A stretch of DNA of 64,000 nt, from NCBI GenBank assembly GCA_030684395.1, contig JAUXTT010000029.1, positions 1-64,000 of the forward strand, given 5' to 3'. The notes beneath the pieces were generated by a model that worked only from the letters and a program-made list of their open reading frames with translations, had not been told where the DNA came from and did no database searches. Both the position numbers and the translations under genes were made by a program. This document shows, one piece after another, positions 1 through 64,000 of this stretch. The stretch is from Bacteroidota bacterium. GTDB lineage: Bacteria > Bacteroidota > Bacteroidia > B-17B0 > Aurantibacillaceae. Every line of letters starts with the position of its first letter. Position 1 is the stretch's first letter.

Positions 1-86
1 TACAAGGCTTTCCATTCTCCGTAGTAAATCATATTGCTGATTAGTTGCTCTCCAGCAGAGCTAATGTCCTCTTCTGATCTACGTTG
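1..86 (-). other. Open stretch at left edge, possible end-of-window gene fragment
   Basis: Read on the minus strand, the frame after a TAG at 87-89 stays open to the window edge and gives a plausible-looking peptide ending SNMIYYGEWKALY. No ATG, GTG or TTG opens it except an internal ATG, so it could be a degraded gene start or chance. I do not recognise it. The rest of 87-148 shows nothing clear. Confidence 0.15.
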
Positions 87-148
87 CTATAATAACAATT
101 GTTTTTTAGAAAAACACCAACTATTTTTTGCACCATTACCCGAAAAAT

Positions 149-838
149 TTATTTCTTCATGTCAGGCTCGCTGCTGATCATCCAGTTAATCCCAAATTTA
201 TCAACCAACATTCCGAAGTAAGAACCCCAGAAGGTTTTGCTCATTGGCATTGTTGCTTGTCCACCCGTTGCTAAACCGTTATATAATTTATCAGCTGCCA
301 CATCATTTGCCGCGTTTACAGAAACAGCAAAGTTTGTTCCGGCCACAAATGGAGGACCAAATCCTTCCAACACATCACTTCCCATCAAAATTGTTTCTTT
401 ACTAATAGGTAATGAAACATGCATAATCAGGTTTTCAATCCCTTCAGGCATTGGAGGTTGCCCCTCTTGTGGTGGCATTTCTTTAAAACGGCCCATATAT
501 CCAAACTCACCACCAAACACTGACTTATAAAAATTAAATGCTTCTTCACAATTACCTGTAAAATTCAAATAAGGAGAAATGGTTGTTACACGAGGCTCAA
601 CTTTAACAACTACTTTTTTTGCAGCAGCTTTTTTAACTACCTTTTTTGGCGCGGCTCTTTTCACAACTTTTTTAGCAGCCTTTTTTGGCGCAGATTTTTT
701 CGTTACTTTTTTGGGAGCTGCTTTCTTCGTTGCTTTCTTTACAACCTTCTTAGCAGATTTTTTGGCAACTTTCTTCGCTGCCTTCTTAACAGTTTTTTTA
801 GCCGATTTTTTAGCGACCTTTTTTGTTTTCCTTGCCAT
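149..838 (-). CDS. VOC/PhnB-like domain protein with histone H1-like Lys/Ala tail
   Basis: The protein has 229 residues. Residues 1 to about 80 are almost wholly Lys, Ala, Val and Pro in a loose AKK repeat, like the tails of bacterial histone H1-like proteins (Hc1, AlgP). Residues about 84-225 form a PhnB-like vicinal oxygen chelate domain, with PYLNFTGNCEEAFNFYKSVF at its start and a WGSYFGMLVDKFGINWMI end. PhnB-like VOC proteins are usually about 140-150 residues of this domain alone, so the 80-residue tail is extra. The tail suggests DNA or RNA binding; the substrate or ligand of the VOC part is unknown. The gene stands alone and is transcribed in the same direction as mltG, 112 nt downstream of it. 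The ATG at 838 is the first residue of the tail. Domain assignment is firm; function is inference. Confidence 0.85.
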   Translation of the reverse strand: MARKTKKVAKKSAKKTVKKAAKKVAKKSAKKVVKKATKKAAPKKVTKKSAPKKAAKKVVKRAAPKKVVKKAAAKKVVVKVEPRVTTISPYLNFTGNCEEAFNFYKSVFGGEFGYMGRFKEMPPQEGQPPMPEGIENLIMHVSLPISKETILMGSDVLEGFGPPFVAGTNFAVSVNAANDVAADKLYNGLATGGQATMPMSKTFWGSYFGMLVDKFGINWMISSEPDMKK

Positions 839-950
839 ACTATTTTTAAAATTTATATATGCTAAGATAGATTTTTTCTGATTGAAATACTACAATTCCA
901 TCTTAAAATTTCATTATCAAACCGGTCTCTTTCTTATAATCGGGTTTATT

Positions 951-2009
951 CTACCTCTTAATACCTCTCCTATCCATTTCCTTCTGATAAGCCGCCGCAA
1001 ATTTTAAATGTTCATCATAATTAGCAGAAAAATTAGAATAGCCTGAAAGATCGGGCTTGGCACAGAAATAAAGATAATTATGTCTGGTAGAATTAAGCAC
1101 AGCATCTATAGCCTGAGTATATGGCAAACAAATAGGTCCCGGAGGGAGCCCTTTGTTCACATATGTATTGTAAGGTGAATCAATATCCTTGTCCCCATTT
1201 CTTACACGCTGGATCGTAAAATCACCCACAGCATAAATTAATGTTGGATCAGCTTGCAATGGCATTCCCTTTTTAATACGGTTCAAATAAACACCGGCAA
1301 TTTTTGTTTGCTCCGTTTTTATACCTGACTCACACTGAACAATAGAAGCAAGCACCATTACTTCTGACTGTGTTAAACCCAATTTCTGAGCCTTGGCTTT
1401 CCTATCGGCATTCCACAACTCTTTATATTCAGCTTGCATCAACTTTATAAAATCATCCAAATGTGTTGTCCATTCAAGTTCATAAGTTCCCGTCATAAAT
1501 AATGTTCTGATTGTTTCTTTATTCAATCCGGTTTTGTCATTTATTTGAGTTTCATCATCAAAAAATTCTTCCAGCTCCTCCTTTTCAATTTCCAGTTTTT
1601 CCGAAATTTTTTCAATCAATTGCCCGTTGGTTCTATCAGAAGAATTAAAATTTAATTTCACTTTTTCCTGTTTCCCGTATTTCAACAAATTAATAAGTTC
1701 ACGATTACTCATTTTAGCAAGAACACGATATCTGCCCGGTTTAAATTTATTTTTCAAATCCATTCTATTAGCCAGCCATTCAAAAGAAGCGTGGTTTACA
1801 ATAAGGTTCTCCTCATACATTTCCTCCAAAAGATCTTCGTATGTAGATCCCGTTTTAATGTATAACAATTTGGACTTTTTTCCATCCAGATAAATGTTGC
1901 TTTTAAAAATAGTGTTATAAGCCCAATAGCCTCCAACAACACCTGCAAGCAATACTATAATTAAAACAGCTTTAAAAACTTTAGAACCCAACGAAGACTT
2001 TTTTGCCAC
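951..2009 (-). CDS. mltG: Endolytic murein transglycosylase MltG
   Basis: MltG (YceG-like) is an inner-membrane lytic transglycosylase that cleaves nascent glycan strands and so sets chain length. The 352 residues contain one N-terminal transmembrane segment (about 12-30). The conserved core LASIVQCESG, with the retained Glu of the family motif, is followed by KIAGVYLNRI, LQADPTLIYA and SPYNTYVNKGLPPGPI. Length is normal for the family. The start is GTG (complement of 2007-2009); no ATG lies in frame between it and the -7 box at 2026-2033, 16 nt upstream. The gene lies downstream of no obvious partner and diverges from the hsp20 gene. Confidence 0.95.
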   Translation of the reverse strand: MAKKSSLGSKVFKAVLIIVLLAGVVGGYWAYNTIFKSNIYLDGKKSKLLYIKTGSTYEDLLEEMYEENLIVNHASFEWLANRMDLKNKFKPGRYRVLAKMSNRELINLLKYGKQEKVKLNFNSSDRTNGQLIEKISEKLEIEKEELEEFFDDETQINDKTGLNKETIRTLFMTGTYELEWTTHLDDFIKLMQAEYKELWNADRKAKAQKLGLTQSEVMVLASIVQCESGIKTEQTKIAGVYLNRIKKGMPLQADPTLIYAVGDFTIQRVRNGDKDIDSPYNTYVNKGLPPGPICLPYTQAIDAVLNSTRHNYLYFCAKPDLSGYSNFSANYDEHLKFAAAYQKEMDRRGIKR

Positions 2010-2025
2010 AGATTTATTTTTTATA

Positions 2026-2033
2026 CAAAAATA
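2026..2033 (-). promoter_or_regulatory. Putative -7 box of mltG promoter
   Basis: On the minus strand this reads TATTTTTG, an exact match to the Bacteroidota -7 consensus TAnnTTTG. It lies 16 nt upstream of the GTG start of mltG and supports that start. No clear -33 TTTG was identified. Confidence 0.5.
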
Positions 2034-2186
2034 TCGTTTTTAAGAAGGTAGCGAAATGAAATTTTGACTTAAAAACTTTTAGTTTACAGACGAATATTCC
2101 TGTGAATAACCCGATTAAAGCCAAAATGGCTTGTTTTTCTGTTAAAATTCCTAAAGGTACGTCTCTTGATTATTGTATGCCACAAC

Positions 2187-2206
2187 CCCGCCTAATGTTG
2201 GGCGGG
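2187..2206 (+). promoter_or_regulatory. GC-rich hairpin in the hsp20 leader
   Basis: CCCGCC (2187-2192) pairs perfectly with GGCGGG (2201-2206) across an 8-nt loop, 17 nt before the hsp20 ATG. It stands out in an AT-rich leader. It may be a leader RNA structure or a piece of a dispersed repeat; it does not hide the start codon. Confidence 0.4.
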
Positions 2207-2223
2207 CATAAAAACAAATAACA

Positions 2224-2673
2224 ATGACACTTGTAAAAGTAAATAATCCGCAAAAAGGAAAGTTAAGTTTCGGTCTTTCGCCTTTATTTGATGAAGCTTT
2301 TAATGATTTCATAAATGGAGGAACCAGTTACAGATCTGCCTTATCAAAAAATGCGGCTGTGAATATTCATGAGAATGAGAACAGTTTCTTTCTCGAATTT
2401 TCAGCTCCCGGTTTTGATAAAAGTGACTTCAAGATCAATCTCGACAATAGTAACCTTGTAGTTTCTGCCGAGAAAAAAACGGATGTAAACGAACAAGAAA
2501 AAAACTATACCCGAAAAGAATTTTCGTACGTTGCGTTTAGCCGTAGTTTTACTTTGCCTCAAAATATTAATACAGAGGAAATAAAAGCAGAATACAAAAA
2601 CGGAATCCTAAACCTTGAGCTACCGAAAATATCGGACACAAAAAAACAAGTAAAAGAGATCAGCATTTCCTAA
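2224..2673 (+). CDS. Hsp20/alpha-crystallin small heat shock protein
   Basis: The 149-residue protein is an ATP-independent holdase chaperone that binds unfolding proteins in the cytoplasm. The alpha-crystallin domain spans about residues 40-140: AAVNIHENENSFFLEFSAPG opens it, KSDFKINLDNSNLVVSAEKK follows, and the signature YKNGILNLELPK closes it. The N-terminal arm is short and there is a brief C-terminal tail. The length is typical for bacterial class A proteins. The gene is monocistronic, with an intrinsic terminator 5 nt after the stop and a GC-rich hairpin in its leader. I saw no CIRCE element upstream. Confidence 0.95.
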   Translation: MTLVKVNNPQKGKLSFGLSPLFDEAFNDFINGGTSYRSALSKNAAVNIHENENSFFLEFSAPGFDKSDFKINLDNSNLVVSAEKKTDVNEQEKNYTRKEFSYVAFSRSFTLPQNINTEEIKAEYKNGILNLELPKISDTKKQVKEISIS

Positions 2674-2678
2674 AGGGT

Positions 2679-2713
2679 AAAGAGGCGGCAAAGATAAGTC
2701 GCCTCTTTTTTTA
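2679..2713 (+). terminator. Intrinsic terminator after hsp20
   Basis: AAAGAGGCG (2679-2687) pairs perfectly with CGCCTCTTT (2700-2708) across a 12-nt loop. The right arm runs straight into a T tract. Confidence 0.9.
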
Positions 2714-2868
2714 TTTAATAAAACTTTCCTTTCTACTTTCTTATGGCTTATCTCAAACTTATCTTACTAAAGTATTAACTTAACGCTACTTTATTCGTTA
2801 CAGTCTAAATGCGCGGGATTTCCAAAACGATTTAGTATATTTACAAATACGAAAAACACACTATTTGT

Positions 2869-4104
2869 ATGCATAGAAAAACGCCGCTTGTCTTGTTCTT
2901 GTTTTTTTTGAGTTTTATAAGTAAATCGCAAAATATAACAGATTTTAAAGTCGGAACAAAAGCCACCTCATTTTTTCTAAATAACAGTGAAACATCTTTT
3001 CATTCCCGCATTTTTTCGAAATTAAACAAGCTTGTTTTTATTCAGGTATGGGACTCAAATGCCGACTCGGTAAAATCAGAGTTAATTAATGGTCAAAAGT
3101 TATACAAGCAATATTCGCTTCAGCATTTTAAAAGAGGGGTTGAATTTGAATTGGTAACAATTGCAACTGGAACTAATTTTTCAAACTGGAAAAAAGTTTT
3201 GGGTCAATACAACATACAAAATGCACAAAATTTTATTTCGTTTGATTATTACTGGGATCTGTATTTAAAAAACTATTACATCAATAAAATTCCGTTTAGT
3301 ATGTTCATTGATGAAACAGGAACCATTGTAATGATAGAACCTAAGTACGAAGAGGTAAACGATTATTTAAACAAAAACTGGATCGAAAATCCTACAAATG
3401 TAATATCAGGAAAAGTAATGGTTGGCACAAAATCTCTTGCTCCTTTACCTTATAGGAAGCTTTACGTAACAAATAAAGAAAAAGACACCATTCAAACGGT
3501 GATTACAAGTGGAAATGGGAGTTTTATTATTAAAAATGCTTTTCCAAAAAGTGAATTATCCATTAATATTTCTAAATACCCCGAGATAAGTGGAACAGAT
3601 ATGGTATTCCTTACCAGTACAAAAGGCAGAGTTATTGGCAGCTTTAACAAAACTCCAGGCGGTTTGTCCTATAAATTTCTCAATAAAGATGTATTTGTGT
3701 TAAAACCTGTTGAAGAAGTAGATCAAATCATAACTCCAACCGGATTTAAAAACAACATGTTCTACAGGTATTTTCTTTTTAACAACAATGAAACTATATT
3801 AGAAGATACTTGCAAACAAAAAATCGATGTTGTAATTGATAAACTCAAAGAAAATCCTTCTTACAGAGTAGAAATTCAGTCGCACACAGATGTTACCGGT
3901 AACCCACAAAATAATTTATCCCTATCTAAAACAAGAGCAAAAGTAATTTCAGATTATATAGTATCAAAAGGAATAGATAAAAAACGAGTTCTATCGGTTG
4001 GATTGGGTGATAAATTCCCCATTATAAAATGTGAAGATGGTAATTGCACTCCCGGTGAGGTACTTTTAAACAGAAGAACTGAATTCAAATTACTCAAGCA
4101 ATAA
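2869..4104 (+). CDS. Secreted redoxin-like plus OmpA-domain protein
   Basis: This 411-residue protein starts with a signal peptide (about residues 1-21, ending SKSQ). Residues about 25-180 resemble an AhpC/TlpA thioredoxin fold: VGTKATSFFLNN, a strand LVFIQVWDS, and a cis-Pro type IPFSMFIDETGTIVMIEP. The CxxC or peroxidatic Cys expected after the first strand is missing; the position reads WDSNADS. Residues about 290-410 are an OmpA peptidoglycan-binding domain, with VEIQSHTDVTGNPQNNLSLS and a RRTEFKLL end. The protein is probably periplasmic and anchored to the cell wall. The redox-dead domain may act in binding rather than catalysis (inference). It stands alone before fabD. Confidence 0.85.
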   Translation: MHRKTPLVLFLFFLSFISKSQNITDFKVGTKATSFFLNNSETSFHSRIFSKLNKLVFIQVWDSNADSVKSELINGQKLYKQYSLQHFKRGVEFELVTIATGTNFSNWKKVLGQYNIQNAQNFISFDYYWDLYLKNYYINKIPFSMFIDETGTIVMIEPKYEEVNDYLNKNWIENPTNVISGKVMVGTKSLAPLPYRKLYVTNKEKDTIQTVITSGNGSFIIKNAFPKSELSINISKYPEISGTDMVFLTSTKGRVIGSFNKTPGGLSYKFLNKDVFVLKPVEEVDQIITPTGFKNNMFYRYFLFNNNETILEDTCKQKIDVVIDKLKENPSYRVEIQSHTDVTGNPQNNLSLSKTRAKVISDYIVSKGIDKKRVLSVGLGDKFPIIKCEDGNCTPGEVLLNRRTEFKLLKQ

Positions 4105-4255
4105 CTTGCTTCTCCTCTTACATTACTTCTTTTCAACAAAAAAAGGTTGATATTAAGCCTTTGCCGCCTTCTTTTTTAAGCCGTTTTTTTGTACCTTTCG
4201 TTGCTTAATCTGCATAGACCAATTTATCTGTGCCTTTTTTAAAATAAGATAGTAA

Positions 4256-5137
4256 ATGAAAGCGTACGTTTTTCCAGGACAAGGTTCTCAATTCCCCGGC
4301 ATGGGTAAAGACCTTTATGACAACAACTCCAACGCGAAAGCGTTATTTGAAAAAGCCAACGAAATATTAGGATTCCGCATAACCGATATTCTTTTTAACG
4401 GAACTGAAGAAGAACTTAAACAAACCAAAGTAACGCAGCCTGCTATTTTCCTTCATTCAGTTGTACTTGCAAGTACATTGGCTGATTTTAAACCTGATAT
4501 GGTTGCAGGGCATTCATTAGGAGAATTTTCTGCTTTGGTTGCAAACAAAACTTTATCCTTTGAAGATGCATTGAAACTGGTGTACAAAAGAGCACTTGCA
4601 ATGCAAAAGGCATGTGAGATCAACCCGTCTACCATGGCTGCTGTTTTAAACCTGGATGATAAAGTTGTGGAAGCTATTTGTGCGGATATCACCGCTTCAG
4701 GAAATACTGTAGTAGCTGCAAATTACAATTGCCCGGGACAATTGGTGATCAGTGGAAGTATTGAAGGTGTAAACATTGCCTGCGAAAAAATGAAAGAGGC
4801 GGGCGCAAAACGTGCATTGGTATTGCCTGTTGGAGGTGCATTCCACTCTCCTTTGATGGAGCCTGCACGCGTAGAACTAGAGCAAGCAATAAATGCTACC
4901 CATTTTAACACACCTGTTTGTCCGGTTTATCAAAACGTTACGGCATCAGCTGTTTCAAACCCTGAGGAAATAAAAAAGAACCTTATTGCTCAACTCACGG
5001 CGCCTGTGAAATGGACGCAAACCATAGAGAATATGATAAAAGACGGCGCTACTAATTTTACGGAAGTAGGCCCGGGAAAAGTATTACAAGGATTGGTAAA
5101 GAAAATTAACAAAGATATTGAAGCTGTTAGCGCTTAA
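4256..5137 (+). CDS. fabD: Malonyl-CoA:ACP transacylase FabD
   Basis: FabD moves malonyl from CoA to acyl carrier protein for fatty-acid elongation in the cytoplasm. The 293 residues show the oxyanion motif FPGQGSQ (7-13), the nucleophile GHSLGE (85-90, Ser87), and the AFHSPLM segment with the catalytic His. Length matches the family. It is not next to other fab genes here; a predicted outer-membrane protein gene follows after 10 nt. A weak -7-like box TACCTTTC lies at 4192-4199. Confidence 0.97.
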   Translation: MKAYVFPGQGSQFPGMGKDLYDNNSNAKALFEKANEILGFRITDILFNGTEEELKQTKVTQPAIFLHSVVLASTLADFKPDMVAGHSLGEFSALVANKTLSFEDALKLVYKRALAMQKACEINPSTMAAVLNLDDKVVEAICADITASGNTVVAANYNCPGQLVISGSIEGVNIACEKMKEAGAKRALVLPVGGAFHSPLMEPARVELEQAINATHFNTPVCPVYQNVTASAVSNPEEIKKNLIAQLTAPVKWTQTIENMIKDGATNFTEVGPGKVLQGLVKKINKDIEAVSA

Positions 5138-5147
5138 TAAAATTTAA

Positions 5148-5852
5148 ATGAAAAAAATAATTGCAGTTTGTTGTTTAGCTCTTGTGGTTCAAAATACCAA
5201 GGCTCAGTTTATTCAGGGACTTGGTATATTTGGTGCCGGAACAAGTTCTCGTCATGAATACATAAACAATAATACGCCGGCAGCTACTTTTCCCTATTTA
5301 TATCCTGAAAAACATCGTTCTATGGAAAGAATCAGCTGGGGAGCAGGTATCATAGCTGAAATGCTTCCTTTCAGAGGTTTCAGATGGCAATCAGAAATTG
5401 AGTATATTAATAAAGGCGCAAAAGAAATACATCACATGAAAGACCCGGTTACGGGAGAGCGCGACAGCAGGGTAAATAAATACAAATATGTTGCCTGGAA
5501 TAATTTTCTGAAATTCCGGTTAGAATCTTTTAATGTAACATCTTCTCTTTTATTGGGAGCACGTTTAGAATACAATCTCGGAAAATCCACTCCGGCTTAT
5601 GATTTTGTTGCAGGTAATTTCAAAAAACTTTGGATATCACCTGATGTGGGTATTGGGTTTGAACCTTATGCATACGGTAAAATAAAAATACTTACAGAAC
5701 TACATTATAATCCGGATGTAAGAAGACAATATAATCAGAATAATATTTTAGCCAGCAACCGCACCTGGGAATTACGTGTAGGTATAATGTGGAGAAAAAA
5801 GAAATTGAACGACCTTGATTGTAATGCACCAAGATATCATGATCCCTATTAA
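5148..5852 (+). CDS. Predicted outer-membrane beta-barrel protein
   Basis: I do not recognise a named family. The 234 residues begin with a signal peptide (about 1-19, ending TKA-Q). The mature part alternates polar and hydrophobic or aromatic residues in short strands separated by turns: FRWQSEIEYINKG, SSLLLGARLEYNLG, IKILTELHYNPDV, WELRVGIMWRKK. This is typical of small 8-10-stranded Bacteroidota porin-like proteins. The last strand is followed by a 20-residue tail. The gene starts 10 nt after fabD and ends 11 nt before ald, so the three may be co-transcribed. Confidence 0.7.
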   Translation: MKKIIAVCCLALVVQNTKAQFIQGLGIFGAGTSSRHEYINNNTPAATFPYLYPEKHRSMERISWGAGIIAEMLPFRGFRWQSEIEYINKGAKEIHHMKDPVTGERDSRVNKYKYVAWNNFLKFRLESFNVTSSLLLGARLEYNLGKSTPAYDFVAGNFKKLWISPDVGIGFEPYAYGKIKILTELHYNPDVRRQYNQNNILASNRTWELRVGIMWRKKKLNDLDCNAPRYHDPY

Positions 5853-5863
5853 ATAAAAATACT

Positions 5864-7081
5864 ATGGTAATTTCAAAAGAAGCTTTATTGTCACTTACAA
5901 AAGGAGTGATGTTGCCCCAGGAAGAAATGCTGGAGGTTGGCCGCAAAAAAGGCAAATTATTCATTGGTATTCCAAAAGAAGTTGCCTATCAGGAAAATCG
6001 CGTACCTCTTGTGCCTGATGCCGTTGCCTTACTCGTAAATCTTGGACATCATATTGTGGTAGAAACAAATGCCGGAGCAGCGTCTAACTTTCAGGATCAT
6101 GATTACAGTGAAGCTGGTGCTGAAATTGTATACAGCCAGGAAGATGTGTACAAATCAGATATGATTGTAAAGATCGCCCCGCCTACATTGGCAGAGCAGG
6201 AAATGATGCAACCGAAACAAACATTGTTTTCTGCATTACAATTTACCACACAACCCGAAGAATTTTTAAAAAAATTAAGCGCAAAAAAAGTAAATGCAAT
6301 TGCTGTTGACTGGATCACTGATGAACAGGGCATTTTTCCTGCAGTTAGAGCAATGGGCGAAATTGCAGGTGGTACTTCAATTTTAATTGCTGCCGAATAT
6401 TTAAGCAATACCAATAATGGTGTTGGTGCAGTACTGGGAGGTATATCAGGAATTTCTCCTACTGAAGTAATTATTATTGGCGCAGGAACAGTTGGCGAAT
6501 TTGCAGCAAGAGCGGCAATTGGATTAGGTGCTTATGTAAAAGTGTTTGATAACTCTACGTCACGTTTAAGAAGATTACAAAGTGTTTTAGGTTCACGAAT
6601 ATTTACATCCGTAATACAACCTAAAGTACTGGCAAAACATTTGAAAAGCGCAGATGTTGTTATTGGTGCCATGAGAAGTACAAAAGGGCGAAGCCCGGTA
6701 ATAGTTACAAATGCAATGGTAAGCGATATGAAAACCGGAGCTGTTATTGTTGATGTAAGTATTGATCAGGGTGGAATTTTTGAAACTTCGGAAGTTACCA
6801 ATCACACTAAACCTGTGTTTAGAAAACATGGAGTAATTCATTATTGTGTTCCAAATATTCCTTCGCGTGTTTCCAGAACAGCATCTTATGCATTGAGTAA
6901 TATGTTTTCTCAAATATTGGTGAACATGGGAGATGAAGGAGGATTTGAAGGTTTGTTAAGAAAAGATCCGGGCGTTAGAAATGGCGTTTATTTGTACAAT
7001 GGAGTACTTACAAACGAATATCTGGCAGAAACATTCAATATGCCTTTCAAAGATATTAACCTTTTAATGGCAATGTTTTAA
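5864..7081 (+). CDS. ald: Alanine dehydrogenase
   Basis: The enzyme interconverts L-alanine and pyruvate plus ammonia with NAD(H). The 405 residues show the N-terminal substrate domain motif GIPKEVAYQENRVPLVPDAV, then the Rossmann motif IIGAGTVGEFAARAAIGLGA. A conserved region HYCVPNIPSRVSRTASYALS follows. The first about 35 residues are an extension common in Bacteroidota homologues. The gene lies between an outer-membrane protein gene and a small membrane protein gene 2 nt downstream, likely one transcript. Confidence 0.93.
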   Translation: MVISKEALLSLTKGVMLPQEEMLEVGRKKGKLFIGIPKEVAYQENRVPLVPDAVALLVNLGHHIVVETNAGAASNFQDHDYSEAGAEIVYSQEDVYKSDMIVKIAPPTLAEQEMMQPKQTLFSALQFTTQPEEFLKKLSAKKVNAIAVDWITDEQGIFPAVRAMGEIAGGTSILIAAEYLSNTNNGVGAVLGGISGISPTEVIIIGAGTVGEFAARAAIGLGAYVKVFDNSTSRLRRLQSVLGSRIFTSVIQPKVLAKHLKSADVVIGAMRSTKGRSPVIVTNAMVSDMKTGAVIVDVSIDQGGIFETSEVTNHTKPVFRKHGVIHYCVPNIPSRVSRTASYALSNMFSQILVNMGDEGGFEGLLRKDPGVRNGVYLYNGVLTNEYLAETFNMPFKDINLLMAMF

Positions 7082-7083
7082 TT

Positions 7084-7491
7084 ATGGATTTTAAACGAAG
7101 AGTTAAGCTTTATGTTTTTGGATTTTTGATGGGTTTATTGATCCTGATGATTATACTGAAAGGAAAAAAATGTAGTAGCGTTGCAGAAATAAAAATTGAG
7201 CAGCTTTCCTCTCAAACTATTATGCTAAGCGATAAAGCAACCTGTCAGCTTAAATGCTTAAACCTGAACATTGATTCATTGAGAAGAATACTTCCTGCAA
7301 AATTTCACGTGAATTATGACAGAAGCGAAGTGCATGCTATACCTTTCGGTAAATTCTTTGTTGAAAGTAATAAACCAAATGAATATCCATTCAGTGTAGT
7401 AATAACTGACTCCGATACTATTTCTAAAATAGAGCAATTTGACCTGAAAATAACTTGTCCTTGCGATACACTTTCTAAAATTGTAAATTAA
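7084..7491 (+). CDS. Small membrane-anchored protein, DUF4258-like
   Basis: The 135-residue protein has one N-terminal membrane segment (about residues 9-26, VYFGFLMGLLILM type), directly followed by KGKKC. The rest is predicted soluble and has four further Cys, including a terminal CPCD. Similarly organised proteins follow alanine dehydrogenase genes in other Bacteroidota and carry a DUF4258 annotation; that link is from memory. It starts 2 nt after ald and ends 3 nt before the Sua5-type gene, so it sits inside a tight operon. Function unknown. Confidence 0.7.
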   Translation: MDFKRRVKLYVFGFLMGLLILMIILKGKKCSSVAEIKIEQLSSQTIMLSDKATCQLKCLNLNIDSLRRILPAKFHVNYDRSEVHAIPFGKFFVESNKPNEYPFSVVITDSDTISKIEQFDLKITCPCDTLSKIVN

Positions 7492-7494
7492 ACA

Positions 7495-8439
7495 TTGAGC
7501 GAAATTGGACAGGACATACAAAAAGCTTCTGCATTATTAAAACAGGGGCAATTAGTAGCCATTCCAACCGAAACTGTGTATGGCTTAGCTGCCAATGCAC
7601 TGGATACCAAAGCGGTTGTAAAAATATTTGAAGCTAAGAACCGTCCTTTCTTTGATCCACTAATCATTCATGTTGCCTCCGTTGAAGATATAGAACTTTA
7701 TTGCAAAAACATTCCTGAAATAGCTTATCAGCTTGCCGCTAAATTTTCTCCGGGACCCTTAACCATGTTGCTGGATAAAAAAGATGTTGTTCCTGATTTG
7801 GTTACTTCCGGTTTACCACAAGTTGCCGTCAGAATTCCAAAACATGAGCTTACCTTGAAGCTTTTGAAAACGGTTGGTTTACCTTTAGCCGCACCAAGTG
7901 CAAATCCTTTTGGTTATATCAGCCCCACAAATGTTACTCATGTTGAACAGCAGTTAGGAAAAAAAATACAGTACATCCTGGATGGTGGCAATTGCGAAAT
8001 TGGAGTTGAATCAACAATAGTAGGTTTTGAAGGTGATAGTATTATTGTTCACCGTATAGGAGGCCTCGCAATTGAAGAACTGGAAACCTTCGGTAAAAAA
8101 GTTGAACTCAGGATCAATCATTCTTCTAATCCACAGGCACCCGGGCAATTAAAATCGCATTATGCACCTCGTAAGCCACTATTTGTTGGAGATATTGATG
8201 AATTAATAAAACAACATTCCGGCAAAAAAATCAGTGTACTTAGTTTTTATAACACCTATAGTGTGTATACTAAGCAACTTTCTTCAAAAAAAGACTTGCA
8301 TGAAGCAGCGCATAATCTGTTCTCGTATTTACGGGAATTGGATGCAAGTGATACAGAAATCATATTGGCTGAAAAATTCCCCAACACTTTTTTGGGAAGA
8401 GCAATAAATGACCGGCTGGAAAGAGCAGCGACTAAATGA
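7495..8439 (+). CDS. tsaC: Threonylcarbamoyl-AMP synthase, Sua5 type
   Basis: It makes L-threonylcarbamoyladenylate from Thr, bicarbonate and ATP, the first step of t6A37 modification of ANN-decoding tRNAs. The 314 residues comprise a YrdC domain (about 1-190; PTETVYGLAANA, KNRPFFDPL, PSANPFGYISPTNV) and a C-terminal Sua5 domain (about 205-314, starting PGQLKSHYAP). This is the long Sua5 form rather than the short TsaC form. The start is TTG at 7495, 3 nt after the preceding stop; no ATG is available before the conserved core. Confidence 0.95.
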   Translation: MSEIGQDIQKASALLKQGQLVAIPTETVYGLAANALDTKAVVKIFEAKNRPFFDPLIIHVASVEDIELYCKNIPEIAYQLAAKFSPGPLTMLLDKKDVVPDLVTSGLPQVAVRIPKHELTLKLLKTVGLPLAAPSANPFGYISPTNVTHVEQQLGKKIQYILDGGNCEIGVESTIVGFEGDSIIVHRIGGLAIEELETFGKKVELRINHSSNPQAPGQLKSHYAPRKPLFVGDIDELIKQHSGKKISVLSFYNTYSVYTKQLSSKKDLHEAAHNLFSYLRELDASDTEIILAEKFPNTFLGRAINDRLERAATK

Positions 8440-8468
8440 GTTTAGTTAAGTCGTTAAAAAACATGCTT

Positions 8469-8485
8469 TCGTCGATAATCGACGA
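8469..8485. repeat. 17-nt near-perfect palindrome after the Sua5-type gene
   Basis: TCGTCGAT (8469-8476) and ATCGACGA (8478-8485) are perfect inverted repeats around one base. It lies 30 nt after the stop of the synthase gene. It could be a terminator without a T tract or a protein-binding site. Nothing else is evident in 8440-8624. Confidence 0.4.
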
Positions 8486-8624
8486 TCATAGCCCTTCCAA
8501 AACCCAATTATTAGCTTAAAAAGAAATTAACACAGACTTTGTTATTTTATTGATTTTCAATTTTTTGTGAAGAAAGAATAGGATAATTTAACAGCAAATT
8601 AAACCTGCCTTGGAACTAAAGAAC

Positions 8625-8632
8625 TATATTTG
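8625..8632 (+). promoter_or_regulatory. Putative -7 box of the desaturase promoter
   Basis: TATATTTG is an exact match to TAnnTTTG. It lies 22 nt before the TTG start at 8655 and supports that start. Confidence 0.5.
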
Positions 8633-8654
8633 CTGAAATTTTAAAATAAGCATT

Positions 8655-9731
8655 TTGCAAGTTAAATTCAATACCACCCAAGCACAGTTTTTTTTCACAC
8701 TTAGAAGTAGAGTAAACGAGTACTTCAAGACAAACCAAAAAAAATCTACCGGTAATTTTAAATTATTCTTTAAAGCAGCGCTTTTATTGAGTTCTCTGGT
8801 GACATTATACACCGTTTTAGTGTTTTTTACCCCTCCCGTTTGGATAAGCTTTATTTTAGTAGGTTTGGTTGGAGTTAATATGGCACTTATTGGTTTCAAT
8901 ATAATGCACGATGGATCTCATGGTAGTTTTTCTACCAATGGAAAGATTAATTCCTTTATGGCGTACACCTTAAATCTTTTAGGAGCAAACGCTTTTTTCT
9001 GGACACAGAAACACAACGTAAATCACCATACCTATACTAATATTGAAGGAATTGACGATGATATTGATATTAGACCTTTCTTCAGGGTTCATCCTGACCA
9101 ACCAAAAAAATGGTTTCATAAATACCAACACCTTTATAGTTTATTTCTTTACACACTCACTTTCTTCTTTTGGGTTTATTATAATGATTTTAAAAAATAC
9201 TTTACCCTTAAAATTGCCGATCACACATCTATAAAAAAACTGAGTTTTAAAGAACACGTTATTTTTTGGGCATCTAAGTTAATTCACATAGCCATATTTA
9301 TAGTATTACCAATGTACATGGTAGGCGTAATTCCAACAATTATAGGTTATAGTTCAGCATTGTTAGTTACAGGTTTAATTGTTGCCGTTGTTTTTCAATT
9401 AGCACATATTGTTGATGATATTCAATTTCTTACTCCGGAACCGGAAAGCACTAAAATGGATGTAGAAGCGGACTGGGCTATTCACCAAATGCAAACAACT
9501 GCTAATTTTGCTACTAAAAGCAAATTTCTTACCTGGATGCTCGGTGGTTTGAATTTTCAGGTGGAGCATCATTTGTTTCCAAGGATTAGTCATGTTCACT
9601 ATCCTAAATTAAACGAAATATTAAAAACAACAGCTATGGAATTTAATGTCCAGTATGTTGAATTCCCTACAATGAGAAGTGCTGTGAAGTCGCATATGAT
9701 TCATTTGCGCAAGATAGGAAGAGCAGCTTAA
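8655..9731 (+). CDS. Membrane fatty-acid desaturase
   Basis: The 358-residue membrane di-iron enzyme puts double bonds into acyl chains, adjusting membrane fluidity. All three histidine boxes are present: HDGSHG (85-90), HNVNHH (120-125) and QVEHH (about 315-319). Hydrophobic segments flank them at about 45-82, 100-115, 165-190 and 210-260. The QxxHH third box is typical of acyl-lipid and front-end type desaturases, but regiospecificity cannot be read. The start is TTG; the N-terminal TLRSRVNEYFKTN is conserved in homologues, so no later ATG fits. Monocistronic, with its own -7 box. Confidence 0.92.
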   Translation: MQVKFNTTQAQFFFTLRSRVNEYFKTNQKKSTGNFKLFFKAALLLSSLVTLYTVLVFFTPPVWISFILVGLVGVNMALIGFNIMHDGSHGSFSTNGKINSFMAYTLNLLGANAFFWTQKHNVNHHTYTNIEGIDDDIDIRPFFRVHPDQPKKWFHKYQHLYSLFLYTLTFFFWVYYNDFKKYFTLKIADHTSIKKLSFKEHVIFWASKLIHIAIFIVLPMYMVGVIPTIIGYSSALLVTGLIVAVVFQLAHIVDDIQFLTPEPESTKMDVEADWAIHQMQTTANFATKSKFLTWMLGGLNFQVEHHLFPRISHVHYPKLNEILKTTAMEFNVQYVEFPTMRSAVKSHMIHLRKIGRAA

Positions 9732-9798
9732 TTATCTTCGGCATATTATTTGAACTTAAGACAATAGTATTGATCTTGTACCGTTTCTAACGTAACTT

Positions 9799-11211
9799 AT
9801 GTTTGTTCAAAATAAATATCTCGCACACCATGCTTTCTTTCTTTTGTTTATCCTTGCTTTAAGCTTTGGGCTCCGGGCACAAACTTCTTTTGTGGTGGGA
9901 AAAGCGCCTTCATACAAAGGGAAAGAAATTGCACTTTATACTTATTCAGACCTCATCACTTATACTCCGGTAAAAGAATCTTTTGATACTGTAAATGTAG
10001 ATGGCACTTTTGAGCTCAGTACGATCATAAAAAATCCTCAAGCTTGTAACATTAAGATTGACAATCAAGTTGGTAAGCTATACATGCTCACCTTGTTTAA
10101 ATACGGAATCGTTTTTCCTGCACCAGATACTGCTGAATATCAAAATCCAAATACCGATCACAGTATAGACCTTGTTATTAACGGAGATTCAACTGAACTG
10201 AATGCGCGCATCATTGATTTTAATCAACAGTTTGATTTTTTTTGGGCAAAAAATTATAAGTATTTCGTTACAAAAAAAATCCACCATAAACTCGACTCAT
10301 TTCAGTTAAAGATGGAGAAACGATATGAATATGTAAAAAGCTGGTACTTCAAAAAATACATGAAGTACACTTTTGCCCTTATTAATGATAATACAGGAAG
10401 GCATCGCTCATACCTCATGCAATACTATATTATGAATGAACCAATACTCTACCAGAATTATGAGTACATGGAATTCTTTAACCAGTTTTTTAATCACTAT
10501 TTACTAAAACAAACTACTGGCAAGTTTGGAAGCGAGTTTCTGGATTATATTAATGTGGAACCGAGCTACACCGGATTAAATTCTTCGCTCAAAAAAGACC
10601 CGTGGCTGGAACAGGATTCTTTGAGAGAATTGGTTATCCTCAAAGGCCTTTACGAATTATATTATGTTCCAAAATTCAGTAAGGAAAATATCATCACCAT
10701 TGTAGAAGAAATCCGTCAAACAACAAAAATTGAAGAGCATAAAACAATTGCCGATAATATTTTACGAATATTTAAGAACCTTAAAGTTGGAGTAAGTGCT
10801 CCTCTGTTTTCACTTAATGATTCAAAAGGTAAATTACATTTACTTGAAGATTATAAAAATAAATATGTATACCTTGATTTTTTCTCTCCAAAAAATCTGG
10901 AAAGCCAGCAGGAGATGAAAAAACTGGAGCAGATCAAAAGTAAATATAACGACAAGGTGATTTTTATCAGTATTTGTGCGGAAGGTAGCGAGGAAGAATT
11001 CAAAGAATTTGTTAAAAAGAACCCTAAATATAATTGGCTGCTTTTATATGGAGCAAAAGATAAAAAACTACTGGAAAACTATCTGATCAAGGCTCCTGCT
11101 ACTTATTACCTGATAAACAGAGAAGGATTTTTGGTTCAATCGCCTGCTCCTAAACCGAGTCAGGGAATAGAACTTAAATTCAAAGAAATGTTCAGGGAAA
11201 AGAAAAGGTAG
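9799..11211 (+). CDS. Secreted TlpA-like thioredoxin-fold protein lacking CxxC
   Basis: The 470-residue protein begins with a signal peptide (about 1-28, ending LRAQ). Residues about 30-320 are the DUF4369-like and helical region usual in Bacteroidota TlpA-family proteins. Residues about 330-470 form a thioredoxin-like domain: VGVSAPLFSLNDSKGK, VYLDFFSP, a conserved IKAPATYYLINREG. The active site is lost: where WCxxC should follow the first strand the sequence reads FSPKNLES. It is therefore unlikely to be a disulfide reductase. It may be a binding protein or have a structural role (inference). It is monocistronic between the desaturase and a small Cys-rich protein. Confidence 0.85.
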   Translation: MFVQNKYLAHHAFFLLFILALSFGLRAQTSFVVGKAPSYKGKEIALYTYSDLITYTPVKESFDTVNVDGTFELSTIIKNPQACNIKIDNQVGKLYMLTLFKYGIVFPAPDTAEYQNPNTDHSIDLVINGDSTELNARIIDFNQQFDFFWAKNYKYFVTKKIHHKLDSFQLKMEKRYEYVKSWYFKKYMKYTFALINDNTGRHRSYLMQYYIMNEPILYQNYEYMEFFNQFFNHYLLKQTTGKFGSEFLDYINVEPSYTGLNSSLKKDPWLEQDSLRELVILKGLYELYYVPKFSKENIITIVEEIRQTTKIEEHKTIADNILRIFKNLKVGVSAPLFSLNDSKGKLHLLEDYKNKYVYLDFFSPKNLESQQEMKKLEQIKSKYNDKVIFISICAEGSEEEFKEFVKKNPKYNWLLLYGAKDKKLLENYLIKAPATYYLINREGFLVQSPAPKPSQGIELKFKEMFREKKR

Positions 11212-11254
11212 GTTTTTTTAACATTTAAGTCTATGAATCGCATTATAAATGTTG

Positions 11255-11262
11255 TAAATTTG
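11255..11262 (+). promoter_or_regulatory. Putative -7 box of the Cys/Lys-rich protein gene
   Basis: TAAATTTG matches TAnnTTTG exactly and lies 28 nt before the ATG at 11291. Confidence 0.5.
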
Positions 11263-11290
11263 GATAACTAATAAAATTAAATCTATAACA

Positions 11291-11536
11291 ATGAAAAAAT
11301 TATTTTTAATGTTGGCTTTCACCGGAATGGTAACAGCCGTATCAGCTTCAACTGTTTCTACTTTGTCAGATAACACATCAGTTTCTATCGTAATTGGTGA
11401 TGACAAAAAAGGTGATGACAAAAAGAAGAAAAAAGAGAAGTCTTGCAGTAAAGACGAAAAATCTTGTTGCAAAAAAGATGCTGGCAAAAAAAGCTGTTGC
11501 AAATCTAAGGATGAGAAAAAAGACGAGAAAAAATAA
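11291..11536 (+). CDS. Small exported Lys/Cys-rich protein
   Basis: The 81-residue product has a cleavable signal peptide (about 1-20, ending SAS) and a short Thr/Ser/Val stretch. Residues 36-81 are nearly all Lys, Asp, Glu and Ser, with five Cys in the pattern SCS, SCC, SCC. The charged low-complexity tail with paired Cys suggests metal or surface binding, but no family function is known to me. It has its own -7 box and a strong terminator, so it is a self-contained unit and probably well expressed. Confidence 0.8.
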   Translation: MKKLFLMLAFTGMVTAVSASTVSTLSDNTSVSIVIGDDKKGDDKKKKKEKSCSKDEKSCCKKDAGKKSCCKSKDEKKDEKK

Positions 11537-11563
11537 TTTATTTTATTGTTCGTTATAAAATTG

Positions 11564-11599
11564 AAAATCCCGCTTACAAATGGTAGGCGGGATTTTTTT
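11564..11599 (+). terminator. Intrinsic terminator after the Cys/Lys-rich gene
   Basis: AAAATCCCGC (11564-11573) pairs perfectly with GCGGGATTTT (11587-11596) across a 13-nt loop and continues as T residues. Confidence 0.92.
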
Positions 11600-11701
11600 A
11601 TCACCTGAGAAAAAAATGCAGTACACGGAGCTTGTAACAGTTTTAATTCTCCTAACTTTTTATCGGATTACACTCATTTCGTTTATAAGATTAATAAAGT
11701 A

Positions 11702-12580
11702 ATGATTAAAAAGATCGGTTTACAGATAGTTCTTATTCTTGGATTCTGCTCACTGCTGAATAGTCAACCTGTTCGTTTTTATAAATGCACTGTTCTATTT
11801 AAACTATACGAGAATAAGAAGGAAATCACAAAGAAGGAAATTAATAATTATCTGATTTCAGGAATCATAGATTCTGCACTGTACGATGGCTACTTTTTAT
11901 GTAATGTAACAAGTGCCGATACTCCCTTATTCAGGATTTGCAAAAAAACCGATGAGTATGGAAGCTGTTCCAATATCATGGCTATTGCTTTCCGAAAGAA
12001 AGATTCGATATTGGTGGAACGGATTGATTTAAGGCAAGGGAATTTTTCTTTTGGTGATCCCATCTCTGCTCCGGTAAAAGTTACACTTCATACCGGGATT
12101 CATACTTTCAATAAGCACAAGATCATAGAATCTTCGAAGAAATCTCAAAGTTCAATTTATGAAGCAAACAATCCAACGTTAAAGTACAAATCAAGAAATT
12201 ATTCCAGAGACAATGATTTTTATTCCAGCTGGCCAAAAGCAATAATCGAAGTCAAAACCAAAAAAGGCATTACAGTTACATTTGATTCGCTCACCAGATA
12301 TATTGAGTTAGTTGGAGCTCACAAAATAAGGCGTGTTTTATACTTCAACGAAAAGCACAAGATTATAATAAGCGGCTTGGAAAAAGCATATTGGGATGAT
12401 CCCGGAAATACTAAAAGAAAATCAACAGGCTGGCATTACGCACCATTCGGAACCTGGAAATACTTTGACGATAATGGAAAACTACTTCTAAAGAAAAAAT
12501 ATAAAAAACAAAAAACTGACAGAGCCAGCAGAAAAAGAGAGAAGACATATCACCAGTATAATTTGGATCCTGAATTCTAA
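11702..12580 (+). CDS. Secreted protein of unknown function
   Basis: The 292 residues start with a signal peptide (about 1-21, ending LNSQ). I do not recognise the mature protein. It is basic, contains Cys at positions suggesting one disulfide in the first third (FRICKKTDEYGSC), and ends in a strongly Lys/Arg-rich stretch. WHYAPFGTWKYFDDNGKLL near the end resembles a single MORN/YwqK-type motif. It is convergent with hemCD, 5 nt away, and no terminator hairpin is visible between them. Confidence 0.7.
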   Translation: MIKKIGLQIVLILGFCSLLNSQPVRFYKCTVLFKLYENKKEITKKEINNYLISGIIDSALYDGYFLCNVTSADTPLFRICKKTDEYGSCSNIMAIAFRKKDSILVERIDLRQGNFSFGDPISAPVKVTLHTGIHTFNKHKIIESSKKSQSSIYEANNPTLKYKSRNYSRDNDFYSSWPKAIIEVKTKKGITVTFDSLTRYIELVGAHKIRRVLYFNEKHKIIISGLEKAYWDDPGNTKRKSTGWHYAPFGTWKYFDDNGKLLLKKKYKKQKTDRASRKREKTYHQYNLDPEF

Positions 12581-12585
12581 ATAAA

Positions 12586-14163
12586 TTAACTCAGCATTAA
12601 TACTGCCCTGAGTAATCCCAGATCATCAAAGCTTTTTGGCAACTCATATTTTTTCACTCCTTTGCGCTCGAGCGCTTTTCCTGTTGCCTCTCCCATTGCA
12701 ACTGCCTTTAATGTTGCGGTCCATTTATTCTTCTCAAAAAAAGCATCCACATTACTTGGGCTGGTGAAAACGACTATATTGGTTTGTCCATCAATTACTA
12801 CAGCATGCTTCAATGTTTGATATACAGGTAAGTTAATCGCGTTTTCCTTTTTAGTTAATTGATTTTGTACGCTCTGCATGCTTTCCTTCGCAATAGGAAA
12901 AAGTACCTTTGAATTTCCTGCAAGTGCTGAAAATTGTTTGCCTATTAATTTCGTATCAGTTGACTGGCCAATAAAATCAGCACGTTTATCATGCTGTCGG
13001 AGCTCCATGGCAGTTTGTTTACTGATACAACCGAATTTTACGTTTTGGAGTTTCGGGTTTTGCTTAAAGAAAAAATCAACCGCATTCTTACTACTGAAAA
13101 ACACCCAATCACATGCAGGGATTTCTGCAAATGCAACCTCCTTTAATTCTATTAATGATTGTCCTGTAATTTCAAACCCCAGTTTTTTTAATGCCGATGG
13201 CAAATAATGATGCTCCTTGAAATTTTTGGTAACAAACACTTTTTGTTTTTGCATACCATTTATGTGAGCAACCACTTTTTCAGGAAGGTCAGATGGAAAA
13301 AATGTTTCAAATACCAATTGCACCGGTTGTTTATCCCACGCCGCAGCTTTGGAAACCCACAAGCGGAATACTTTTCTGTCTTCATCATTTATCTCCGTCT
13401 CACAAAATACACCTAAGGGTAACTGACAACCACCATCAAACAAATTCAGAACTCTGCGTTCCAAACTAATTTGCAATTGTACATCTTCATTATTCAATTG
13501 TGAAACGATCTTATCCATTTCCGGATCAGTATCACGGATCTGCCATGCCAACACACCTTGTGCAGGTGCAGGAACAAATTCATGCGGATCTAACAACTCA
13601 ACATGAAACTCGTCTAGGTTTATTTTTAAACGCTCTACACCCGCTGCCGCCAGCATGATCGCGTCATATTGCTTTTCTCTAAGTTTATTAATACGTGTTG
13701 GAACATTTCCTCGAAGGTCCTGAATATCTACATCATGCCTGAATGCTTTGAACTGCGCTTTTCTTCTGGCAGATGAGGTTCCAAGCAATGCATTCTTCTT
13801 TAAATTAAATTTTTGTTTCTCGTCTACGCACTCCTTACGAATCAGCAATAACTCTGATGGGTCTTCTCTATCCGACACCGCTGCTATCATTAAGCCTTCC
13901 GGACTTTCGGTTGGAAGATCTTTGTGTGAATGAACTGCCAGATCAATTTCTTTATTCAGTAATGCCTCTTCTAATTCCTTAGTGAAAAAACCTTTCCCTT
14001 CCAGTTTCTCAAAAGATGTATTCCATTGCTGCGTACGATCACCTTGGGTAGAGATTATTTTTAATTCTACCCGATAACCTTTTTGCTCCAATAAAATTTT
14101 TGTATGATTTGCTTGCCATAAAGCAAGTTCGCTTCCGCGGGTACCAATAATGATGTTACGCAT
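12586..14163 (-). CDS. hemCD: Porphobilinogen deaminase-uroporphyrinogen III synthase fusion
   Basis: One 525-residue chain carries two consecutive haem-pathway enzymes. Residues 1 to about 295 are HemC, which polymerises four porphobilinogens into hydroxymethylbilane: IGTRGSELALWQA, DLAVHSHKDLPTE, DLRGNVPTRINKL, and the cofactor Cys in GGCQLPLG near residue 245. Residues about 300-525 are HemD, which cyclises the product: KVFVTKNFKEHHYLPSALKK, VFFSSKNAVDFFF, VVFTSPSNVDAFF. The single reading frame is intact across the join. It lies 45 nt downstream of hemA in the same direction, so hemA-hemCD is likely one operon. The ATG matches the conserved HemC start. Confidence 0.95.
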   Translation of the reverse strand: MRNIIIGTRGSELALWQANHTKILLEQKGYRVELKIISTQGDRTQQWNTSFEKLEGKGFFTKELEEALLNKEIDLAVHSHKDLPTESPEGLMIAAVSDREDPSELLLIRKECVDEKQKFNLKKNALLGTSSARRKAQFKAFRHDVDIQDLRGNVPTRINKLREKQYDAIMLAAAGVERLKINLDEFHVELLDPHEFVPAPAQGVLAWQIRDTDPEMDKIVSQLNNEDVQLQISLERRVLNLFDGGCQLPLGVFCETEINDEDRKVFRLWVSKAAAWDKQPVQLVFETFFPSDLPEKVVAHINGMQKQKVFVTKNFKEHHYLPSALKKLGFEITGQSLIELKEVAFAEIPACDWVFFSSKNAVDFFFKQNPKLQNVKFGCISKQTAMELRQHDKRADFIGQSTDTKLIGKQFSALAGNSKVLFPIAKESMQSVQNQLTKKENAINLPVYQTLKHAVVIDGQTNIVVFTSPSNVDAFFEKNKWTATLKAVAMGEATGKALERKGVKKYELPKSFDDLGLLRAVLMLS

Positions 14164-14208
14164 CTGAGAGATTTTTTATGAAGATACAATGGAAAAGTGA
14201 ATCCCAAA

Positions 14209-15435
14209 TCATGATTTCAAAAGAGCTTCTTTAGCAGTTTTCATAGCAACGGCATTGTACTTCTTTTCCATATAAGCCAGCACTTTATCCAACACTTCTT
14301 TGCTTTGTGTATCTAAACCATTGATGTCTTTTGCAAACACCTCGTTAAGGGCTAATTCTTTTATTTCTTTTACTTTTCTTGGAATTTCACCGAAAGCCAA
14401 TTCAACATTACGTTCCTTTACAATTGACTTAAATTCTCCGATATGCATTTCGATGATCTTCTGACATGCTTCTAATTCATGGCCACGTTTCACCATATTT
14501 TGTTGTGCCTGTTCTTTCAATGACTCAACAGCTATCAATTTAATATCAAACTCGTGAACTAAATTTCTATCAATATCGTTTGGCACCGCAAGATCAATAA
14601 TTACTTTTTTACCCCTTTCACCATTCAATAATGAAGTATAAATATCTTTTGTGATGATAGGTGTTTCTGAAGAAGTACAAGTAATCAATACATCAAACCC
14701 TTCTTTGTATTTTCCCAATTCATTCAACTGAAAAGCTTTCCCTTTCAATTCTGTCGCCAATTTTTGTGCTTTACTTTCTGTACGATTAAAAACAACGAAA
14801 TTGGCGAACTTATGTTTCTGTAAATATTTTGCAAGATTGGTATTTGTTTCACCTGCTCCGACGATCAAAATACGAGCATCGTTCTTTATATTCAGGTCGC
14901 GTAATTCCCTGTAAGCAAGTGATACAACCGACACCGGGTTCTTCGCGATACCTGTGCGCGTATAAACATCCTTAGCTGTTTCTATAGTTTGTTTTATTAC
15001 CAAACGAATCAGATCTCCGGTAATTCCCATTTTGTAACAGGTTTCATAGGATTTACGAACCTGTGTAATAATTTCACGTTCCCCTATTACTAAAGAATCC
15101 AAAGAAGAAGCCACATGATACATGTGTTCAACTGCCTCAATACCTTTGAAAAAAGAAGCATTCTCAGCTAAAACAGAAACATCACCTAATGTAAGTGTTG
15201 GGTTAATTTCAAGTAATACCTGCGAAAGCAATAAGGCATCTATGTTTTTTGCTGTATTGAAAATCAACTCAACGCGATTACAGGTTGATAAGAACATGAA
15301 CTCATTGAATCCAAATTTATCCTTAATAACAGGCAAAATTTCTGATTGCGATTCTTCTGATAAATGCAAAAAACCGATTTTTTCGATTTCCGTTTGTTTG
15401 TGCGTAAACGCCACTATTTGCAGTTTCTTTACCAT
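14209..15435 (-). CDS. hemA: Glutamyl-tRNA reductase
   Basis: HemA reduces glutamyl-tRNA(Glu) to glutamate semialdehyde with NADPH, the committed step of the C5 haem pathway. The 408 residues include the catalytic Cys52 in FLSTCNRVEL, SLVIGEREIITQVRKSYE, the Rossmann motif VGAGETNTNLAKYL, and FNRTESKAQKLA. It is first in a probable hemA-hemCD transcript and diverges from pbpC. A -7-like GACCTTTG lies 15 nt upstream on the minus strand (15451-15458). Confidence 0.96.
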   Translation of the reverse strand: MVKKLQIVAFTHKQTEIEKIGFLHLSEESQSEILPVIKDKFGFNEFMFLSTCNRVELIFNTAKNIDALLLSQVLLEINPTLTLGDVSVLAENASFFKGIEAVEHMYHVASSLDSLVIGEREIITQVRKSYETCYKMGITGDLIRLVIKQTIETAKDVYTRTGIAKNPVSVVSLAYRELRDLNIKNDARILIVGAGETNTNLAKYLQKHKFANFVVFNRTESKAQKLATELKGKAFQLNELGKYKEGFDVLITCTSSETPIITKDIYTSLLNGERGKKVIIDLAVPNDIDRNLVHEFDIKLIAVESLKEQAQQNMVKRGHELEACQKIIEMHIGEFKSIVKERNVELAFGEIPRKVKEIKELALNEVFAKDINGLDTQSKEVLDKVLAYMEKKYNAVAMKTAKEALLKS

Positions 15436-15450
15436 CTTTCCTTAGTACTA

Positions 15451-15458
15451 CAAAGGTC
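15451..15458 (-). promoter_or_regulatory. Putative -7 box of hemA
   Basis: On the minus strand it reads GACCTTTG, 7 of 8 matches to TAnnTTTG, ending 15 nt before the hemA ATG. Confidence 0.35.
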
Positions 15459-15543
15459 TGCACAAAGCTTTTTATATTTGTCATTAGATTGTCATGTTAC
15501 CTAATTTGGAACGAATATAAATAAGCGCATTTAAATAAGTTAT

Positions 15544-15551
15544 TACCTTTG
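15544..15551 (+). promoter_or_regulatory. Putative -7 box of pbpC
   Basis: TACCTTTG matches TAnnTTTG exactly. It lies inside the open pbpC frame, 7 nt before the CTG at 15559, which would give an almost leaderless transcript. Confidence 0.45.
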
Positions 15552-15645
15552 CAAAAGCCTGAAAACAATAGATAAAATAAAGAATTTCTTCTCCGAACTT
15601 GGTCTCAAAAAAAGCATTTCACTACTACTGATACTTATCAGTTTT

Positions 15646-17970
15646 GTGTGGTTTCTGTTTTGTTTACCCTCACCACTTTTTGAAACACCTTATTCTACTG
15701 TTTTATATGACAAATCAGGGAAACTTTTAGCTGCCCGAATTGCTAAAGATAATCAGTGGCGTTTTCCAGCTCCAAAGAAAGTTCCGTCAAAATTTATTAC
15801 CTGCCTTGTTCATTTTGAAGACAAACATTTTTATGGTCACCTGGGCGTAGATATTGGCGCAACAACCAGAGCTCTGTATCAAAACATTCGTTCAGGAAAA
15901 GTGGTAAGTGGAGGAAGTACCATCACTATGCAGGTAATACGGCTTGCCAGAAAAAATAAACAACGCTCTTACTTCGAAAAGATAATTGAAATGATTTGGG
16001 CAACCCGATTGGAATTATCGAAGTCAAAAGCAGAAGTGCTTTCTCTGTACGCAACTCATGCTCCTTTCGGGGGAAATATTGTTGGTCTGGAAGCCGCATC
16101 CATGAGGTATTTTGGGCGGGGTCCCGAAATACTTTCCTGGGCAGAATGTGCTACTTTGGCCGTATTACCTAATTCACCTTCATTGATCTATCCCGGAAAA
16201 AATCAACAACTACTTTTAAAGAAAAGAAACAAACTTTTGCAAAAATTATTTGAAACCAAACAAATAGATCAGGAAACATTGGAACTAAGTTTACTGGAAC
16301 CTTTACCCGATAAGTTTTTCCCTATCCCACAAGATGCGCCACACTTGCTTAACAGATGTATCAAAGAACAAGGTGAAGGAATAAGTTTAATTACAAGTGT
16401 TGATCTCGACTTACAAAAACAAATCAATGAATTGGTAGAATATCATTCAAAAACTTATCGTGCTTCCGAAATCTACAATGCCGCGGTAATTGTTGCAGAT
16501 GTAAATACAGGGAAAGTATTGAGTTATGTAGGAAATACAAAATCTTTTCAAAAACAAGATCACGGTAACGATGTAGATGTAATAAATTCTGTCCGCAGCA
16601 CCGGAAGTCTTTTGAAACCGTACTTGTATGCATCAATGCTCAATGATGGAGAATTGTTACCCGGTATGTTGATACCGGATATTCCAACACAAATTGGTAG
16701 CTTCTCTCCAAAAAATTACAACCTAACTTACGATGGTGCTGTACCTGCATGGCGCGCATTGGCAAGAAGTTTAAATATCCCTGCAGTGAAATTATTGCAA
16801 CAACATGGCTTGGAAAAATTTCATCAACAGTTAAAAGATATTGGACTCACCACTATTAACCGACCCGCGAGCGAATATGGAATGTCGATCATATTGGGTG
16901 GTGCTGAAGGAAAACTGTGGGATCTCACAGGAACCTATGGATCTATGGGAAGAACAGTAAATCATTTTTCTTTATACAACGGTTCGTATTTTAAAAACGA
17001 TTATCGTCCGCTAACTTATATTGAAGATACTCAAACAAATAATGACGGATCGACTACGCTCACCGCAAGAAAAATTTCTTCTTCCAAATTAAGCGCTGCA
17101 GCTACCTGGTTAACTTTTGAGGCAATGGCTGAAGTATCAAGACCTGAGTTGGATGCATCGTGGAAACGATTATCAGGTGGAAGAAAAATTGCATGGAAAA
17201 CAGGAACCAGTTTCGGTTTCAGAGATGGTTGGGCAATTGGAATAACTCCTGATTATGTAGTTGGAGTATGGGTTGGGAATGCAGATGGGGAAGGTCGTCC
17301 GGGACTTACCGGAATTTCAGCAGCAGCTCCTTTATTATTTGATGTGTTTGGAATATTGCCACAAAAATCTCCCTGGTTCAAAGAACCTTTCAAAGAAATG
17401 AAACAGGTGAAAGTATGTAAACAAAGTGGCTACAGAGCTTCTGTAAATTGCCCGGAGACAGATAAAATTCGTGCGCCTATCAATAGTGAAAAAACAATTC
17501 AGTGCCCATATCACAGGATTATTCATTTAGATAAAACCGGGACTTTCCGTGTTACAAACGAATGTGAAGATGTAGCTAATATGCAGCACGTGCCTTGGTT
17601 TGTGCTTCCTCCTGCTATGGAATACTTTTACAAAACAAAAAGTCCTTCTTACAAAACACTTCCTCCCTTTAAAGAAGGATGTTTTACCTACACAGGAAAA
17701 GCAATGGAAATGATCTATCCTAAAAACGGAACAAAAATATTTGTACCTGTTGATCTGGATAGTAAACAAACTGCAGCTGTGTTTGAGGTGGCACATAGAA
17801 ATCCTGCTTCTACAATTTTTTGGCATATCGATGAAGCTTTTGTCGGTTCCACACAAAACATACATCAATTGGGATTAAATCCACCAAAAGGAAAACATAT
17901 GCTTACATTAGTTGATGAGAATGGTGAGTCCTTGAGTATTTCTTTTGAGGTACTGAGTGATAAGAAGTAG
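15646..17970 (+). CDS. pbpC: Penicillin-binding protein 1C
   Basis: This bifunctional class A PBP polymerises glycan strands and cross-links peptides at the inner membrane. It has a GT51 domain (about residues 40-200; EDKHFYGHLGVDIGATTRA, GGSTITMQVIRLARK), a transpeptidase domain (about 265-570; SxxK in STGSLLKPYLYA, later KTGTSFGFRDGWAIG) and the PBP1C-specific C-terminal BiPBP_C domain (about 680-774). The coordinates start at the first conventional codon, GTG 15646. The true protein almost certainly begins upstream: the same frame is open from 15535 and encodes the first half of the membrane anchor (SISLLLILISFVWFLFCLP), but contains no ATG, GTG or TTG. CTG 15559 is the best candidate start. 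Counted from there it has 803 residues. Confidence 0.95.
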   Translation: MWFLFCLPSPLFETPYSTVLYDKSGKLLAARIAKDNQWRFPAPKKVPSKFITCLVHFEDKHFYGHLGVDIGATTRALYQNIRSGKVVSGGSTITMQVIRLARKNKQRSYFEKIIEMIWATRLELSKSKAEVLSLYATHAPFGGNIVGLEAASMRYFGRGPEILSWAECATLAVLPNSPSLIYPGKNQQLLLKKRNKLLQKLFETKQIDQETLELSLLEPLPDKFFPIPQDAPHLLNRCIKEQGEGISLITSVDLDLQKQINELVEYHSKTYRASEIYNAAVIVADVNTGKVLSYVGNTKSFQKQDHGNDVDVINSVRSTGSLLKPYLYASMLNDGELLPGMLIPDIPTQIGSFSPKNYNLTYDGAVPAWRALARSLNIPAVKLLQQHGLEKFHQQLKDIGLTTINRPASEYGMSIILGGAEGKLWDLTGTYGSMGRTVNHFSLYNGSYFKNDYRPLTYIEDTQTNNDGSTTLTARKISSSKLSAAATWLTFEAMAEVSRPELDASWKRLSGGRKIAWKTGTSFGFRDGWAIGITPDYVVGVWVGNADGEGRPGLTGISAAAPLLFDVFGILPQKSPWFKEPFKEMKQVKVCKQSGYRASVNCPETDKIRAPINSEKTIQCPYHRIIHLDKTGTFRVTNECEDVANMQHVPWFVLPPAMEYFYKTKSPSYKTLPPFKEGCFTYTGKAMEMIYPKNGTKIFVPVDLDSKQTAAVFEVAHRNPASTIFWHIDEAFVGSTQNIHQLGLNPPKGKHMLTLVDENGESLSISFEVLSDKK

Positions 17971-17979
17971 ATCACAAGT

Positions 17980-18025
17980 TTCAACACAGAGAAACAGAGG
18001 CAGCAGAGTTACACGGAGTTTTTTA
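17980..18025. repeat. CACAGAG-type intergenic repeat fragment
   Basis: The stretch TTTCAACACAGAG... GTTACACGGAG resembles copies near 23440, 58830 and 62481. It separates pbpC from the antitoxin-like gene. Confidence 0.5.
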
Positions 18026-18069
18026 TGAATGAGAATCAAAAATGCATTGTATCAGTTCTTGAAATTCCT

Positions 18070-18077
18070 TATATTTG
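18070..18077 (+). promoter_or_regulatory. Putative -7 box of the antitoxin-like gene
   Basis: TATATTTG matches TAnnTTTG exactly, 16 nt before the ATG at 18094. It argues for that start over the earlier in-frame ATG at 18025. Confidence 0.55.
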
Positions 18078-18093
18078 TTTTAATAATTACACC

Positions 18094-18339
18094 ATGAATA
18101 TTCAAACAAGAAAACTTACACTTATTGAAGATTTCCTCAGAATTACTGACTCTAAGCTTATATCCAAAATTGAAGATATGCTGAAGGCCGAAAAAATAAA
18201 AGCTTATGAAAAAAGTTTAAAGCCAATGTCTTCAAAAGATTTCTATTCAATGATTGATGACTCAATCGATGATGTAAAAAAGGGCAAGGTTGATTCTCAT
18301 GAAGACTTTAAGAAGAAAATAAAATCATGGGAATCTTAA
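18094..18339 (+). CDS. Antitoxin-like protein without adjacent toxin
   Basis: The 81-residue protein is helical and charged: MNIQTRKLTLIEDFLRITDS, then KIEDMLKAEKIKAYEKSL, PMSSKDFYSMIDDSIDDV and KKKIKSWES. Proteins of this look in Bacteroidota usually precede a RelE/ParE-type toxin gene, overlapping or adjacent. Here the next ORF, 83 nt on, is a secreted protein, so no toxin partner is present. The family assignment rests on pattern memory. A start at 18025 would add 23 residues unlike the family and would place the -7 box inside the gene. Confidence 0.6.
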   Translation: MNIQTRKLTLIEDFLRITDSKLISKIEDMLKAEKIKAYEKSLKPMSSKDFYSMIDDSIDDVKKGKVDSHEDFKKKIKSWES

Positions 18340-18344
18340 ATTTT

Positions 18345-18408
18345 CTACCTGTTCAAAAAAACTTCGCGTCCTTTGTGAAAAACTTTGAGCACTTTGTGGT
18401 TAAATGTT
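18345..18408. repeat. CTTTGTGGTTAA-type intergenic repeat
   Basis: The stretch CGCGTCCTTTGTG...GCACTTTGTGGTTAAA is a common Bacteroidota intergenic sequence. Its reverse complement resembles ACCACAAAGCGCAC at 55424-55437. Confidence 0.4.
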
Positions 18409-18422
18409 TGTAAATTTAGAAT

Positions 18423-19259
18423 ATGAAATTTTTGACCACTTCCCTTCTTGTTTTTCTTTTGCACATAGGTCGTATATTTGCATGTGACTGCAAAGAAGGC
18501 TTCTCTGAATTTAGTCCTGTTTATTTGAGCGAATATAATCACATCAAGATCTGCCAGCCTTTTAGTGCGGATACAACTGATCAAACCATTTATTATAGAG
18601 TATTAGTTCAAAAAAATTACTGGGGAATTGATAAAGATACCATCACTGTTGCTACTCATTATATGAGCGGAACATGTGGTTATCCATTAAAACTGAATAC
18701 TTCTTATCTGCTTTATGGAAAAGGAAGTGATGCCATCTTTTACATAAGCGTTTGTAGTCGGCAAAGAGAAATCTTAACAACTTCTTCACTCTCAGACTAT
18801 GCCAACAATACTGATTCCATTGTTACGAGTATTAACTTTGTGAAGAAATATTATACATGGAAATACATAACAGAATTTGACGAGAAATCACATAAAAATG
18901 AAATAGCGACGCTTGAAAAATTATTAGTCTCAACTGATACCATTACTACCTATTTTGTTGATGGAACTATAAGCGGAAAATTTCTTGTAAAGGATGGAAA
19001 ACTCAACGGGTCTTCACAATTTTATTATCCTAACGGACTTCTTTATTCGAAAGGAAATTTTGTAAACAATAAAAAAGAAGCTATTTGGAATGAGTACTTA
19101 TATAAGATCAAAAGAAAAAAAGAATTTTATGTTCAGGAAACCGGAAGCTACAAAGAAGGCATGAAAAAAGGTGTTTGGAAGGGCAAAATGCTAAAAGGAA
19201 CAGTAGAAGAATACAGCGTTGGAGTTATGAATTTTAAACTCGACCATGATTACGACTAA
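18423..19259 (+). CDS. Secreted protein with MORN-like repeats
   Basis: The 278 residues begin with a signal peptide (about 1-20, ending IFACD). The N-terminal half has several Cys (CDCKEGF, KICQPF, GTCGYPL, SVCSR). The C-terminal 110 residues contain MORN/YwqK-type motifs: GKFLVKDGKLNGSSQFYYPN, GLLYSKGNFVNNKKEAIWNEY and GSYKEGMKKGVWKGKML. These repeats are common in secreted Bacteroidota proteins and have no single known function. A TAAATTTA box at 18411-18418 with TTTG 23 nt upstream may be its promoter. Confidence 0.7.
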   Translation: MKFLTTSLLVFLLHIGRIFACDCKEGFSEFSPVYLSEYNHIKICQPFSADTTDQTIYYRVLVQKNYWGIDKDTITVATHYMSGTCGYPLKLNTSYLLYGKGSDAIFYISVCSRQREILTTSSLSDYANNTDSIVTSINFVKKYYTWKYITEFDEKSHKNEIATLEKLLVSTDTITTYFVDGTISGKFLVKDGKLNGSSQFYYPNGLLYSKGNFVNNKKEAIWNEYLYKIKRKKEFYVQETGSYKEGMKKGVWKGKMLKGTVEEYSVGVMNFKLDHDYD

Positions 19260-19308
19260 CATCTGAAAAACGATTTAACGCATCCGAATTAAGCTTAACA
19301 AAAGAAAA

Positions 19309-19794
19309 ATGAAAAAAACAATCGCACTATTTTCCTTAATACTTTCACTTGGAGTAAATGCTCAAACAAAAACTGCAACAAAACCCGCAGCAAATAAATC
19401 CGCCAAAAAAACAGACGCTTCCAATGTGATGCTAGGCACGTGGACCGGTGATATGGTCGAAAAAAAATTAACCATTGTGATCGAGAAAGTAGATGGTGAT
19501 AAAATCATCGGTTACAATACTCTTGGTAAAAACAAAAGACCATTAAAAGGAACCTTTATCAAAGGTGCGTGGGATGTAACATGTTCCATCGCTTTTGATG
19601 CGACATTAAAAGAACCGGGTGATGATAAATGGGACGGGGTTTTTACCGTTAAATTTGTTGGCGATAATACTCAGGGAGAAACCGATGACGGACCGGTTTG
19701 CAAAGGTGACTATAAAGGAGTGGAAGGTGTAGGTCAGTGGAAATCGAACAATGGAAAAATGACCAAAGACTTTACCTTAACGAAATCAAAGTAA
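19309..19794 (+). CDS. Exported protein of unknown function
   Basis: The 161-residue protein has a signal peptide (about 1-18, ending VNA-Q), then a Lys/Ala/Thr linker (about 20-40). A compact domain follows: GTWTGDMVEKKLTIVIEKVDG, IIGYNTLGKNKRPLKGTF, and a terminal YKGVEGVGQWKSNNGK. The domain looks like a small beta-barrel of lipocalin or avidin style, by pattern only. It is convergent with murF-alr, 3 nt away. Confidence 0.65.
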   Translation: MKKTIALFSLILSLGVNAQTKTATKPAANKSAKKTDASNVMLGTWTGDMVEKKLTIVIEKVDGDKIIGYNTLGKNKRPLKGTFIKGAWDVTCSIAFDATLKEPGDDKWDGVFTVKFVGDNTQGETDDGPVCKGDYKGVEGVGQWKSNNGKMTKDFTLTKSK

Positions 19795-19797
19795 ACG

Positions 19798-22260
19798 CTA
19801 CTCCTGCACGTAAACCTTCTTAACCCTTGTTGAAATAGAGGTCAATACTTCATAAGAAATCGTTCCAATTGCAGAAGCCATTTGTTGAATTTTATCTACA
19901 TCATCAAACACAATCACTTCATCTCCGGATTTTACATTTAGACCTGTCACATCTACCATACACATATCCATACAAACAGAACCAATTACAGTAGCTTCTT
20001 TGTCTGCAATCCAAACTTTACCTTTTCCGTTGCTTAGTTTGCGGTTGAAACCATCGGCATAACCAATAGGAATAATTGCAATTTGTGTTTCTTTCTCGAT
20101 CTTTCCGCTTCGGTTATAACTTACTGTTTCGCCTTTTTTAATTGTTTTAACCTGCGATACAACCGTTTTTAATGTACAAACAGGCGCAAGTTTTTTCTGT
20201 TCAGTTTCGTTCACACCAATGCCATACATGCCAATTCCCAAACGCACCATATCAAAATGTGCATCGTTGAAACGACTTATGCCACCCGAGTTACAGATGT
20301 GTTTAATAAATGAATAACCTAAATTCTTTTCTATAACAATACAGGTTTCTTTAAAACTATCTATTTGTTGATGTGTGAAGTCATCAAATTCCGGATTATC
20401 ACTTGCTGATAAATGCGAAAACACAGATGCAACTTTAAGTGCAGGATACTTTTTTAATTCATTCAATAAGTTTTCCGCTTCTTCAGGCATAAAACCTAAA
20501 CGGTGCATCCCTGTATCGATCTTTAAATGAATACGTGTTTCTTTATTACCAAGCTCTGATACTGCATTTGCAAAAGATCGCAACTCATCAAAAGAATAAA
20601 TTTCAGGTTCCAGCTGATACACTAACATGCTATCGAAGCTTTCACGCTCAGGGCTCATTACCATAATTGGCAATGTAATTCCGGCTTTACGCAACTCAAC
20701 ACCTTCATCTGCATAAGCTACCGCAAGATAATCAATGCGATGATACTGCAATAACGACGCTATCTCATAACTCCCACTTCCGTATGACTGTGCCTTTACC
20801 ATCGCCATCATTTTGGTTTCAGGTTTGAGCAAAGAACGATAATGATTTACATTATGAATTAAATTATTGAGGTTAATAACCAATTGTGTATCGTGACTTT
20901 TGTGTTGAAGCAAAGAATTTATCTTCTCAAATTCAAAGCTACGTGATCCTTTCAACAACACAGCCTCGTTATAAAAGTCAATGTTTCTGAAATCACGAAT
21001 GAATTCCTGCGTGTTTTTATAGAATATTTTTTCTATTGAAAAGGAATTTGCCTGCGATGAGATTTCTTCCCCTACTCCAATGATCCGCTGAACACCTTTA
21101 CTTGCAAGCATATGCGCAACCTCTTTGTATAGCTGCTCCGTTTGCTTACCGCTTTGCAAAATGTCGGAAAGAATGATTGTTTTTTTACTATTACGGTGTT
21201 GTTGGTTCAGGTAGTCGATTGCAATGGATAAAGAACCCAGATCAGAATTATAACTATCGTTAATGATCGTACAATTATTAATTCCTTGCTTCAATTCCAA
21301 CCGCATTTCTATCGCTTGCAAAAACAAAAATTTACTTCGATGCTGTTCGTCGTTTTTATCCAGCGTTATCAAGGTTAACCAACAGGTAATTGCATTCTCA
21401 ACTGAAGCCGCATCCTTAAATGGAATGGTGATCTGTTGTCTGTCGCCATTTACCAACCCTTCTATCACACTATTGTTTCCAACAGCACTCGCTTTTGTAA
21501 TTAGCAATGATGAATTATTTCTTCTCGACCAGGTAAATTTATTTACAAAAGATGGAACTGAATTCTTAATGATATTATCTGCTATAGGATGATCGTTACA
21601 ATACACAATCCTTTTTGCAAATTTGAACAACTGAACTTTTTCCGAGATCTTTTGTTCGTTGCCTGTAAAATTTTCATCATGCGCCTGGCCAATATTGGTG
21701 AGGACTGCAATGTCCGGTTGAATAATATCACGGAGCTTCTCCATTTCCCCTGTTTGTGAAATACCGGCTTCAAAAATGGCAAGCGTATGTTTTTCATTCA
21801 ATTGCCAAACACTTAGTGGCACGCCAACCTGTGAGTTATAACTCTTCGGGTTTTTACAAACTATGAATGAATCGCTCAACAAATAAGAAAGCCATTCTTT
21901 TACAATTGTTTTTCCGTTACTGCCGGTGATCCCAATTACAGGTATTGAGAATTTTTTACGATGTGTGCTTGCCAGTTGCTGCAAGGCAATAGTAGTATCT
22001 TTAACTCGAAGAAAATTTGCTTGCGGAAAATTCGTTACATCAATCTCTTCACTGATCAAAAAACTTCTTCCGCCCTTTTCATAAACATCCTGAATATATT
22101 TGTGCCCGTTATTTCTAACACCGCTAATGGCAACAAACAATGTATGCTCGTTAAGTCCACCCCTGCTGTCAATACTTAGATGCTTAACAATATCATTCGC
22201 GTTTCCCTGCAAAAGAGAGGCACCGGTAATGGATTGTATTTCGGAAAGCAGGTATTGCAT
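19798..22260 (-). CDS. murF-alr: MurF-alanine racemase fusion
   Basis: One 820-residue cytoplasmic chain combines the enzyme that adds D-Ala-D-Ala to UDP-MurNAc-tripeptide (MurF) with the PLP racemase that supplies D-Ala. MurF covers about 1-445: DSRGGLNEHTLFVAI, the P-loop GITGSNGKT (110-118), NIGQAHDENF, and IINDSYNSDLGSLSIAID. Alr covers about 450-820: the PLP Lys in MVKAQSYGSGS, IHLKIDTGMHRLGF, ICNSGGISRF, VRLGIGMYG, and VSYNRSGK with the second catalytic Tyr. This fusion is known from Bacteroidota. The gene is monocistronic here. Confidence 0.97.
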   Translation of the reverse strand: MQYLLSEIQSITGASLLQGNANDIVKHLSIDSRGGLNEHTLFVAISGVRNNGHKYIQDVYEKGGRSFLISEEIDVTNFPQANFLRVKDTTIALQQLASTHRKKFSIPVIGITGSNGKTIVKEWLSYLLSDSFIVCKNPKSYNSQVGVPLSVWQLNEKHTLAIFEAGISQTGEMEKLRDIIQPDIAVLTNIGQAHDENFTGNEQKISEKVQLFKFAKRIVYCNDHPIADNIIKNSVPSFVNKFTWSRRNNSSLLITKASAVGNNSVIEGLVNGDRQQITIPFKDAASVENAITCWLTLITLDKNDEQHRSKFLFLQAIEMRLELKQGINNCTIINDSYNSDLGSLSIAIDYLNQQHRNSKKTIILSDILQSGKQTEQLYKEVAHMLASKGVQRIIGVGEEISSQANSFSIEKIFYKNTQEFIRDFRNIDFYNEAVLLKGSRSFEFEKINSLLQHKSHDTQLVINLNNLIHNVNHYRSLLKPETKMMAMVKAQSYGSGSYEIASLLQYHRIDYLAVAYADEGVELRKAGITLPIMVMSPERESFDSMLVYQLEPEIYSFDELRSFANAVSELGNKETRIHLKIDTGMHRLGFMPEEAENLLNELKKYPALKVASVFSHLSASDNPEFDDFTHQQIDSFKETCIVIEKNLGYSFIKHICNSGGISRFNDAHFDMVRLGIGMYGIGVNETEQKKLAPVCTLKTVVSQVKTIKKGETVSYNRSGKIEKETQIAIIPIGYADGFNRKLSNGKGKVWIADKEATVIGSVCMDMCMVDVTGLNVKSGDEVIVFDDVDKIQQMASAIGTISYEVLTSISTRVKKVYVQE

Positions 22261-22320
22261 AAATGATACGTAAAAGTAGGTGTTTGGGAGGAGAAAACAA
22301 ATAAGATTCCAACATAGGGT

Positions 22321-22451
22321 TTAGCCGCAGATTTACGCCGATTGCACAGATTTGATTACTGCAAAAACTTAATAGGAAAACCTTCATTTTTACAAGCAAA
22401 ATACTTTAATTCATTTAAAAATCCGCGACATCTGTAAAAATCTACGGCCAA
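22321..22451. repeat. CGCAGAT-type imperfect inverted repeat
   Basis: GCCGCAGATTTACGCCGATT at the left is mirrored at the right by ATCTGTAAAAATCTACGGCC, with gaps. It fills most of the divergent space between murF-alr and the glycosyltransferase gene. It is one of a family (see 25052, 36095, 41898, 53083, 55421). Confidence 0.55.
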
Positions 22452-22456
22452 AAAAG

Positions 22457-22464
22457 TATCTTTA
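22457..22464 (+). promoter_or_regulatory. Putative -7 box of the glycosyltransferase gene
   Basis: TATCTTTA matches 7 of 8 positions of TAnnTTTG and ends 5 nt before the GTG start, implying a leaderless mRNA. Confidence 0.35.
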
Positions 22465-22469
22465 CACCT

Positions 22470-23438
22470 GTGAAAATCCTCTTCATACGTTTTTCTTCCA
22501 TTGGCGACATTGTCCTAACCACTCCTTTGATCCGTTGTGCCAAACAACAATTGAAAGATGTGGAAATTCACTTTATCACCAAGAAGAAATTTGCATCCGT
22601 AATAGAAGCAAATCCATACATAGACAAACTCTTCACCATTGAAGATTCTGTAAAAGAAATTGCGACAGAGCTAAAGAAAGAAAATTACGATTATGTGATT
22701 GATCTTCATCATAACCTGCGTAGTCTTCGTTTAAAAAAATCCCTTGGTAAACCAAGCTATTCGTTCAACAAACTGAATTACGAAAAGTGGTTATATGTTC
22801 AGTTCAAAATAAACAAGCTCCCGAAAAAGCATATTGTTGACCGTTACTTTGAAGCTGTTTCAGAACTAGGTATAAAGAGTGATTCAAAGGGATTGGATTA
22901 TTTTATTCCCACAAATGACAAAATAGAAATTGAATCTTTTTTACCCAAATCCTTTCATTTGGGATTTCATTCCCTTGTTTTAGGAGGTTCCTATTATACC
23001 AAACAGATCCCGAAGAATAAAGTTATTGAGGTTATTCAACTAAGCGATAAACCTATTGTGCTACTTGGAGGAAAAGAAGAAACAATATTGGGAAATGATT
23101 TGGAAAAACAGTTTTCGGGAAAAGTACTGAATTGCTGTGGTAAGATCAATTTAAACCAGTCTTCTTCTATAATAGAACAATCACAAAAAGTAATTACTTC
23201 AGATACTGGTTTAATGCATATAGCATCAGCCTTCAAAAAAGAAGTGCATTCCTTTTGGGGAAATACCGTTACTGAGTTTGGAATGTATCCCTATCTCCCC
23301 GGGGAAGGAAGTAAGATACACGAGGTGAAAAATCTAAGCTGTAGACCTTGCTCTAAGCTGGGCTATAAAACCTGTCCCAAAAAGCACTTTAAGTGTATGA
23401 ATGAGATTGAGGTAGCTAAGGTATTTGAGGCACACTAA
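22470..23438 (+). CDS. Glycosyltransferase family 9 (heptosyltransferase-like)
   Basis: The 322-residue protein matches the ADP-heptose:LPS heptosyltransferase family (WaaF/RfaF-like, GT9). It begins MKILFIRFSSIGDIVLTTP and has IDLHHNLRSLRL in the acceptor domain. The donor domain shows VLLGGKEE, then ITSDTGLMHIASAF and SCRPCSKLGYKTCPKKHFKC. It probably adds a sugar to the LPS core on the inner face of the membrane; the actual sugar is not certain. The start is GTG, fixed by the conserved N-terminus. Confidence 0.9.
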   Translation: MKILFIRFSSIGDIVLTTPLIRCAKQQLKDVEIHFITKKKFASVIEANPYIDKLFTIEDSVKEIATELKKENYDYVIDLHHNLRSLRLKKSLGKPSYSFNKLNYEKWLYVQFKINKLPKKHIVDRYFEAVSELGIKSDSKGLDYFIPTNDKIEIESFLPKSFHLGFHSLVLGGSYYTKQIPKNKVIEVIQLSDKPIVLLGGKEETILGNDLEKQFSGKVLNCCGKINLNQSSSIIEQSQKVITSDTGLMHIASAFKKEVHSFWGNTVTEFGMYPYLPGEGSKIHEVKNLSCRPCSKLGYKTCPKKHFKCMNEIEVAKVFEAH

Positions 23439-23476
23439 TTCAACACAGAGATTCAGAGATTACAGAGTTGCACACC
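23439..23476. repeat. CACAGAG-type intergenic repeat fragment
   Basis: TTCAACACAGAGATTCAGAG begins right at the stop codon of the glycosyltransferase gene and resembles copies at 17980 and 58830. The rest of 23477-23620 has a small GATGC/GCATC hairpin at 23529-23543. Confidence 0.45.
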
Positions 23477-23620
23477 TACCCGTCCGTTCAGGCGGGAAGT
23501 TCTTTATTTGGATAAAGTTTATCCTTTACTTAGATGCGTCGTGCATCTTGTGTCTTATATCTCAAATCTATGCTGCTAAAGACTTGTTAACTATTCTTTT
23601 TAGGATTCAATCATAATCCT

Positions 23621-23628
23621 TACTTTTG
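23621..23628 (+). promoter_or_regulatory. Putative -7 box of metF
   Basis: TACTTTTG matches TAnnTTTG exactly and lies 18 nt before the metF ATG. Confidence 0.5.
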
Positions 23629-23646
23629 CTTTCATTTTCATAATTT

Positions 23647-24600
23647 ATGCAATTAACAGAGATTCTTGGTAGCGCCAAAAAAACTTTATTTTCTATTGAA
23701 ATTTTACCTCCTTTAAAAGGAAAAAGCATTCAATCCATTTATGATCATATCGATCCTTTAATGGAATTTAAACCTGCATTTGTTGATGTTACTTATCATC
23801 GCGAAGAATATGTTTACAAAAAAAGGGAAGGTGGTTATCTGGAAAAGGTATCTATCCGTAAGCGTCCGGGTACTGTAGGTATTTGTGCTGCTATTATGAA
23901 TAAATACCCGGTTGAAGCTGTGCCTCATATTATCTGTGGCGGTTTCACCAAAGAGGAAACCGAAAATGCATTAATCGACCTTCATTTCTTAGGAATAGAT
24001 AATGTATTGGCTTTACGTGGTGACTCCATTAAAACGGAAGCTGCATTTGTACCTGAACCAAACGGGCATCATTATGCTAATGATTTGGTAACTCAAATTA
24101 ATCAGATGAATCAGGGCAAATACATGGACGAAGATATGAAAGAGGTTGAACCAACCACTTTCTGCGTAGGAGTTGCCGGATACCCTGAAAAACATTTTGA
24201 AGCTCCCAACCTGTATAGTGATATTAAATGGCTGAAATCGAAAATCGACGCAGGTGCAAATTATATAGTGACTCAAATGTTTTTTGATAACTCAAAGTAT
24301 TTTGAATTCGTGAAGCTATGCAGAGATAATGAAATCAACGTTCCAATTATTCCGGGATTAAAGATGTTCACTACAAAAAAACAATTGACTATCCTGCCAA
24401 AAATATTTCACATCGATATTCCTCAGGATCTTTATGAGGAAGTAGTAAAGTGTAAGGATGACAAAGCGGTAAAAGAAGCGGGTATTCAATGGTGCATTCA
24501 ACAAAGTAAAGAGTTAATGAAATCAGGCGTTCCCTGTTTACATTATTACACCATGGGTAATGCAGAAAGCACAAGAAAAGTTGCATCAGAAGTGTTTTAA
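23647..24600 (+). CDS. metF: 5,10-methylenetetrahydrofolate reductase
   Basis: MetF reduces methylene-THF to methyl-THF, the methyl donor for methionine synthesis, using FAD. The 317 residues form a single TIM-barrel domain: FSIEILPPLKGKS at the start, FVDVTYH, then NVLALRGD. The FAD region ANYIVTQMFFDNSKYFEF and IIPGLKMFTTKKQLTILPKI follow. Length is normal. OsmC follows after 18 nt, possibly co-transcribed. No SAM riboswitch was recognised in the 200 nt upstream. Confidence 0.96.
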   Translation: MQLTEILGSAKKTLFSIEILPPLKGKSIQSIYDHIDPLMEFKPAFVDVTYHREEYVYKKREGGYLEKVSIRKRPGTVGICAAIMNKYPVEAVPHIICGGFTKEETENALIDLHFLGIDNVLALRGDSIKTEAAFVPEPNGHHYANDLVTQINQMNQGKYMDEDMKEVEPTTFCVGVAGYPEKHFEAPNLYSDIKWLKSKIDAGANYIVTQMFFDNSKYFEFVKLCRDNEINVPIIPGLKMFTTKKQLTILPKIFHIDIPQDLYEEVVKCKDDKAVKEAGIQWCIQQSKELMKSGVPCLHYYTMGNAESTRKVASEVF

Positions 24601-24618
24601 GGGCCTTAAATAAAAAAC

Positions 24619-25035
24619 ATGCAGATCAAAATAAACCGAATAGACAACGATTACCTGATGGAGGCTGTTAATGAAAGTGGAAACACATTGTTAATGGATG
24701 GCTCGGAGGCTATTGGAGGGCATAATAAAGGTATGCGACCTACCCAACTGCTGTTATCTGCTGTTGGTGGCTGCAGTGCTATTGATATTATTTCTATTCT
24801 AAAGAAACAAAAACAGGAGATTACCTCTTTTGAAATTGTTGTTGATGGCACAAAAGAAAGTGTGGAAGAATACTCTTTATTCAGAAAGATCCATATTCAG
24901 TACAAGCTAAAAGGAACTATCGATAAGGATAAAGCTGAACGAGCTGCTAAACTATCGATGGAGAAATACTGCTCCGTTTCCAAAACACTGGAACCAACAG
25001 CTGAGATAACCTATTCCATTCATATTAATGAATAA
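24619..25035 (+). CDS. OsmC family protein
   Basis: The 138-residue protein belongs to the OsmC/YhfA family, cytoplasmic Cys-based hydroperoxide reductases. Both redox Cys are visible: one in AVGGCSAIDI (about residue 52) and one in MEKYCSVSKTLEPTAEITYS (about 115). The substrate is not defined for this subgroup. It follows metF by 18 nt. Confidence 0.92.
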   Translation: MQIKINRIDNDYLMEAVNESGNTLLMDGSEAIGGHNKGMRPTQLLLSAVGGCSAIDIISILKKQKQEITSFEIVVDGTKESVEEYSLFRKIHIQYKLKGTIDKDKAERAAKLSMEKYCSVSKTLEPTAEITYSIHINE

Positions 25036-25051
25036 TACTAGCATTGTACTA

Positions 25052-25175
25052 GAACGCAGATAACGCGGATCATATATGATTTTTATGATCAAAATCAGTG
25101 TCCCATTATTTGTTGCTCATCATCCTGCAAAAATCAGCGTTTATCTTAAGTATCAGCGTTATCAGCGTGCCATTT
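25052..25175. repeat. CGCAGAT-type inverted repeat element
   Basis: AACGCAGATAACGCGGAT on the left is mirrored by ATCAGCGTTATCAGCGTGCC on the right. It contains a perfect 12-nt palindrome, ATCATATATGAT (25069-25080). The right end is nearly identical to the right end of the element at 36095-36187. Confidence 0.6.
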
Positions 25176-25261
25176 TCCAGTTCCATCTGAATGGCTAAAT
25201 TCCCTGTTTAAAACCCTTTTCAAATCTTACGAATTTAGTGCGTAATATTTAGAAAATCCTA

Positions 25262-25269
25262 TACATTTG
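25262..25269 (+). promoter_or_regulatory. Putative -7 box of kup
   Basis: TACATTTG matches TAnnTTTG exactly and lies 19 nt before the GTG start of kup. Confidence 0.5.
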
Positions 25270-25288
25270 TAGCCTAATTTCTTCCATC

Positions 25289-27262
25289 GTGGACAATACT
25301 AATAGCGGTCACCACATTAATAAAATAACGCTTGGTGGCTTAATTGTAACTCTCGGAATCATATACGGTGATATTGGTACTTCCCCATTATACGTTATGA
25401 AAGCCATTGTTGGTGACAGACCAATCAATAATGAAGTTGTGCTTGGCGCCATTTCCTGCATCTTCTGGACACTTACACTTCAAACTACCCTTAAATATGT
25501 GATCCTTACCCTTAGGGCCGATAACAAAGGCGAGGGTGGTATTTTTGCTTTGTATGCTTTGGTTAAGCGCTGTAAAAAAAGATGGTTAATCATTCCTGCA
25601 ATTATTGGAGGTAGTGCATTACTTGCCGATGGAATTATCACTCCCCCCATTTCTATTGCATCCGCCATTGAAGGATTAAGAGCGTATAATCCAACTCTAA
25701 ATACAATCCCAATTGTAATAGGAATACTCATTGCTCTATTCGCCATTCAACAATTCGGGACAAAGTTTGTTGGTAAATTCTTTGGACCATTGATGTTATT
25801 GTGGTTTGGAATGTTGGGAGTTTTAGGTGTATCTCAGATGTTCAGCGATTTTTCTGTTCTTAAAGCATTAAACCCCTACTATGCTATTCATTTATTATCT
25901 ATACATCACGAAGGTTTTTATGTTTTAGGTGCTGTTTTCCTCTGTACCACAGGTGCTGAGGCTCTCTATAGTGATATGGGTCATTGTGGAAGAAGCAACA
26001 TTCGTATTAGTTGGATCTTTGTAAAAATAACATTAGTATTAAACTATTTTGGACAGGGGGCTTTTTTAATTGCAAATCAGGGCAAAACACTCATTGAGCT
26101 GAGCGGTGACCCTAAAAATCCGGGTAACCCCTTTTATATGATCATGGGCGACTGGTTTCTCCCAATTGGAATTGGCATAGCGACTATGGCTGCTATCATT
26201 GCCTCTCAAGCCTTGATTAGCGGATCATTTACTCTTATAAGTGAGGCAATGCGACTGAATTTCTGGCCAAAGGTATTGATCAAATACCCAACCGAATTAA
26301 AAGGACAGTTATATATACCTTCCATTAATTGGTTATTGTTAGCAGGTTGTATAATGATAGTATTACGATTTAAGGAGTCTAGCAATATGGAGGCGGCTTA
26401 TGGTTTGGCCATTGTGTTGTGTATGATTATGACCACCATTTTACTCACCTATTTTATGCTGATGAAACGGGTCAATCCCATACTCGTATTTCTGGGACTC
26501 GGGCTTTATCTTACTATTGAACTTTCTTTCTTTTGGGCTAATTTAAGTAAGTTCCAGCATGGTGGTTATGTTACCTTAATTATTGCTTCTATACTTGTAT
26601 TGGTAATGGTAGTGTGGTATGTAGCCAAACGAATCAGGAGAAGTTATACCGAATTTTCCAAAGTTGAAAAGTATGCTCATGTTCTGTCTGAATTAAGTAA
26701 TGATTTAACCATTCCGAAGTATGCAACGCATTTAGTATATATGACCAATGCCAGCAGACCGGATGAAATTGAGTCCAAAATTATTTATTCCATACTTCAA
26801 AAGCGCCCAAAGCGTGCCGACATTTATTGGTTTGTGCATGTAAATGTATTGGATGAGCCGCATAAAATGGAGTATAAGGTTCATGAGATCATGCATGAAG
26901 ATGTGATCCGTGTCGACTTTAATCTTGGTTTCCGGGTTGCACCTAAAGTAAACCTGATGTTCCGTAAAGTGGTTCAGGATTTAGTAAAAAATGGTGAAGT
27001 AGATATAACAAGCAGATATGAATCCCTTAATCGTAACAACGTAATTGGCGACTTTAAATTTGTGATCATTGAGAAATTCCTTTCTTACGACAATGACCTA
27101 CCTTGGCGTGAGCGTGTGATCATGGATCTTTATTTTATCTTGAAAAAAGTAAGTCTTTCCGAAGGAAGAGCATTTGGATTGGATAGCAGTTCAGTTAAAA
27201 TTGAGAAATTCCCACTTGTAATAAATCCGCACCGGGAAATAAATTTAAAACGTGTTGAGTGA
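25289..27262 (+). CDS. kup: Kup/HAK/KT potassium uptake transporter
   Basis: The 657-residue protein is a K+:H+ symporter. It shows the family opening LGGLIVTLGIIYGDIGTSPLYV, about 12 hydrophobic segments up to residue 450, and the GDIGTSP and GEGGIFALYALV signatures. A 200-residue soluble C-terminal domain (about 455-657) follows. The start is GTG (25289), 19 nt after an exact -7 box; the conserved core begins too early for a later ATG. Its stop TGA overlaps by one base the ATG of the next gene. Confidence 0.96.
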   Translation: MDNTNSGHHINKITLGGLIVTLGIIYGDIGTSPLYVMKAIVGDRPINNEVVLGAISCIFWTLTLQTTLKYVILTLRADNKGEGGIFALYALVKRCKKRWLIIPAIIGGSALLADGIITPPISIASAIEGLRAYNPTLNTIPIVIGILIALFAIQQFGTKFVGKFFGPLMLLWFGMLGVLGVSQMFSDFSVLKALNPYYAIHLLSIHHEGFYVLGAVFLCTTGAEALYSDMGHCGRSNIRISWIFVKITLVLNYFGQGAFLIANQGKTLIELSGDPKNPGNPFYMIMGDWFLPIGIGIATMAAIIASQALISGSFTLISEAMRLNFWPKVLIKYPTELKGQLYIPSINWLLLAGCIMIVLRFKESSNMEAAYGLAIVLCMIMTTILLTYFMLMKRVNPILVFLGLGLYLTIELSFFWANLSKFQHGGYVTLIIASILVLVMVVWYVAKRIRRSYTEFSKVEKYAHVLSELSNDLTIPKYATHLVYMTNASRPDEIESKIIYSILQKRPKRADIYWFVHVNVLDEPHKMEYKVHEIMHEDVIRVDFNLGFRVAPKVNLMFRKVVQDLVKNGEVDITSRYESLNRNNVIGDFKFVIIEKFLSYDNDLPWRERVIMDLYFILKKVSLSEGRAFGLDSSSVKIEKFPLVINPHREINLKRVE

Positions 27263-28104
27263 TGAATAAAAATCCTAAAAATTTTCTTCTTATTTTTTGC
27301 TTGCTGCTAAGTGGTATTTCTTATTCACAGAAACAAGCCTGTGATACCTGTTCCACTAAAAAAAAGCTGAAAGGTTCTTTCTACTTTTTATGGGGTTACA
27401 ACCGCGATTGGTATGCTAAAAGCACTATACATTTTAGAAATGAAGGAGATCCTGCAAAAGACAATCAATTTGGCTCCTATGATTTTAAAATTTACGATGT
27501 AACTGCCCAGGATCGCCCCGATTTTCATCAATTGAATGATATAACCAATTTTAGTATACCGCAATTCAGTACACGCATTGGATATTATTTTAATGACAAA
27601 AACGATCAGGGTATCGAATTAAATTATGACCACTCAAAATATGTGGTTAACGATTGGCAAAAAGTACGAATAAAAGGAACTGCACACGGAACTTCATTTG
27701 ACAAAGACACCGTTCTTAATCCCAACTACATTCACTTTGAACATACCGACGGAGCTAACTTTGCCCTAGTTAATTATGTGAAACGATGGAAACTAAAAAC
27801 AAGCAATAATAAAAAACACACTATTGCAGCAGTAATAAAACCCGGAATTGGGTTTGTCTATCCCCGTACTGATGTAACCATTTTTGAAAGCCGTTTAAAT
27901 AATGATTGGCATATAGCCGGTGCCTGTGTTGGTTTAGAAACCGGAATAAGAGGTGAGCTTTGGAAACACTTTACCTTTGAATTAACCGGAAAGGGTGTTG
28001 CGGCAAATTACAGCAAATGCCTTGTGCAAGGAAAAGGCAATGGAAAAGCTTCTCACAGAATTGCTTGTTTCGAAGCTATCTTCTGTTTAGGTTATACTCT
28101 GTAA
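27262..28104 (+). CDS. Predicted outer-membrane protein coupled to kup
   Basis: The 280-residue protein has a signal peptide (about 1-24, ending SYSQ), followed at once by CDTCSTKKK. The rest shows alternating aromatic strands, e.g. KGSFYFLWGYNRDWYAKSTIHF, STRIGYYFNDKNDQGIELNY and WKHFTFELTGKGVAANYS. This is typical of an outer-membrane beta-barrel. I do not recognise a named family. The ATG at 27262 shares its A with the kup stop codon (TGATG), so translation is coupled and a link with ion or osmotic homeostasis is plausible but unproven. A GTG at 27259 is possible but weaker. Confidence 0.7.
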   Translation: MNKNPKNFLLIFCLLLSGISYSQKQACDTCSTKKKLKGSFYFLWGYNRDWYAKSTIHFRNEGDPAKDNQFGSYDFKIYDVTAQDRPDFHQLNDITNFSIPQFSTRIGYYFNDKNDQGIELNYDHSKYVVNDWQKVRIKGTAHGTSFDKDTVLNPNYIHFEHTDGANFALVNYVKRWKLKTSNNKKHTIAAVIKPGIGFVYPRTDVTIFESRLNNDWHIAGACVGLETGIRGELWKHFTFELTGKGVAANYSKCLVQGKGNGKASHRIACFEAIFCLGYTL

Positions 28105-28332
28105 TTATTTCAAACAAAAATCTATTTCCAGAATATCTTCTCCTAATATGCACTCAATTGGTTGAGTACTTCCAATAACAGAAAGTTCCTGTAGCGAATT
28201 AGAAATAAAATTCACCTCTCCGGAGTGAAGTATACCAAGCACTCTACCGCATTTTCTTTGTCCATTATTCAAATAAACGATTGCTTCTCTTTCTTCCATT
28301 TTTTGATATTTAATTTCTACAATAGTATTCAT
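28105..28332 (-). CDS. Small protein of unknown function
   Basis: The 75-residue ORF, or 64 residues from the internal Met (MEEREAIVYL), is hydrophilic with a strand-rich pattern: EAIVYLNNGQRKCGRVLGIL, SGEVNFISN, LGEDILEIDF. It looks like a small SH3-like or Sm-like barrel, by pattern only. Its stop abuts the stop of the convergent outer-membrane protein gene. No promoter box was found. Reasonable codon content makes it likely real. Confidence 0.5.
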   Translation of the reverse strand: MNTIVEIKYQKMEEREAIVYLNNGQRKCGRVLGILHSGEVNFISNSLQELSVIGSTQPIECILGEDILEIDFCLK

Positions 28333-28388
28333 CTTAGTTTACCAAAAGGTTAAGCGAAAATAATTTTACTCTTATGAAATCTTTCTTT

Positions 28389-28396
28389 TATATTTG
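28389..28396 (+). promoter_or_regulatory. Putative -7 box of the lysC-lysA operon
   Basis: TATATTTG matches TAnnTTTG exactly. It lies 124 nt before lysC but only 12 nt before the small leader ORF at 28409. Confidence 0.55.
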
Positions 28397-28408
28397 CCCA
28401 TCTTTTAT

Positions 28409-28468
28409 ATGCTAAACAACAACACATATCTAAAAATAAAACGTTGCGCTTCTGTGAAGCGCAAATAG
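28409..28468 (+). CDS. Possible leader peptide upstream of aspartokinase
   Basis: A 19-codon ORF begins 12 nt after an exact -7 box. It encodes MLNNNTYLKIKRCASVKRK with three Asn codons in a row and four Lys. A perfect 9-bp hairpin (28444-28464) lies inside its 3' end and the stop directly follows it. This placement suggests translation-dependent control of lysC-lysA, but no amino-acid run matching Lys or Thr dominates and no clean terminator follows. Low confidence as a coding unit. Confidence 0.3.
   Translation: MLNNNTYLKIKRCASVKRK
28444..28464 (+). promoter_or_regulatory. Hairpin in the lysC leader
   Basis: TTGCGCTTC (28444-28452) pairs perfectly with GAAGCGCAA (28456-28464) over a 3-nt loop (or 8 bp over 5 nt). 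A pyrimidine-rich tract begins about 6 nt later, not directly as in a classical terminator. Confidence 0.55.
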
Positions 28469-28519
28469 TTCTATTGTTGTTTCTTTTCTCAATCATTCAT
28501 TTATTATTTTCAAAAAATC

Positions 28520-29839
28520 ATGCAAGTATTAAAATTTGGCGGAACAAGTGTAGGCAGCGCAGAGCGTATGCAGGCATTAGTTAAATTGGTTGCTAATCCA
28601 CATCCAAAAATTGTGGTATTAAGCGCCATGAGTGGAACTACCAATGCTTTGGTAGAAATAGCAAACGCACTTTATAATAAAGAACCCGGAAAAGCAAATG
28701 AATTGATAAAGAAATTAGAAGAAAAGTATCTTACTGAAGTTGCTAAGTTATACAAAGCGGAAGTAAGTCTTAACAAAGGGAAACAACTGATCAATTATCA
28801 CTTTGATTACCTAAGATCTTTTACTTTAGATATGTTCACTTCCAACGAAGAGAAAGCTATACTTGCCCAAGGCGAGCTTTTATCAACGGCTTTGTTTCAT
28901 TTTTATCTGGAAGAAATCGGGGTTAAATCTGTATTACTGCCATCACTTAATTTTATGCGTATTGATGAGAACGAAGAACCCGATCTCACATACATAGAAA
29001 ATAATCTACAACTTGAACTGGCAAAAAACCAAGAAGCAAACCTATTCATCACACAAGGTTATATCTGCAGAAATGCATTCGGAGAAATTGATAATTTAAA
29101 AAGAGGCGGAAGCGACTATACAGCTTCTTTAATAGGTGCCGCAATTCGTGCAGAAGAAGTTCAGATTTGGACGGATATTGATGGTATGCATAATAATGAT
29201 CCGCGTGTGGTGAATAAAACACATCCTATTCATGAGTTATCTTTTGATGAAGCAGCTGAATTAGCCTATTTCGGAGCAAAAATTCTACATCCAACCTGTA
29301 TTTTGCCAGCACAAAAAAGAAACATTCCGGTGCGTTTGTTAAACACCATGCAACCTCAGGCAAAAGGAACAATCATTACTTCTTCCAATCACAATACAGG
29401 TATTAAAGCAGTTGCTGCCAAAGATGGAATTACTGCCATCAATATCAAATCAGGTCGAATGTTATTGGCTTATGGTTTTCTTCGCTCGGTATTTGAAGTT
29501 TTTGAAAGACATAAAACTCCAATTGACATGATCACCACTTCGGAGGTAGCAGTTTCTTTAACCATTGATAATGCCACTAACTTGCCTGCTATTATTAAAG
29601 AGCTGGAAGCCTTTGGTAATGTGGAGATAGATAAAGATCAGGCAATCATCTGTATTGTTGGAGATTTTAGCGGAGAGAAAAAAGGTTATGCCAACAAAGT
29701 GTTTGATGCATTAAAAGAAATTCCGATCCGTATGATCTCTTATGGTGGAAGCGCACATAACATTTCTGTTTTAGTAAACGGAGATCAGAAAAAAGATGCT
29801 TTAATTGCTTTGAATAAAGGAATATTTAACTACAACTAA
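28520..29839 (+). CDS. lysC: Aspartokinase
   Basis: The enzyme phosphorylates aspartate, the first step to Lys, Thr and Met. The 439 residues show the nucleotide motif KFGGTSVG (4-11), the FITQGYICRNAFGEID and LKRGGSDYTASLIG segments, and VQIWTDIDGMHNNDPRVV. Two C-terminal ACT domains (about 300-439) are the usual site of feedback by Lys or Thr. It is monofunctional (no homoserine dehydrogenase domain). lysA follows after 6 nt, so this copy most likely serves lysine and diaminopimelate synthesis. Confidence 0.96.
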   Translation: MQVLKFGGTSVGSAERMQALVKLVANPHPKIVVLSAMSGTTNALVEIANALYNKEPGKANELIKKLEEKYLTEVAKLYKAEVSLNKGKQLINYHFDYLRSFTLDMFTSNEEKAILAQGELLSTALFHFYLEEIGVKSVLLPSLNFMRIDENEEPDLTYIENNLQLELAKNQEANLFITQGYICRNAFGEIDNLKRGGSDYTASLIGAAIRAEEVQIWTDIDGMHNNDPRVVNKTHPIHELSFDEAAELAYFGAKILHPTCILPAQKRNIPVRLLNTMQPQAKGTIITSSNHNTGIKAVAAKDGITAINIKSGRMLLAYGFLRSVFEVFERHKTPIDMITTSEVAVSLTIDNATNLPAIIKELEAFGNVEIDKDQAIICIVGDFSGEKKGYANKVFDALKEIPIRMISYGGSAHNISVLVNGDQKKDALIALNKGIFNYN

Positions 29840-29845
29840 TTCGGT

Positions 29846-30991
29846 ATGCTGACTCCTGCCATTATACAAAAATTCACAGAAATCAAGACCCCGTTCTATT
29901 ATTACGACCTTGAGTTGCTAAAAAAAACTTTATCTGCTGCAAAAAAAGAAGTGGATAAATACGGTTTTCATTTACACTACGCCTTCAAAGCAAATTGTAC
30001 TTCGGAAATTTTAAAGACTATTCACACATTTGGGCTGGGCGCTGATTGTGTAAGTGGTAATGAAGTTAAATGTGCAATTGAAAACGGATATGCTTCTGAA
30101 CACATTGTTTTTGCAGGTGTTGGAAAAAGCGATGATGAAATTAATTATGCATTGGATCAAGATATTTTCTGTTTTAATTCTGAATCCTTACAGGAGTTGG
30201 AAGTAATAAATGAATTAGCAACTCAGAAAAACAAGATCGCGAAAATTGCATTACGCCTGAATCCCAACGTAGATGCTTACACTCACAAATACATTACAAC
30301 CGGATTAGAAGAAAATAAATTCGGAATCAATGCTCATGAGTTGGATAAAGTACTTGCATTACTAAAGAGATTAAAAAATCTAAAACTTACCGGACTTCAT
30401 TTTCATATCGGTTCGCAGATCACTGATCTTAATCCTTTCCGCAAATTGTGTACAAAGGTGAATGAGTTCACTACACTGATGGAGCAAAAAGGAATTCACT
30501 TAGAACACATTAATGTTGGCGGTGGATTGGGAATTAATTACAAAGAACCCGATACAGAAGCCATTCCCGATTTTGAATCCTATTTCAAGATCTTTCATGA
30601 GATGATCAAGCTAAGAAAAGGACAAGAGTTACATTTTGAATTAGGTCGTGCGTTAGTTGCTAATTGCGGAAGTTTGATATCTCGTGTATTATACATTAAG
30701 AACGGGATCAATACTAATTTTGCAATTCTGGATGCCGGAATGACCGAACTTATTCGTCCTGCACTTTATCAGGCTTATCATAAAATCGAGAACTTGTCTT
30801 CCAATTCGGATTCATATAAAAAATATGATGTAGTTGGTCCAATATGCGAAAGCAGCGATTGTTTTGGAAAAGCTGTTGATCTACCTGAAACTAAACGCGG
30901 AGATCTTATAGCAATTCGCAGTACAGGAGCTTACGGCGAAGTAATGGCATCTAACTACAACCTTAGGGAAAAGGCTCATTCAGTATTTTAA
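29846..30991 (+). CDS. lysA: Diaminopimelate decarboxylase
   Basis: LysA decarboxylates meso-diaminopimelate to L-lysine, using PLP. The 381 residues include the PLP Lys48 in HYAFKAN, GADCVSGNEV, the glycine loop NVGGGLGINY, FELGRALVANCG and the catalytic Cys in GPICESSDCFGK. Length is slightly short but complete. It is the second gene of the lysC-lysA pair. Confidence 0.96.
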   Translation: MLTPAIIQKFTEIKTPFYYYDLELLKKTLSAAKKEVDKYGFHLHYAFKANCTSEILKTIHTFGLGADCVSGNEVKCAIENGYASEHIVFAGVGKSDDEINYALDQDIFCFNSESLQELEVINELATQKNKIAKIALRLNPNVDAYTHKYITTGLEENKFGINAHELDKVLALLKRLKNLKLTGLHFHIGSQITDLNPFRKLCTKVNEFTTLMEQKGIHLEHINVGGGLGINYKEPDTEAIPDFESYFKIFHEMIKLRKGQELHFELGRALVANCGSLISRVLYIKNGINTNFAILDAGMTELIRPALYQAYHKIENLSSNSDSYKKYDVVGPICESSDCFGKAVDLPETKRGDLIAIRSTGAYGEVMASNYNLREKAHSVF

Positions 30992-31021
30992 CAAATTTTA
31001 TTTTGGTCAGTTGAAATATTA

Positions 31022-31037
31022 ATCGTTATTTTACGAT
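31022..31037. promoter_or_regulatory. ArsR operator, copy 1 (upstream of arsR)
   Basis: ATCGTTATTTTACGAT carries the inverted arms ATCGT/ACGAT. It lies 18 nt before arsR. Its exact reverse complement recurs at 31402-31417, which makes it a strong candidate for autoregulation by ArsR. Confidence 0.75.
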
Positions 31038-31055
31038 AAACAAAAGAGCAAAGCT

Positions 31056-31385
31056 ATGGGGCTTTCCAAAACAGAAGAATTTACGATCAAACAAAATAAG
31101 ATCGCAGTGTATGCAAAGGCACTGGCTCACCCTGCCCGTATTGCCATTTTAGAAGTTCTTTTGAAAAAGAATGCCTGTATGTGTGGAGATATTGTAGAAG
31201 AGCTACCTCTATCTCAAAGCACCGTTTCACAACATTTAAAGGAATTGAAAGAAGCCGGTTTGATCAAAGGAGATATTGAAGGAGCGAAAGTTTGTTATTG
31301 TATCAATGAAGAAGAGTGGAACAACGCACAAAACTATCTTTCTACTCTTTTTAATTCTTACATGGCTAAAAACAAGTGTTGCTAA
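31056..31385 (+). CDS. arsR: ArsR-family metalloregulator
   Basis: The 109-residue winged-helix repressor is expected to release DNA on binding As(III) or a related metal. The helix-turn-helix spans about 45-75: [31 protein letters not shown]41 and C43 in CMCGD are at the place of the classical ArsR metal site, and the protein ends in CC, which could complete the site. VCYC at about residue 88-91 adds two more. Operator-like palindromes flank the gene on both sides, and arsenic-type genes follow. Confidence 0.93.
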
Positions 31386-31401
31386 AAAATTATCTAAATA
31401 T

Positions 31402-31417
31402 ATCGTAAAATAACGAT
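31402..31417. promoter_or_regulatory. ArsR operator, copy 2 (upstream of DUF6428 gene)
   Basis: ATCGTAAAATAACGAT is the exact reverse complement of the 16-nt site at 31022-31037. It lies between arsR and the next gene, 23 nt before the latter, suggesting a second regulated promoter. Confidence 0.75.
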
Positions 31418-31440
31418 TAATAACAATAAAAAAACAAGTC

Positions 31441-31914
31441 ATGAAACTATCAGAAATTAAAAACATTCTAAGTAATGTAAGCGCGGTAAATTTTATTTTA
31501 CCAAATGGACAAAGCATTCCTTCTCATTTCCATGTAACGGAGGTAGGGCAAATAACCAAACACTTTATTGATTGTGGAGGAACAATTCGCACCGAAAAGA
31601 AAGTGAACTTCCAATTGTGGGAAGCAGGAGATTTTGACCACCGTTTGGCCCCACAAAAACTATTGAACATCATTGATCTTTCCGAAAAGAAATTAGGAAT
31701 TGAAGATGCTGAGATTGAAGTAGAATATCAAAGCGGAACAATTGGTAAATTTGGTTTGGATTTTAACGGAGAAACCTTTACTTTAACCAATCAGCAAACA
31801 GCTTGCTTAGCCAGTGATAAATGCGGGATTCCTGAAGAAAAGTTAAAGATCAACATGAAAGATCTTTCTAAATCAAGTCAGGCGTGTTGCACACCGGGCG
31901 GAGGATGTTGCTAA
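31441..31914 (+). CDS. DUF6428 family protein of the ars cluster
   Basis: The 157-residue cytoplasmic protein has a conserved opening LPNGQSIPSHFHVTEVGQITKHFIDCGG, then NFQLWEAGDFDHRLAPQKLL. It ends in a Cys-rich tail CCTPGGGCC, preceded by CLASDKCGI. Similar proteins sit between arsR and arsC-like genes in Bacteroidota ars clusters; the DUF6428 label is from memory. The terminal Cys cluster suggests metalloid binding, perhaps as a chaperone (inference). It has its own upstream operator copy. Confidence 0.8.
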   Translation: MKLSEIKNILSNVSAVNFILPNGQSIPSHFHVTEVGQITKHFIDCGGTIRTEKKVNFQLWEAGDFDHRLAPQKLLNIIDLSEKKLGIEDAEIEVEYQSGTIGKFGLDFNGETFTLTNQQTACLASDKCGIPEEKLKINMKDLSKSSQACCTPGGGCC

Positions 31915-31932
31915 AAAAACAAAACGAATATT

Positions 31933-32553
31933 ATGTATACTACCATAAAAAACTACTGCGATAAACTCGCTACCGAATTCGAAAATATTCCTGCCGAAAG
32001 AAAAGAAATACTGGAAAAGATCGCGGACTATATAAAAAAGAAAAACGCCGAGAGAAAACCAACGAATCTTATTTCTATTTGTACTCACAACTCCAGGCGT
32101 AGTCATTTTGCGCAGGTATGGGCAACAGTAGCAAGTAGTTATTATGGAATAAGGAACATATATTCGTTTTCGGGAGGTGTTGAAGTAACCGCATTTAATC
32201 CAAACGCCATTGCAGCTTTAGAGCGAGTTGGTTTTCACATCCATGCAGAAAGTTCTTCTGAAAATCCGATCTATGATGTTCAGTTTGACGAACAGGCATT
32301 TCCTGTACTTTGTTTTTCTAAACTCTATAGTGATGTAGAAAATCCTCAAAAAGAATTTGCAGCAATAATGGTATGTGACTCTGCCTCGCAAAACTGCCCT
32401 TTTGTTCCGGGTGCTGATTTGAGAATCTCCCTCACCTTTGAAGATCCAAAAGAGTTTGAAGGAACGCCACAACAAAATGAAAAGTATGATGAACGTTGCA
32501 AAGAAATAGCAGCACAAATGATGTACTTATTCTCCAAAATAAAAACAAACTGA
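31933..32553 (+). CDS. Arsenate-reductase-like low-MW phosphatase
   Basis: The 206-residue protein belongs to the low-molecular-weight tyrosine phosphatase superfamily, which includes thioredoxin-coupled arsenate reductases. The P-loop CX5R is C50-R56 in ISICTHNSRRSHFAQ. The acid loop is near the C-terminal FVPGADLRISLTFEDP. The protein is longer than the usual about 140-residue ArsC, with an N-terminal helical stretch of about 45 residues. Its place after arsR and DUF6428 (18-nt gap) supports a role in arsenate reduction; a phosphatase role is not excluded. Confidence 0.85.
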   Translation: MYTTIKNYCDKLATEFENIPAERKEILEKIADYIKKKNAERKPTNLISICTHNSRRSHFAQVWATVASSYYGIRNIYSFSGGVEVTAFNPNAIAALERVGFHIHAESSSENPIYDVQFDEQAFPVLCFSKLYSDVENPQKEFAAIMVCDSASQNCPFVPGADLRISLTFEDPKEFEGTPQQNEKYDERCKEIAAQMMYLFSKIKTN

Positions 32554-32723
32554 TTTTAAACACATAGGGCACATAGTTTTATAAGATATATTTTATAATA
32601 AACCATATAAGGCATGTAAGGACATTGAAGAACCCTTATATGAACTTATATGCCTTATATGGTTGCTGAGCCTGCCGACGCATGGTTCAAATATGAATTT
32701 CTATGTGTCCTATGTGTTTAAAA
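32554..32723. repeat. Nested composite palindrome inside the ars cluster
   Basis: Outer arms 32554-32576 and 32701-32723 are inverted repeats matching at 22 of 23 positions. Inside lies a second palindrome, 32601-32664, with arms AACCATATAAGGCAT and ATGCCTTATATGGTT. The inner palindrome recurs nearly unchanged at 62555-62620. No ORF is present. It separates the phosphatase gene from the aquaporin gene and may be a small non-coding mobile element. Confidence 0.75.
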
Positions 32724-32748
32724 TGTGGGGCACAAAAATATTTAATTT

Positions 32749-33405
32749 ATGCAATACAGAAAATACTTAGCCGAACTGATAGGAACATTTATGCTGGTAT
32801 TTTGTGCAACAGGTGCCGGCATTGCCAACGAAGCAAGCAAAGGAACAATAACCCATGTTGGAGTTGCCATCACCTGTGGATTGATCATTCTTTCCATGAT
32901 CTACGCCTTAGGTGATATTTCCGGGGCACACTTAAATCCTGCAGTAAGTATTGCATTTGCTGCAGCAAAACGTTTTAGCTGGTCGCAGGTAATTCCCTAC
33001 TCTATTGCACAAACAGCAGGTGCAGTATTAGCAAGTTTAAGTTTGAAACTCTTATTCCCCTCAAGCGAATTTTTAGGTGCTACCATGCCATCGGGTTCCT
33101 TAACACAATCTTTTGTTATGGAAATTATTCTTGCAGTTATTTTGATGTTTGTGATTCTTGCTGTTTCTACCGGAGCTAAAGAAAAAGGCATCACAGCAGG
33201 AATAGCTATTGCTTCCGTTGTAGGTTTAGAAATTATGTTTGCAGGTCCCATTTGTGGAGCATCAATGAATCCTGCACGTTCATTTGGTCCCGCAATAATG
33301 TCAGGACATATGGAACATTTCTGGATCTATCTCTCTGCACCTGTGATCGGGATGTTGATAGCGACAGGTTTGTATAATGTTATAAAAGAACAGAAAAACA
33401 CCTAA
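32749..33405 (+). CDS. Aquaporin/MIP channel of the ars cluster
   Basis: The 218-residue membrane protein has six transmembrane segments and both NPA boxes: HLNPAVS (NPA at 63-65) and SMNPARS (174-176). Within the arsenic cluster it may conduct arsenite out of the cell, as proposed for AqpS of Sinorhizobium meliloti, where an aquaglyceroporin replaces ArsB. No ArsB or Acr3 exporter is seen in the window. A plain water channel is the alternative. It lies 195 nt after the phosphatase gene, across the composite palindrome. Confidence 0.88.
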   Translation: MQYRKYLAELIGTFMLVFCATGAGIANEASKGTITHVGVAITCGLIILSMIYALGDISGAHLNPAVSIAFAAAKRFSWSQVIPYSIAQTAGAVLASLSLKLLFPSSEFLGATMPSGSLTQSFVMEIILAVILMFVILAVSTGAKEKGITAGIAIASVVGLEIMFAGPICGASMNPARSFGPAIMSGHMEHFWIYLSAPVIGMLIATGLYNVIKEQKNT

Positions 33406-33460
33406 CTGCCTCTTAAAAGAAGAAACGAGTATTGTTAGAAATATTTATTCCTAAAAATTG

Positions 33461-33468
33461 TATATTTG
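33461..33468 (+). promoter_or_regulatory. Putative -7 box upstream of the S41 peptidase cassette
   Basis: TATATTTG matches TAnnTTTG exactly. It lies 110 nt before the peptidase ATG and outside the left inverted repeat at 33536, so the promoter may be external to the inserted unit. Confidence 0.45.
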
Positions 33469-33535
33469 AGTAAAGCTAATCGGCATTAATTAGTTGTAAA
33501 TGTTTACAAGCAATTAAAACTACACTTAGCGAGAA

Positions 33536-33550
33536 GTTATAGGGCATTGT
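33536..33550. repeat. Left 15-nt inverted repeat of the S41 peptidase unit
   Basis: GTTATAGGGCATTGT is the perfect reverse complement of 35039-35053. It is followed by AAGACGACCGACAAATAG, a stretch I have seen at similar junctions in other Bacteroidota. Confidence 0.7.
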
Positions 33551-33578
33551 AAGACGACCGACAAATAGTAGACAAAAT

Positions 33579-35033
33579 ATGAAAACAGGACTTTTACTCA
33601 TCTTGACAATTTTATCATCACATTTGACATTCGGTCAAAATTGTAGCTGTGCCGACAACTTCGTTTGGCTAAAAGAAACCTTCGAGAAAAATGACGCAGG
33701 CTTTCAATATGTGATAGATAAGAAAGGCCAAGCTGACTATAAAAAGCACACTGACATTTATGTTGAAAAAGTAAAAACAATTACAGACAAAGACCTTTGT
33801 GCCGAAGCTCTTTCAGAATGGTTGCGTTATTTTCGAAGAGGACATTTATGGTTGCAATCCCTCGCAAAGAAAGAAGTTAAAGACAAGGAAAAGGTTGACG
33901 ATGACAAAATCAGAAAACAATTTAAAAATTGGGAAAAGTACGCTTATAATGAGAAAGAATTCAATTCTTATATTTCCCAATTAAAAGTTCCAGGCCTCGA
34001 AGGTATTTGGTCGTCTCCGCCTTATAAAATTGGTATAAGAAAGGTTAATAATGAATACATCGGATTTGTGCTTGAGGCCGACGGAATTTATTGGTCCAAA
34101 ACACAAGTGAAGTTTAAAATCAAAGATGATGACAATAAACTAAGCGGAACATATTATATGAGAGATCATTCTGCATCAGAAATCAAGAGTGCTAAATTAC
34201 TTGGCAACAATTATCTTAGTACGGGCTCTTCTCTATTCAAGCGAATCACGCCAACATTTCCTGCAGACAAATCACTTGATATGGCTTTTAAATTTCAATC
34301 AACTGAAATTCCTTTATTTGAAAAACTCTCCGACAAAACAGTTATTCTTAGAATTCCTTCTTTTGACGGCTCTGCTAAAAAACAAATTGACAGTGTTATT
34401 GTCGCCAATATGCAAACCATTACAAACACCGAAAACCTTATTATTGATTTACAAAATAATGGCGGCGGAAGTGACGGGAGCTTTGAAAAGCTTATTCCTC
34501 TTATTTATACAAATCCAATACGGGTTGTTGGCATGGAGCTATTATCTACTCCATTAAACAATAAACGAATGGAAGAATTTGCAAATGATCCTGATGCCTC
34601 GGCAGACGACAAAAAATGGGCAAGAGAAGCTGCCGATAAACTAAATAAAAACTTAGGAAAATTTGTAAACCTTGATAGTAGCATAGTAGATATTGAAACT
34701 TCCGACACAATGTATACTTACCCGAAAAATGTTGGCATAATAATAAACGGTGGCTGTGGTAGTACTACCGAGCAGTTTATTTTAGCTGCTAAACAAAGCA
34801 AAAAAGTAAAGTTATTTGGGACAACAACTTTCGGTAGCCTCGACATTTCAAATATGTTTTCGGTTAAATCCCCTTGCAATGATTTGGAGTTAGGTTATTG
34901 CTTATCAAAAAGCTTTCGCATACCAGACTTTACTATTGACAGTAAAGGACTGCAACCTGACTATTACATTGACAGATCCATTCCTAATTATGAATGGATT
35001 GACTTTGTAAATAAAATATTAAGTAACCCGTGA
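33579..35033 (+). CDS. S41 family peptidase, secreted
   Basis: The 484-residue protein has a signal peptide (about 1-19, ending TFGQ) and CSCADNF at the mature start. Residues about 20-240 are a poorly conserved N-terminal region. The C-terminal S41 (C-terminal processing peptidase) domain includes NLIIDLQNNGGGSDGSFEKL and the nucleophile Ser395 in NGGCGSTTEQFILAAKQ. No PDZ domain is recognisable. It is bounded by 15-nt inverted repeats and an attC-like structure, which suggests it arrived as a cassette. The substrate is unknown. Confidence 0.85.
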   Translation: MKTGLLLILTILSSHLTFGQNCSCADNFVWLKETFEKNDAGFQYVIDKKGQADYKKHTDIYVEKVKTITDKDLCAEALSEWLRYFRRGHLWLQSLAKKEVKDKEKVDDDKIRKQFKNWEKYAYNEKEFNSYISQLKVPGLEGIWSSPPYKIGIRKVNNEYIGFVLEADGIYWSKTQVKFKIKDDDNKLSGTYYMRDHSASEIKSAKLLGNNYLSTGSSLFKRITPTFPADKSLDMAFKFQSTEIPLFEKLSDKTVILRIPSFDGSAKKQIDSVIVANMQTITNTENLIIDLQNNGGGSDGSFEKLIPLIYTNPIRVVGMELLSTPLNNKRMEEFANDPDASADDKKWAREAADKLNKNLGKFVNLDSSIVDIETSDTMYTYPKNVGIIINGGCGSTTEQFILAAKQSKKVKLFGTTTFGSLDISNMFSVKSPCNDLELGYCLSKSFRIPDFTIDSKGLQPDYYIDRSIPNYEWIDFVNKILSNP

Positions 35034-35038
35034 TAGAA

Positions 35039-35176
35039 ACAATGCCCTATAACACGGGGCAATTGCGTCAGCGGGCGGACGAGGGAATAGAAACATTGAT
35101 CAATAAATAAACTTGGGTGTGTATAGACAGGTGAAGCTCCAAAAGCTCGCCGAACGCAAGCCCCGAAAACGTTATT
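35039..35176. repeat. attC-like recombination-site structure after the S41 gene
   Basis: The segment begins with ACAATGCCCTATAAC (35039-35053), the inverted partner of 33536-33550. It then runs ATAACACGGGGCAATTGCG (35049-35067) to CGCAAGCCCC and AACGTTAT (ending 35175). These ends pair imperfectly, with bulges, around a long unpaired middle. TATAAC at one end and GTTAT at the other, spaced about 127 nt, recall integron attC sites of the long VCR type. No integrase gene is present. Confidence 0.5.
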
Positions 35177-35244
35177 AACCACTTCTATTTCACAAAACAA
35201 AAATTCCCCTGTAACTTTTCCCCCACTCTTTCATTATGATCTTT

Positions 35245-35253
35245 AAAAGGAGG
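35245..35253 (+). promoter_or_regulatory. Strong Shine-Dalgarno-like sequence setting the next start
   Basis: AAAAGGAGG lies 6 nt before ATG 35260. Such purine motifs are unusual for Bacteroidota genes, and it decides between the two in-frame ATGs (35236 and 35260). Confidence 0.5.
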
Positions 35254-35259
35254 TCATTT

Positions 35260-36096
35260 ATGAAAGCTACAATCACACTAATTTTAGTAATCAGTCAGTT
35301 CGTTCTCTTTGCAAAGAAAACACCGATCTCTATAGACAAAGCCATTAAACAAGGTCTCATAAGTGTTGACATAAAAGGTAAAGGTGGTTACAGTGGCAAT
35401 TGCGCACAGATCAAGATCTCCAATAAACACAAGGACTCAATTTACGTAATCCTGGAGGCAGGGCGAAAATTAAATTCACTGAACAATGAAGAACAGGATC
35501 TTTTGGTAACCAAAGAACAGATCTTTAAACTAAAAGGTATGGAAACTAAAACAGTTGATGCTTTCGGTTTTTGTTGTCAGGCAAATAACCATGCACCGGT
35601 TAAAGATTCCAAATTTAACGTTGGCAAGATGGGAGATAGTGCATTAATTGCTCTTGCACAATTTTGTAATAAAAATAAATTCTCTACCGGAGATATTCAA
35701 AGTTCTGTTTGGTGTTTAAGCGACAATCACTCTGTTGCAGGCATTCCGGGCAACAACGAGAAGCTGAGAAAGTTTGTAGCAGGAATTAAAAAAGAAGAAA
35801 TTCCATGGTATCAAAAAGAATATGAGCCAAGCAGAGGTAACCAGGCTTTCACCAACAGAGCTAACAAAATAAACGGAAACATTACTTATACCACTTTAGC
35901 AGATGGTTTTATGAACATACAATTAATGGATGCGAACGGACAACTGATGCAAAAGTTCGCTGATAAAAAAATGCTGGAAAAAGGAACTTACGATTATTGG
36001 TTTGAACTACAGGTTACCAACTGGCCCAAAGGAAAATACTTTATTCATATTTATTCGGGTGAGCAACTTTTGAGTAAGAAGGAATTTACGATTTAA
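35260..36096 (+). CDS. Exported protein with C-terminal sorting-like domain
   Basis: The 278-residue protein begins with a signal peptide (about 1-18, MKATITLILVISQFVLFA). The central domain carries Cys in GGYSGNCAQIKISN, FGFCCQANN, AQFCNKNK and SVWCLSD. The last about 75 residues (NITYTTLADGFMNIQLMDAN to GKYFIHIYSGEQLLSKKEFTI) look like the immunoglobulin-like C-terminal domain of T9SS cargo, though the terminal motif is not classical. I do not recognise the central domain. Start chosen at 35260 from the strong Shine-Dalgarno-like site; an upstream ATG at 35236 would add 8 residues. Confidence 0.75.
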   Translation: MKATITLILVISQFVLFAKKTPISIDKAIKQGLISVDIKGKGGYSGNCAQIKISNKHKDSIYVILEAGRKLNSLNNEEQDLLVTKEQIFKLKGMETKTVDAFGFCCQANNHAPVKDSKFNVGKMGDSALIALAQFCNKNKFSTGDIQSSVWCLSDNHSVAGIPGNNEKLRKFVAGIKKEEIPWYQKEYEPSRGNQAFTNRANKINGNITYTTLADGFMNIQLMDANGQLMQKFADKKMLEKGTYDYWFELQVTNWPKGKYFIHIYSGEQLLSKKEFTI

Positions 36097-36187
36097 TGGC
36101 ACACAGATGCCGCGGATTATTATGATTGAATATGATTAAATCAAAATCATAATAGATCTGCTAAATCTGCGTTATCAGCGTTCCATT
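36095..36187. repeat. CGCAGAT-type inverted repeat between convergent genes
   Basis: AATGG (36095-36099) pairs with CCATT (36183-36187), and ATTATGATT (36119-36127) with AATCATAAT (36145-36153). It fills the gap between two convergent stop codons and could act as a bidirectional terminator. Its right end, GCGTTATCAGCGTTCCATT, nearly repeats that of 25052-25175. Confidence 0.65.
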
Positions 36188-36192
36188 TTTCT

Positions 36193-38271
36193 TTACGGGA
36201 TTAACACGATCTCAACTCTTCTGCTCTTAGCATTAAGGTCAATACACGAAAGACCTTTACATGTTCCAACAGGCTTTAAGGCTCCTTCTCCTGCTACTTT
36301 GGTCAACCTTTTATTGTCTATGCTTTTATTCTTTAAATAATTTGCTGCTGCTCTTGCTCTTAGTAATGAGAGCCAATCATTATAAACATCAACTCCCATA
36401 AAGTCAGTGCGACCAATAACCGCTGCTTTGTAATTTGAATTTGAAGACATCAAAGACGCAACTTCCTCCAATTTTTGAACTGATTCCGCTGTTAGTTTAT
36501 CGCTGTCGAAATCAAAATAAAGCACCACCAGTTTTTCGCCTGATGCAGTTGAAGTTACATTTGATGTGTTAGTTGTATTGTTGTTGGTGTTGTTAGCGTT
36601 ATTGTTGGCATTTGTGTTTGTCGCGTTATTATTGACAGTAGCTGTATTTGTTGTAGCCGTGTTATTTGCAAACATTGTATTATTAGCCGCAAGTGTATTA
36701 TCATTCGTAGGATTTACAGACGTATAATAATCACTCATTTTATAAACACAGGTATCACATTTTTTTACTTCTTCAATATCTAGTTTTTTTATTTTACCTG
36801 AAGTGATCATTTGCTCCAGTTTTTGAGTATCGTCGGTAACCAAAGTATCGTTTACCCTGAAGAACATTTTTTCTGTTGATGATTTCGCTGCTTCTTCTTT
36901 GATCCATGCTATTGTACTGGTAGTGTTGGATGGTTCAAGTAATCCTTTTTTGTTGATCATCACCAAATTTTCATGATCGAAGGATGGGACATTTATAAAA
37001 TAGAAACGATAAATATCATAACTTCCTATTCCACCTTTTCTGTTAGAAGAAAAGAACCCCTCCGTAAAATCATGTTTAGGATAAAAGAAAACATCGTCGG
37101 AAGTAGAATTGTATGGCATACCCATATTTTCAGGCTTCGACCATTGTTTGCCGTCCCAGATGGATTTATAAATATCGTATCCACCAAAGCCTGCTAATCC
37201 GTTAGATGAAAAATATAAAGTCTTTCCATCTTCACTAATGAACGGGCTCTGTTCATTCCCTGTAGAATTTATTTCAGCACCAAGGTTTTCTGCTTCAGTC
37301 CAGGTACCATCACTTTTTAATTCCGTTTTGTAAATATCAAGGTTCCCGTTTGCTTTTTTCTTTTCCGAAGTAAAATAAATTGTTTTCCCGTCTTTAGTAA
37401 TAGAAGCGTGATTTACGTAATCCTTCGAAATAATATCCTTTCCAATTTTTACCGGTGCAGCCCATTTTCCCCCAACAAATGTAGATTGCCATAATGTACC
37501 CAACTTATACATAAACAATGTTTTTCCATCAGGAGAAATAGACACCATTGATTCATGCGCTTTAGAATTTCCAACATCCACAACTTCTATATATCCTGTG
37601 GGCAATGCAACTGCAGAGTCAAACTCAAATCCGTTTCTTTTTGCCATATACATATCTTCATGAAACATATCATCTTCCACATCCGGAAACTGATTGAATT
37701 GATTTTTACGACGTGAGGTGAACATAATAAAATCTTCTCTCTCATCCACAACAGGCACATATTCTGGGTAAGCTGAATTTACATGCGAACCCATATTTAT
37801 AACACGTAAAGATGCCACTCTTTTGTCCTTATTAGCCCTGTAATACTCTATCTCCTTCAGTCCGGTTTTTGCTTCTTCAATAATAGGTTTTGTTTCCGAG
37901 CTCACATAAATTGATTGTAAAGCTTTGTACATTTTCTCGGCAAGCTGCAGGTTTCCAAAATAATGTTCTATACGTGCCAATGCGTGGTAATAGCTGATAC
38001 TGTCCTGTTCGTAGGTGAGTACTTTCTTCATATAAGGGTAAGCCTCTTCGTAATTTTTTTCTTCAAAAAACAGCATCTCGGCAAGCTCAGTATTTACTTC
38101 GTTATTTGAAGGAGATTGTTTTAAGTAGTTCTTGTAATGAACTGTAGCATCAAGATATAAACCTTGTTCGCGTTTTTTGCGAGCCTTGGCTAATTCATTG
38201 TTTTCACCCTGTCCATAAGAAACGGATCCTAATAAGGTAAACAATAGAGCAAGAATAAAACATCTGTACAT
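36193..38271 (-). CDS. PorE-like OmpA/TPR/PD40 outer-membrane-associated protein
   Basis: From the Met at 38271 the protein has 692 residues: signal peptide (about 1-21, ending SYGQ), TPR region (about 25-150; LAKARKKREQGLYLDATVHY, NYEEAYPYMKKVL), a WD40-like PD40 propeller (about 180-430; ISPDGKTLFM, ITKDGKTIYFTSEKKK, ISEDGKTLYFSSNG). A Cys pair and a 60-residue Asn/Thr linker precede the C-terminal OmpA domain (about 590-692; LYFDFDSDKLTAESVQKLEE, RARAAANYLKNKSIDNKR). TPR-PD40-OmpA is the architecture of PorE, a periplasmic T9SS component that binds peptidoglycan. Related non-T9SS OmpA proteins share it, so the role is probable only. An upstream in-frame ATG at 38328 would add 19 residues ahead of the signal peptide. 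Confidence 0.85.
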   Translation of the reverse strand: MYRCFILALLFTLLGSVSYGQGENNELAKARKKREQGLYLDATVHYKNYLKQSPSNNEVNTELAEMLFFEEKNYEEAYPYMKKVLTYEQDSISYYHALARIEHYFGNLQLAEKMYKALQSIYVSSETKPIIEEAKTGLKEIEYYRANKDKRVASLRVINMGSHVNSAYPEYVPVVDEREDFIMFTSRRKNQFNQFPDVEDDMFHEDMYMAKRNGFEFDSAVALPTGYIEVVDVGNSKAHESMVSISPDGKTLFMYKLGTLWQSTFVGGKWAAPVKIGKDIISKDYVNHASITKDGKTIYFTSEKKKANGNLDIYKTELKSDGTWTEAENLGAEINSTGNEQSPFISEDGKTLYFSSNGLAGFGGYDIYKSIWDGKQWSKPENMGMPYNSTSDDVFFYPKHDFTEGFFSSNRKGGIGSYDIYRFYFINVPSFDHENLVMINKKGLLEPSNTTSTIAWIKEEAAKSSTEKMFFRVNDTLVTDDTQKLEQMITSGKIKKLDIEEVKKCDTCVYKMSDYYTSVNPTNDNTLAANNTMFANNTATTNTATVNNNATNTNANNNANNTNNNTTNTSNVTSTASGEKLVVLYFDFDSDKLTAESVQKLEEVASLMSSNSNYKAAVIGRTDFMGVDVYNDWLSLLRARAAANYLKNKSIDNKRLTKVAGEGALKPVGTCKGLSCIDLNAKSRRVEIVLIP

Positions 38272-38344
38272 GCATAAAGGATTTAGGAATTCAGTAATAA
38301 ACTTACGAAAAAAAATTAAAATCACCATCTCTAATTCGGAGGTA

Positions 38345-39394
38345 TCAGGAAACGAAGCCCAATTTGTTTTCCAATTCAGAACTTAACTTAGGCAGCCTTC
38401 TTCTTTCAATCAGGAAGCTGGTTAGCATTGCTATTTCTTTATAGATATAATGTTTATTTAGTGCGCCCATTAAATAATCTTTACCCGAACTTCCGCCTGT
38501 ACCCACACGCATGCCAATGATCCTATGTACCATATTGATGTGTCGGAATCTCCATGTTGCCATTTGCTCATCTATTTCAAGCAAATTATTTAATAACTGA
38601 TACGGATATTGTAATAAAGGATATCCACGGTATAACATTATAAAAAGAGCAGATCGCATTGCCTTCGGGCTAAGCTGGCTCTCCGGGTTTGAAGATTTTT
38701 CCTGAAGGAAGATCTCGTCGAAAACTTTGATCTGACTCTTTTCTCCTTCAACTAAACCATCTAAATAAACGGCTCTGTAATCATTCCAGAAAACGTGAAT
38801 ATTGTCCGTGGCTAATGACTGTGCCTGAAAATTTTTCCACAAGTTATTGTTATCAAAAAACGGCATACGTTCCAACCAATTATTTAATAATTGAATTACT
38901 GAAGGTTGCGATTCCACTTGTTTTATCAATTCCACTTGTTGCGGACGCAATTGAGAGGTATAATATGCCTGCCCGTGGCGGTGTTCAAATTTTAACCCCA
39001 ATTTCGCTTCGATTATTTTGAACTGCCAACTTTGAAAACCCGATGCAGGGCGTAACAAATCCCTGAAATCAAGGAAATCCATTGGCGTCATTGTTTCCAG
39101 AATATCAATTTGATGAACCAATACTTTTAAAATAGTGCCTATACGATGCGAGCAATGTACTACCGTTTGTAGATCGGGTGAATTATCTTTTACCGTTGAT
39201 CCGCCCAGCATAGCAAGCATACTGTCGGTTTCGTGCAAAATTTGTTTGAACCACAATTCATAAGCCTGATGGATAATAATAAAAAGCATCTCATCATGAG
39301 CTTCCAGCTTTTCCTTATCGCTTTCGGGCAACTGAGCATCTAATATTTTTTCTAATTGAAGATAATCGCTATAATGAACGGGCGGACGTGACAT
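38345..39394 (-). CDS. kynA: Tryptophan 2,3-dioxygenase
   Basis: This haem enzyme opens the indole ring of tryptophan to N-formylkynurenine, the first step of Trp catabolism. The 349 residues show YSDYLQLEKILDAQ, HDEMLFIIIHQAYELWFKQI, LDFRDLLRPASGFQSWQFK, RHGQAYYT and the haem-ligand region WRFRHINMVHRIIGMRVGTG with GGSSGKDYL. Length is as expected. It has its own promoter elements (39473-39502) and no kynurenine-pathway partner nearby, though phhA and phhB lie 3 kb away. Confidence 0.96.
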   Translation of the reverse strand: MSRPPVHYSDYLQLEKILDAQLPESDKEKLEAHDEMLFIIIHQAYELWFKQILHETDSMLAMLGGSTVKDNSPDLQTVVHCSHRIGTILKVLVHQIDILETMTPMDFLDFRDLLRPASGFQSWQFKIIEAKLGLKFEHRHGQAYYTSQLRPQQVELIKQVESQPSVIQLLNNWLERMPFFDNNNLWKNFQAQSLATDNIHVFWNDYRAVYLDGLVEGEKSQIKVFDEIFLQEKSSNPESQLSPKAMRSALFIMLYRGYPLLQYPYQLLNNLLEIDEQMATWRFRHINMVHRIIGMRVGTGGSSGKDYLMGALNKHYIYKEIAMLTSFLIERRRLPKLSSELENKLGFVS

Positions 39395-39472
39395 ATTTAT
39401 ATGTTTTGAGTTGTTAGTTTTGAGTCTTTAGTTATTCGGTTTTAGTATTGCTTAACTACAAAAATCAAAGCC

Positions 39473-39502
39473 TAAATATACGGGCTTTTCTTTAGTTACA
39501 AA
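39473..39502 (-). promoter_or_regulatory. Putative kynA promoter
   Basis: On the minus strand a TTTG (39502-39499) is followed after 18 nt by TATATTTA (39480-39473), 7 of 8 matches to the -7 box. The spacing fits Bacteroidota promoters. The predicted 5' UTR is about 70 nt. The remainder of 39503-39679 shows nothing I can name. Confidence 0.5.
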
Positions 39503-39679
39503 GGGCTTTTTTAACGGGAATTATCAGATAACGATTGCAGAGAACAACTTAACTATACCGGAGAGGTCGGCGTGAAACTACAAGAATAAACCCTTCCTCC
39601 GACAAGTTGAGTCATAAAATTTATCTAATATATTGAATTCTCTGTCTATAATTCGTAACTTAGATTCGAATAAACTTGT

Positions 39680-41890
39680 ATGAACGAAATAAATATAGAA
39701 GCGGAGAAAAAAGAGATTCTGAACCGGTATAAAATGTTACTGAAAGCCAGTAAAAGAAGGTTGGAAAAAGGTGATAAAGAACTCATCCGCAAAGCATTTG
39801 AAGTTGCAGTTGATGCGCATAAGGAAATGCGCAGAAAATCAGGGGAGCCTTATATTTATCATCCCATTGCCGTTGCCCAAATCTGTGCCGAAGAGATAGG
39901 CCTGGGCACTACCTCAATTGTATGTGCTTTACTACACGATACGGTTGAAGACACGGACATTACCCTTGATGACATCAAAGGAATGTTTGGTGAAAAGGAA
40001 GCTAAAATCATTGATGGCCTTACCAAAATTGCCGGAGTATTTGACCAAACTTCTTCCTTACAAGCCGAGAATTTCCGTAAAATGATGCTCACTCTTTCGG
40101 ATGATGTACGTGTAATTCTTATAAAGCTAGCCGATCGTTTGCATAATATGCGCACATTGGAAAGCATGAAGCGTGAAAAACAAATTAAGATAGCTTCTGA
40201 AACTCTTTATTTGTACGCGCCGCTTGCACATCGTTTAGGGTTAAATGCCATTAAAACCGAATTAGAAGATCTTGGTTTAAAATATACCAATACCGAATCC
40301 TATGATGATATTGCTCTAAAATTAAAAGAGAGTGAACCTGAAAGAAAAAAATTCATCACTAAATTTATTGAGCCGATTAAAGAGATCCTGCAAGAACAAG
40401 GATTTAAATCCAGGATTTACGGAAGGCCAAAATCTATTTTTTCTATCTATAATAAAATAAAACACAAAAGTGTTGAGTTTGAAGAGATCTATGATCTTTT
40501 TGCAATTCGTATCATTATTGACACACCATTTGAATTAGAAAAAACAGATTGTTGGCGTGTGTATTCTATCATTACCGACTTCTATCACCCAAGCCCGGAG
40601 CGGTTAAGGGACTGGATCTCTACACCTAAAGCCAACGGTTATGAATCGTTACACACCACGGTAATGGGACCCGACGGGAAATGGGTAGAAGTGCAGATCC
40701 GCACCAAACGAATGGATGAGATTGCTGAAATGGGTTATGCTGCCCATTGGAAATACAAAGATTCCGGAGATAACAAAGAAGGTCAACTGGAAGACTGGTT
40801 AAGAAAAATCCGTGAGTTATTGGAAAGTCCGGAAGAAAATGCCATGGACTTTATTGATGACTTTAAACTCAATCTATTTGCAGAAGAAATTTTTGTATTT
40901 ACTCCAAGCGGCGAAATGCGAACTCTTCCGTTTGGCGCTACTGCACTTGATTTTGCCTTTGATATTCATACTAAAGTGGGGCAACATTGTATTGGTGCTA
41001 AAGTCAACCACAAACTGGTACCGCTTAGTTATCAGATAAAAGGCGGTGATCAGATCGAGATCCTGACTTCCAACAAACAAACGCCAAAAGAAGACTGGAT
41101 TAGTTTTGTAACTACTGCCAAAGCAAAATCAAAAATAAAACACGCTTTAAAAGAAGCGCACAGGGCAGTGGCGGAAGAAGGGAGAGAAATCCTGGAGCGT
41201 AAATTTTACAAACAAAAACTGGAATTCACCGTTCAAAATATTCATGAGTTTGCACATTTCTTAAAACTGCCTAATACTCAGGAATTATTTTACCGTGTAG
41301 CAAAAGATGCAATAGATCTTAAGTCGATTAAAGACTTTGTTAAGTTTAAAGCTCACCCCGAAAAATATGCGGCACACAAAGCTGAACAACATGTAGCTCC
41401 TACATTGGAGAAACTGGTAACGGATGCGCGCGGAAAATCAGACTTGTTGGTGATTGGTGACGACATGCAAAAATTGGATTACAAACTTTCCACGTGCTGT
41501 ACACCAATTCCGGGAGATGATGTATTTGGGTTTATTACGGTTGGGGAAGGGATTAAAATTCATCGCGTCAATTGTCCTAATGCCGTTCAACTTTTATCAA
41601 ATTATGCCTACCGTGTTGTAAAAGCCAAATGGAACAGCCAACACCTGATCTCTTTCCTTGCAGGGATTAAGATCAAAGGAACAGATGAGTTGGGATTAGT
41701 AAATAACATTACGAAGGTTATTTCAACACAGTACAACGTAAATATGCGCTCTATTAATTTTGATACCGATGGTGGAGTGTTTGAAGGAACCATTATGGTA
41801 TATGTGCATAGTACAGAACACTTAACGCAACTGATTACCAAATTAAAAAAGGTAAATGGGGTTCAAAATGTGGTGAGACTTGATGGATAG
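39680..41890 (+). CDS. Bifunctional RelA/SpoT (p)ppGpp synthetase/hydrolase
   Basis: The 736-residue protein makes and degrades the alarmone (p)ppGpp. The HD hydrolase domain lies at about 45-200 (YIYHPIAVAQICAEEI, ALLHDTVEDTD with HD at 86-87). The synthetase domain is at about 240-370 (GRPKSIFSIYNKI, YDLFAIRIIIDT, STPKANGYESLHTTVMG, VEVQIRT). A TGS domain (about 408-470), zinc-finger-like Cys segment (YKLSTCCTPIPGDDV) and C-terminal ACT domain (about 660-736) follow. Both HD and synthetase signatures are intact, so it is a long Rsh with both activities likely. Confidence 0.96.
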   Translation: MNEINIEAEKKEILNRYKMLLKASKRRLEKGDKELIRKAFEVAVDAHKEMRRKSGEPYIYHPIAVAQICAEEIGLGTTSIVCALLHDTVEDTDITLDDIKGMFGEKEAKIIDGLTKIAGVFDQTSSLQAENFRKMMLTLSDDVRVILIKLADRLHNMRTLESMKREKQIKIASETLYLYAPLAHRLGLNAIKTELEDLGLKYTNTESYDDIALKLKESEPERKKFITKFIEPIKEILQEQGFKSRIYGRPKSIFSIYNKIKHKSVEFEEIYDLFAIRIIIDTPFELEKTDCWRVYSIITDFYHPSPERLRDWISTPKANGYESLHTTVMGPDGKWVEVQIRTKRMDEIAEMGYAAHWKYKDSGDNKEGQLEDWLRKIRELLESPEENAMDFIDDFKLNLFAEEIFVFTPSGEMRTLPFGATALDFAFDIHTKVGQHCIGAKVNHKLVPLSYQIKGGDQIEILTSNKQTPKEDWISFVTTAKAKSKIKHALKEAHRAVAEEGREILERKFYKQKLEFTVQNIHEFAHFLKLPNTQELFYRVAKDAIDLKSIKDFVKFKAHPEKYAAHKAEQHVAPTLEKLVTDARGKSDLLVIGDDMQKLDYKLSTCCTPIPGDDVFGFITVGEGIKIHRVNCPNAVQLLSNYAYRVVKAKWNSQHLISFLAGIKIKGTDELGLVNNITKVISTQYNVNMRSINFDTDGGVFEGTIMVYVHSTEHLTQLITKLKKVNGVQNVVRLDG

Positions 41891-41897
41891 AATATCT

Positions 41898-41980
41898 CCC
41901 GCAGATCACACAGATTAGCGCAGAAATAAATGGCAAGCTAAAACAATAAAAAATTTGCGCAGATCAGCGAAACCTGCGGG
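41898..41980. repeat. CGCAGAT-type inverted repeat before phhB
   Basis: CCCGCAG (41898-41904) pairs with CTGCGGG (41974-41980), with further GCGCAGAT-type pieces inside. It lies in the 5' region of phhB; a spurious TTG start within it would extend phhB by 13 residues. Confidence 0.6.
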
Positions 41981-41993
41981 CAACCAATTACCG

Positions 41994-42275
41994 ATGACTG
42001 CACTAAGTACCCAAGAAATAAAAAACAAATTGGTTTCATTTCCTAACTGGAAACATGAAGAGAATTGTATTATAAGAGAACTTACTTTTAAAAACTTCAG
42101 TGAAAACTTTGCCTTTATGACAAGAGTGGCAATGATTGCTGAAACGCTTAACCACCATCCGAATTGGAGCGGAGGGTATAAAAACCTTACTATTAAACTT
42201 TCTACACACGATGCAGATGGGGTAAGCGATAAGGATTTTGAGTTTGCAGGGAGAATTGAGAAGATGTTACAATAG
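41994..42275 (+). CDS. phhB: Pterin-4a-carbinolamine dehydratase
   Basis: PhhB (PCD) dehydrates the carbinolamine formed from the pterin cofactor by phenylalanine hydroxylase, recycling it. The 93 residues contain the family core SENFAFMTRVAMIAETLNHH, then PNWSGGYKNLTIKLSTHDA, with the catalytic His-His-Pro. The ATG at 41994 gives the usual length; the longer reading from TTG 41955 runs into a repeat. phhA, the partner, lies 291 nt downstream behind a palindrome and an attenuator. Confidence 0.94.
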   Translation: MTALSTQEIKNKLVSFPNWKHEENCIIRELTFKNFSENFAFMTRVAMIAETLNHHPNWSGGYKNLTIKLSTHDADGVSDKDFEFAGRIEKMLQ

Positions 42276-42280
42276 ACCAA

Positions 42281-42352
42281 TGTCAGTTCGAGCGCAGTCG
42301 AGACGACTATGAACGCGTGTCCCAAATGTTCTCGACTACGCTCGAACTGACA
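42281..42352. repeat. Long palindrome of the TGTCAGTTCGAG type
   Basis: Arms 42281-42303 and 42330-42352 match as inverted repeats at 22 of 23 positions around a 26-nt loop. The arms start TGTCAGTTCGAGCG and end CGCTCGAACTGACA. The same type is widespread between genes in flavobacteria. It may terminate phhB transcription. Confidence 0.75.
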
Positions 42353-42377
42353 CTTATCTGGATTTTCGAAATTATTT

Positions 42378-42407
42378 TTTGATTTTCAAAATTAAGCTCC
42401 ACATTTG
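42378..42407 (+). promoter_or_regulatory. Putative promoter of the phhA leader
   Basis: TTTG (42378-42381) is followed after 18 nt by CACATTTG (42400-42407), 7 of 8 matches to TAnnTTTG. The predicted start of transcription falls within a few nt of the leader ORF ATG at 42415. Confidence 0.5.
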
Positions 42408-42414
42408 CTTCGCA

Positions 42415-42489
42415 ATGAATTTTCACGCACATACATCTTATTATTATAGCCCGATCAAAACGTCGGGTATGTATGGTCATTGTATGTAA
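42415..42489 (+). CDS. Leader peptide with three consecutive Tyr codons (phhA attenuator)
   Basis: A 24-codon ORF starts ATG AAT TTT and contains TAT TAT TAT at codons 9-11 (42439-42447), plus a fourth TAT at codon 20. The peptide begins MNFHAHTSYYYSPI and stops at TAA 42487-42489. The Tyr run ends exactly where pairing segment 1 of the downstream structure begins. Its position before a Phe hydroxylase gene, which makes Tyr, fits a ribosome-stalling sensor of Tyr-tRNA. A short -7-like promoter sits directly upstream. Confidence 0.7.
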   Translation: MNFHAHTSYYYSPIKTSGMYGHCM

Positions 42490-42545
42490 TCAATAAACAA
42501 TTAAATCCATTCATTATATCGCCCGGCATTAGTCGGGCTTTTTTT
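42448..42545 (+). promoter_or_regulatory. Attenuator: four mutually exclusive pairing segments before phhA
   Basis: Segment 1 is AGCCCGA (42448-42454), segment 2 GTCGGGT (42462-42468), segment 3 GCCCGGC (42521-42527) and segment 4 TCGGGCT (42533-42539). Pairs 1:2 and 3:4 form together, and 3:4 runs into seven T, an intrinsic terminator. Alternatively 2:3 pairs over seven positions (two G-U), which blocks the terminator. This is the classical attenuation layout seen in biosynthetic operons with leader peptides. Ribosome stalling at the Tyr codons just before segment 1 would free segment 2 and allow read-through into phhA. Confidence 0.7.
42521..42545 (+). terminator. Intrinsic terminator of the phhA leader
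   Basis: GCCCG (42521-42525) pairs with CGGGC (42534-42538), a sixth G-U pair is possible, and TTTTTTT follows (42539-42545). It ends 21 nt before the phhA ATG. Confidence 0.85.
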
Positions 42546-42566
42546 ATTTACCAAATCCAAAACAAC

Positions 42567-43304
42567 ATGAACAAACCATTAACGCAAATTTACAGCAATT
42601 ACACGCAAGAAGATTTTAAGGTATGGAAGGTCCTGTTTGACCGGCAACTGAAAAATTTAGAGCATTATGTGTCGCACGATTTTTTGGAAGCTTTGGAGAA
42701 AGTAAAATTTACTCCGAACAGGATTCCCTATTTTAAAGAAGTAAATTCTATTCTACTAGAGCAAACAGGTTGGTCATTGCATACTGTTCCCTGCATCAGT
42801 CCACAGTGCGAATTTTTCAGGTTGCTCTCGCAGGAAAAATTCACAGCAACCTGCTGGATCCGTAAGAAAGAACAATTAGATTACCTGGAAGAACCGGATA
42901 TGTTCCACGATGTGTTTGCGCATACACCACTTTTGAGTAACCCCACTTACTGCGAGTTCTTCAAAAGCATTGGTGATCTTGCCCTAAAACATATTCACGA
43001 TCCTATAGTTATACAAAAATTTGGACGCTTGTACTGGTTTACCATTGAGTTTGGCATGATCTACAAGAACAATGAAATCAATGCCTTTGGAGCAGGAGTA
43101 ATTTCTTCCGCAGGAGAAACAAAACATGCATTGAGTGTTCGTTCCAAAAAAATTGATTTTAATATTGAGAAAATATTTAATACCAATTTCAGAGCGGATA
43201 TCCTACAGGAAAACTATTTTGTGATTGATTCTTTTGATCAACTGTTAAAATCGGTGCCTGAGATAGAACAAAAAATTGAGCTACTGGCAGAAATAAATAC
43301 GTGA
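42567..43304 (+). CDS. phhA: Phenylalanine 4-monooxygenase
   Basis: PhhA converts L-Phe to L-Tyr with tetrahydrobiopterin and non-haem iron. From ATG 42567 it has 245 residues, the usual size of bacterial monomeric PAH. The iron ligands are H114 and H119 in DMFHDVFAHTPLL and E161 in FTIEFGMIY. RIPYFKEVNSIL and GWSLHTVPCISPQCEFF are conserved substrate and pterin regions. The longer reading from 42480 is rejected because it would cross the attenuator terminator. Part of its 3' end is duplicated at 43692-43790. Confidence 0.95.
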   Translation: MNKPLTQIYSNYTQEDFKVWKVLFDRQLKNLEHYVSHDFLEALEKVKFTPNRIPYFKEVNSILLEQTGWSLHTVPCISPQCEFFRLLSQEKFTATCWIRKKEQLDYLEEPDMFHDVFAHTPLLSNPTYCEFFKSIGDLALKHIHDPIVIQKFGRLYWFTIEFGMIYKNNEINAFGAGVISSAGETKHALSVRSKKIDFNIEKIFNTNFRADILQENYFVIDSFDQLLKSVPEIEQKIELLAEINT

Positions 43305-43315
43305 ACAAATTTTAT

Positions 43316-43323
43316 TATCTTTA
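43316..43323 (+). promoter_or_regulatory. Weak -7-like box before the DUF4870-like gene
   Basis: TATCTTTA matches 7 of 8 positions of TAnnTTTG, 8 nt before the ATG at 43332. Confidence 0.3.
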
Positions 43324-43331
43324 AATAAAAA

Positions 43332-43682
43332 ATGGAAACTTACACCAAATCAGATGAAGATAAAACAGTTGCTATTTTATCTTATATAACCCTTATCGGG
43401 TTTATTATTGCACTTGTAATGTATGGGAATAATAAAACAAAATTGGGAGCATATCACCTGCGTCAGGCATTAGGATTTTTGTGTGCAGGGTTTGCATTTT
43501 CGTTATGCCAGTTTGTGCTTGTTTTTATCCCTATTGTAGGATGGCTTATTATTATGGCAATAGGCGTATTTATGCTTGTATGCTGGATCATGGGTTTGAT
43601 ATCCGCAATTAACGGCGAAATGAAACCTATGCCTTTGATTGGTGAGCCCATTCAAAACATTTTCAAGAATACGTTTAATTAG
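43332..43682 (+). CDS. DUF4870/Tic20-like small membrane protein
   Basis: The 116-residue protein has three to four hydrophobic segments: about 13-28 (VAILSYITLIGFIIALVMYG), 44-62, 65-85 and 85-95. A conserved motif GAYHLRQALGF lies between the first two. It opens with TKSDEDKTVAILSY. This fits the DUF4870 or Tic20-like family of small membrane proteins with no agreed function. It sits between phhA and a duplicated scrap of phhA, so it may have been brought in by the same rearrangement. Confidence 0.82.
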   Translation: METYTKSDEDKTVAILSYITLIGFIIALVMYGNNKTKLGAYHLRQALGFLCAGFAFSLCQFVLVFIPIVGWLIIMAIGVFMLVCWIMGLISAINGEMKPMPLIGEPIQNIFKNTFN

Positions 43683-43691
43683 CATTCATGT

Positions 43692-43790
43692 AATACCGAT
43701 TTCAGAACGGATATCCTACAGGAAAACTATTTTGTGATTGATTCCGTTGATCATCTATTGGATGCTGTACCTGAAATTGAAAAGAATTGA
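43692..43790 (+). pseudogene. Duplicated fragment of the phhA 3' end
   Basis: Read in frame from 43692 this gives NTDFRTDILQENYFVIDS, then VDHLLDAVPEIEKN and a stop at 43788-43790. The parent phhA has NTNFRADILQENYFVIDS, then FDQLLKSVPEIEQK from about 43179. The nucleotide match is strong (for example ATATCCTACAGGAAAACTAT in both). There is no start codon and the upstream part of the gene is absent. It is a partial duplication left after phhA, separated by the small membrane protein gene. Confidence 0.9.
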
Positions 43791-43828
43791 GCAGAAAGAA
43801 GATAAAAATAATACTATAAACTTTTTCA

Positions 43829-43893
43829 GCTCCGTAGGAGTTTAATCTTAATAGAAAAAAACATCAACCATTATTCAAACCCCGTAGGGGTGG
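43829..43893. repeat. Paired CCGTAGG hairpins before a convergent gene
   Basis: CTCCGTAGGAG (43831-43841) and, about 40 nt on, CCCCGTAGGGG (43880-43890) are perfect short palindromes sharing a CCGTAGG centre. They lie between the phhA fragment and the convergent carboxypeptidase gene and may be a terminator pair or a known intergenic repeat. Confidence 0.5.
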
Positions 43894-43901
43894 CATCGCA
43901 T

Positions 43902-45389
43902 CTATAATTCATAAATCTCACCGTACTTCTCTTTAGCATAATTCATGAAATAAGCGAAGTTCAATTTCTCTCCTGTTATTTTTTCACACAACTCCGAAGC
44001 TGTGTAAAAACGACCATGAATATGAACCTTTTCTCTTAACCATTTCAATAAATTCTTCATTTCTCCTTTTTCAATTTCGGTAGTCAATGAAGGATTTTCT
44101 TTTTTTGCCTTATCGAAAAACTGTGCTGCATAAAAACTTCCGATAGAGTAAGTAGGAAAATAACCAAAAGAACCGTGGCTCCAATGAATATCCTGCAACA
44201 CGCCCTTCGTATCACTCGGTACATCAACACCTAAATACTCCTTGTACTTTGCATTCCAATACGCAGGAAGATCCGCCACTTTTATTGTCCCTTCAAACAA
44301 GGCCTTCTCAATTTCGAAACGGATCATAACGTGAAAATGATAGGTTAATTCATCTGCACTGGTTCTGATTAAAGAAGGCTCCACCTTATTCATTGCCTTG
44401 TAAAAATCTTCAGCTTTTACATCCTTCAATTGATCGGGAAAGTAAAATTGTACTATAGGAAAATTCTTTTTCCAATACGCCAAACTTCTTCCTACATTAT
44501 TTTCCCACAAACGCGATTGCGACTCATGAATTCCCAAAGAAATGGCTTCACTTAATGGCAATCCATATTCTTCGGCCGGCAAGCCTTGTTCATATAAACC
44601 GTGCCCGCCTTCGTGTATGCAACTCCAAATCATTTCGCTAATATCATTCTCACTAACACGTGTTGTTACGCGTACATCCAATGGATTAAAACTGGTGGTA
44701 AACGGGTGCGATGAACGATCCTGCCGCCCTGCATCAAAATCATAACCCATTTGTTTTAACAGGTCTAAACCAAAGCTCCATTGTTTGTCTTTGTCATAAG
44801 TCTTATAAAAAAAACTGTCCTCCACCTGCTTTGCTTGTTTTATTTTCTGAACAAAGGGAACCAATTCTTTTCTTACATCAACAAATAATTTTTCCAGGTC
44901 CTTTGCTGTAGCACCCTTTTCATATTCGTTTAGTTGCGCATCATACGGATGATCTTTGTAACCTAATATTTCACATTCCTGCTTTTTCAACTCTACCAGT
45001 TTTTCCAGCTTAGGCTGGTAAATACTAAAGTCATTTTTTTCTTTAGCACTTTGCCATGCCTGAAAACATTCTGAAACTGTTTTACTCATTAACTCCACAA
45101 ACTCAGTTGTGAATTTTTTTTGTTTGTCGTATGTTTCCTTGGTTAATTCAACATTCTTTTTTTGTTTTTCGTTCAGTGAATTATCCTTTGATAGCTCTTC
45201 AAGCCATTTACCCAAAGTGTCGTCGGTTATCATTTTATGAAAAACTCCTGAAAGAGTAGAGATCTGTTGCGCCCTGAATTCTGCTCCTTTCTCAGGCATA
45301 TAAGTTTCCTGGTCCCAACTTAATACAGCAATAGAATATCCTACATCCGCTGTTTTTTGCATGTGGTTTTTAAAATCGTTATAACTCAT
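43902..45389 (-). CDS. M32 family metallocarboxypeptidase
   Basis: The enzyme removes C-terminal amino acids with broad specificity and uses zinc. From ATG 45389 the protein has 495 residues, standard for M32 (Taq carboxypeptidase). The zinc motif is HEGGH (259-263) in MIWSCIHEGGHGLYEQ. Other conserved stretches are VLSWDQETYMP, HPFTTSF, DVRVTTRV, and HESQSRLWENNVGRS with the third ligand. The reading from 45437 adds 16 residues unlike the family and is rejected. DUF423 lies just upstream in the same direction. Confidence 0.95.
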   Translation of the reverse strand: MSYNDFKNHMQKTADVGYSIAVLSWDQETYMPEKGAEFRAQQISTLSGVFHKMITDDTLGKWLEELSKDNSLNEKQKKNVELTKETYDKQKKFTTEFVELMSKTVSECFQAWQSAKEKNDFSIYQPKLEKLVELKKQECEILGYKDHPYDAQLNEYEKGATAKDLEKLFVDVRKELVPFVQKIKQAKQVEDSFFYKTYDKDKQWSFGLDLLKQMGYDFDAGRQDRSSHPFTTSFNPLDVRVTTRVSENDISEMIWSCIHEGGHGLYEQGLPAEEYGLPLSEAISLGIHESQSRLWENNVGRSLAYWKKNFPIVQFYFPDQLKDVKAEDFYKAMNKVEPSLIRTSADELTYHFHVMIRFEIEKALFEGTIKVADLPAYWNAKYKEYLGVDVPSDTKGVLQDIHWSHGSFGYFPTYSIGSFYAAQFFDKAKKENPSLTTEIEKGEMKNLLKWLREKVHIHGRFYTASELCEKITGEKLNFAYFMNYAKEKYGEIYEL

Positions 45390-45444
45390 AGTGCTAATTT
45401 GATAATGTATTAATTTGGTGATTTGATAATGATACAAATTCCTC

Positions 45445-45861
45445 TTATGCGACTGGTTTTTTATCCTTAATTGAATGAACGATCAAACAAATCCAGCCTC
45501 CCATAAATGCCAGCCCCCCCAATGGAGTAACAGGGCCTAAAAATGTAAGGAACTCCATACCTGTTAAGCTACGTGTTGTAAGTAAATAAAGTGACCCTGA
45601 GAACAAAACAACTCCTGTTATAAACATCCAGGCCGAAACAGTGAGCCATTTGTAATTTTTATCTTTATTAGCAAAATATACAATGGTCAAAGCAAGTGAA
45701 TGAAATAACTGATATTTAGCTGCAGTATCAAAGCCGTTCAATTGATCAGGCGTAATTAGCCCTGCCTGCATCTTTGCTTTTAAAGCATGCGCACCTAATG
45801 CTCCAAGGGCTACTCCCATTGCACCAAATATACCTGCTATAGTTAGAAAATAGTTTTTCAT
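45445..45861 (-). CDS. DUF423 membrane protein
   Basis: The 138-residue protein has four hydrophobic segments and the DUF423 signature GIFGAMGVALGALGAHALK in its first helix. TPLGGLAFMGGWICLIVHSI closes it. DUF423 (YgdD-like) proteins are small inner-membrane proteins without a known biochemical role. The gene ends 56 nt before the carboxypeptidase start, possibly co-transcribed. Confidence 0.9.
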   Translation of the reverse strand: MKNYFLTIAGIFGAMGVALGALGAHALKAKMQAGLITPDQLNGFDTAAKYQLFHSLALTIVYFANKDKNYKWLTVSAWMFITGVVLFSGSLYLLTTRSLTGMEFLTFLGPVTPLGGLAFMGGWICLIVHSIKDKKPVA

Positions 45862-45881
45862 GTCTTATTTTTTTTCTTGCC

Positions 45882-45915
45882 GCAGATTACGTCGATTTTC
45901 ACAGATTCTTATACT
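45882..45915. repeat. Fragment of a CGCAGAT-type repeat
   Basis: GCCGCAGATTACGTCGATTT followed by TCACAGATT resembles the left half of 22321-22451. The stretch 45916-46079 holds no other feature I can support. Confidence 0.4.
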
Positions 45916-46079
45916 TGTGAAATAAGTAAGCCTTGGTTGGTATTTACACTTATTTATTTTTATCAAAACTGGTATTCCAAGGTTTCCGTCATTATATAAT
46001 TAAAACTATGATTCCGATAGCGATTGGAACAGTGAAATCCGCAGCCAGTATTTTTTCTAATATTGTGGTAAAATTAACT

Positions 46080-46087
46080 TAATTTTG
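46080..46087 (+). promoter_or_regulatory. Putative -7 box of the saccharopine dehydrogenase-like gene
   Basis: TAATTTTG matches TAnnTTTG exactly and lies 20 nt before the ATG. Confidence 0.5.
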
Positions 46088-46107
46088 GCATCAATTTCAA
46101 TCGCATT

Positions 46108-47436
46108 ATGAAGAATATTTTAGTTATAGGGGCAGGTCGTTCCACCGTTTATTTGATCGATTATTTACTGGACAATGCCAAAGCTGAAAACTGGCATATA
46201 ACCGTTGGAGATATGGACCTATCGCTTGCTGCGGCTAAAGTTCAGGGGCACGATTCGGCTAAGGCAATAGCTTTTGATATCAATAATGCGGTTCTGCGGG
46301 AAGAGGAAATTAAAAAGGCTGATCTTGTTATCTCCATGCTTCCGGCTTTTATGCACGGTGATGTAGCTAAGGATTGTGTTCGTTTAGGCAAACACATGGC
46401 TACGGCAAGTTATGTATCTGATTTAATAAAGAGCCTTGATGAAGATGCTAAACAAAAAGGAATCATTTTAATGAACGAAATTGGCCTGGATCCGGGAATT
46501 GACCATGCCTCTGCATTAAAAGTAATTGATGAGATCAAACATAAGGGAGGAAAAGTGCATACTTTCAAATCATTTTGTGGTGGTTTGGTTGCTCCTGAAA
46601 GCAACGACAATCCGTGGGGCTACAAATTCTCGTGGAACCCCAGGAATGTGATCTTAGCCGGACAAAGTACCGCGCAGTTTTTAGAGAACGGAGAAATAAA
46701 ATACATTCCTTATAACAGAATTTATACTCAGATAGAAAGCATTGAAGTAGATGGTTATGGAAAATTTGATGCTTATGCAAACAGGGATTCAATAGGTTAC
46801 AAAGAAGTATATGAATTAAACGATGTGAAAACCATGCTCCGCGGAACCTTGCGTATGCCGGGTTATTGCAAGGCATGGAATGCATTTGTGAAACTGGGAT
46901 TAACAGATGATTCATGGAAGATCCACGGCTCTGAAAAAATGACCTGGACTCAATTGATCAATGCTTTTTTACCGGAAGGAAAAGGAAGACTGGCTACACG
47001 TATGAAACGCTTTTTAGGCAAAGAAGCCGACGCGGAAGTGTTAGAAAAATTGAAATGGTTAGGTATTTATGAAAAAACTCCTATCAAATTAAAAGACGCC
47101 ACACCAGCGCAAATACTACAAAATCTATTAGAGAAAAAATGGTTGCTGGGACCTGAAGATAAAGACATGATAGTGATGCAGCATTACTTCGGCTATACAT
47201 TAAATGGAAAAGAAAAAGCCATTGTTTCTTCGTTGGTGGTAAAAGGAAAGGATCAGATCCATACTGCTATGGCTAAAACCGTTGGTTTACCATTAGCCAT
47301 TACAGTAAAAAACATTTTAAACGGAACCATAAAAGCAACAGGTGTACAAATGCCTACCAGCAAAGAGATCTATGAACCTTTATTGAAAGAGTTAGAGAAG
47401 TTTGATGTAGTATTTGAAGAGAAGGAATTAGCTTAA
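46108..47436 (+). CDS. Saccharopine dehydrogenase-like protein
   Basis: The 442-residue protein resembles the glutamate-forming saccharopine dehydrogenases (LYS9 type). The N-terminal Rossmann motif is ILVIGAGRSTVYLIDYLL. ADLVISMLPAFMHGDVAKDC, ATASYVSDLIKSLDEDA and NEIGLDPGIDHASALKVI are conserved. As the DAP enzyme LysA is encoded 15 kb away, this gene more likely serves lysine breakdown than synthesis. A related C-C bond or amine dehydrogenase role is possible. Monocistronic, ended by a short terminator. Confidence 0.9.
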   Translation: MKNILVIGAGRSTVYLIDYLLDNAKAENWHITVGDMDLSLAAAKVQGHDSAKAIAFDINNAVLREEEIKKADLVISMLPAFMHGDVAKDCVRLGKHMATASYVSDLIKSLDEDAKQKGIILMNEIGLDPGIDHASALKVIDEIKHKGGKVHTFKSFCGGLVAPESNDNPWGYKFSWNPRNVILAGQSTAQFLENGEIKYIPYNRIYTQIESIEVDGYGKFDAYANRDSIGYKEVYELNDVKTMLRGTLRMPGYCKAWNAFVKLGLTDDSWKIHGSEKMTWTQLINAFLPEGKGRLATRMKRFLGKEADAEVLEKLKWLGIYEKTPIKLKDATPAQILQNLLEKKWLLGPEDKDMIVMQHYFGYTLNGKEKAIVSSLVVKGKDQIHTAMAKTVGLPLAITVKNILNGTIKATGVQMPTSKEIYEPLLKELEKFDVVFEEKELA

Positions 47437-47440
47437 CCTT

Positions 47441-47462
47441 TCACCACTCGGTGACTTTTTTT
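47441..47462 (+). terminator. Short intrinsic terminator after the saccharopine dehydrogenase-like gene
   Basis: TCACC (47441-47445) pairs with GGTGA (47450-47454) over 4 nt, followed by C and seven T. A longer inverted repeat TCACCACT/AGTGGTGA (47441-47448, 47480-47487) overlaps it and could work for the convergent gene. Confidence 0.6.
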
Positions 47463-47490
47463 GTGTTCTTAGTGCCTCTTAGTGGTGATA

Positions 47491-48033
47491 TTACTTCCCT
47501 TCAATCCAGGAAATAATATCTTTATCATCCGGTTGTGTTCCCGATCCGTAATGTTTTACATACTTCCCGTTTTCATCTATCAAAAACTTATTGAAGTTCC
47601 ATTTAACGGTAGCGTCTTCTACTCCATTCTCAGACTTATTGCATAACCATTTATAAATAGCACTTGCATTATCCCCTTTTACAGAAACCTTCTCCATCAA
47701 TGGAAAAGTAACGCCGAAATTTTTTGTACAGAAAGCCTGAATATCTTTTGCAGAGCCCGGCTCTTGTCCTCCAAAATCATTGCAGGGAAAACCAACGATT
47801 ACAAAATTTTTATCCTTGTACTTTTCATATAACAATTGCAGGTCGGCATATTGAGGTGTATAACCACATTCAGATGCAGTATTTACAATCATGATTTTCT
47901 TTCCCGTTAAAGATGAAAAAGAAAAATCTTTTCCATCCAGTGTTTTGGTAGAAAAGTCGTGCAAACTTTTCATATTGATGGTAAACGACATGGCTGCGAT
48001 AATTACAAGTGAAACTAAAATTAATTTGTTCAT
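47491..48033 (-). CDS. Glutathione peroxidase family protein, exported
   Basis: The 180-residue thiol peroxidase reduces hydroperoxides, in bacteria usually with thioredoxin rather than glutathione. The peroxidatic Cys56 is in NTASECGYTPQY (Cys, not Sec), the catalytic Gln is in GFPCNDFGGQEPG, and Trp-Asn are in VKWNFNKFLID. A hydrophobic N-terminus (about 1-17) suggests export. Its ATG directly follows the stop of the T9SS cargo gene (TAAATG), so the two are co-transcribed. Confidence 0.94.
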   Translation of the reverse strand: MNKLILVSLVIIAAMSFTINMKSLHDFSTKTLDGKDFSFSSLTGKKIMIVNTASECGYTPQYADLQLLYEKYKDKNFVIVGFPCNDFGGQEPGSAKDIQAFCTKNFGVTFPLMEKVSVKGDNASAIYKWLCNKSENGVEDATVKWNFNKFLIDENGKYVKHYGSGTQPDDKDIISWIEGK

Positions 48034-50406
48034 TTATTTATTGATCTTTACTATTGTTCCTGTTTTAGAAATTACATCATTGCTTAGTTTATAACTATAT
48101 AAACCCTCCTGAAACTGTTCTGTATGCAACAGGTATTTTGCTCCCTTAAAATCATCTGCAAATACCAATCTTCCTAACTGATCAAATATCTCCACTTTTG
48201 TAGTGCCAAACACAGCATTTATTTCAAATAATATTTCATTGCTAAATGGATTGGGGTAAACACTCAGTTTCGTTGCAGCAGCATCTTCTTTAATACCAAT
48301 TATGGTAGTTGCCGGGCTTCTGATATTGGAACGGGAAGTATTGATAGCTCCACGGGTAGAAGTACATGCTATGTTCCAATCAACATCCACTCTATACCTT
48401 GCATTTGGGAAACTTGCATAAGCTACATCTGTGTAAGAATTAAAACTCCCTGAAACACTCTGCAATAAATTAAATGGGCCGGAACCCGTATCATCTCTGT
48501 AGAAATTATAGGCCAATGCAACCTGTCCGGTACCCTCAACTAAATAGTGATTCCACTGAAAGTTTCCACTACCAAAATATTGCAAATGAATAGTATAGTG
48601 ATAAAGACCCAAAGTACTAATATTCCCACATGTATCCAGGGTAGCCAATTTATATTTAGCCGGGCTTGCATTAGGGTTTGTGGCATAATCATTAAATTGA
48701 CTTAATGAATCTTTGTGCGTGGCTCCAATTTTTGAATAGGTATTAAGTGCAACTTCCCTATAAATATAAAAGCTATCAATCCTTGTCATATCCGCCGGCT
48801 TCTCCCAAATTACTACGTTAAAATTGCCGGTTGCCGAATCCACTGTAACTGCACACACCTCCTGCACTGGAGCTACAGCAAACGATACAGATGTCGTTCC
48901 TGTATTCACACAACCATTCAAATCAGTACCTGTTACAGTATATGTTCCTGCACTTGCAGGTGTAAATGGAACTCCGTTGCTTACTCCACCACTCCATGCA
49001 TAAGTTTGCGCCCCTGTTCCATTCAGCACTGTTTGTTGTCCGTTACACACAGCTGCAGGGTTTGCAATTCCCGAAACAGTTGGTAGCGGGTGTTCTACAA
49101 TTGCCAGTGAATCAGAAGTGGAGCATGAAGCATCTCCGTTTGTAATGGTAAGCGTATAATTTGCAGCTGCATCAATCATAACAGAATCGTTGGTAGATCC
49201 TACGGGCGACCAACTATAATTAAAACCTGCTCCATCATTTGCAATTAATAAAGTGCTATCGCCCTCACAAAAAGAAGTTGCGCTTGCCGTGATTTTTGCA
49301 CGGTGGTTTAATAAAAGATATGCGCCACCCTGCCCACTGCCGCTAAATCCATAGCTGGCAACCGCAATATCAGAAAATCCGTCTCCGTTGAAATCATCTG
49401 TAACTGCAAGCCCGCATGAATTGTTTGTAATATAAGTTGAATGCTGAGTAAAACCTCCCAAACCATTTCCCTGATAAATATATATATCCTGATTATAGTT
49501 AGCAACAGCAAAATCCATATTGTTATCCGAATCATAATGCCCGCAAGTGATTCCAAATGGTTGCCCCCCTATCATATACGTCGAATTCATCATCAAATTA
49601 CCCGAAGGACTTCCTAAAAAAACCGCTACATTATTTGATTGATAATATGCAGCAGCTACATCATTATTCCCGTCATTATTAAAATCGCCCACACAAAGCG
49701 AATAGGGATCCTGTGTCGTCCCACCTCCGGAAAACTGCATAGATGAGTTAAATGATCCGTCACCAACTCCAATTGAAACCGATATATTATCGTTCCCAAC
49801 ATTTGTTGTAAGAATGTCAAGTGTATCATCGTCATTCATATAAGCAAGAGCCACAAAGTAGGGTTGGTTTCCTACAGTATAGTTTGTATTTGTTCCAAAA
49901 GTACCGTCTCCATTCCCTAAGCGAACTGCCACATCATTACTTCCGTTATTAGCAGTAACAATATCCATGTTACCGTCTCCGTTCAAATCGCCGCTTGCAA
50001 TACCAAATGGGTTTCCAACGTTTAATGTTGAAACAGTAAAACCACCCGTTCCGTTTCCAAGACAAACAATAATACTGTTGCTGGCTGCAACTATTATATC
50101 ACCTATTGTATCTCCGTTAAGATCTGCAATGGTAACTGCTCGCGGGTTACCCGAACTTGCCGGGATTGTACCTCCTTGTGTAATAGAACCATTGGAAGAC
50201 ATAAAAGCCCAGCCTATATTAGTAGTGCTTAGATTAGCTGTAGCAAGATCCGGGATTCCGTCATTATTTAAATCACCGGAAGCAATGCCCCGTGATGCCT
50301 GAGAGAATCCATAATATAAAACAGGTGAGCTAAAACAAGGTCCTGTTTGAGCTTTAATTTCCAAAATGGAAAAAAGGAACAAGGCTAATAAAGTAATTTT
50401 TTTCAT
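48034..50406 (-). CDS. FG-GAP repeat protein with T9SS C-terminal sorting domain
   Basis: The 790-residue extracellular protein has a signal peptide (about 1-19, ending IKAQ). About six FG-GAP/VCBS repeats (about 30-365) contain DLNNDGIPDLATAN, DLNGDGNMDIVTAN, DFNNDGNNDVAAAY and DFNGDGFSDIAVAS, with calcium-binding Asp loops. Ig/PKD-like domains follow (about 370-520; CSTSDSLAIVEHPLPTV). A fibronectin-like stretch (about 540-690) precedes the terminal domain LSVYPNPFSNEILFEI...GLYSYKLSNDVISKTGTIVKINK, a type A T9SS sorting signal. It is probably secreted and surface-attached, with an adhesin or binding role (inference). Confidence 0.92.
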   Translation of the reverse strand: MKKITLLALFLFSILEIKAQTGPCFSSPVLYYGFSQASRGIASGDLNNDGIPDLATANLSTTNIGWAFMSSNGSITQGGTIPASSGNPRAVTIADLNGDTIGDIIVAASNSIIVCLGNGTGGFTVSTLNVGNPFGIASGDLNGDGNMDIVTANNGSNDVAVRLGNGDGTFGTNTNYTVGNQPYFVALAYMNDDDTLDILTTNVGNDNISVSIGVGDGSFNSSMQFSGGGTTQDPYSLCVGDFNNDGNNDVAAAYYQSNNVAVFLGSPSGNLMMNSTYMIGGQPFGITCGHYDSDNNMDFAVANYNQDIYIYQGNGLGGFTQHSTYITNNSCGLAVTDDFNGDGFSDIAVASYGFSGSGQGGAYLLLNHRAKITASATSFCEGDSTLLIANDGAGFNYSWSPVGSTNDSVMIDAAANYTLTITNGDASCSTSDSLAIVEHPLPTVSGIANPAAVCNGQQTVLNGTGAQTYAWSGGVSNGVPFTPASAGTYTVTGTDLNGCVNTGTTSVSFAVAPVQEVCAVTVDSATGNFNVVIWEKPADMTRIDSFYIYREVALNTYSKIGATHKDSLSQFNDYATNPNASPAKYKLATLDTCGNISTLGLYHYTIHLQYFGSGNFQWNHYLVEGTGQVALAYNFYRDDTGSGPFNLLQSVSGSFNSYTDVAYASFPNARYRVDVDWNIACTSTRGAINTSRSNIRSPATTIIGIKEDAAATKLSVYPNPFSNEILFEINAVFGTTKVEIFDQLGRLVFADDFKGAKYLLHTEQFQEGLYSYKLSNDVISKTGTIVKINK

Positions 50407-50517
50407 TGTGTTGATTCATCAAATAAGGGAGTAAATATATAACAAATATTTATATAGGAATACTGCGTAAACTAAAGTGTTTGGGATGCCTGTTCGACGA
50501 ATTGAAAAATTCTTTTG

Positions 50518-50525
50518 TATCTTTT
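50518..50525 (+). promoter_or_regulatory. Weak -7-like box of gldM
   Basis: TATCTTTT matches 7 of 8 positions of TAnnTTTG, 56 nt before the gldM ATG. Confidence 0.3.
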
Positions 50526-50581
50526 TTGTTCGCCTGTCATTATAAAATACAAATACCACAAACCTTTAAAACACAAACACC

Positions 50582-52276
50582 ATGGCAGGCGGAAAAAACG
50601 AAACACCCAGGCAAAAGATGATAGGTATGATGTACCTTGTTCTTACAGCTCTTTTGGCACTTAATGTATCAAAAGACATCTTAAAAGGTTTTATAACCGT
50701 GAACGAAAGCATGGAGCGAACAAATGCTGCACTCATAGATAATCAGTTAAAAACAATGGAAGATTTCAGGCTTTATGCAAAAACTGACGTTACATCAAAA
50801 ATTCATTTGGAGCTTACGGAAGATGTTTTTAAACTAACCCAAAGCAGTTACGATTATGTTTCAAAACTAAAATCACATATAATAGCCGAAACCGAAAAGC
50901 TTGATAACAAATCTGCAGGCGACACAATGCATTTACGTTATACAGAAAAACAAGATGATTATGATACTCCAACTTATTTACTCATAGGCGATGATGTATC
51001 TAATCCCAAAGATGGGGAATTAACAGCAAAAGCTTTAAAAAACAACATCATTCAGTTGCATGATCAGATTCTTGCCAAGCTTGAAACCCTCCAAAAAAAC
51101 AGCGACAAAAAAGTAAGGTTGCTTGAACCGGATTACAAACGTTTGGTAAGAAAAATAGAAGCTATTTATCCGCTTGCTCCCACCGAATTAAACAACGGAG
51201 CAAAAGAGTCATGGGAAACACAAAATTTCAATGAACTTCCTTTGGCAGCTGTCATTACTAATCTTACTAAAATTCAAAACGACATCAAAAGTGTAGAAAC
51301 CTCTTTTATATCGGAGCTTTCAGGAGCATCACGTAAATCAAGAACACCCGTTGACTTGTTTAACGCCCGTGTTATTTCTAATAACGGTTATGTGCAGCAA
51401 GGACAAACATTTAAAGCCGATATATTTCTTTCAGCTTCTTCAAGCGATTTTAATGATACCACTTTGCAGGTGCTTTTGGGAGGAGAATATGATTTTGAAA
51501 AAAAGACAGCATTAAAAGAAGGGACGCCTGTTGATGCAAAGAATGGTATTGGAAAATACGAAGTGGTAACTTCCGCTCAGGGAAACCAGGTAATAAAAGG
51601 TGCCATCAAATTGAAAAATCCACAAAACGTATACGAGTATTATCCTTATGAATATAATTACATGGTTGCAGCACCTTCCGTAGCGGTATCGCCCGACAAG
51701 ATGAACGTGTTATATGTGGGACTCGAAAATCCTGTTTCGATTTCCGCTGCCGGTGTTGCTCCATCTGAGTTAGTTGTGAATGTTAGCGGCTGTGGTGCAA
51801 CCTATAGCAATAAAGGAAACGGGAAGTATATAGTAAATGCAACAAGTAAAGGAGATTGTTTTGTAACTGTATCTGCAAGGCAAACTGATGGTACTTTAAA
51901 ACAACAGGGGCAGCCAATGAAATTCAGGGTGAAAATGGTTCCCAATCCTATCGCACGTATTGGAGGAAAAGAAGCAAATGGAAATATAGAGTTCAAAAAA
52001 TCTGAAATGAATAAAATTGGAGGTGTAGCTGCTGTTTTGCCAAATTTTGAATTTGAAAACGTTAATTTCACTGTTACCTCATACAAATTAATTGCTCAAA
52101 ATAAACAAGGAGTGGTGAAAGAGGAAGTAGTGAAGGGCTCTAATTTAAGCCCGGCAGCCAAAGCATTATTGAACGACGTGAAAGGGGGAACCCGGATCTT
52201 TTTCGAGGATATTATTGCAACGGGCCCCGGAGGAAAAAGAGACCTGGGAGATGTGATCATTAAGGTAAGTAAATAA
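50582..52276 (+). CDS. gldM: GldM/PorM homologue, without gldKLN neighbours
   Basis: GldM is the inner-membrane and periplasmic rod of the T9SS motor, working with GldL. The 564 residues open MAGGKNETPRQKM, then one membrane helix (about 14-32, MIGMMYLVLTALLALN). A helical domain (about 35-240) precedes Ig-like periplasmic domains. The C-terminal stretch includes PNPIARIGGKEANGNIEFKK and GPGGKRDLGDVIIKVSK. The family is usually about 510-520 residues and encoded in gldKLMN. Here neither gldL nor gldK nor gldN is adjacent, so this is an orphan copy, perhaps a paralogue. It diverges from a T9SS cargo gene. Confidence 0.92.
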   Translation: MAGGKNETPRQKMIGMMYLVLTALLALNVSKDILKGFITVNESMERTNAALIDNQLKTMEDFRLYAKTDVTSKIHLELTEDVFKLTQSSYDYVSKLKSHIIAETEKLDNKSAGDTMHLRYTEKQDDYDTPTYLLIGDDVSNPKDGELTAKALKNNIIQLHDQILAKLETLQKNSDKKVRLLEPDYKRLVRKIEAIYPLAPTELNNGAKESWETQNFNELPLAAVITNLTKIQNDIKSVETSFISELSGASRKSRTPVDLFNARVISNNGYVQQGQTFKADIFLSASSSDFNDTTLQVLLGGEYDFEKKTALKEGTPVDAKNGIGKYEVVTSAQGNQVIKGAIKLKNPQNVYEYYPYEYNYMVAAPSVAVSPDKMNVLYVGLENPVSISAAGVAPSELVVNVSGCGATYSNKGNGKYIVNATSKGDCFVTVSARQTDGTLKQQGQPMKFRVKMVPNPIARIGGKEANGNIEFKKSEMNKIGGVAAVLPNFEFENVNFTVTSYKLIAQNKQGVVKEEVVKGSNLSPAAKALLNDVKGGTRIFFEDIIATGPGGKRDLGDVIIKVSK

Positions 52277-52326
52277 AAAACAAAGGGTTTCGTGAAGTAT
52301 AGGTTTTGATTTATTAAATATTTGAT

Positions 52327-52334
52327 TACTTTTA
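52327..52334 (+). promoter_or_regulatory. Weak -7-like box of trmN6
   Basis: TACTTTTA matches 7 of 8 positions of TAnnTTTG, 28 nt before the ATG. Confidence 0.3.
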
Positions 52335-52362
52335 ATCATTCAATAATGAATCGATAGAATGT

Positions 52363-53079
52363 ATGCCTCACGAAACATTTGTCTTTAAACAGTTCACTAT
52401 TCATCAGGACAAATGCCACATGAAAGTGGGAACAGATGCTGTATTACTGGGTGCCTGGATAAAACCTCAAAACGAAAAACGTATTTTAGATATTGGTACC
52501 GGAACAGGTATACTTGCAATTATGCTTGCCCAAAAAAGTACAGCACATATTGATGCTATTGAGATTGATCAGGGTGCATATGAACAAGCAACTCAAAATG
52601 CCGATTTCTCCAAATGGAGAAACAGAATAAAGATTTACCACGAATCTTTACAACAATTCACTTCGACTCATAAGGAAAAGTACGATCTGATTGTAAGTAA
52701 CCCACCCTATTTTGTAGATTCATCCAAACCGCCTAAAGAAGGAAGAGTTGCTGCCCGCCACAATGATTTTCTTTCTTTTGAAGATTTGATTGATGGAGTG
52801 GTAAAAACTTTGAGCCCTACCGGAAAATTTTTTGTGATCCTTCCGAACAAAGAAGCTATAAGTTTAACAGACCTTGCAGAAAAACGAGGATTAAAATTGA
52901 GCAGGTTATTACGCGTTCGAACCAAACATGATAAAGCAACAGAGAAAAGACATATAATGCAATTTGAATTTTCACCAACGTCCTTTAACGAAGAAACTAT
53001 TGTTATAGAAAAAGAAGGAAGGCACGAATACACTGACGAGTACAAAGAATTAACAAGAGAATATTATATCCACTTTTAA
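52363..53079 (+). CDS. trmN6: tRNA1(Val) adenine-37 N6-methyltransferase
   Basis: The 238-residue SAM-dependent enzyme (TrmN6, YfiC) methylates A37 of tRNA(Val). It shows FKQFTIHQDKCHMKVGTDAVL, the SAM motif DIGTGTG (43-49), and the catalytic NPPYF (113-117). Related N6-methyltransferases of the HemK/PrmC type have the same NPPY, but the length and the N-terminal motif fit TrmN6. Monocistronic. Confidence 0.93.
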   Translation: MPHETFVFKQFTIHQDKCHMKVGTDAVLLGAWIKPQNEKRILDIGTGTGILAIMLAQKSTAHIDAIEIDQGAYEQATQNADFSKWRNRIKIYHESLQQFTSTHKEKYDLIVSNPPYFVDSSKPPKEGRVAARHNDFLSFEDLIDGVVKTLSPTGKFFVILPNKEAISLTDLAEKRGLKLSRLLRVRTKHDKATEKRHIMQFEFSPTSFNEETIVIEKEGRHEYTDEYKELTREYYIHF

Positions 53080-53082
53080 CTT

Positions 53083-53158
53083 TAGCGGATTTGCAGAGTC
53101 CACAAACTAACTTAATCAAAAATTAAATCTGTGTCATCTGCGAAATACGTGGCAAAAA
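53083..53158. repeat. CGCAGAT-type imperfect repeat
   Basis: TAGCGGATTTGCAGAGTCCA is followed, after 30 nt, by TCTGTGTCATCTGCGAAATA. It is an irregular member of the family also seen at 22321 and 36095. Confidence 0.4.
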
Positions 53159-53171
53159 AGAAATTAAAATC

Positions 53172-53654
53172 ATGTTATCCATTATTGCAGCAGTTTCAGA
53201 AAACAACGCACTAGGCAAAGACAATAAATTACTTTGGCATTTACCCGCTGATCTTAAACGCTTAAAAAGTTTAACCATGGGACATCACCTCATTATGGGA
53301 AGAAAAACATGGGAAAGTTTAGGGCGGCCATTACCGGGAAGACCGCATGTGGTTATTTCACGAAATAAAGATTTTAAACACGATGCTGTTACCGTGGTTG
53401 TGTCTTTAGAAGAAGCGTTGGACTTTTCGAAAACAGATGAACAACCCTTTATTTTTGGAGGAGCTGAAATTTATCGTTTGGCCTTGCCTTTAGTACAAAA
53501 AATATATTTAACCCGGGTTCATAAATCATTTGAGGGCGATGCATATTTCCCTGAATTGGACCCGAAAGAATGGCAATTAATTGATAAACAGGAATTTGAA
53601 GTAGACGAGAAAAACCTGATCCCATACAGTTACGAAGAATATAAGAGGATCTGA
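53172..53654 (+). CDS. folA: Dihydrofolate reductase
   Basis: DHFR reduces dihydrofolate with NADPH, supplying folate cofactors. The 160 residues contain AAVSENNALGKDNKLLWHLPADLKRLK, HHLIMGRKTWESLGRPLPGRPHVVISR, FIFGGAEIYRLAL and IYLTRVHKSFEGDAYFPEL, which cover all conserved parts. Length is typical. thyA is not adjacent. Confidence 0.97.
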   Translation: MLSIIAAVSENNALGKDNKLLWHLPADLKRLKSLTMGHHLIMGRKTWESLGRPLPGRPHVVISRNKDFKHDAVTVVVSLEEALDFSKTDEQPFIFGGAEIYRLALPLVQKIYLTRVHKSFEGDAYFPELDPKEWQLIDKQEFEVDEKNLIPYSYEEYKRI

Positions 53655-53657
53655 AAT

Positions 53658-53694
53658 TATATCTAAATAGTTAATTATCAAATTTTTAGATATA
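53658..53694. repeat. AT-rich 10-nt inverted repeat after folA
   Basis: TATATCTAAA (53658-53667) pairs perfectly with TTTAGATATA (53685-53694). It begins 4 nt after the folA stop codon and may stabilise or end that transcript. Confidence 0.4.
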
Positions 53695-53820
53695 TCTATT
53701 TCTGGGTCTTTTCAATTAGATTTAGCTCAAAAATCCGACTAAAAGCCACACAGCATTCCTAAAATGAGGTTTTTACAAGATAAATAACTAACTTCGCACA
53801 CTAAACAAAACGTTTATTTT

Positions 53821-54651
53821 ATGGCAGAAACTGCAGCAAAACAAAATTTAATGATCATTCCTGTTGATTTTACAGAACAATCATTACTTGCAATCGGTCA
53901 AAGTTACAATCTCGCAAAATACACCAACTCTAAAATCCTATTGTTGCATGTGTATGAAAATCAGGGCGAAGAGCGTTACGACGAAATTTCAAAACTATCA
54001 AAAAAAACGCAGGATGAATCGGGAGTTCCTACTGATTTCATGAATGTGAAAGGAAATATTTACAAAGAAGTGGTAAGGGTTGCTGAAGAAATGAATGCTA
54101 CTCTGATAGTGGTTGGTTTAGAATCTCATATCAGTCCAAAAGACATAGTTGGTCATAGTGCTTCTAAATTTATTCGTGAAAGTCCATGTCCTGTTATTTC
54201 TATTCGTGGAAAAGATCACAGAGATGGTTGTGAGAATATTTTATTGCCACTTGACTTAACAAAAGAGTCTCGCCAAAAAGTTGATAAAGCAATTGAATTT
54301 GCAAAATACTTTGGTGCTGCAATTCGTATTTTGGGTGTATTTGCAACTGCTGATGAGAAATACGAAAACCAGTTGCACGCATATGCGCATCAGGTAAAAC
54401 AATACATTAAGAGCAAAGGAATAGCTTGTACAAACAAAACAATTCCAAGTGATGATATCGCTGAAGCCGTTGTTGAATACGGTAACAAGATTGAAGCGGA
54501 TCTTATCATGATCATGACAAAAACTGATTTGAACATGAAAGAATTTTTTGTTGGAACAATTGCACAACGTGTAATTGATATTTCTAACATCCCGGTTTTA
54601 AGTATCCGTCCTATCCAAAGAGCAAGTATCAATAACAATGTTATGGGATAA
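53821..54651 (+). CDS. Tandem universal stress protein
   Basis: The 276-residue cytoplasmic protein has two UspA-type domains (about 1-145 and 146-276). The first opens MIIPVDFTEQSLLAIGQSYN and has DFMNVKGNIYKEVVRVA, VVGLESH. The second opens ILLPLDLTKESRQKVDKAIE and ends MTKTDLNMKEFFVGTIAQRV and NIPVLSIRP. The ATP-binding GxxG pattern is only partly kept in the first domain. Stress-response role by family; the ligand is unknown. Ended by a strong bidirectional terminator. Confidence 0.92.
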   Translation: MAETAAKQNLMIIPVDFTEQSLLAIGQSYNLAKYTNSKILLLHVYENQGEERYDEISKLSKKTQDESGVPTDFMNVKGNIYKEVVRVAEEMNATLIVVGLESHISPKDIVGHSASKFIRESPCPVISIRGKDHRDGCENILLPLDLTKESRQKVDKAIEFAKYFGAAIRILGVFATADEKYENQLHAYAHQVKQYIKSKGIACTNKTIPSDDIAEAVVEYGNKIEADLIMIMTKTDLNMKEFFVGTIAQRVIDISNIPVLSIRPIQRASINNNVMG

Positions 54652-54670
54652 AATTCATTTATAGTATAAC

Positions 54671-54706
54671 AAAAGAGCCGTCCCGGATGATCAGGACGGC
54701 TCTTTT
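54671..54706. terminator. Strong bidirectional terminator
   Basis: AAAAGAGCCGTCC (54671-54683) and GGACGGCTCTTTT (54694-54706) pair perfectly over 13 bp with a 10-nt loop. A runs of A on the left and T on the right serve both convergent genes. Confidence 0.95.
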
Positions 54707-54733
54707 GTTTTCCATAATTTCATAAAGCACTTC

Positions 54734-55366
54734 TTATTTCTTATAATCATTTATAGAGATTTCTTTAGTGCAAAATGCGTATTCATCTTTGATCTGATTA
54801 CTACACACTATAATTGTTTTATGCATTGCATACTTAGCAATCATATTCAAATACCATTCAATTGCCTGCCTGTCGAGATTGGTAATTGGCTCGTCCAACA
54901 ACAAAACAGGACAATCTGCTAATATAGCCATACTCAATTTTAATCGCTGCTTCATTCCTGAAGAGAAATTTTTGATCAACTTGTTTTTGTTTTTCTCTAA
55001 CTCTGCTATCTCCAATACTTCTTTGTCAGAAAGATCAAACTGAAATTTTTTAAAAGCGGATTGATGTTTGATTAATTCTTCGGGAGTAAATTCCTCAATG
55101 AGTTCCATTGCAGGAGATGCGAAAGAACTTAATTTAAAATAATCGGTTCTCTCTACGCTTGTTCCGTTATCAGCTTTCCACTCTGTTACTCCTTCTGTGG
55201 GCATTACATATCCGGAGAGTACTAACAAAAGAGTTGACTTCCCTGAGCCATTGGAACCGGTAACTACCAGCTTTTCTGAAGGAGTAATCTCGTATGAGAG
55301 ATCACGAAATATCCACTCACGATTAAAGCGTTTGCCCAATTTATTTAAGTGAATGGAAACTGACAT
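54734..55366 (-). CDS. ABC transporter ATP-binding protein, without nearby permease
   Basis: The 210-residue ATPase has Walker A GSNGSGKST (37-45), the signature SSGMKQRLKL, Walker B VLLLDEP, and a D-loop ITNLDRQ. It is compact, similar in size to CcmA and other ABC-2 type ATPases. No membrane subunit is encoded next to it, so the substrate is unknown. It lies downstream of lpxA on the same strand, 142 nt away across a repeat. Confidence 0.9.
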   Translation of the reverse strand: MSVSIHLNKLGKRFNREWIFRDLSYEITPSEKLVVTGSNGSGKSTLLLVLSGYVMPTEGVTEWKADNGTSVERTDYFKLSSFASPAMELIEEFTPEELIKHQSAFKKFQFDLSDKEVLEIAELEKNKNKLIKNFSSGMKQRLKLSMAILADCPVLLLDEPITNLDRQAIEWYLNMIAKYAMHKTIIVCSNQIKDEYAFCTKEISINDYKK

Positions 55367-55420
55367 TTATACCAACTCGTTAATTTATAATTTCAACCAG
55401 AAAATTTACAGAAAAAACTT

Positions 55421-55503
55421 TAACCACAAAGCGCACAAAATTTTACACACCGGTCGCAAAGAAAGATTTTAAAATCTGCGTTGATCCGCGCAATCTGCGG
55501 GAA
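55421..55503. repeat. CACAAAG/CTGCGGG-type intergenic repeat
   Basis: The left part reads TAACCACAAAGCGCACAAAA, the right part AAAATCTGCGTTGATCCGCG then AATCTGCGGGAA. It combines the two repeat styles seen elsewhere (18345 and 36095). It lies between lpxA and the ABC ATPase gene. Confidence 0.5.
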
Positions 55504-55508
55504 ATATT

Positions 55509-56282
55509 TTAAATTCCTCTTACAATTCCGTCCTTTTGGGCACGTATAAAATCAAGAATAGTTTTACGGTGTTCCGAATCGGGAATCTCCTGCTCAACTA
55601 TTTCCAATGCATTGGTTATATTGTGGCCACGAACGAATATTATGCGGTAAATATCCTCAATCTCTTTGATTGCTTCTTTAGAGAAACCTCTTCGGGCTAA
55701 ACCAACTGTGTTTACACCAATAAATTGAAGTGGATCGCGTGCAACACGAATAAATGGAGGAACACCTTTACGAATTTGTGTATACCCCCCAACAAATGAA
55801 TGGGCCCCAATAGTTATGAATTGCTGGGCTGCAGCCATCCCTTCTATAATTGCATAATCCTCAATAGTAATATGCCCTGATAATCCAACGCTATTGGCAA
55901 TAATAACATTGTTGCCAATGATACAATCGTGAGCAACATGCACATAGGCCATTAGCAAACAATTGTTACCTATTTTGGTTGTCATCCTGTCGGCAGTACC
56001 ACGATTGACAGTAACACACTCGCGGATCATACAATTGTCTCCAATTTCGGCTAATGCAGGTTCTCCTTTAAACTTAAGATCTTGCGGAATTGCGCCAATA
56101 GTTGCGGTTGGGAATATCTTGCAATTTTTTCCGATGCGCGAGTAATCCATGACCACAGCATTAGGACCAATCCAGGTATTATCGCCAATTTCAACATTTC
56201 CGTAAACAGATGCAAAAGGTTCAATAGTTACATTGTTACCAATTTTTGCATCAGGGTGTACATAGGCCAGGTTTGAGATCAT
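55509..56282 (-). CDS. lpxA: UDP-GlcNAc acyltransferase
   Basis: LpxA puts a 3-hydroxyacyl chain on O3 of UDP-GlcNAc, the first step of lipid A synthesis. The 257 residues form a left-handed beta-helix of hexapeptide repeats (about 1-190; IGNNVTIEPFASVYGNVEIG, NTWIGPNAVV) with the catalytic His in YVHVAHDCIIGN, and a C-terminal helical cap (RGFSKEAIKEIEDIYRIIF). It follows lpxC-fabZ by 12 nt; together with lpxD they form one lipid A operon. Confidence 0.97.
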   Translation of the reverse strand: MISNLAYVHPDAKIGNNVTIEPFASVYGNVEIGDNTWIGPNAVVMDYSRIGKNCKIFPTATIGAIPQDLKFKGEPALAEIGDNCMIRECVTVNRGTADRMTTKIGNNCLLMAYVHVAHDCIIGNNVIIANSVGLSGHITIEDYAIIEGMAAAQQFITIGAHSFVGGYTQIRKGVPPFIRVARDPLQFIGVNTVGLARRGFSKEAIKEIEDIYRIIFVRGHNITNALEIVEQEIPDSEHRKTILDFIRAQKDGIVRGI

Positions 56283-56294
56283 ATAAACGTTTTA

Positions 56295-57722
56295 CTAAGC
56301 GGTTTCCGGTTGTGGTTTTTTCTCTTCTACATTTTTAACTTTCACTATCTGAGCCATCATTTCGGCTTCCATCACAGGTTTGTTATTTACATAAGCTACA
56401 CCACGCATATGGCAAATACCTCTTCTTATTGGCGTAACCAATTTCAAGCTGAATACAACAGTATCTCCCGGAATTACCTGTTGGCGGAATTTTACTCCGT
56501 CAATTTTCATGAAAAAGGTTAAGTAATTTTCAGGATCAGGAACTGTTTTTAAAACAAGTACCCCACCGCATTGTGCCATTGCTTCAATCAGCATTACTCC
56601 CGGCATCACAGGCGCTTCAGGAAAATGTCCCTTAAAAAATTCTTCATTCAAAGTAACATTTTTCACACCTATAATGTGCTCCAGGCTAATGTCCATAATC
56701 TTATCAATCAACAACATTGGCTGACGATGCGGAAGAATTTTCATAATATCATTGATATTATAAACGGGAGGTGCCGACATATCAATCTTTGGCAGGAACT
56801 TATCCGAACTTTCCTTCTTAATTACTTCTTTTAATTTTTTCGCAAAAGAAACATTACCGGTATGACCCGGACGAGCTGCAAGCACATGAATTTTCATTGG
56901 TTTACCAACTAAAGCCAAATCACCAACAATATCCAATAATTTATGACGTGCAGGTTCGTTGTAGTATTGAAGTTTAATGGTATTTAAAACTCCCTTTTCT
57001 TTTACTTCAATATCTTCTTTATTAAATACTTTTTTTAGGTAGTCAAGTTTTTCTTTTGGGATTTCGCGATCAACCAATACAATTGCATTATCCAGATCAC
57101 CACCTTTAATAAGATTATGTTGCAATAATGCTTCTAATTCGTGAAGAAAAACAAATGTTCTGCAACGGGCAATTTCCGTTTTAAATTCTCCGATATGATA
57201 CATGGATGCGTGCTGGGTACCCAACACTTCCGAATTGTAATCAACCATTACGGTACAACGAAATGTTTCCTGAGGAACAGCTAACATTTCAACCATCTTA
57301 ACGGGATCCTCATAAGTAAGATTTTCCCTCAATTCAAAATATTCACGCTCTGCATTTTGTTCAACAATTTCCGCAGCTTCTAATGCTTCAATAAATTTGA
57401 TGGAGCTTCCGTCCATGATCGGCATTTCGGGCCCGTCAATCTGAATCAAACAATTGTCAATTTCTAATCCCATCAATGCTGCCAACACGTGCTCGGTTGT
57501 ATGAACTTTAACTCCGTTTTTTTCTAAAGTAGTTCCCCGAGATGTATCTGTTGCCAAATCTGCGTCTGCTTCAATGATTGGCTGACCTTCTACATCTGTA
57601 CGTTGAAATTTAAACCAATGATTTTCCGGCGCCGGATTAAATGTAATGGTAACCTTTTTCCCTGTGTGCAAACCAACTCCCGTAAGTGATACCGGATTTT
57701 TTATTGTGCGTTGTTTGATCAT
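56295..57722 (-). CDS. lpxC-fabZ: LpxC deacetylase-FabZ dehydratase fusion
   Basis: One 475-residue protein joins the zinc deacetylase that commits UDP-acyl-GlcNAc to lipid A with the beta-hydroxyacyl-ACP dehydratase. LpxC covers about 1-310: TGVGLHTGKKVTITF, VHTTEHVLAALMGLEIDNC, HKLLDIVGDLALVG and ARPGHTGN. FabZ covers about 325-465: ILPHRQPMLLIDKIMDI, NEEFFKGHFPEAPVMPGVML and IEAMAQCGG. Both active-site regions are complete. This fusion is typical of Bacteroidota. It lies between lpxD and lpxA. Confidence 0.97.
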   Translation of the reverse strand: MIKQRTIKNPVSLTGVGLHTGKKVTITFNPAPENHWFKFQRTDVEGQPIIEADADLATDTSRGTTLEKNGVKVHTTEHVLAALMGLEIDNCLIQIDGPEMPIMDGSSIKFIEALEAAEIVEQNAEREYFELRENLTYEDPVKMVEMLAVPQETFRCTVMVDYNSEVLGTQHASMYHIGEFKTEIARCRTFVFLHELEALLQHNLIKGGDLDNAIVLVDREIPKEKLDYLKKVFNKEDIEVKEKGVLNTIKLQYYNEPARHKLLDIVGDLALVGKPMKIHVLAARPGHTGNVSFAKKLKEVIKKESSDKFLPKIDMSAPPVYNINDIMKILPHRQPMLLIDKIMDISLEHIIGVKNVTLNEEFFKGHFPEAPVMPGVMLIEAMAQCGGVLVLKTVPDPENYLTFFMKIDGVKFRQQVIPGDTVVFSLKLVTPIRRGICHMRGVAYVNNKPVMEAEMMAQIVKVKNVEEKKPQPETA

Positions 57723-57743
57723 CTCTTTAAGCCTGTTTAAATT

Positions 57744-58784
57744 TTACTTTATAATATCGTTTACCTTCTTTTCTAACTCGCTAATTCTGTTACTCAATTT
57801 AGGCAAACCTCTGAACAAAACATAACTGCGTTTGTACTCGCCTATAGAGAATGCCGGTGATCCTTGTACAATTTCTCCAACCTTTTCAATTGTAGCACCA
57901 ATGCCTGATTGTCCGGCAATTTTTGCTTCATCCGCAATTTTAATATGCCCGATGATTCCGACCTGCGCCCCAATCATACAGTTTTTTCCAACTTTTGTTG
58001 AACCGGCAACACCTGTTTGCCCTGCAATTACTGTGTTCTCTCCAATTTCCGCATTATGTGCTATCTGAACCAGGTTATCTAATTTTACTCCCTTACGCAG
58101 AATCGTTGAACCCAACGTAGCACGATCAATAGAAGTATTTGATCCAACTTCAACATAGTCTTCTATAACAACATTCCCAATCTGTGGAACTTTGTTGTAA
58201 ACATCTCCATTGTTTGGTGCAAAACCGAAACCATCGCTTCCAATTACCGTACTTGCATGGATGGTACAACTGTTTCCTATAACACATTCGTGATAAACTT
58301 TCACACCGGCGAAAAGTGTTGTGTTGTTTCCAATAGTTACACCATCACCAATATAGGTTTGAGGGTATAATTTTGTATTATCGCCAATCACGGCATTCTC
58401 TCCTATATAAGCAAAAGCACCTATGTAACAATCCTTTCCAATTTTAGCAGTTGGATGAATGAATGAAGGCTGTTCAATTCCTTTTTTCTCACCCTTCATT
58501 TGAGTATATAGCTCCAGCAATTTTGCAAAAGAGCCATAGGCATCTTCTACACGAACCAAAGTACAGGTTTCCTTTACCGGTTTTTCGAGTACAAATGTTT
58601 TGTTCACTACAACAATGCTGGCATCGGTAGTATAAATATAATTAGTGTATTGCGGATTTGCCAGAAAAGACAAAGTTCCGTGTTTACCCTCTTCTATTTT
58701 AGAGAGGTTATTTACAGTTATTTTGGCGTCCCCTTCTATCGTTCCGCCTAGCAAACCTGCTATTTGTTCTGCCGAAAATTCCAT
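57744..58784 (-). CDS. lpxD: UDP-3-O-acylglucosamine N-acyltransferase
   Basis: LpxD adds the second hydroxyacyl chain, to N2, in lipid A synthesis. The 346 residues have the uridine-binding N-terminal domain (about 1-110), a hexapeptide beta-helix (about 110-310; [54 protein letters not shown] with the catalytic His) and a C-terminal helix (RISELEKKV). It is the first gene of lpxD-lpxC/fabZ-lpxA. Its ATG follows a perfect -7 box by 4 nt. Confidence 0.97.
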
Positions 58785-58788
58785 CTTT

Positions 58789-58796
58789 CAAATATA
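58789..58796 (-). promoter_or_regulatory. Putative -7 box of lpxD, almost on the start codon
   Basis: On the minus strand it reads TATATTTG, an exact match to TAnnTTTG, and ends 4 nt before the ATG of lpxD. This predicts a leaderless or nearly leaderless lipid A operon transcript. Confidence 0.5.
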
Positions 58797-58829
58797 GTGG
58801 AAATATTGATTGGTTCGGATAAAAATTCT

Positions 58830-58944
58830 AACACAGAGGGCGCAGAGAATCCGCCAAGGCGGGAGAATTACACAGAGTTCTATTATCTAAAACAGATCAA
58901 AAAAAACCTCTGTGTAACTCCAGGTCCTCTGAGACCTCTGTGTT
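58830..58944. repeat. Doubly nested CACAGAG palindrome
   Basis: AACACAGAGG (58830-58839) pairs with CCTCTGTGTT (58935-58944). Inside, TTACACAGAG (58868-58877) pairs with CTCTGTGTAA (58908-58917). A small CCGCC/GGCGG hairpin lies at 58851-58862. It is the most complete copy of the CACAGAG-type repeat in the window and sits between tonB and lpxD. Confidence 0.75.
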
Positions 58945-59003
58945 GAAAAACAAAAAAGAGCTTTGAATTGCTCCAAAACCCTTTTTAAAATTTTATTTAT
59001 TTT

Positions 59004-59807
59004 TTAGTTCAATTTAAAATTGATCGGTAAGTTAAAGTAAACCGGAACTGTACGTCCGTTTTGCTTGCCAGGCTTCCACTTTGGCATTGCTTTCACAACA
59101 CGGATAGCTTCTTTTGAAAGGCCTTCTCCACCTGCTACGCCACGCAATACTTCTGTATTACTAATAGCTCCATCGGGCTGAACAACAAATTTCACGAACA
59201 CTTTACCCTGAATACCTGCTTCTTTTTCTACCTGTGGATAGTTGATGTTATTTTGAAGATACTTCATCAAATCTCCCATTCCACCCGGATATTCCGGCAT
59301 CTCTTCTACCACGGTAAATATCTCAGGTTTTGCTTCTTCTACCACACCTGTTCCGGTGTTTTCTGACGGAATAACAACCTCATCACCTGTACCTTCTTGC
59401 GTAACTGTACCCACATTCGTTTCCACCAATTGTTCTTGTGGTGGCGGTGGATCAGTTTCCACAGCATCGTCCTTAATAACAGGAGGAACGAATTTCACCA
59501 TCTCAATTGCCGGTGGTGGTGGCGGTGGCGGTGGTGGTGGTGGTTCACTCTTATCCGGTGGTGGCGGAGTAAGATCGATCGCTGACACGTCAATTACAGG
59601 TCCTTTTACTTCTTCTTTACCTTTCATTCCCATCACAGCTTTTATTCCAAAAGCCAAACCGGTTGCTAAAAGAAGTCCGCAAAGAACCATTGTAACCGTA
59701 CGATTGTAGTTTGTACGAATTTCGTACGCCCCGTAACCTTGGTTTCTTCCTTCGAAGACCAGATCGTTCCGTTGCGGGGAAGCTACATTGTTCCAGTTAA
59801 TTTCCAT
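59004..59807 (-). CDS. tonB: Energy transducer TonB
   Basis: TonB passes proton-motive energy from ExbB-ExbD to outer-membrane TonB-dependent receptors. The 267 residues show a cytoplasmic N-terminus with a conserved stretch GYGAYEIRTNYNRT, a membrane helix (about 37-55), a long proline-rich segment (about 80-125, with runs of eight or more Pro), and the C-terminal TonB domain (about 175-267; YPQVEKEAGIQGKVFVKFVV, KAMPKWKPGKQNGRTVPVYF). It is last in the exbB-exbD-exbD-tonB operon. Confidence 0.95.
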   Translation of the reverse strand: MEINWNNVASPQRNDLVFEGRNQGYGAYEIRTNYNRTVTMVLCGLLLATGLAFGIKAVMGMKGKEEVKGPVIDVSAIDLTPPPPDKSEPPPPPPPPPPPAIEMVKFVPPVIKDDAVETDPPPPQEQLVETNVGTVTQEGTGDEVVIPSENTGTGVVEEAKPEIFTVVEEMPEYPGGMGDLMKYLQNNINYPQVEKEAGIQGKVFVKFVVQPDGAISNTEVLRGVAGGEGLSKEAIRVVKAMPKWKPGKQNGRTVPVYFNLPINFKLN

Positions 59808-59892
59808 TTTCTTAATTTTTAATTTTTTTAAATAACTCTTAATAATTACTCCCGTTTCTTTACAGATGAATCGAAAAGCTTTATTCCATAAA

Positions 59893-60531
59893 TTATTTAA
59901 TTTTTTCCTTCAATAAATTAAATTCACTTTGGGTCATCTCAACACCAATTACTCGTTTACCCACATCACAAATCTTTAGTTCATCCAACATATCAATAGC
60001 ATTTCTATAAGTAGCCTGATCGTCGGTTTTAATAAGAACGGTTATGGCTTCTTTATCACCAAGGATTTCATTCACTTTTCTGGTGGTAGTAGAATCAGCC
60101 CATTTTTTTGAAGTTGCTTCTTCAACAATTTGCTTCTTCTTATTTATAGCCCACTCGTTTTTATCAAGCAAAAGTTTATGTAAGCCCTCGCTCGAAAAAT
60201 TTGTTTCTGTCAATTGCGTTGGAGGTAACCCCTTTTCATTTCCAACAGCGTTGAACTGACCATAATACCAGAAAATCTTGTCTTCCTTTGTAAGTAAAAA
60301 TGTTAAACCCTTTTTTACCTCAGGTGGTGGTGGGCTTCCCGGAGGTGGTTCTGCCGGTAAACTTAATTCCATTGATTTAGGCTTATTGAAAGTCGACGTT
60401 AATACGAAGAAAGTCAACAACAAGAAAGCCAAATCCACCATGGGAGTCATATCCACCCGTGTGGACTGTTTTTTGGCGCGTTTTTTACCGCCTTTGCCGT
60501 GGTCGCCGCCACCTTCTGCAATCTCTGCCAT
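59893..60531 (-). CDS. exbD: ExbD/TolR proton channel protein, copy 2
   Basis: The 212-residue inner-membrane protein has a Lys-rich cytoplasmic N-terminus, one membrane helix (about 28-50) with the conserved Asp33 in MTPMVDLAFLLLTFFVLTST, and a periplasmic domain. ExbD is usually about 140 residues; the extra lies in a periplasmic insert (about 75-150), a pattern shared with copy 1. It follows copy 1 by 18 nt. Confidence 0.93.
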   Translation of the reverse strand: MAEIAEGGGDHGKGGKKRAKKQSTRVDMTPMVDLAFLLLTFFVLTSTFNKPKSMELSLPAEPPPGSPPPPEVKKGLTFLLTKEDKIFWYYGQFNAVGNEKGLPPTQLTETNFSSEGLHKLLLDKNEWAINKKKQIVEEATSKKWADSTTTRKVNEILGDKEAITVLIKTDDQATYRNAIDMLDELKICDVGKRVIGVEMTQSEFNLLKEKIK

Positions 60532-60549
60532 TGTTTAAATATTTTATTA

Positions 60550-61245
60550 CTAATGGGCTGCTCCGTGAGCAGCCGGTGCAGGAGCTTTTCCTCCACCTTC
60601 CATTGATGTAATTAGGTTAAACTGATAAATTTTAATATCTGTAAAGGTTTTAAATACATCTTTTACAAAAATGTACTTTACTTTAGCATCTGCTTTAATC
60701 GCGTAGCGAGGCTTTTCACCTTTAAACTCTTGTCCTTTATCCTTTGCTTCATCCTTTGCTCTCTTATAAATCATATTTGCTTCCTGTGCTGCAAATAAGA
60801 TCCAATCTTTAAGCTGTGGATTATTTAAAGAATCATTAGGAACACCTTTTTGTGGTTGAAATTTTTGACGTTGTCCTTCTGACTGATCTAAATACTTAGG
60901 AAGGTCTTTAATGTCAACCCCAAAACTTGATAGACCACCAAATTTTTTAAGTTGTTCTGCATTAAATTTCACCTTGTATTTGTCAGCCATTTTTGTTAAC
61001 GCATTCATTTTAGCTTCAGCATTACTGATCCCAAAAAACGGGCGACCATTATCATCAACGGTAACCATGATTGTATTTTCAGGCAATAATTTTTCTGATA
61101 CGGAAGACGGCGGATCAACGATCACCGGCTCAGCCATACGGAAAGAAGCAGTAAGCATGAAGAACGTTACAAGTAAGAACGCCAAATCCACCATCGGAGT
61201 CATATCGATAGACGGTGAACTTTTATGTATTTTAATTTTTGGCAT
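60550..61245 (-). CDS. exbD: ExbD/TolR proton channel protein, copy 1
   Basis: The 231-residue protein has one membrane helix (about 15-37) with Asp20 in DMTPMVDLAFLLVTFFMLTA, and a large periplasmic domain (about 40-231) with a charged insert. It ends in an Ala/Gly/Pro/His stretch. Together with the second ExbD, ExbB and TonB it forms the energiser for TonB-dependent transport. The two ExbD proteins are diverged, so they may form mixed dimers (inference). Confidence 0.94.
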   Translation of the reverse strand: MPKIKIHKSSPSIDMTPMVDLAFLLVTFFMLTASFRMAEPVIVDPPSSVSEKLLPENTIMVTVDDNGRPFFGISNAEAKMNALTKMADKYKVKFNAEQLKKFGGLSSFGVDIKDLPKYLDQSEGQRQKFQPQKGVPNDSLNNPQLKDWILFAAQEANMIYKRAKDEAKDKGQEFKGEKPRYAIKADAKVKYIFVKDVFKTFTDIKIYQFNLITSMEGGGKAPAPAAHGAAH

Positions 61246-61303
61246 TGTTTCTTTTTTAACTGTTTCTACTACTTATAATTCAATTCTCTTCTAAACCGGA
61301 AAA

Positions 61304-62107
61304 TTATTTTCCTGAAGTTTGGAATTCCTGAATAATAGTAAATCCTGCCTCATCCATTGCATAAGTTAACTGATCTACGCGATTTGAGAACAAGTTGTAG
61401 AAAATGATAGCTAAAGCAGAAGATAAGATACCAACCAATGTGTTTACAAGGGCCTCAGAGATACCTGTTGCAAGAGCGGCAGTATCAGGAGTACCAGCCG
61501 CAGCTAAAGCACCGAAGGCACGGATCATACCAACAACCGTTCCGATAAGACCGATCAAAGTACCAATAGATGCACAAGTTGAAATGATTACCATGTTTTT
61601 AGAAAGCATTGGTAATTCAAGAGCGGTAGCTTCTTCTAAAGCTTTTTGAATTGCATGAACTTTTGCTTCTTTATCTAAATGAGTATCGTTTTGAACAAAC
61701 TGATATTTCACCAATCCTTCTTTCACAACGTTCCCTAAAGAACCTTTTTGTTTATCACATTCAGCGATTGCTGTATCTAAATCACCGTCAGCAATCAAAT
61801 TTTTGATCTTAGCAACGAATGCCGCAACATTTCCACGTCCTGTAGCTTTTGAAATTGTGATTAAACGCTCAAAGAAGAACAATATTACAGTAAAGAACAC
61901 ACCTAATAACATAGGTACGATAAATCCTCCTTTGTACATGTTACCCCAGAAATTGATCGGATGTCCTTTTTCAGGCCCATCAACGTCAAAGTTACCAGCA
62001 CTTCCTAAAAGGAATTTGTACACAATAATTCCAATTCCTAAGCAAATTGCAATTGCTAAAAGGGACACAATAAATGAAAATCCGCCTGATGTTTTGTTGT
62101 TACTCAT
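61304..62107 (-). CDS. exbB: ExbB/TolQ/MotA proton channel
   Basis: The 267-residue inner-membrane protein has an N-terminal helix (about 12-32), one at about 58-78, and two at about 163-183 and 205-228. The last pair carries the TolQ/ExbB core CASIGTLIGLIGTVVGMIRAF and ISEALVNTLVGILSSALAII. It opens the operon that continues with two exbD genes and tonB, with intergenic gaps of 58, 18 and 85 nt. Its 5' region holds three 49-nt tandem repeats. Confidence 0.95.
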   Translation of the reverse strand: MSNNKTSGGFSFIVSLLAIAICLGIGIIVYKFLLGSAGNFDVDGPEKGHPINFWGNMYKGGFIVPMLLGVFFTVILFFFERLITISKATGRGNVAAFVAKIKNLIADGDLDTAIAECDKQKGSLGNVVKEGLVKYQFVQNDTHLDKEAKVHAIQKALEEATALELPMLSKNMVIISTCASIGTLIGLIGTVVGMIRAFGALAAAGTPDTAALATGISEALVNTLVGILSSALAIIFYNLFSNRVDQLTYAMDEAGFTIIQEFQTSGK

Positions 62108-62124
62108 ATTACTTGTTTTTAATT

Positions 62125-62271
62125 ATTGATTTTTTGTTATTTATTTTAATTTGTATCAATGCTACTCCGTGGTATTAATTTTTTGTTATTTATTTTGATT
62201 TGTATCAATGCTACTCCGTGGTATTGATTTTTTGTTGTTTATTTTAATTTGTATCAATGCTATTTCGTGGT
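62125..62271. repeat. Three tandem 49-nt repeats upstream of exbB
   Basis: Units at 62125-62173, 62174-62222 and 62223-62271 have identical length and few differences. Each starts ATTGAT or ATTAAT, carries a T-rich stretch, and ends with TATCAATGCTACTCCGTGGT (third copy TATTTCGTGGT). ATTGAT at the start and ATCAAT 25 nt later form a weak inverted pair inside units 1 and 3. They end 17 nt before the exbB start codon, on the leader side. Confidence 0.9.
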
Positions 62272-62298
62272 GTTTTCTTTTCTGGTTTTTACAGTTGC

Positions 62299-62306
62299 CA
62301 AACATA
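62299..62306 (-). promoter_or_regulatory. Putative -7 box of the exb operon
   Basis: On the minus strand it reads TATGTTTG, an exact match to TAnnTTTG. It would place the three 49-nt repeats in a 5' UTR of about 185 nt. The remainder of 62307-62480 shows nothing further. Confidence 0.45.
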
Positions 62307-62480
62307 CTAAAATACTTTCAAAACTAAAAGCTCCTTTTTTTAGCTTTTTATTAAGATTTTAAATGTTTAAAGGCTCCATTTTGTTGATTAACTCTATTTC
62401 TGACGTAAAAGTATGCAGGATTTCATAAAAATAAAGTGTGATTTGATAAGTGGAGGGGTTTTATTGATAAGTGGTTCTTT

Positions 62481-62541
62481 TCAACACAGAGGGCACAGAG
62501 GTGAACGAGTTTAGCTTCGCTGAAAGGGTTCACAGAGGAAT
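62481..62541. repeat. CACAGAG-type intergenic repeat
   Basis: CAACACAGAGGGCACAGAGG is followed by GGTTCACAGAGGAATCT. It resembles the left part of 58830-58944. Confidence 0.5.
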
Positions 62542-62554
62542 CTTTTTGTTTTTG

Positions 62555-62620
62555 AACCATATAAGGCATGTAAGGGCATTTAAGTGAGTTCTTATATGAA
62601 CTTATATGCCTTATATGGTT
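62555..62620. repeat. 66-nt palindrome, second copy of the 32601-32664 element
   Basis: AACCATATAAGGCATGTAAG at the left and CTTATATGCCTTATATGGTT at the right are shared with 32601-32664, including the inner CTTATATGAACTTATAT. Only the central dozen bases differ. It lies between the exb operon leader and the stop of the beta-CASP gene. Confidence 0.85.
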
Positions 62621-62657
62621 TTTGATATTGGTTTTCTTAGTGTGTTAAGTAGTTAAC

Positions 62658-64000
62658 TTATAGTTCAAAAATCTCTCCTTTTACGGGGATCTCCACACGT
62701 CCGAAGCCCTCTTTTACGAGAGTTTCTCGCCATACTTTTTTGGTATTTTGTTCGCCGTGCACAAGAAACACCTTTTTTACTTCTTTTTTATTTTGGCAAT
62801 TCAGAAATTTCAGCATTTCCTCGTAGTCACCGTGGGCGCTATAAGAATGGATACTTTCCACATCGGCCAGTACTTGAAAGTTTTCTCCGAAAATATTTAC
62901 ATTTTTTTCTCCACTAACCAGTTTACCTCCCAAAGAGGAAGGTGTACAATACCCTACAGCGAGAATTGTGTTTTTTGGGTTTGAGATATTATGTGCTATA
63001 TGATGTTTTACACGTCCGGCTTCCATCATTCCAGATGCTGAAATAATAATACAAGGGTGGTTGTACTCATTCAATCGCATCGAGTCTTCCCTTTTCTGGA
63101 TATACACGAGCCCCTGAAAGCCAAATGGGTCAGGGTCTTTTTTAATATATTCCTGCAGGTTATCATTGAGGTTATGAACGTATTTCCGGGTAATATCCGT
63201 TGCACTCACCGATAATGGACTATCCACAAATACTTTCAGGTTTGCGGGTAAAAGATCGGCGTTCTTTAACTTATCCAAAACAAAAACAATTTCCTGTGTT
63301 CTACCCAAACTAAAAGCAGGAATAATCAACTTTCCTTTTTTCTCAACGCAAGTTCTTCTTACAACGTCTAACAAATGCATTTCGGCTGCTGCAGTTTTAT
63401 CGTGCAATCTGTCGCCGTAAGTAGATTCACAAATAATATAATCAGCTTGCGGAAATGGTTCAGGGTCTTTCATTAACATATCCGTATACCTCCCTATATC
63501 GCCGGTAAATGTAAGTTTGGTTATTTTGCCATTTTCCTTTGCTGTTATATTTACCGCAGCACTTCCCAAAATATGTCCGGCATCTGTGAATGAAAAAGAA
63601 ATCTCATCATTAATAGCAAAGTCGGTATGGTAATCCAATGGATGAAACATCTCTACTGTTTTTTGCACATCCATTTCGGTATACATTGGTTTCAAAGGTT
63701 TCTGTCCCCTTCTCTCCCTGACCTTATTAATATAATAAATATCTGCCTCATGTATGTGGGCACTATCCATCAATAATATTTCAGCTACTTCGGCAGTGGC
63801 TCTTGTACAATAAATCTTCCCTCTGAAACCCTGACGTACGAGGTAAGGCAGGTTTCCCGAATGATCAATATGCGCATGAGATAAAATAACCGCATCGATG
63901 TGGAGAGGGTTTAATCCAAGGTGAGCATTCATTTCATTGGTTTCGTGTCCCATTCCCTGATATAAGCCGCAATCTAAAAGAATTTGCGCACCTTTTTCAG
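62658..64000 (-). CDS. Beta-CASP metallo-beta-lactamase-fold hydrolase (5' end beyond window)
   Basis: The open frame runs past the right edge: upstream of the first Met (63953) it continues as GAQILLDCGLYQG, so the start is outside the window. At least 447 residues are present. Motifs are HAHIDHSG (zinc), GDIG (TFTGDIGRY), GHILGSA, and the beta-CASP elements IIPAFSLGRTQE, ISASGMMEAGR and the C-terminal HSYSAHGDYEEM with VFLVHGEQ. This is a CPSF73/YsxC-unrelated bacterial RNase-type protein of the RMMBL family, probably an RNA or nucleic-acid hydrolase; the target is unknown. Confidence 0.92.
   Translation of the reverse strand, partial: EKGAQILLDCGLYQGMGHETNEMNAHLGLNPLHIDAVILSHAHIDHSGNLPYLVRQGFRGKIYCTRATAEVAEILLMDSAHIHEADIYYINKVRERRGQKPLKPMYTEMDVQKTVEMFHPLDYHTDFAINDEISFSFTDAGHILGSAAVNITAKENGKITKLTFTGDIGRYTDMLMKDPEPFPQADYIICESTYGDRLHDKTAAAEMHLLDVVRRTCVEKKGKLIIPAFSLGRTQEIVFVLDKLKNADLLPANLKVFVDSPLSVSATDITRKYVHNLNDNLQEYIKKDPDPFGFQGLVYIQKREDSMRLNEYNHPCIIISASGMMEAGRVKHHIAHNISNPKNTILAVGYCTPSSLGGKLVSGEKNVNIFGENFQVLADVESIHSYSAHGDYEEMLKFLNCQNKKEVKKVFLVHGEQNTKKVWRETLVKEGFGRVEIPVKGEIFEL

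Follow-up and report, generated by a model that had tools for sequence, protein, structure and literature searches.

In the 64,000-nucleotide stretch of Bacteroidota DNA analysed here (the window), the gene for phenylalanine 4-hydroxylase, phhA, is preceded by a leader that, judging from its sequence and that of its relatives, very probably works as a ribosome-mediated transcription attenuator, which would tie the expression of phhA to how much charged tRNA(Tyr) is available. The 152 bases 5' of phhA were read directly and folded, and the features considered below, all on the + strand, are the following:

41955-42275, +, phhB-like gene for pterin-4a-carbinolamine dehydratase (PF01329, E 7.9e-29), given as its open frame
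42378-42407, +, promoter-like element: TTTG at 42378-42381, an 18-nt spacer and CACATTTG at 42400-42407, read directly
42415-42489, +, leader ORF of 24 codons, MNFHAHTSYYYSPIKTSGMYGHCM, with the stop TAA at 42487-42489, read directly
42439-42447, +, proposed regulatory Tyr codons TAT TAT TAT within the leader ORF, read directly
42448-42454, +, segment 1, directly after the Tyr codons, pairing with segment 2 in the host genome
42462-42468, +, segment 2, the putative antiterminator arm, with segment 1 or 3 as pairing partner
42521-42538, +, terminator hairpin: segment 3 (42521-42527), loop (42528-42531) and segment 4 (42532-42538)
42539-42545, +, seven-T tract of the terminator, from direct reading and terminator prediction
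42567-43304, +, phhA, phenylalanine 4-hydroxylase of 245 aa (PF00351, E 4.2e-43), the proposed regulated gene

Direct reading bears out most of the anatomy claimed by an earlier, sequence-only reading of this DNA: a 24-codon ORF with TAT TAT TAT directly before the pairing segments, a promoter-like TTTG-N18-CACATTTG ending 7 nt 5' of the leader ATG, and seven T after hairpin 3:4, with 21 nt separating them from the phhA ATG (42567). Its coordinates for segments 1 to 3 stand, and those for segment 4, given as 42533-42539, are one base off. Segment 3 of the host leader is able to pair with segment 2 or with segment 4; the hairpin 3:4 has seven pairs, six of them G-C, immediately followed by the T tract, and was recovered by independent terminator detection as well. 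Folding, which had been proposed as a check, showed the leader to be more stable than 200 of 200 dinucleotide shuffles (z -3.86).

The same arrangement recurs in relatives of the host. Taking 115 distinct phhA loci from the host family, its class and named genomes, we searched the 350 nt before phhA for an ORF of 10-45 codons starting with ATG and having at least three Tyr in six codons, with a strict terminator no more than 130 nt downstream of it. Both elements are present in 41 of the 115 Bacteroidota upstream regions, against none in 4600 dinucleotide shuffles or in 241 regions that precede other ORFs of these loci; a chance origin of the combination was rejected on these counts. When the run residue is varied in this test, Tyr gives 41 cases, His 13, Gly 6 and each other residue at most 5, Tyr being by far the commonest residue; the conservation check on the Tyr codon run came out in its favour. 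Allowing one mismatch in the terminator raises the number of leaders to 46. Leader-bearing genera include Marivirga, Roseivirga, Hymenobacter, Solirubrum and Echinicola, the last with two species other than Echinicola vietnamensis, while Pontibacter was added by eye. The Tyr codons in the leaders of these relatives are 158 TAT and 56 TAC, a mixture indicating that the amino acid is what is conserved.

The stability of the host leader (the z score given above) could also be expected of translational control or of a ribosome-free RNA switch, in which a ligand-binding RNA or a protein would read the leader and the peptide would be unneeded; translation of the leader ORF is moreover a prediction. 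We consider such a device exceedingly improbable, given that no Rfam family fits, that the leaders diverge widely from species to species except in the Tyr run and the hairpin arms, which is unlike aptamers, and that TAT and TAC interchange within an intact frame. Rfam scans for a riboswitch or T-box yielded no credible candidate in the window stretch, where microRNA and sRNA models gave the best weak matches, all far below gathering score, and none at the leaders of seven related loci.

A further question is which amino acid a translated leader would sense. The tRNAs for Tyr and His are both queuosine tRNAs. In Cyclobacteriaceae, a number of phhA leaders contain no less His than Tyr, with sequences such as MNPTPRTYVHHSYHLLR or, in Anditalea, MKKKIYLNISHHHHSVQG, and a terminator is retained in most of them (the loci are L036, L039, L044-L047, L052, L053, L057, L062, L066, L069, L075, L077, L079, L080, L122 and L124); a pure Tyr sensor would not account for their His richness. 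The attenuator could be real and yet respond to a wider signal, for instance the queuosine state of NAY-decoding tRNAs or a combination of Tyr and His, and this would accord with the HHSYH-type runs of Cyclobacteriaceae leaders, one of them with HHHH, and with the alternation of Tyr and His in those of Roseivirga. This reading seems unlikely to us, because the run consists of Tyr alone in most leaders, including that of the host, whose His codons do not adjoin the Tyr run.

When 395 genomes were scanned with a sequence pattern for further targets of Tyr leaders, the host gave a single match, the phhA leader itself, and in 8 genomes the match lies before phhA; the other matches are parts of long reading frames, frames that lack a usual start codon, or a few short Tyr-rich frames preceding other genes (L144, L146). 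The pattern is narrow, and further targets may exist. In a PhhA tree with 114 rows, the presence of the Tyr leader requires 14 changes, versus 37.5 with shuffled labels, and the leader occurs on deep branches at both sides of the midpoint root, while 46 of the 114 phhA genes have no recognised leader. The simplest account of this distribution would be an old origin of the leader followed by repeated loss.

The central element of the proposed switch is the competition between pairings 2:3 and 3:4, and here covariation provides the evidence. For each leader, pairing was computed between the stretch that follows the Tyr codons and the 5' arm of the terminator of that leader; the energies sum to -571 kcal/mol for the native combinations, as compared with -473 when arms are swapped between species and -393 for shuffled regions, and 0 of 20000 permutations paired as well as the native set. 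The result holds among 25 representatives sharing less than 65% PhhA identity (-319.6 native versus -262.9 swapped, sd 11.3). Pair types vary between species at most positions of helix 2:3, as in GGAAUGG/CCGUUCC, GAAACGG/CCGUUUC, GAACAGG/CCUGUUC and GGAUUAGG/CCUAAUCC. The compensatory changes that had been proposed as a check are therefore found in helix 2:3, and its competition with 3:4 is kept. Segment 2 mostly starts 20-28 nt past the first Tyr codon, roughly where the front of a stalled ribosome would be, and the leader ORF stops inside segment 2 or shortly past it. Given the usual ribosome footprint, segment 2 would be free while a ribosome is stalled on the Tyr codons and would be covered once it moves on.

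How the terminator would be avoided is a matter of timing. When stalled states are modelled for the time before segment 4 exists, segment 3 finds an upstream partner in 44 of 46 leaders, versus 24.8 expected from shuffles. Once segment 4 is included, the equilibrium optimum of the stalled state, in folds of the isolated RNA, still holds the terminator in 42 of 46, and hence the switch must rely on the order of folding, that is, on kinetics. The third helix of the claimed scheme, 1:2, which as a protecting helix would allow termination on an untranslated leader, fared differently: it is found in the host leader (p 0.015), and its general conservation is not supported, p 0.05 being reached in just 3 of the 25 representatives. 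It follows that the conserved device consists of the Tyr codons, segment 2 and the terminator 3:4.

Promoter sequences place the probable start of the transcript next to the leader ORF. The Bacteroidota consensus TAnnTTTG begins with T, where the host box has C; 18 of 46 leaders have it in strict form with its end 3-7 nt 5' of the leader ATG, mostly at 4-6 nt, as against 4 of 392 other ORFs, and this strict form occurs between the terminator and phhA in 0 of 46. In Flavobacterium psychrophilum the promoter box lies at -12 to -5 and leaderless mRNAs amount to just 5.5% (PMC9723704). With the box at that distance, transcription of the phhA leader would start within about 3 bases of the ATG, and its mRNA would be leaderless or almost so.

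The gene upstream of the leader deserves attention in this respect. The phhB-like gene probably has its true start further inside the open frame listed above, and it is context, lying outside the switch. Between it and the leader there is a near-perfect inverted repeat at 42281-42352 (TGTCAGTTCGAGCGCAGTCGAGA and its mirror), with only these two arms in the window, possibly a repeat element or else the terminator of phhB. Since phhB precedes phhA in the same orientation, and intergenic terminators are common, hairpin 3:4 could be thought to end the phhB transcript, with phhA having its own promoter after the hairpin and the Tyr ORF being incidental. We find this highly unlikely. The Tyr-run ORF and terminator recur before phhA despite quite different upstream genes, at a frequency that neither the shuffles nor the control upstream regions approach; the complementarity of segments 2 and 3 is kept with compensatory change; the strict box, missing between terminator and phhA in the 46 leaders, often ends shortly before the leader ATG; and the inverted repeat could itself terminate phhB.

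The attenuator that we favour would then operate as follows. RNA polymerase would start just 5' of the leader ATG, and the leader would be translated while it is being made. With plentiful Tyr-tRNA, the ribosome would pass the Tyr codons and move onto or past segment 2; with this segment covered, segment 3 would pair with segment 4 and transcription would stop before phhA. With scarce Tyr-tRNA, the ribosome would stall on the Tyr codons, leaving segment 2 free to pair with segment 3 before segment 4 exists, and the polymerase would read into phhA, the expression of which would then provide Tyr from Phe.

What purpose would such a sensor serve in front of phhA, when bacterial phenylalanine hydroxylase is commonly annotated as the first step of Phe breakdown? 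The protein itself has the catalytic domain expected of the enzyme, the Biopterin_H match (PF00351) spanning residues 11-237, and the motif EPDMFHD is invariant among 13 aligned PhhA sequences. The host genome has one full copy of phhA; a fragment at 43674-43787, at the end of a DUF4870 gene, is 68% identical to residues 198-236 in the C-terminal part of PhhA, contains an internal stop and is probably the relic of a duplicated phhA. Also near the phh genes, on the - strand, is a gene for tryptophan 2,3-dioxygenase (PF03301, 38345-39394). In locus L012 a cobalamin riboswitch (RF00174, 95 bits; 1148-1369, - strand of the locus) lies downstream of phhA on the same strand. About two dozen members of the class have a different open frame of approximately 580-630 residues, matched by the PhhA profile in two weak pieces, which apparently represents another family of aromatic hydroxylases.

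The answer may lie in the supply of tyrosine. In the host genome, which is 98.9% complete, no match was found to prephenate dehydrogenase/TyrA (PF02153) or to prephenate dehydratase (PF00800), families that are present in all 14 control genomes. PhhA is consequently the only recognisable route to Tyr and, as the host is apparently unable to make Phe, Tyr would derive from acquired Phe. Most simply read, the host would, like animals, take up Phe and convert it to Tyr; a non-homologous dehydratase is possible. The host has chorismate synthase and also HPPD, the latter leaving room for a catabolic role of PhhA. Within the class, a strong TyrA match is absent in 28 of the 37 members with short PhhA. 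No class-wide anticorrelation between phhA and TyrA was found, strong TyrA being present in 9 of 37 phhA-positive and 41 of 210 phhA-negative genomes, for TyrA is missing from most class members with or without phhA. Gene order is informative too: the gene before phhA encodes a DAHP synthase in several Cyclobacteriaceae and is trpA in a Spirosoma MAG (one DAHP synthase and TrpA were confirmed against Pfam, other neighbours being judged by sequence likeness). From fitness data, Price and co-workers proposed a role of PAH in making Tyr for Echinicola vietnamensis (PMC7311316). The suggestion of the sequence-only reading that PhhA is used to make Tyr finds support in these fitness data, in the DAHP synthase neighbours and in the lack of detectable TyrA and prephenate dehydratase in the host.

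If true, a Tyr-responsive attenuator across much of Bacteroidota would mean that selection treats PhhA as a source of tyrosine, and the leader would be a sequence mark from which biosynthetic use of PhhA could be read in genomes. This bears on whether the many Bacteroidota lacking TyrA truly are tyrosine auxotrophs. It would also offer a natural sensor of Tyr-tRNA in a phylum which initiates translation largely without Shine-Dalgarno sequences, and in which leader-peptide attenuation has hardly been studied. A more far-reaching synthesis, which we put forward tentatively, is that of an old, phylum-wide Tyr attenuator on a leaderless transcript, without a conserved protecting helix and with the ribosome at segment 2 setting the default; PhhA would serve, as in animals, as the tyrosine synthase throughout a lineage of bacteria lacking prephenate dehydrogenase, and Cyclobacteriaceae would have shifted to joint sensing of Tyr and His.

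Among known systems, the Tyr T-box riboswitches of Bacillota are those in which Tyr-tRNA charging decides termination, as it would in the phhA leader. A T-box, however, recognises uncharged tRNA by direct binding and lacks a leader ORF such as that before phhA, and the Rfam scans of the window stretch and of the seven related loci gave no T-box match. The enterobacterial attenuators of trp, his, pheA, leu, thr and ilv have a short ORF rich in codons for the product of the pathway. As in these systems, the product-codon-rich ORF before phhA is followed by mutually exclusive antiterminator and terminator hairpins ahead of the structural gene; they differ in that the phhA leader has Tyr codons and targets phenylalanine hydroxylase, usually described as catabolic, that the protecting helix 1:2 is not generally conserved among phhA leaders, and that the promoter box puts the start codon at, or a few bases from, the transcript start. 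Save for general conservation of that helix, the phhA leader appears to possess the defining features of a leader-peptide attenuator that can be examined in sequence: a short ORF with a Tyr run, an intrinsic terminator between this ORF and phhA, and an antiterminator excluding the terminator, with compensatory change in 25 divergent representatives.

The principle of leader-peptide attenuation of amino acid operons is set out in PMC1183508, and in F. psychrophilum it has been reported for amino acid biosynthesis operons, with structured 5' regions that include those of pheA and hisG (PMC9723704). These attenuators belong to the same phylum and follow the same principle as proposed for the phhA leader; the main text of that report does not mention a hydroxylase. 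The work on E. vietnamensis PAH concerns the same enzyme family and proposes the same biosynthetic role, and was built on fitness data and pathway gaps, its account of PAH not describing regulation (PMC7311316). In keeping with the earlier statement that no described Tyr attenuator for phhA was known, none was found in the text of the open-access papers searched; the work of Lopatovskaya, Seliverstov and Lyubetsky 2010 (doi 10.1134/S0026893310010164, cited in PMC4833913) may be a precursor. The Tyr attenuator on phhA would then be, with provisional novelty, an addition to the known class of attenuators.
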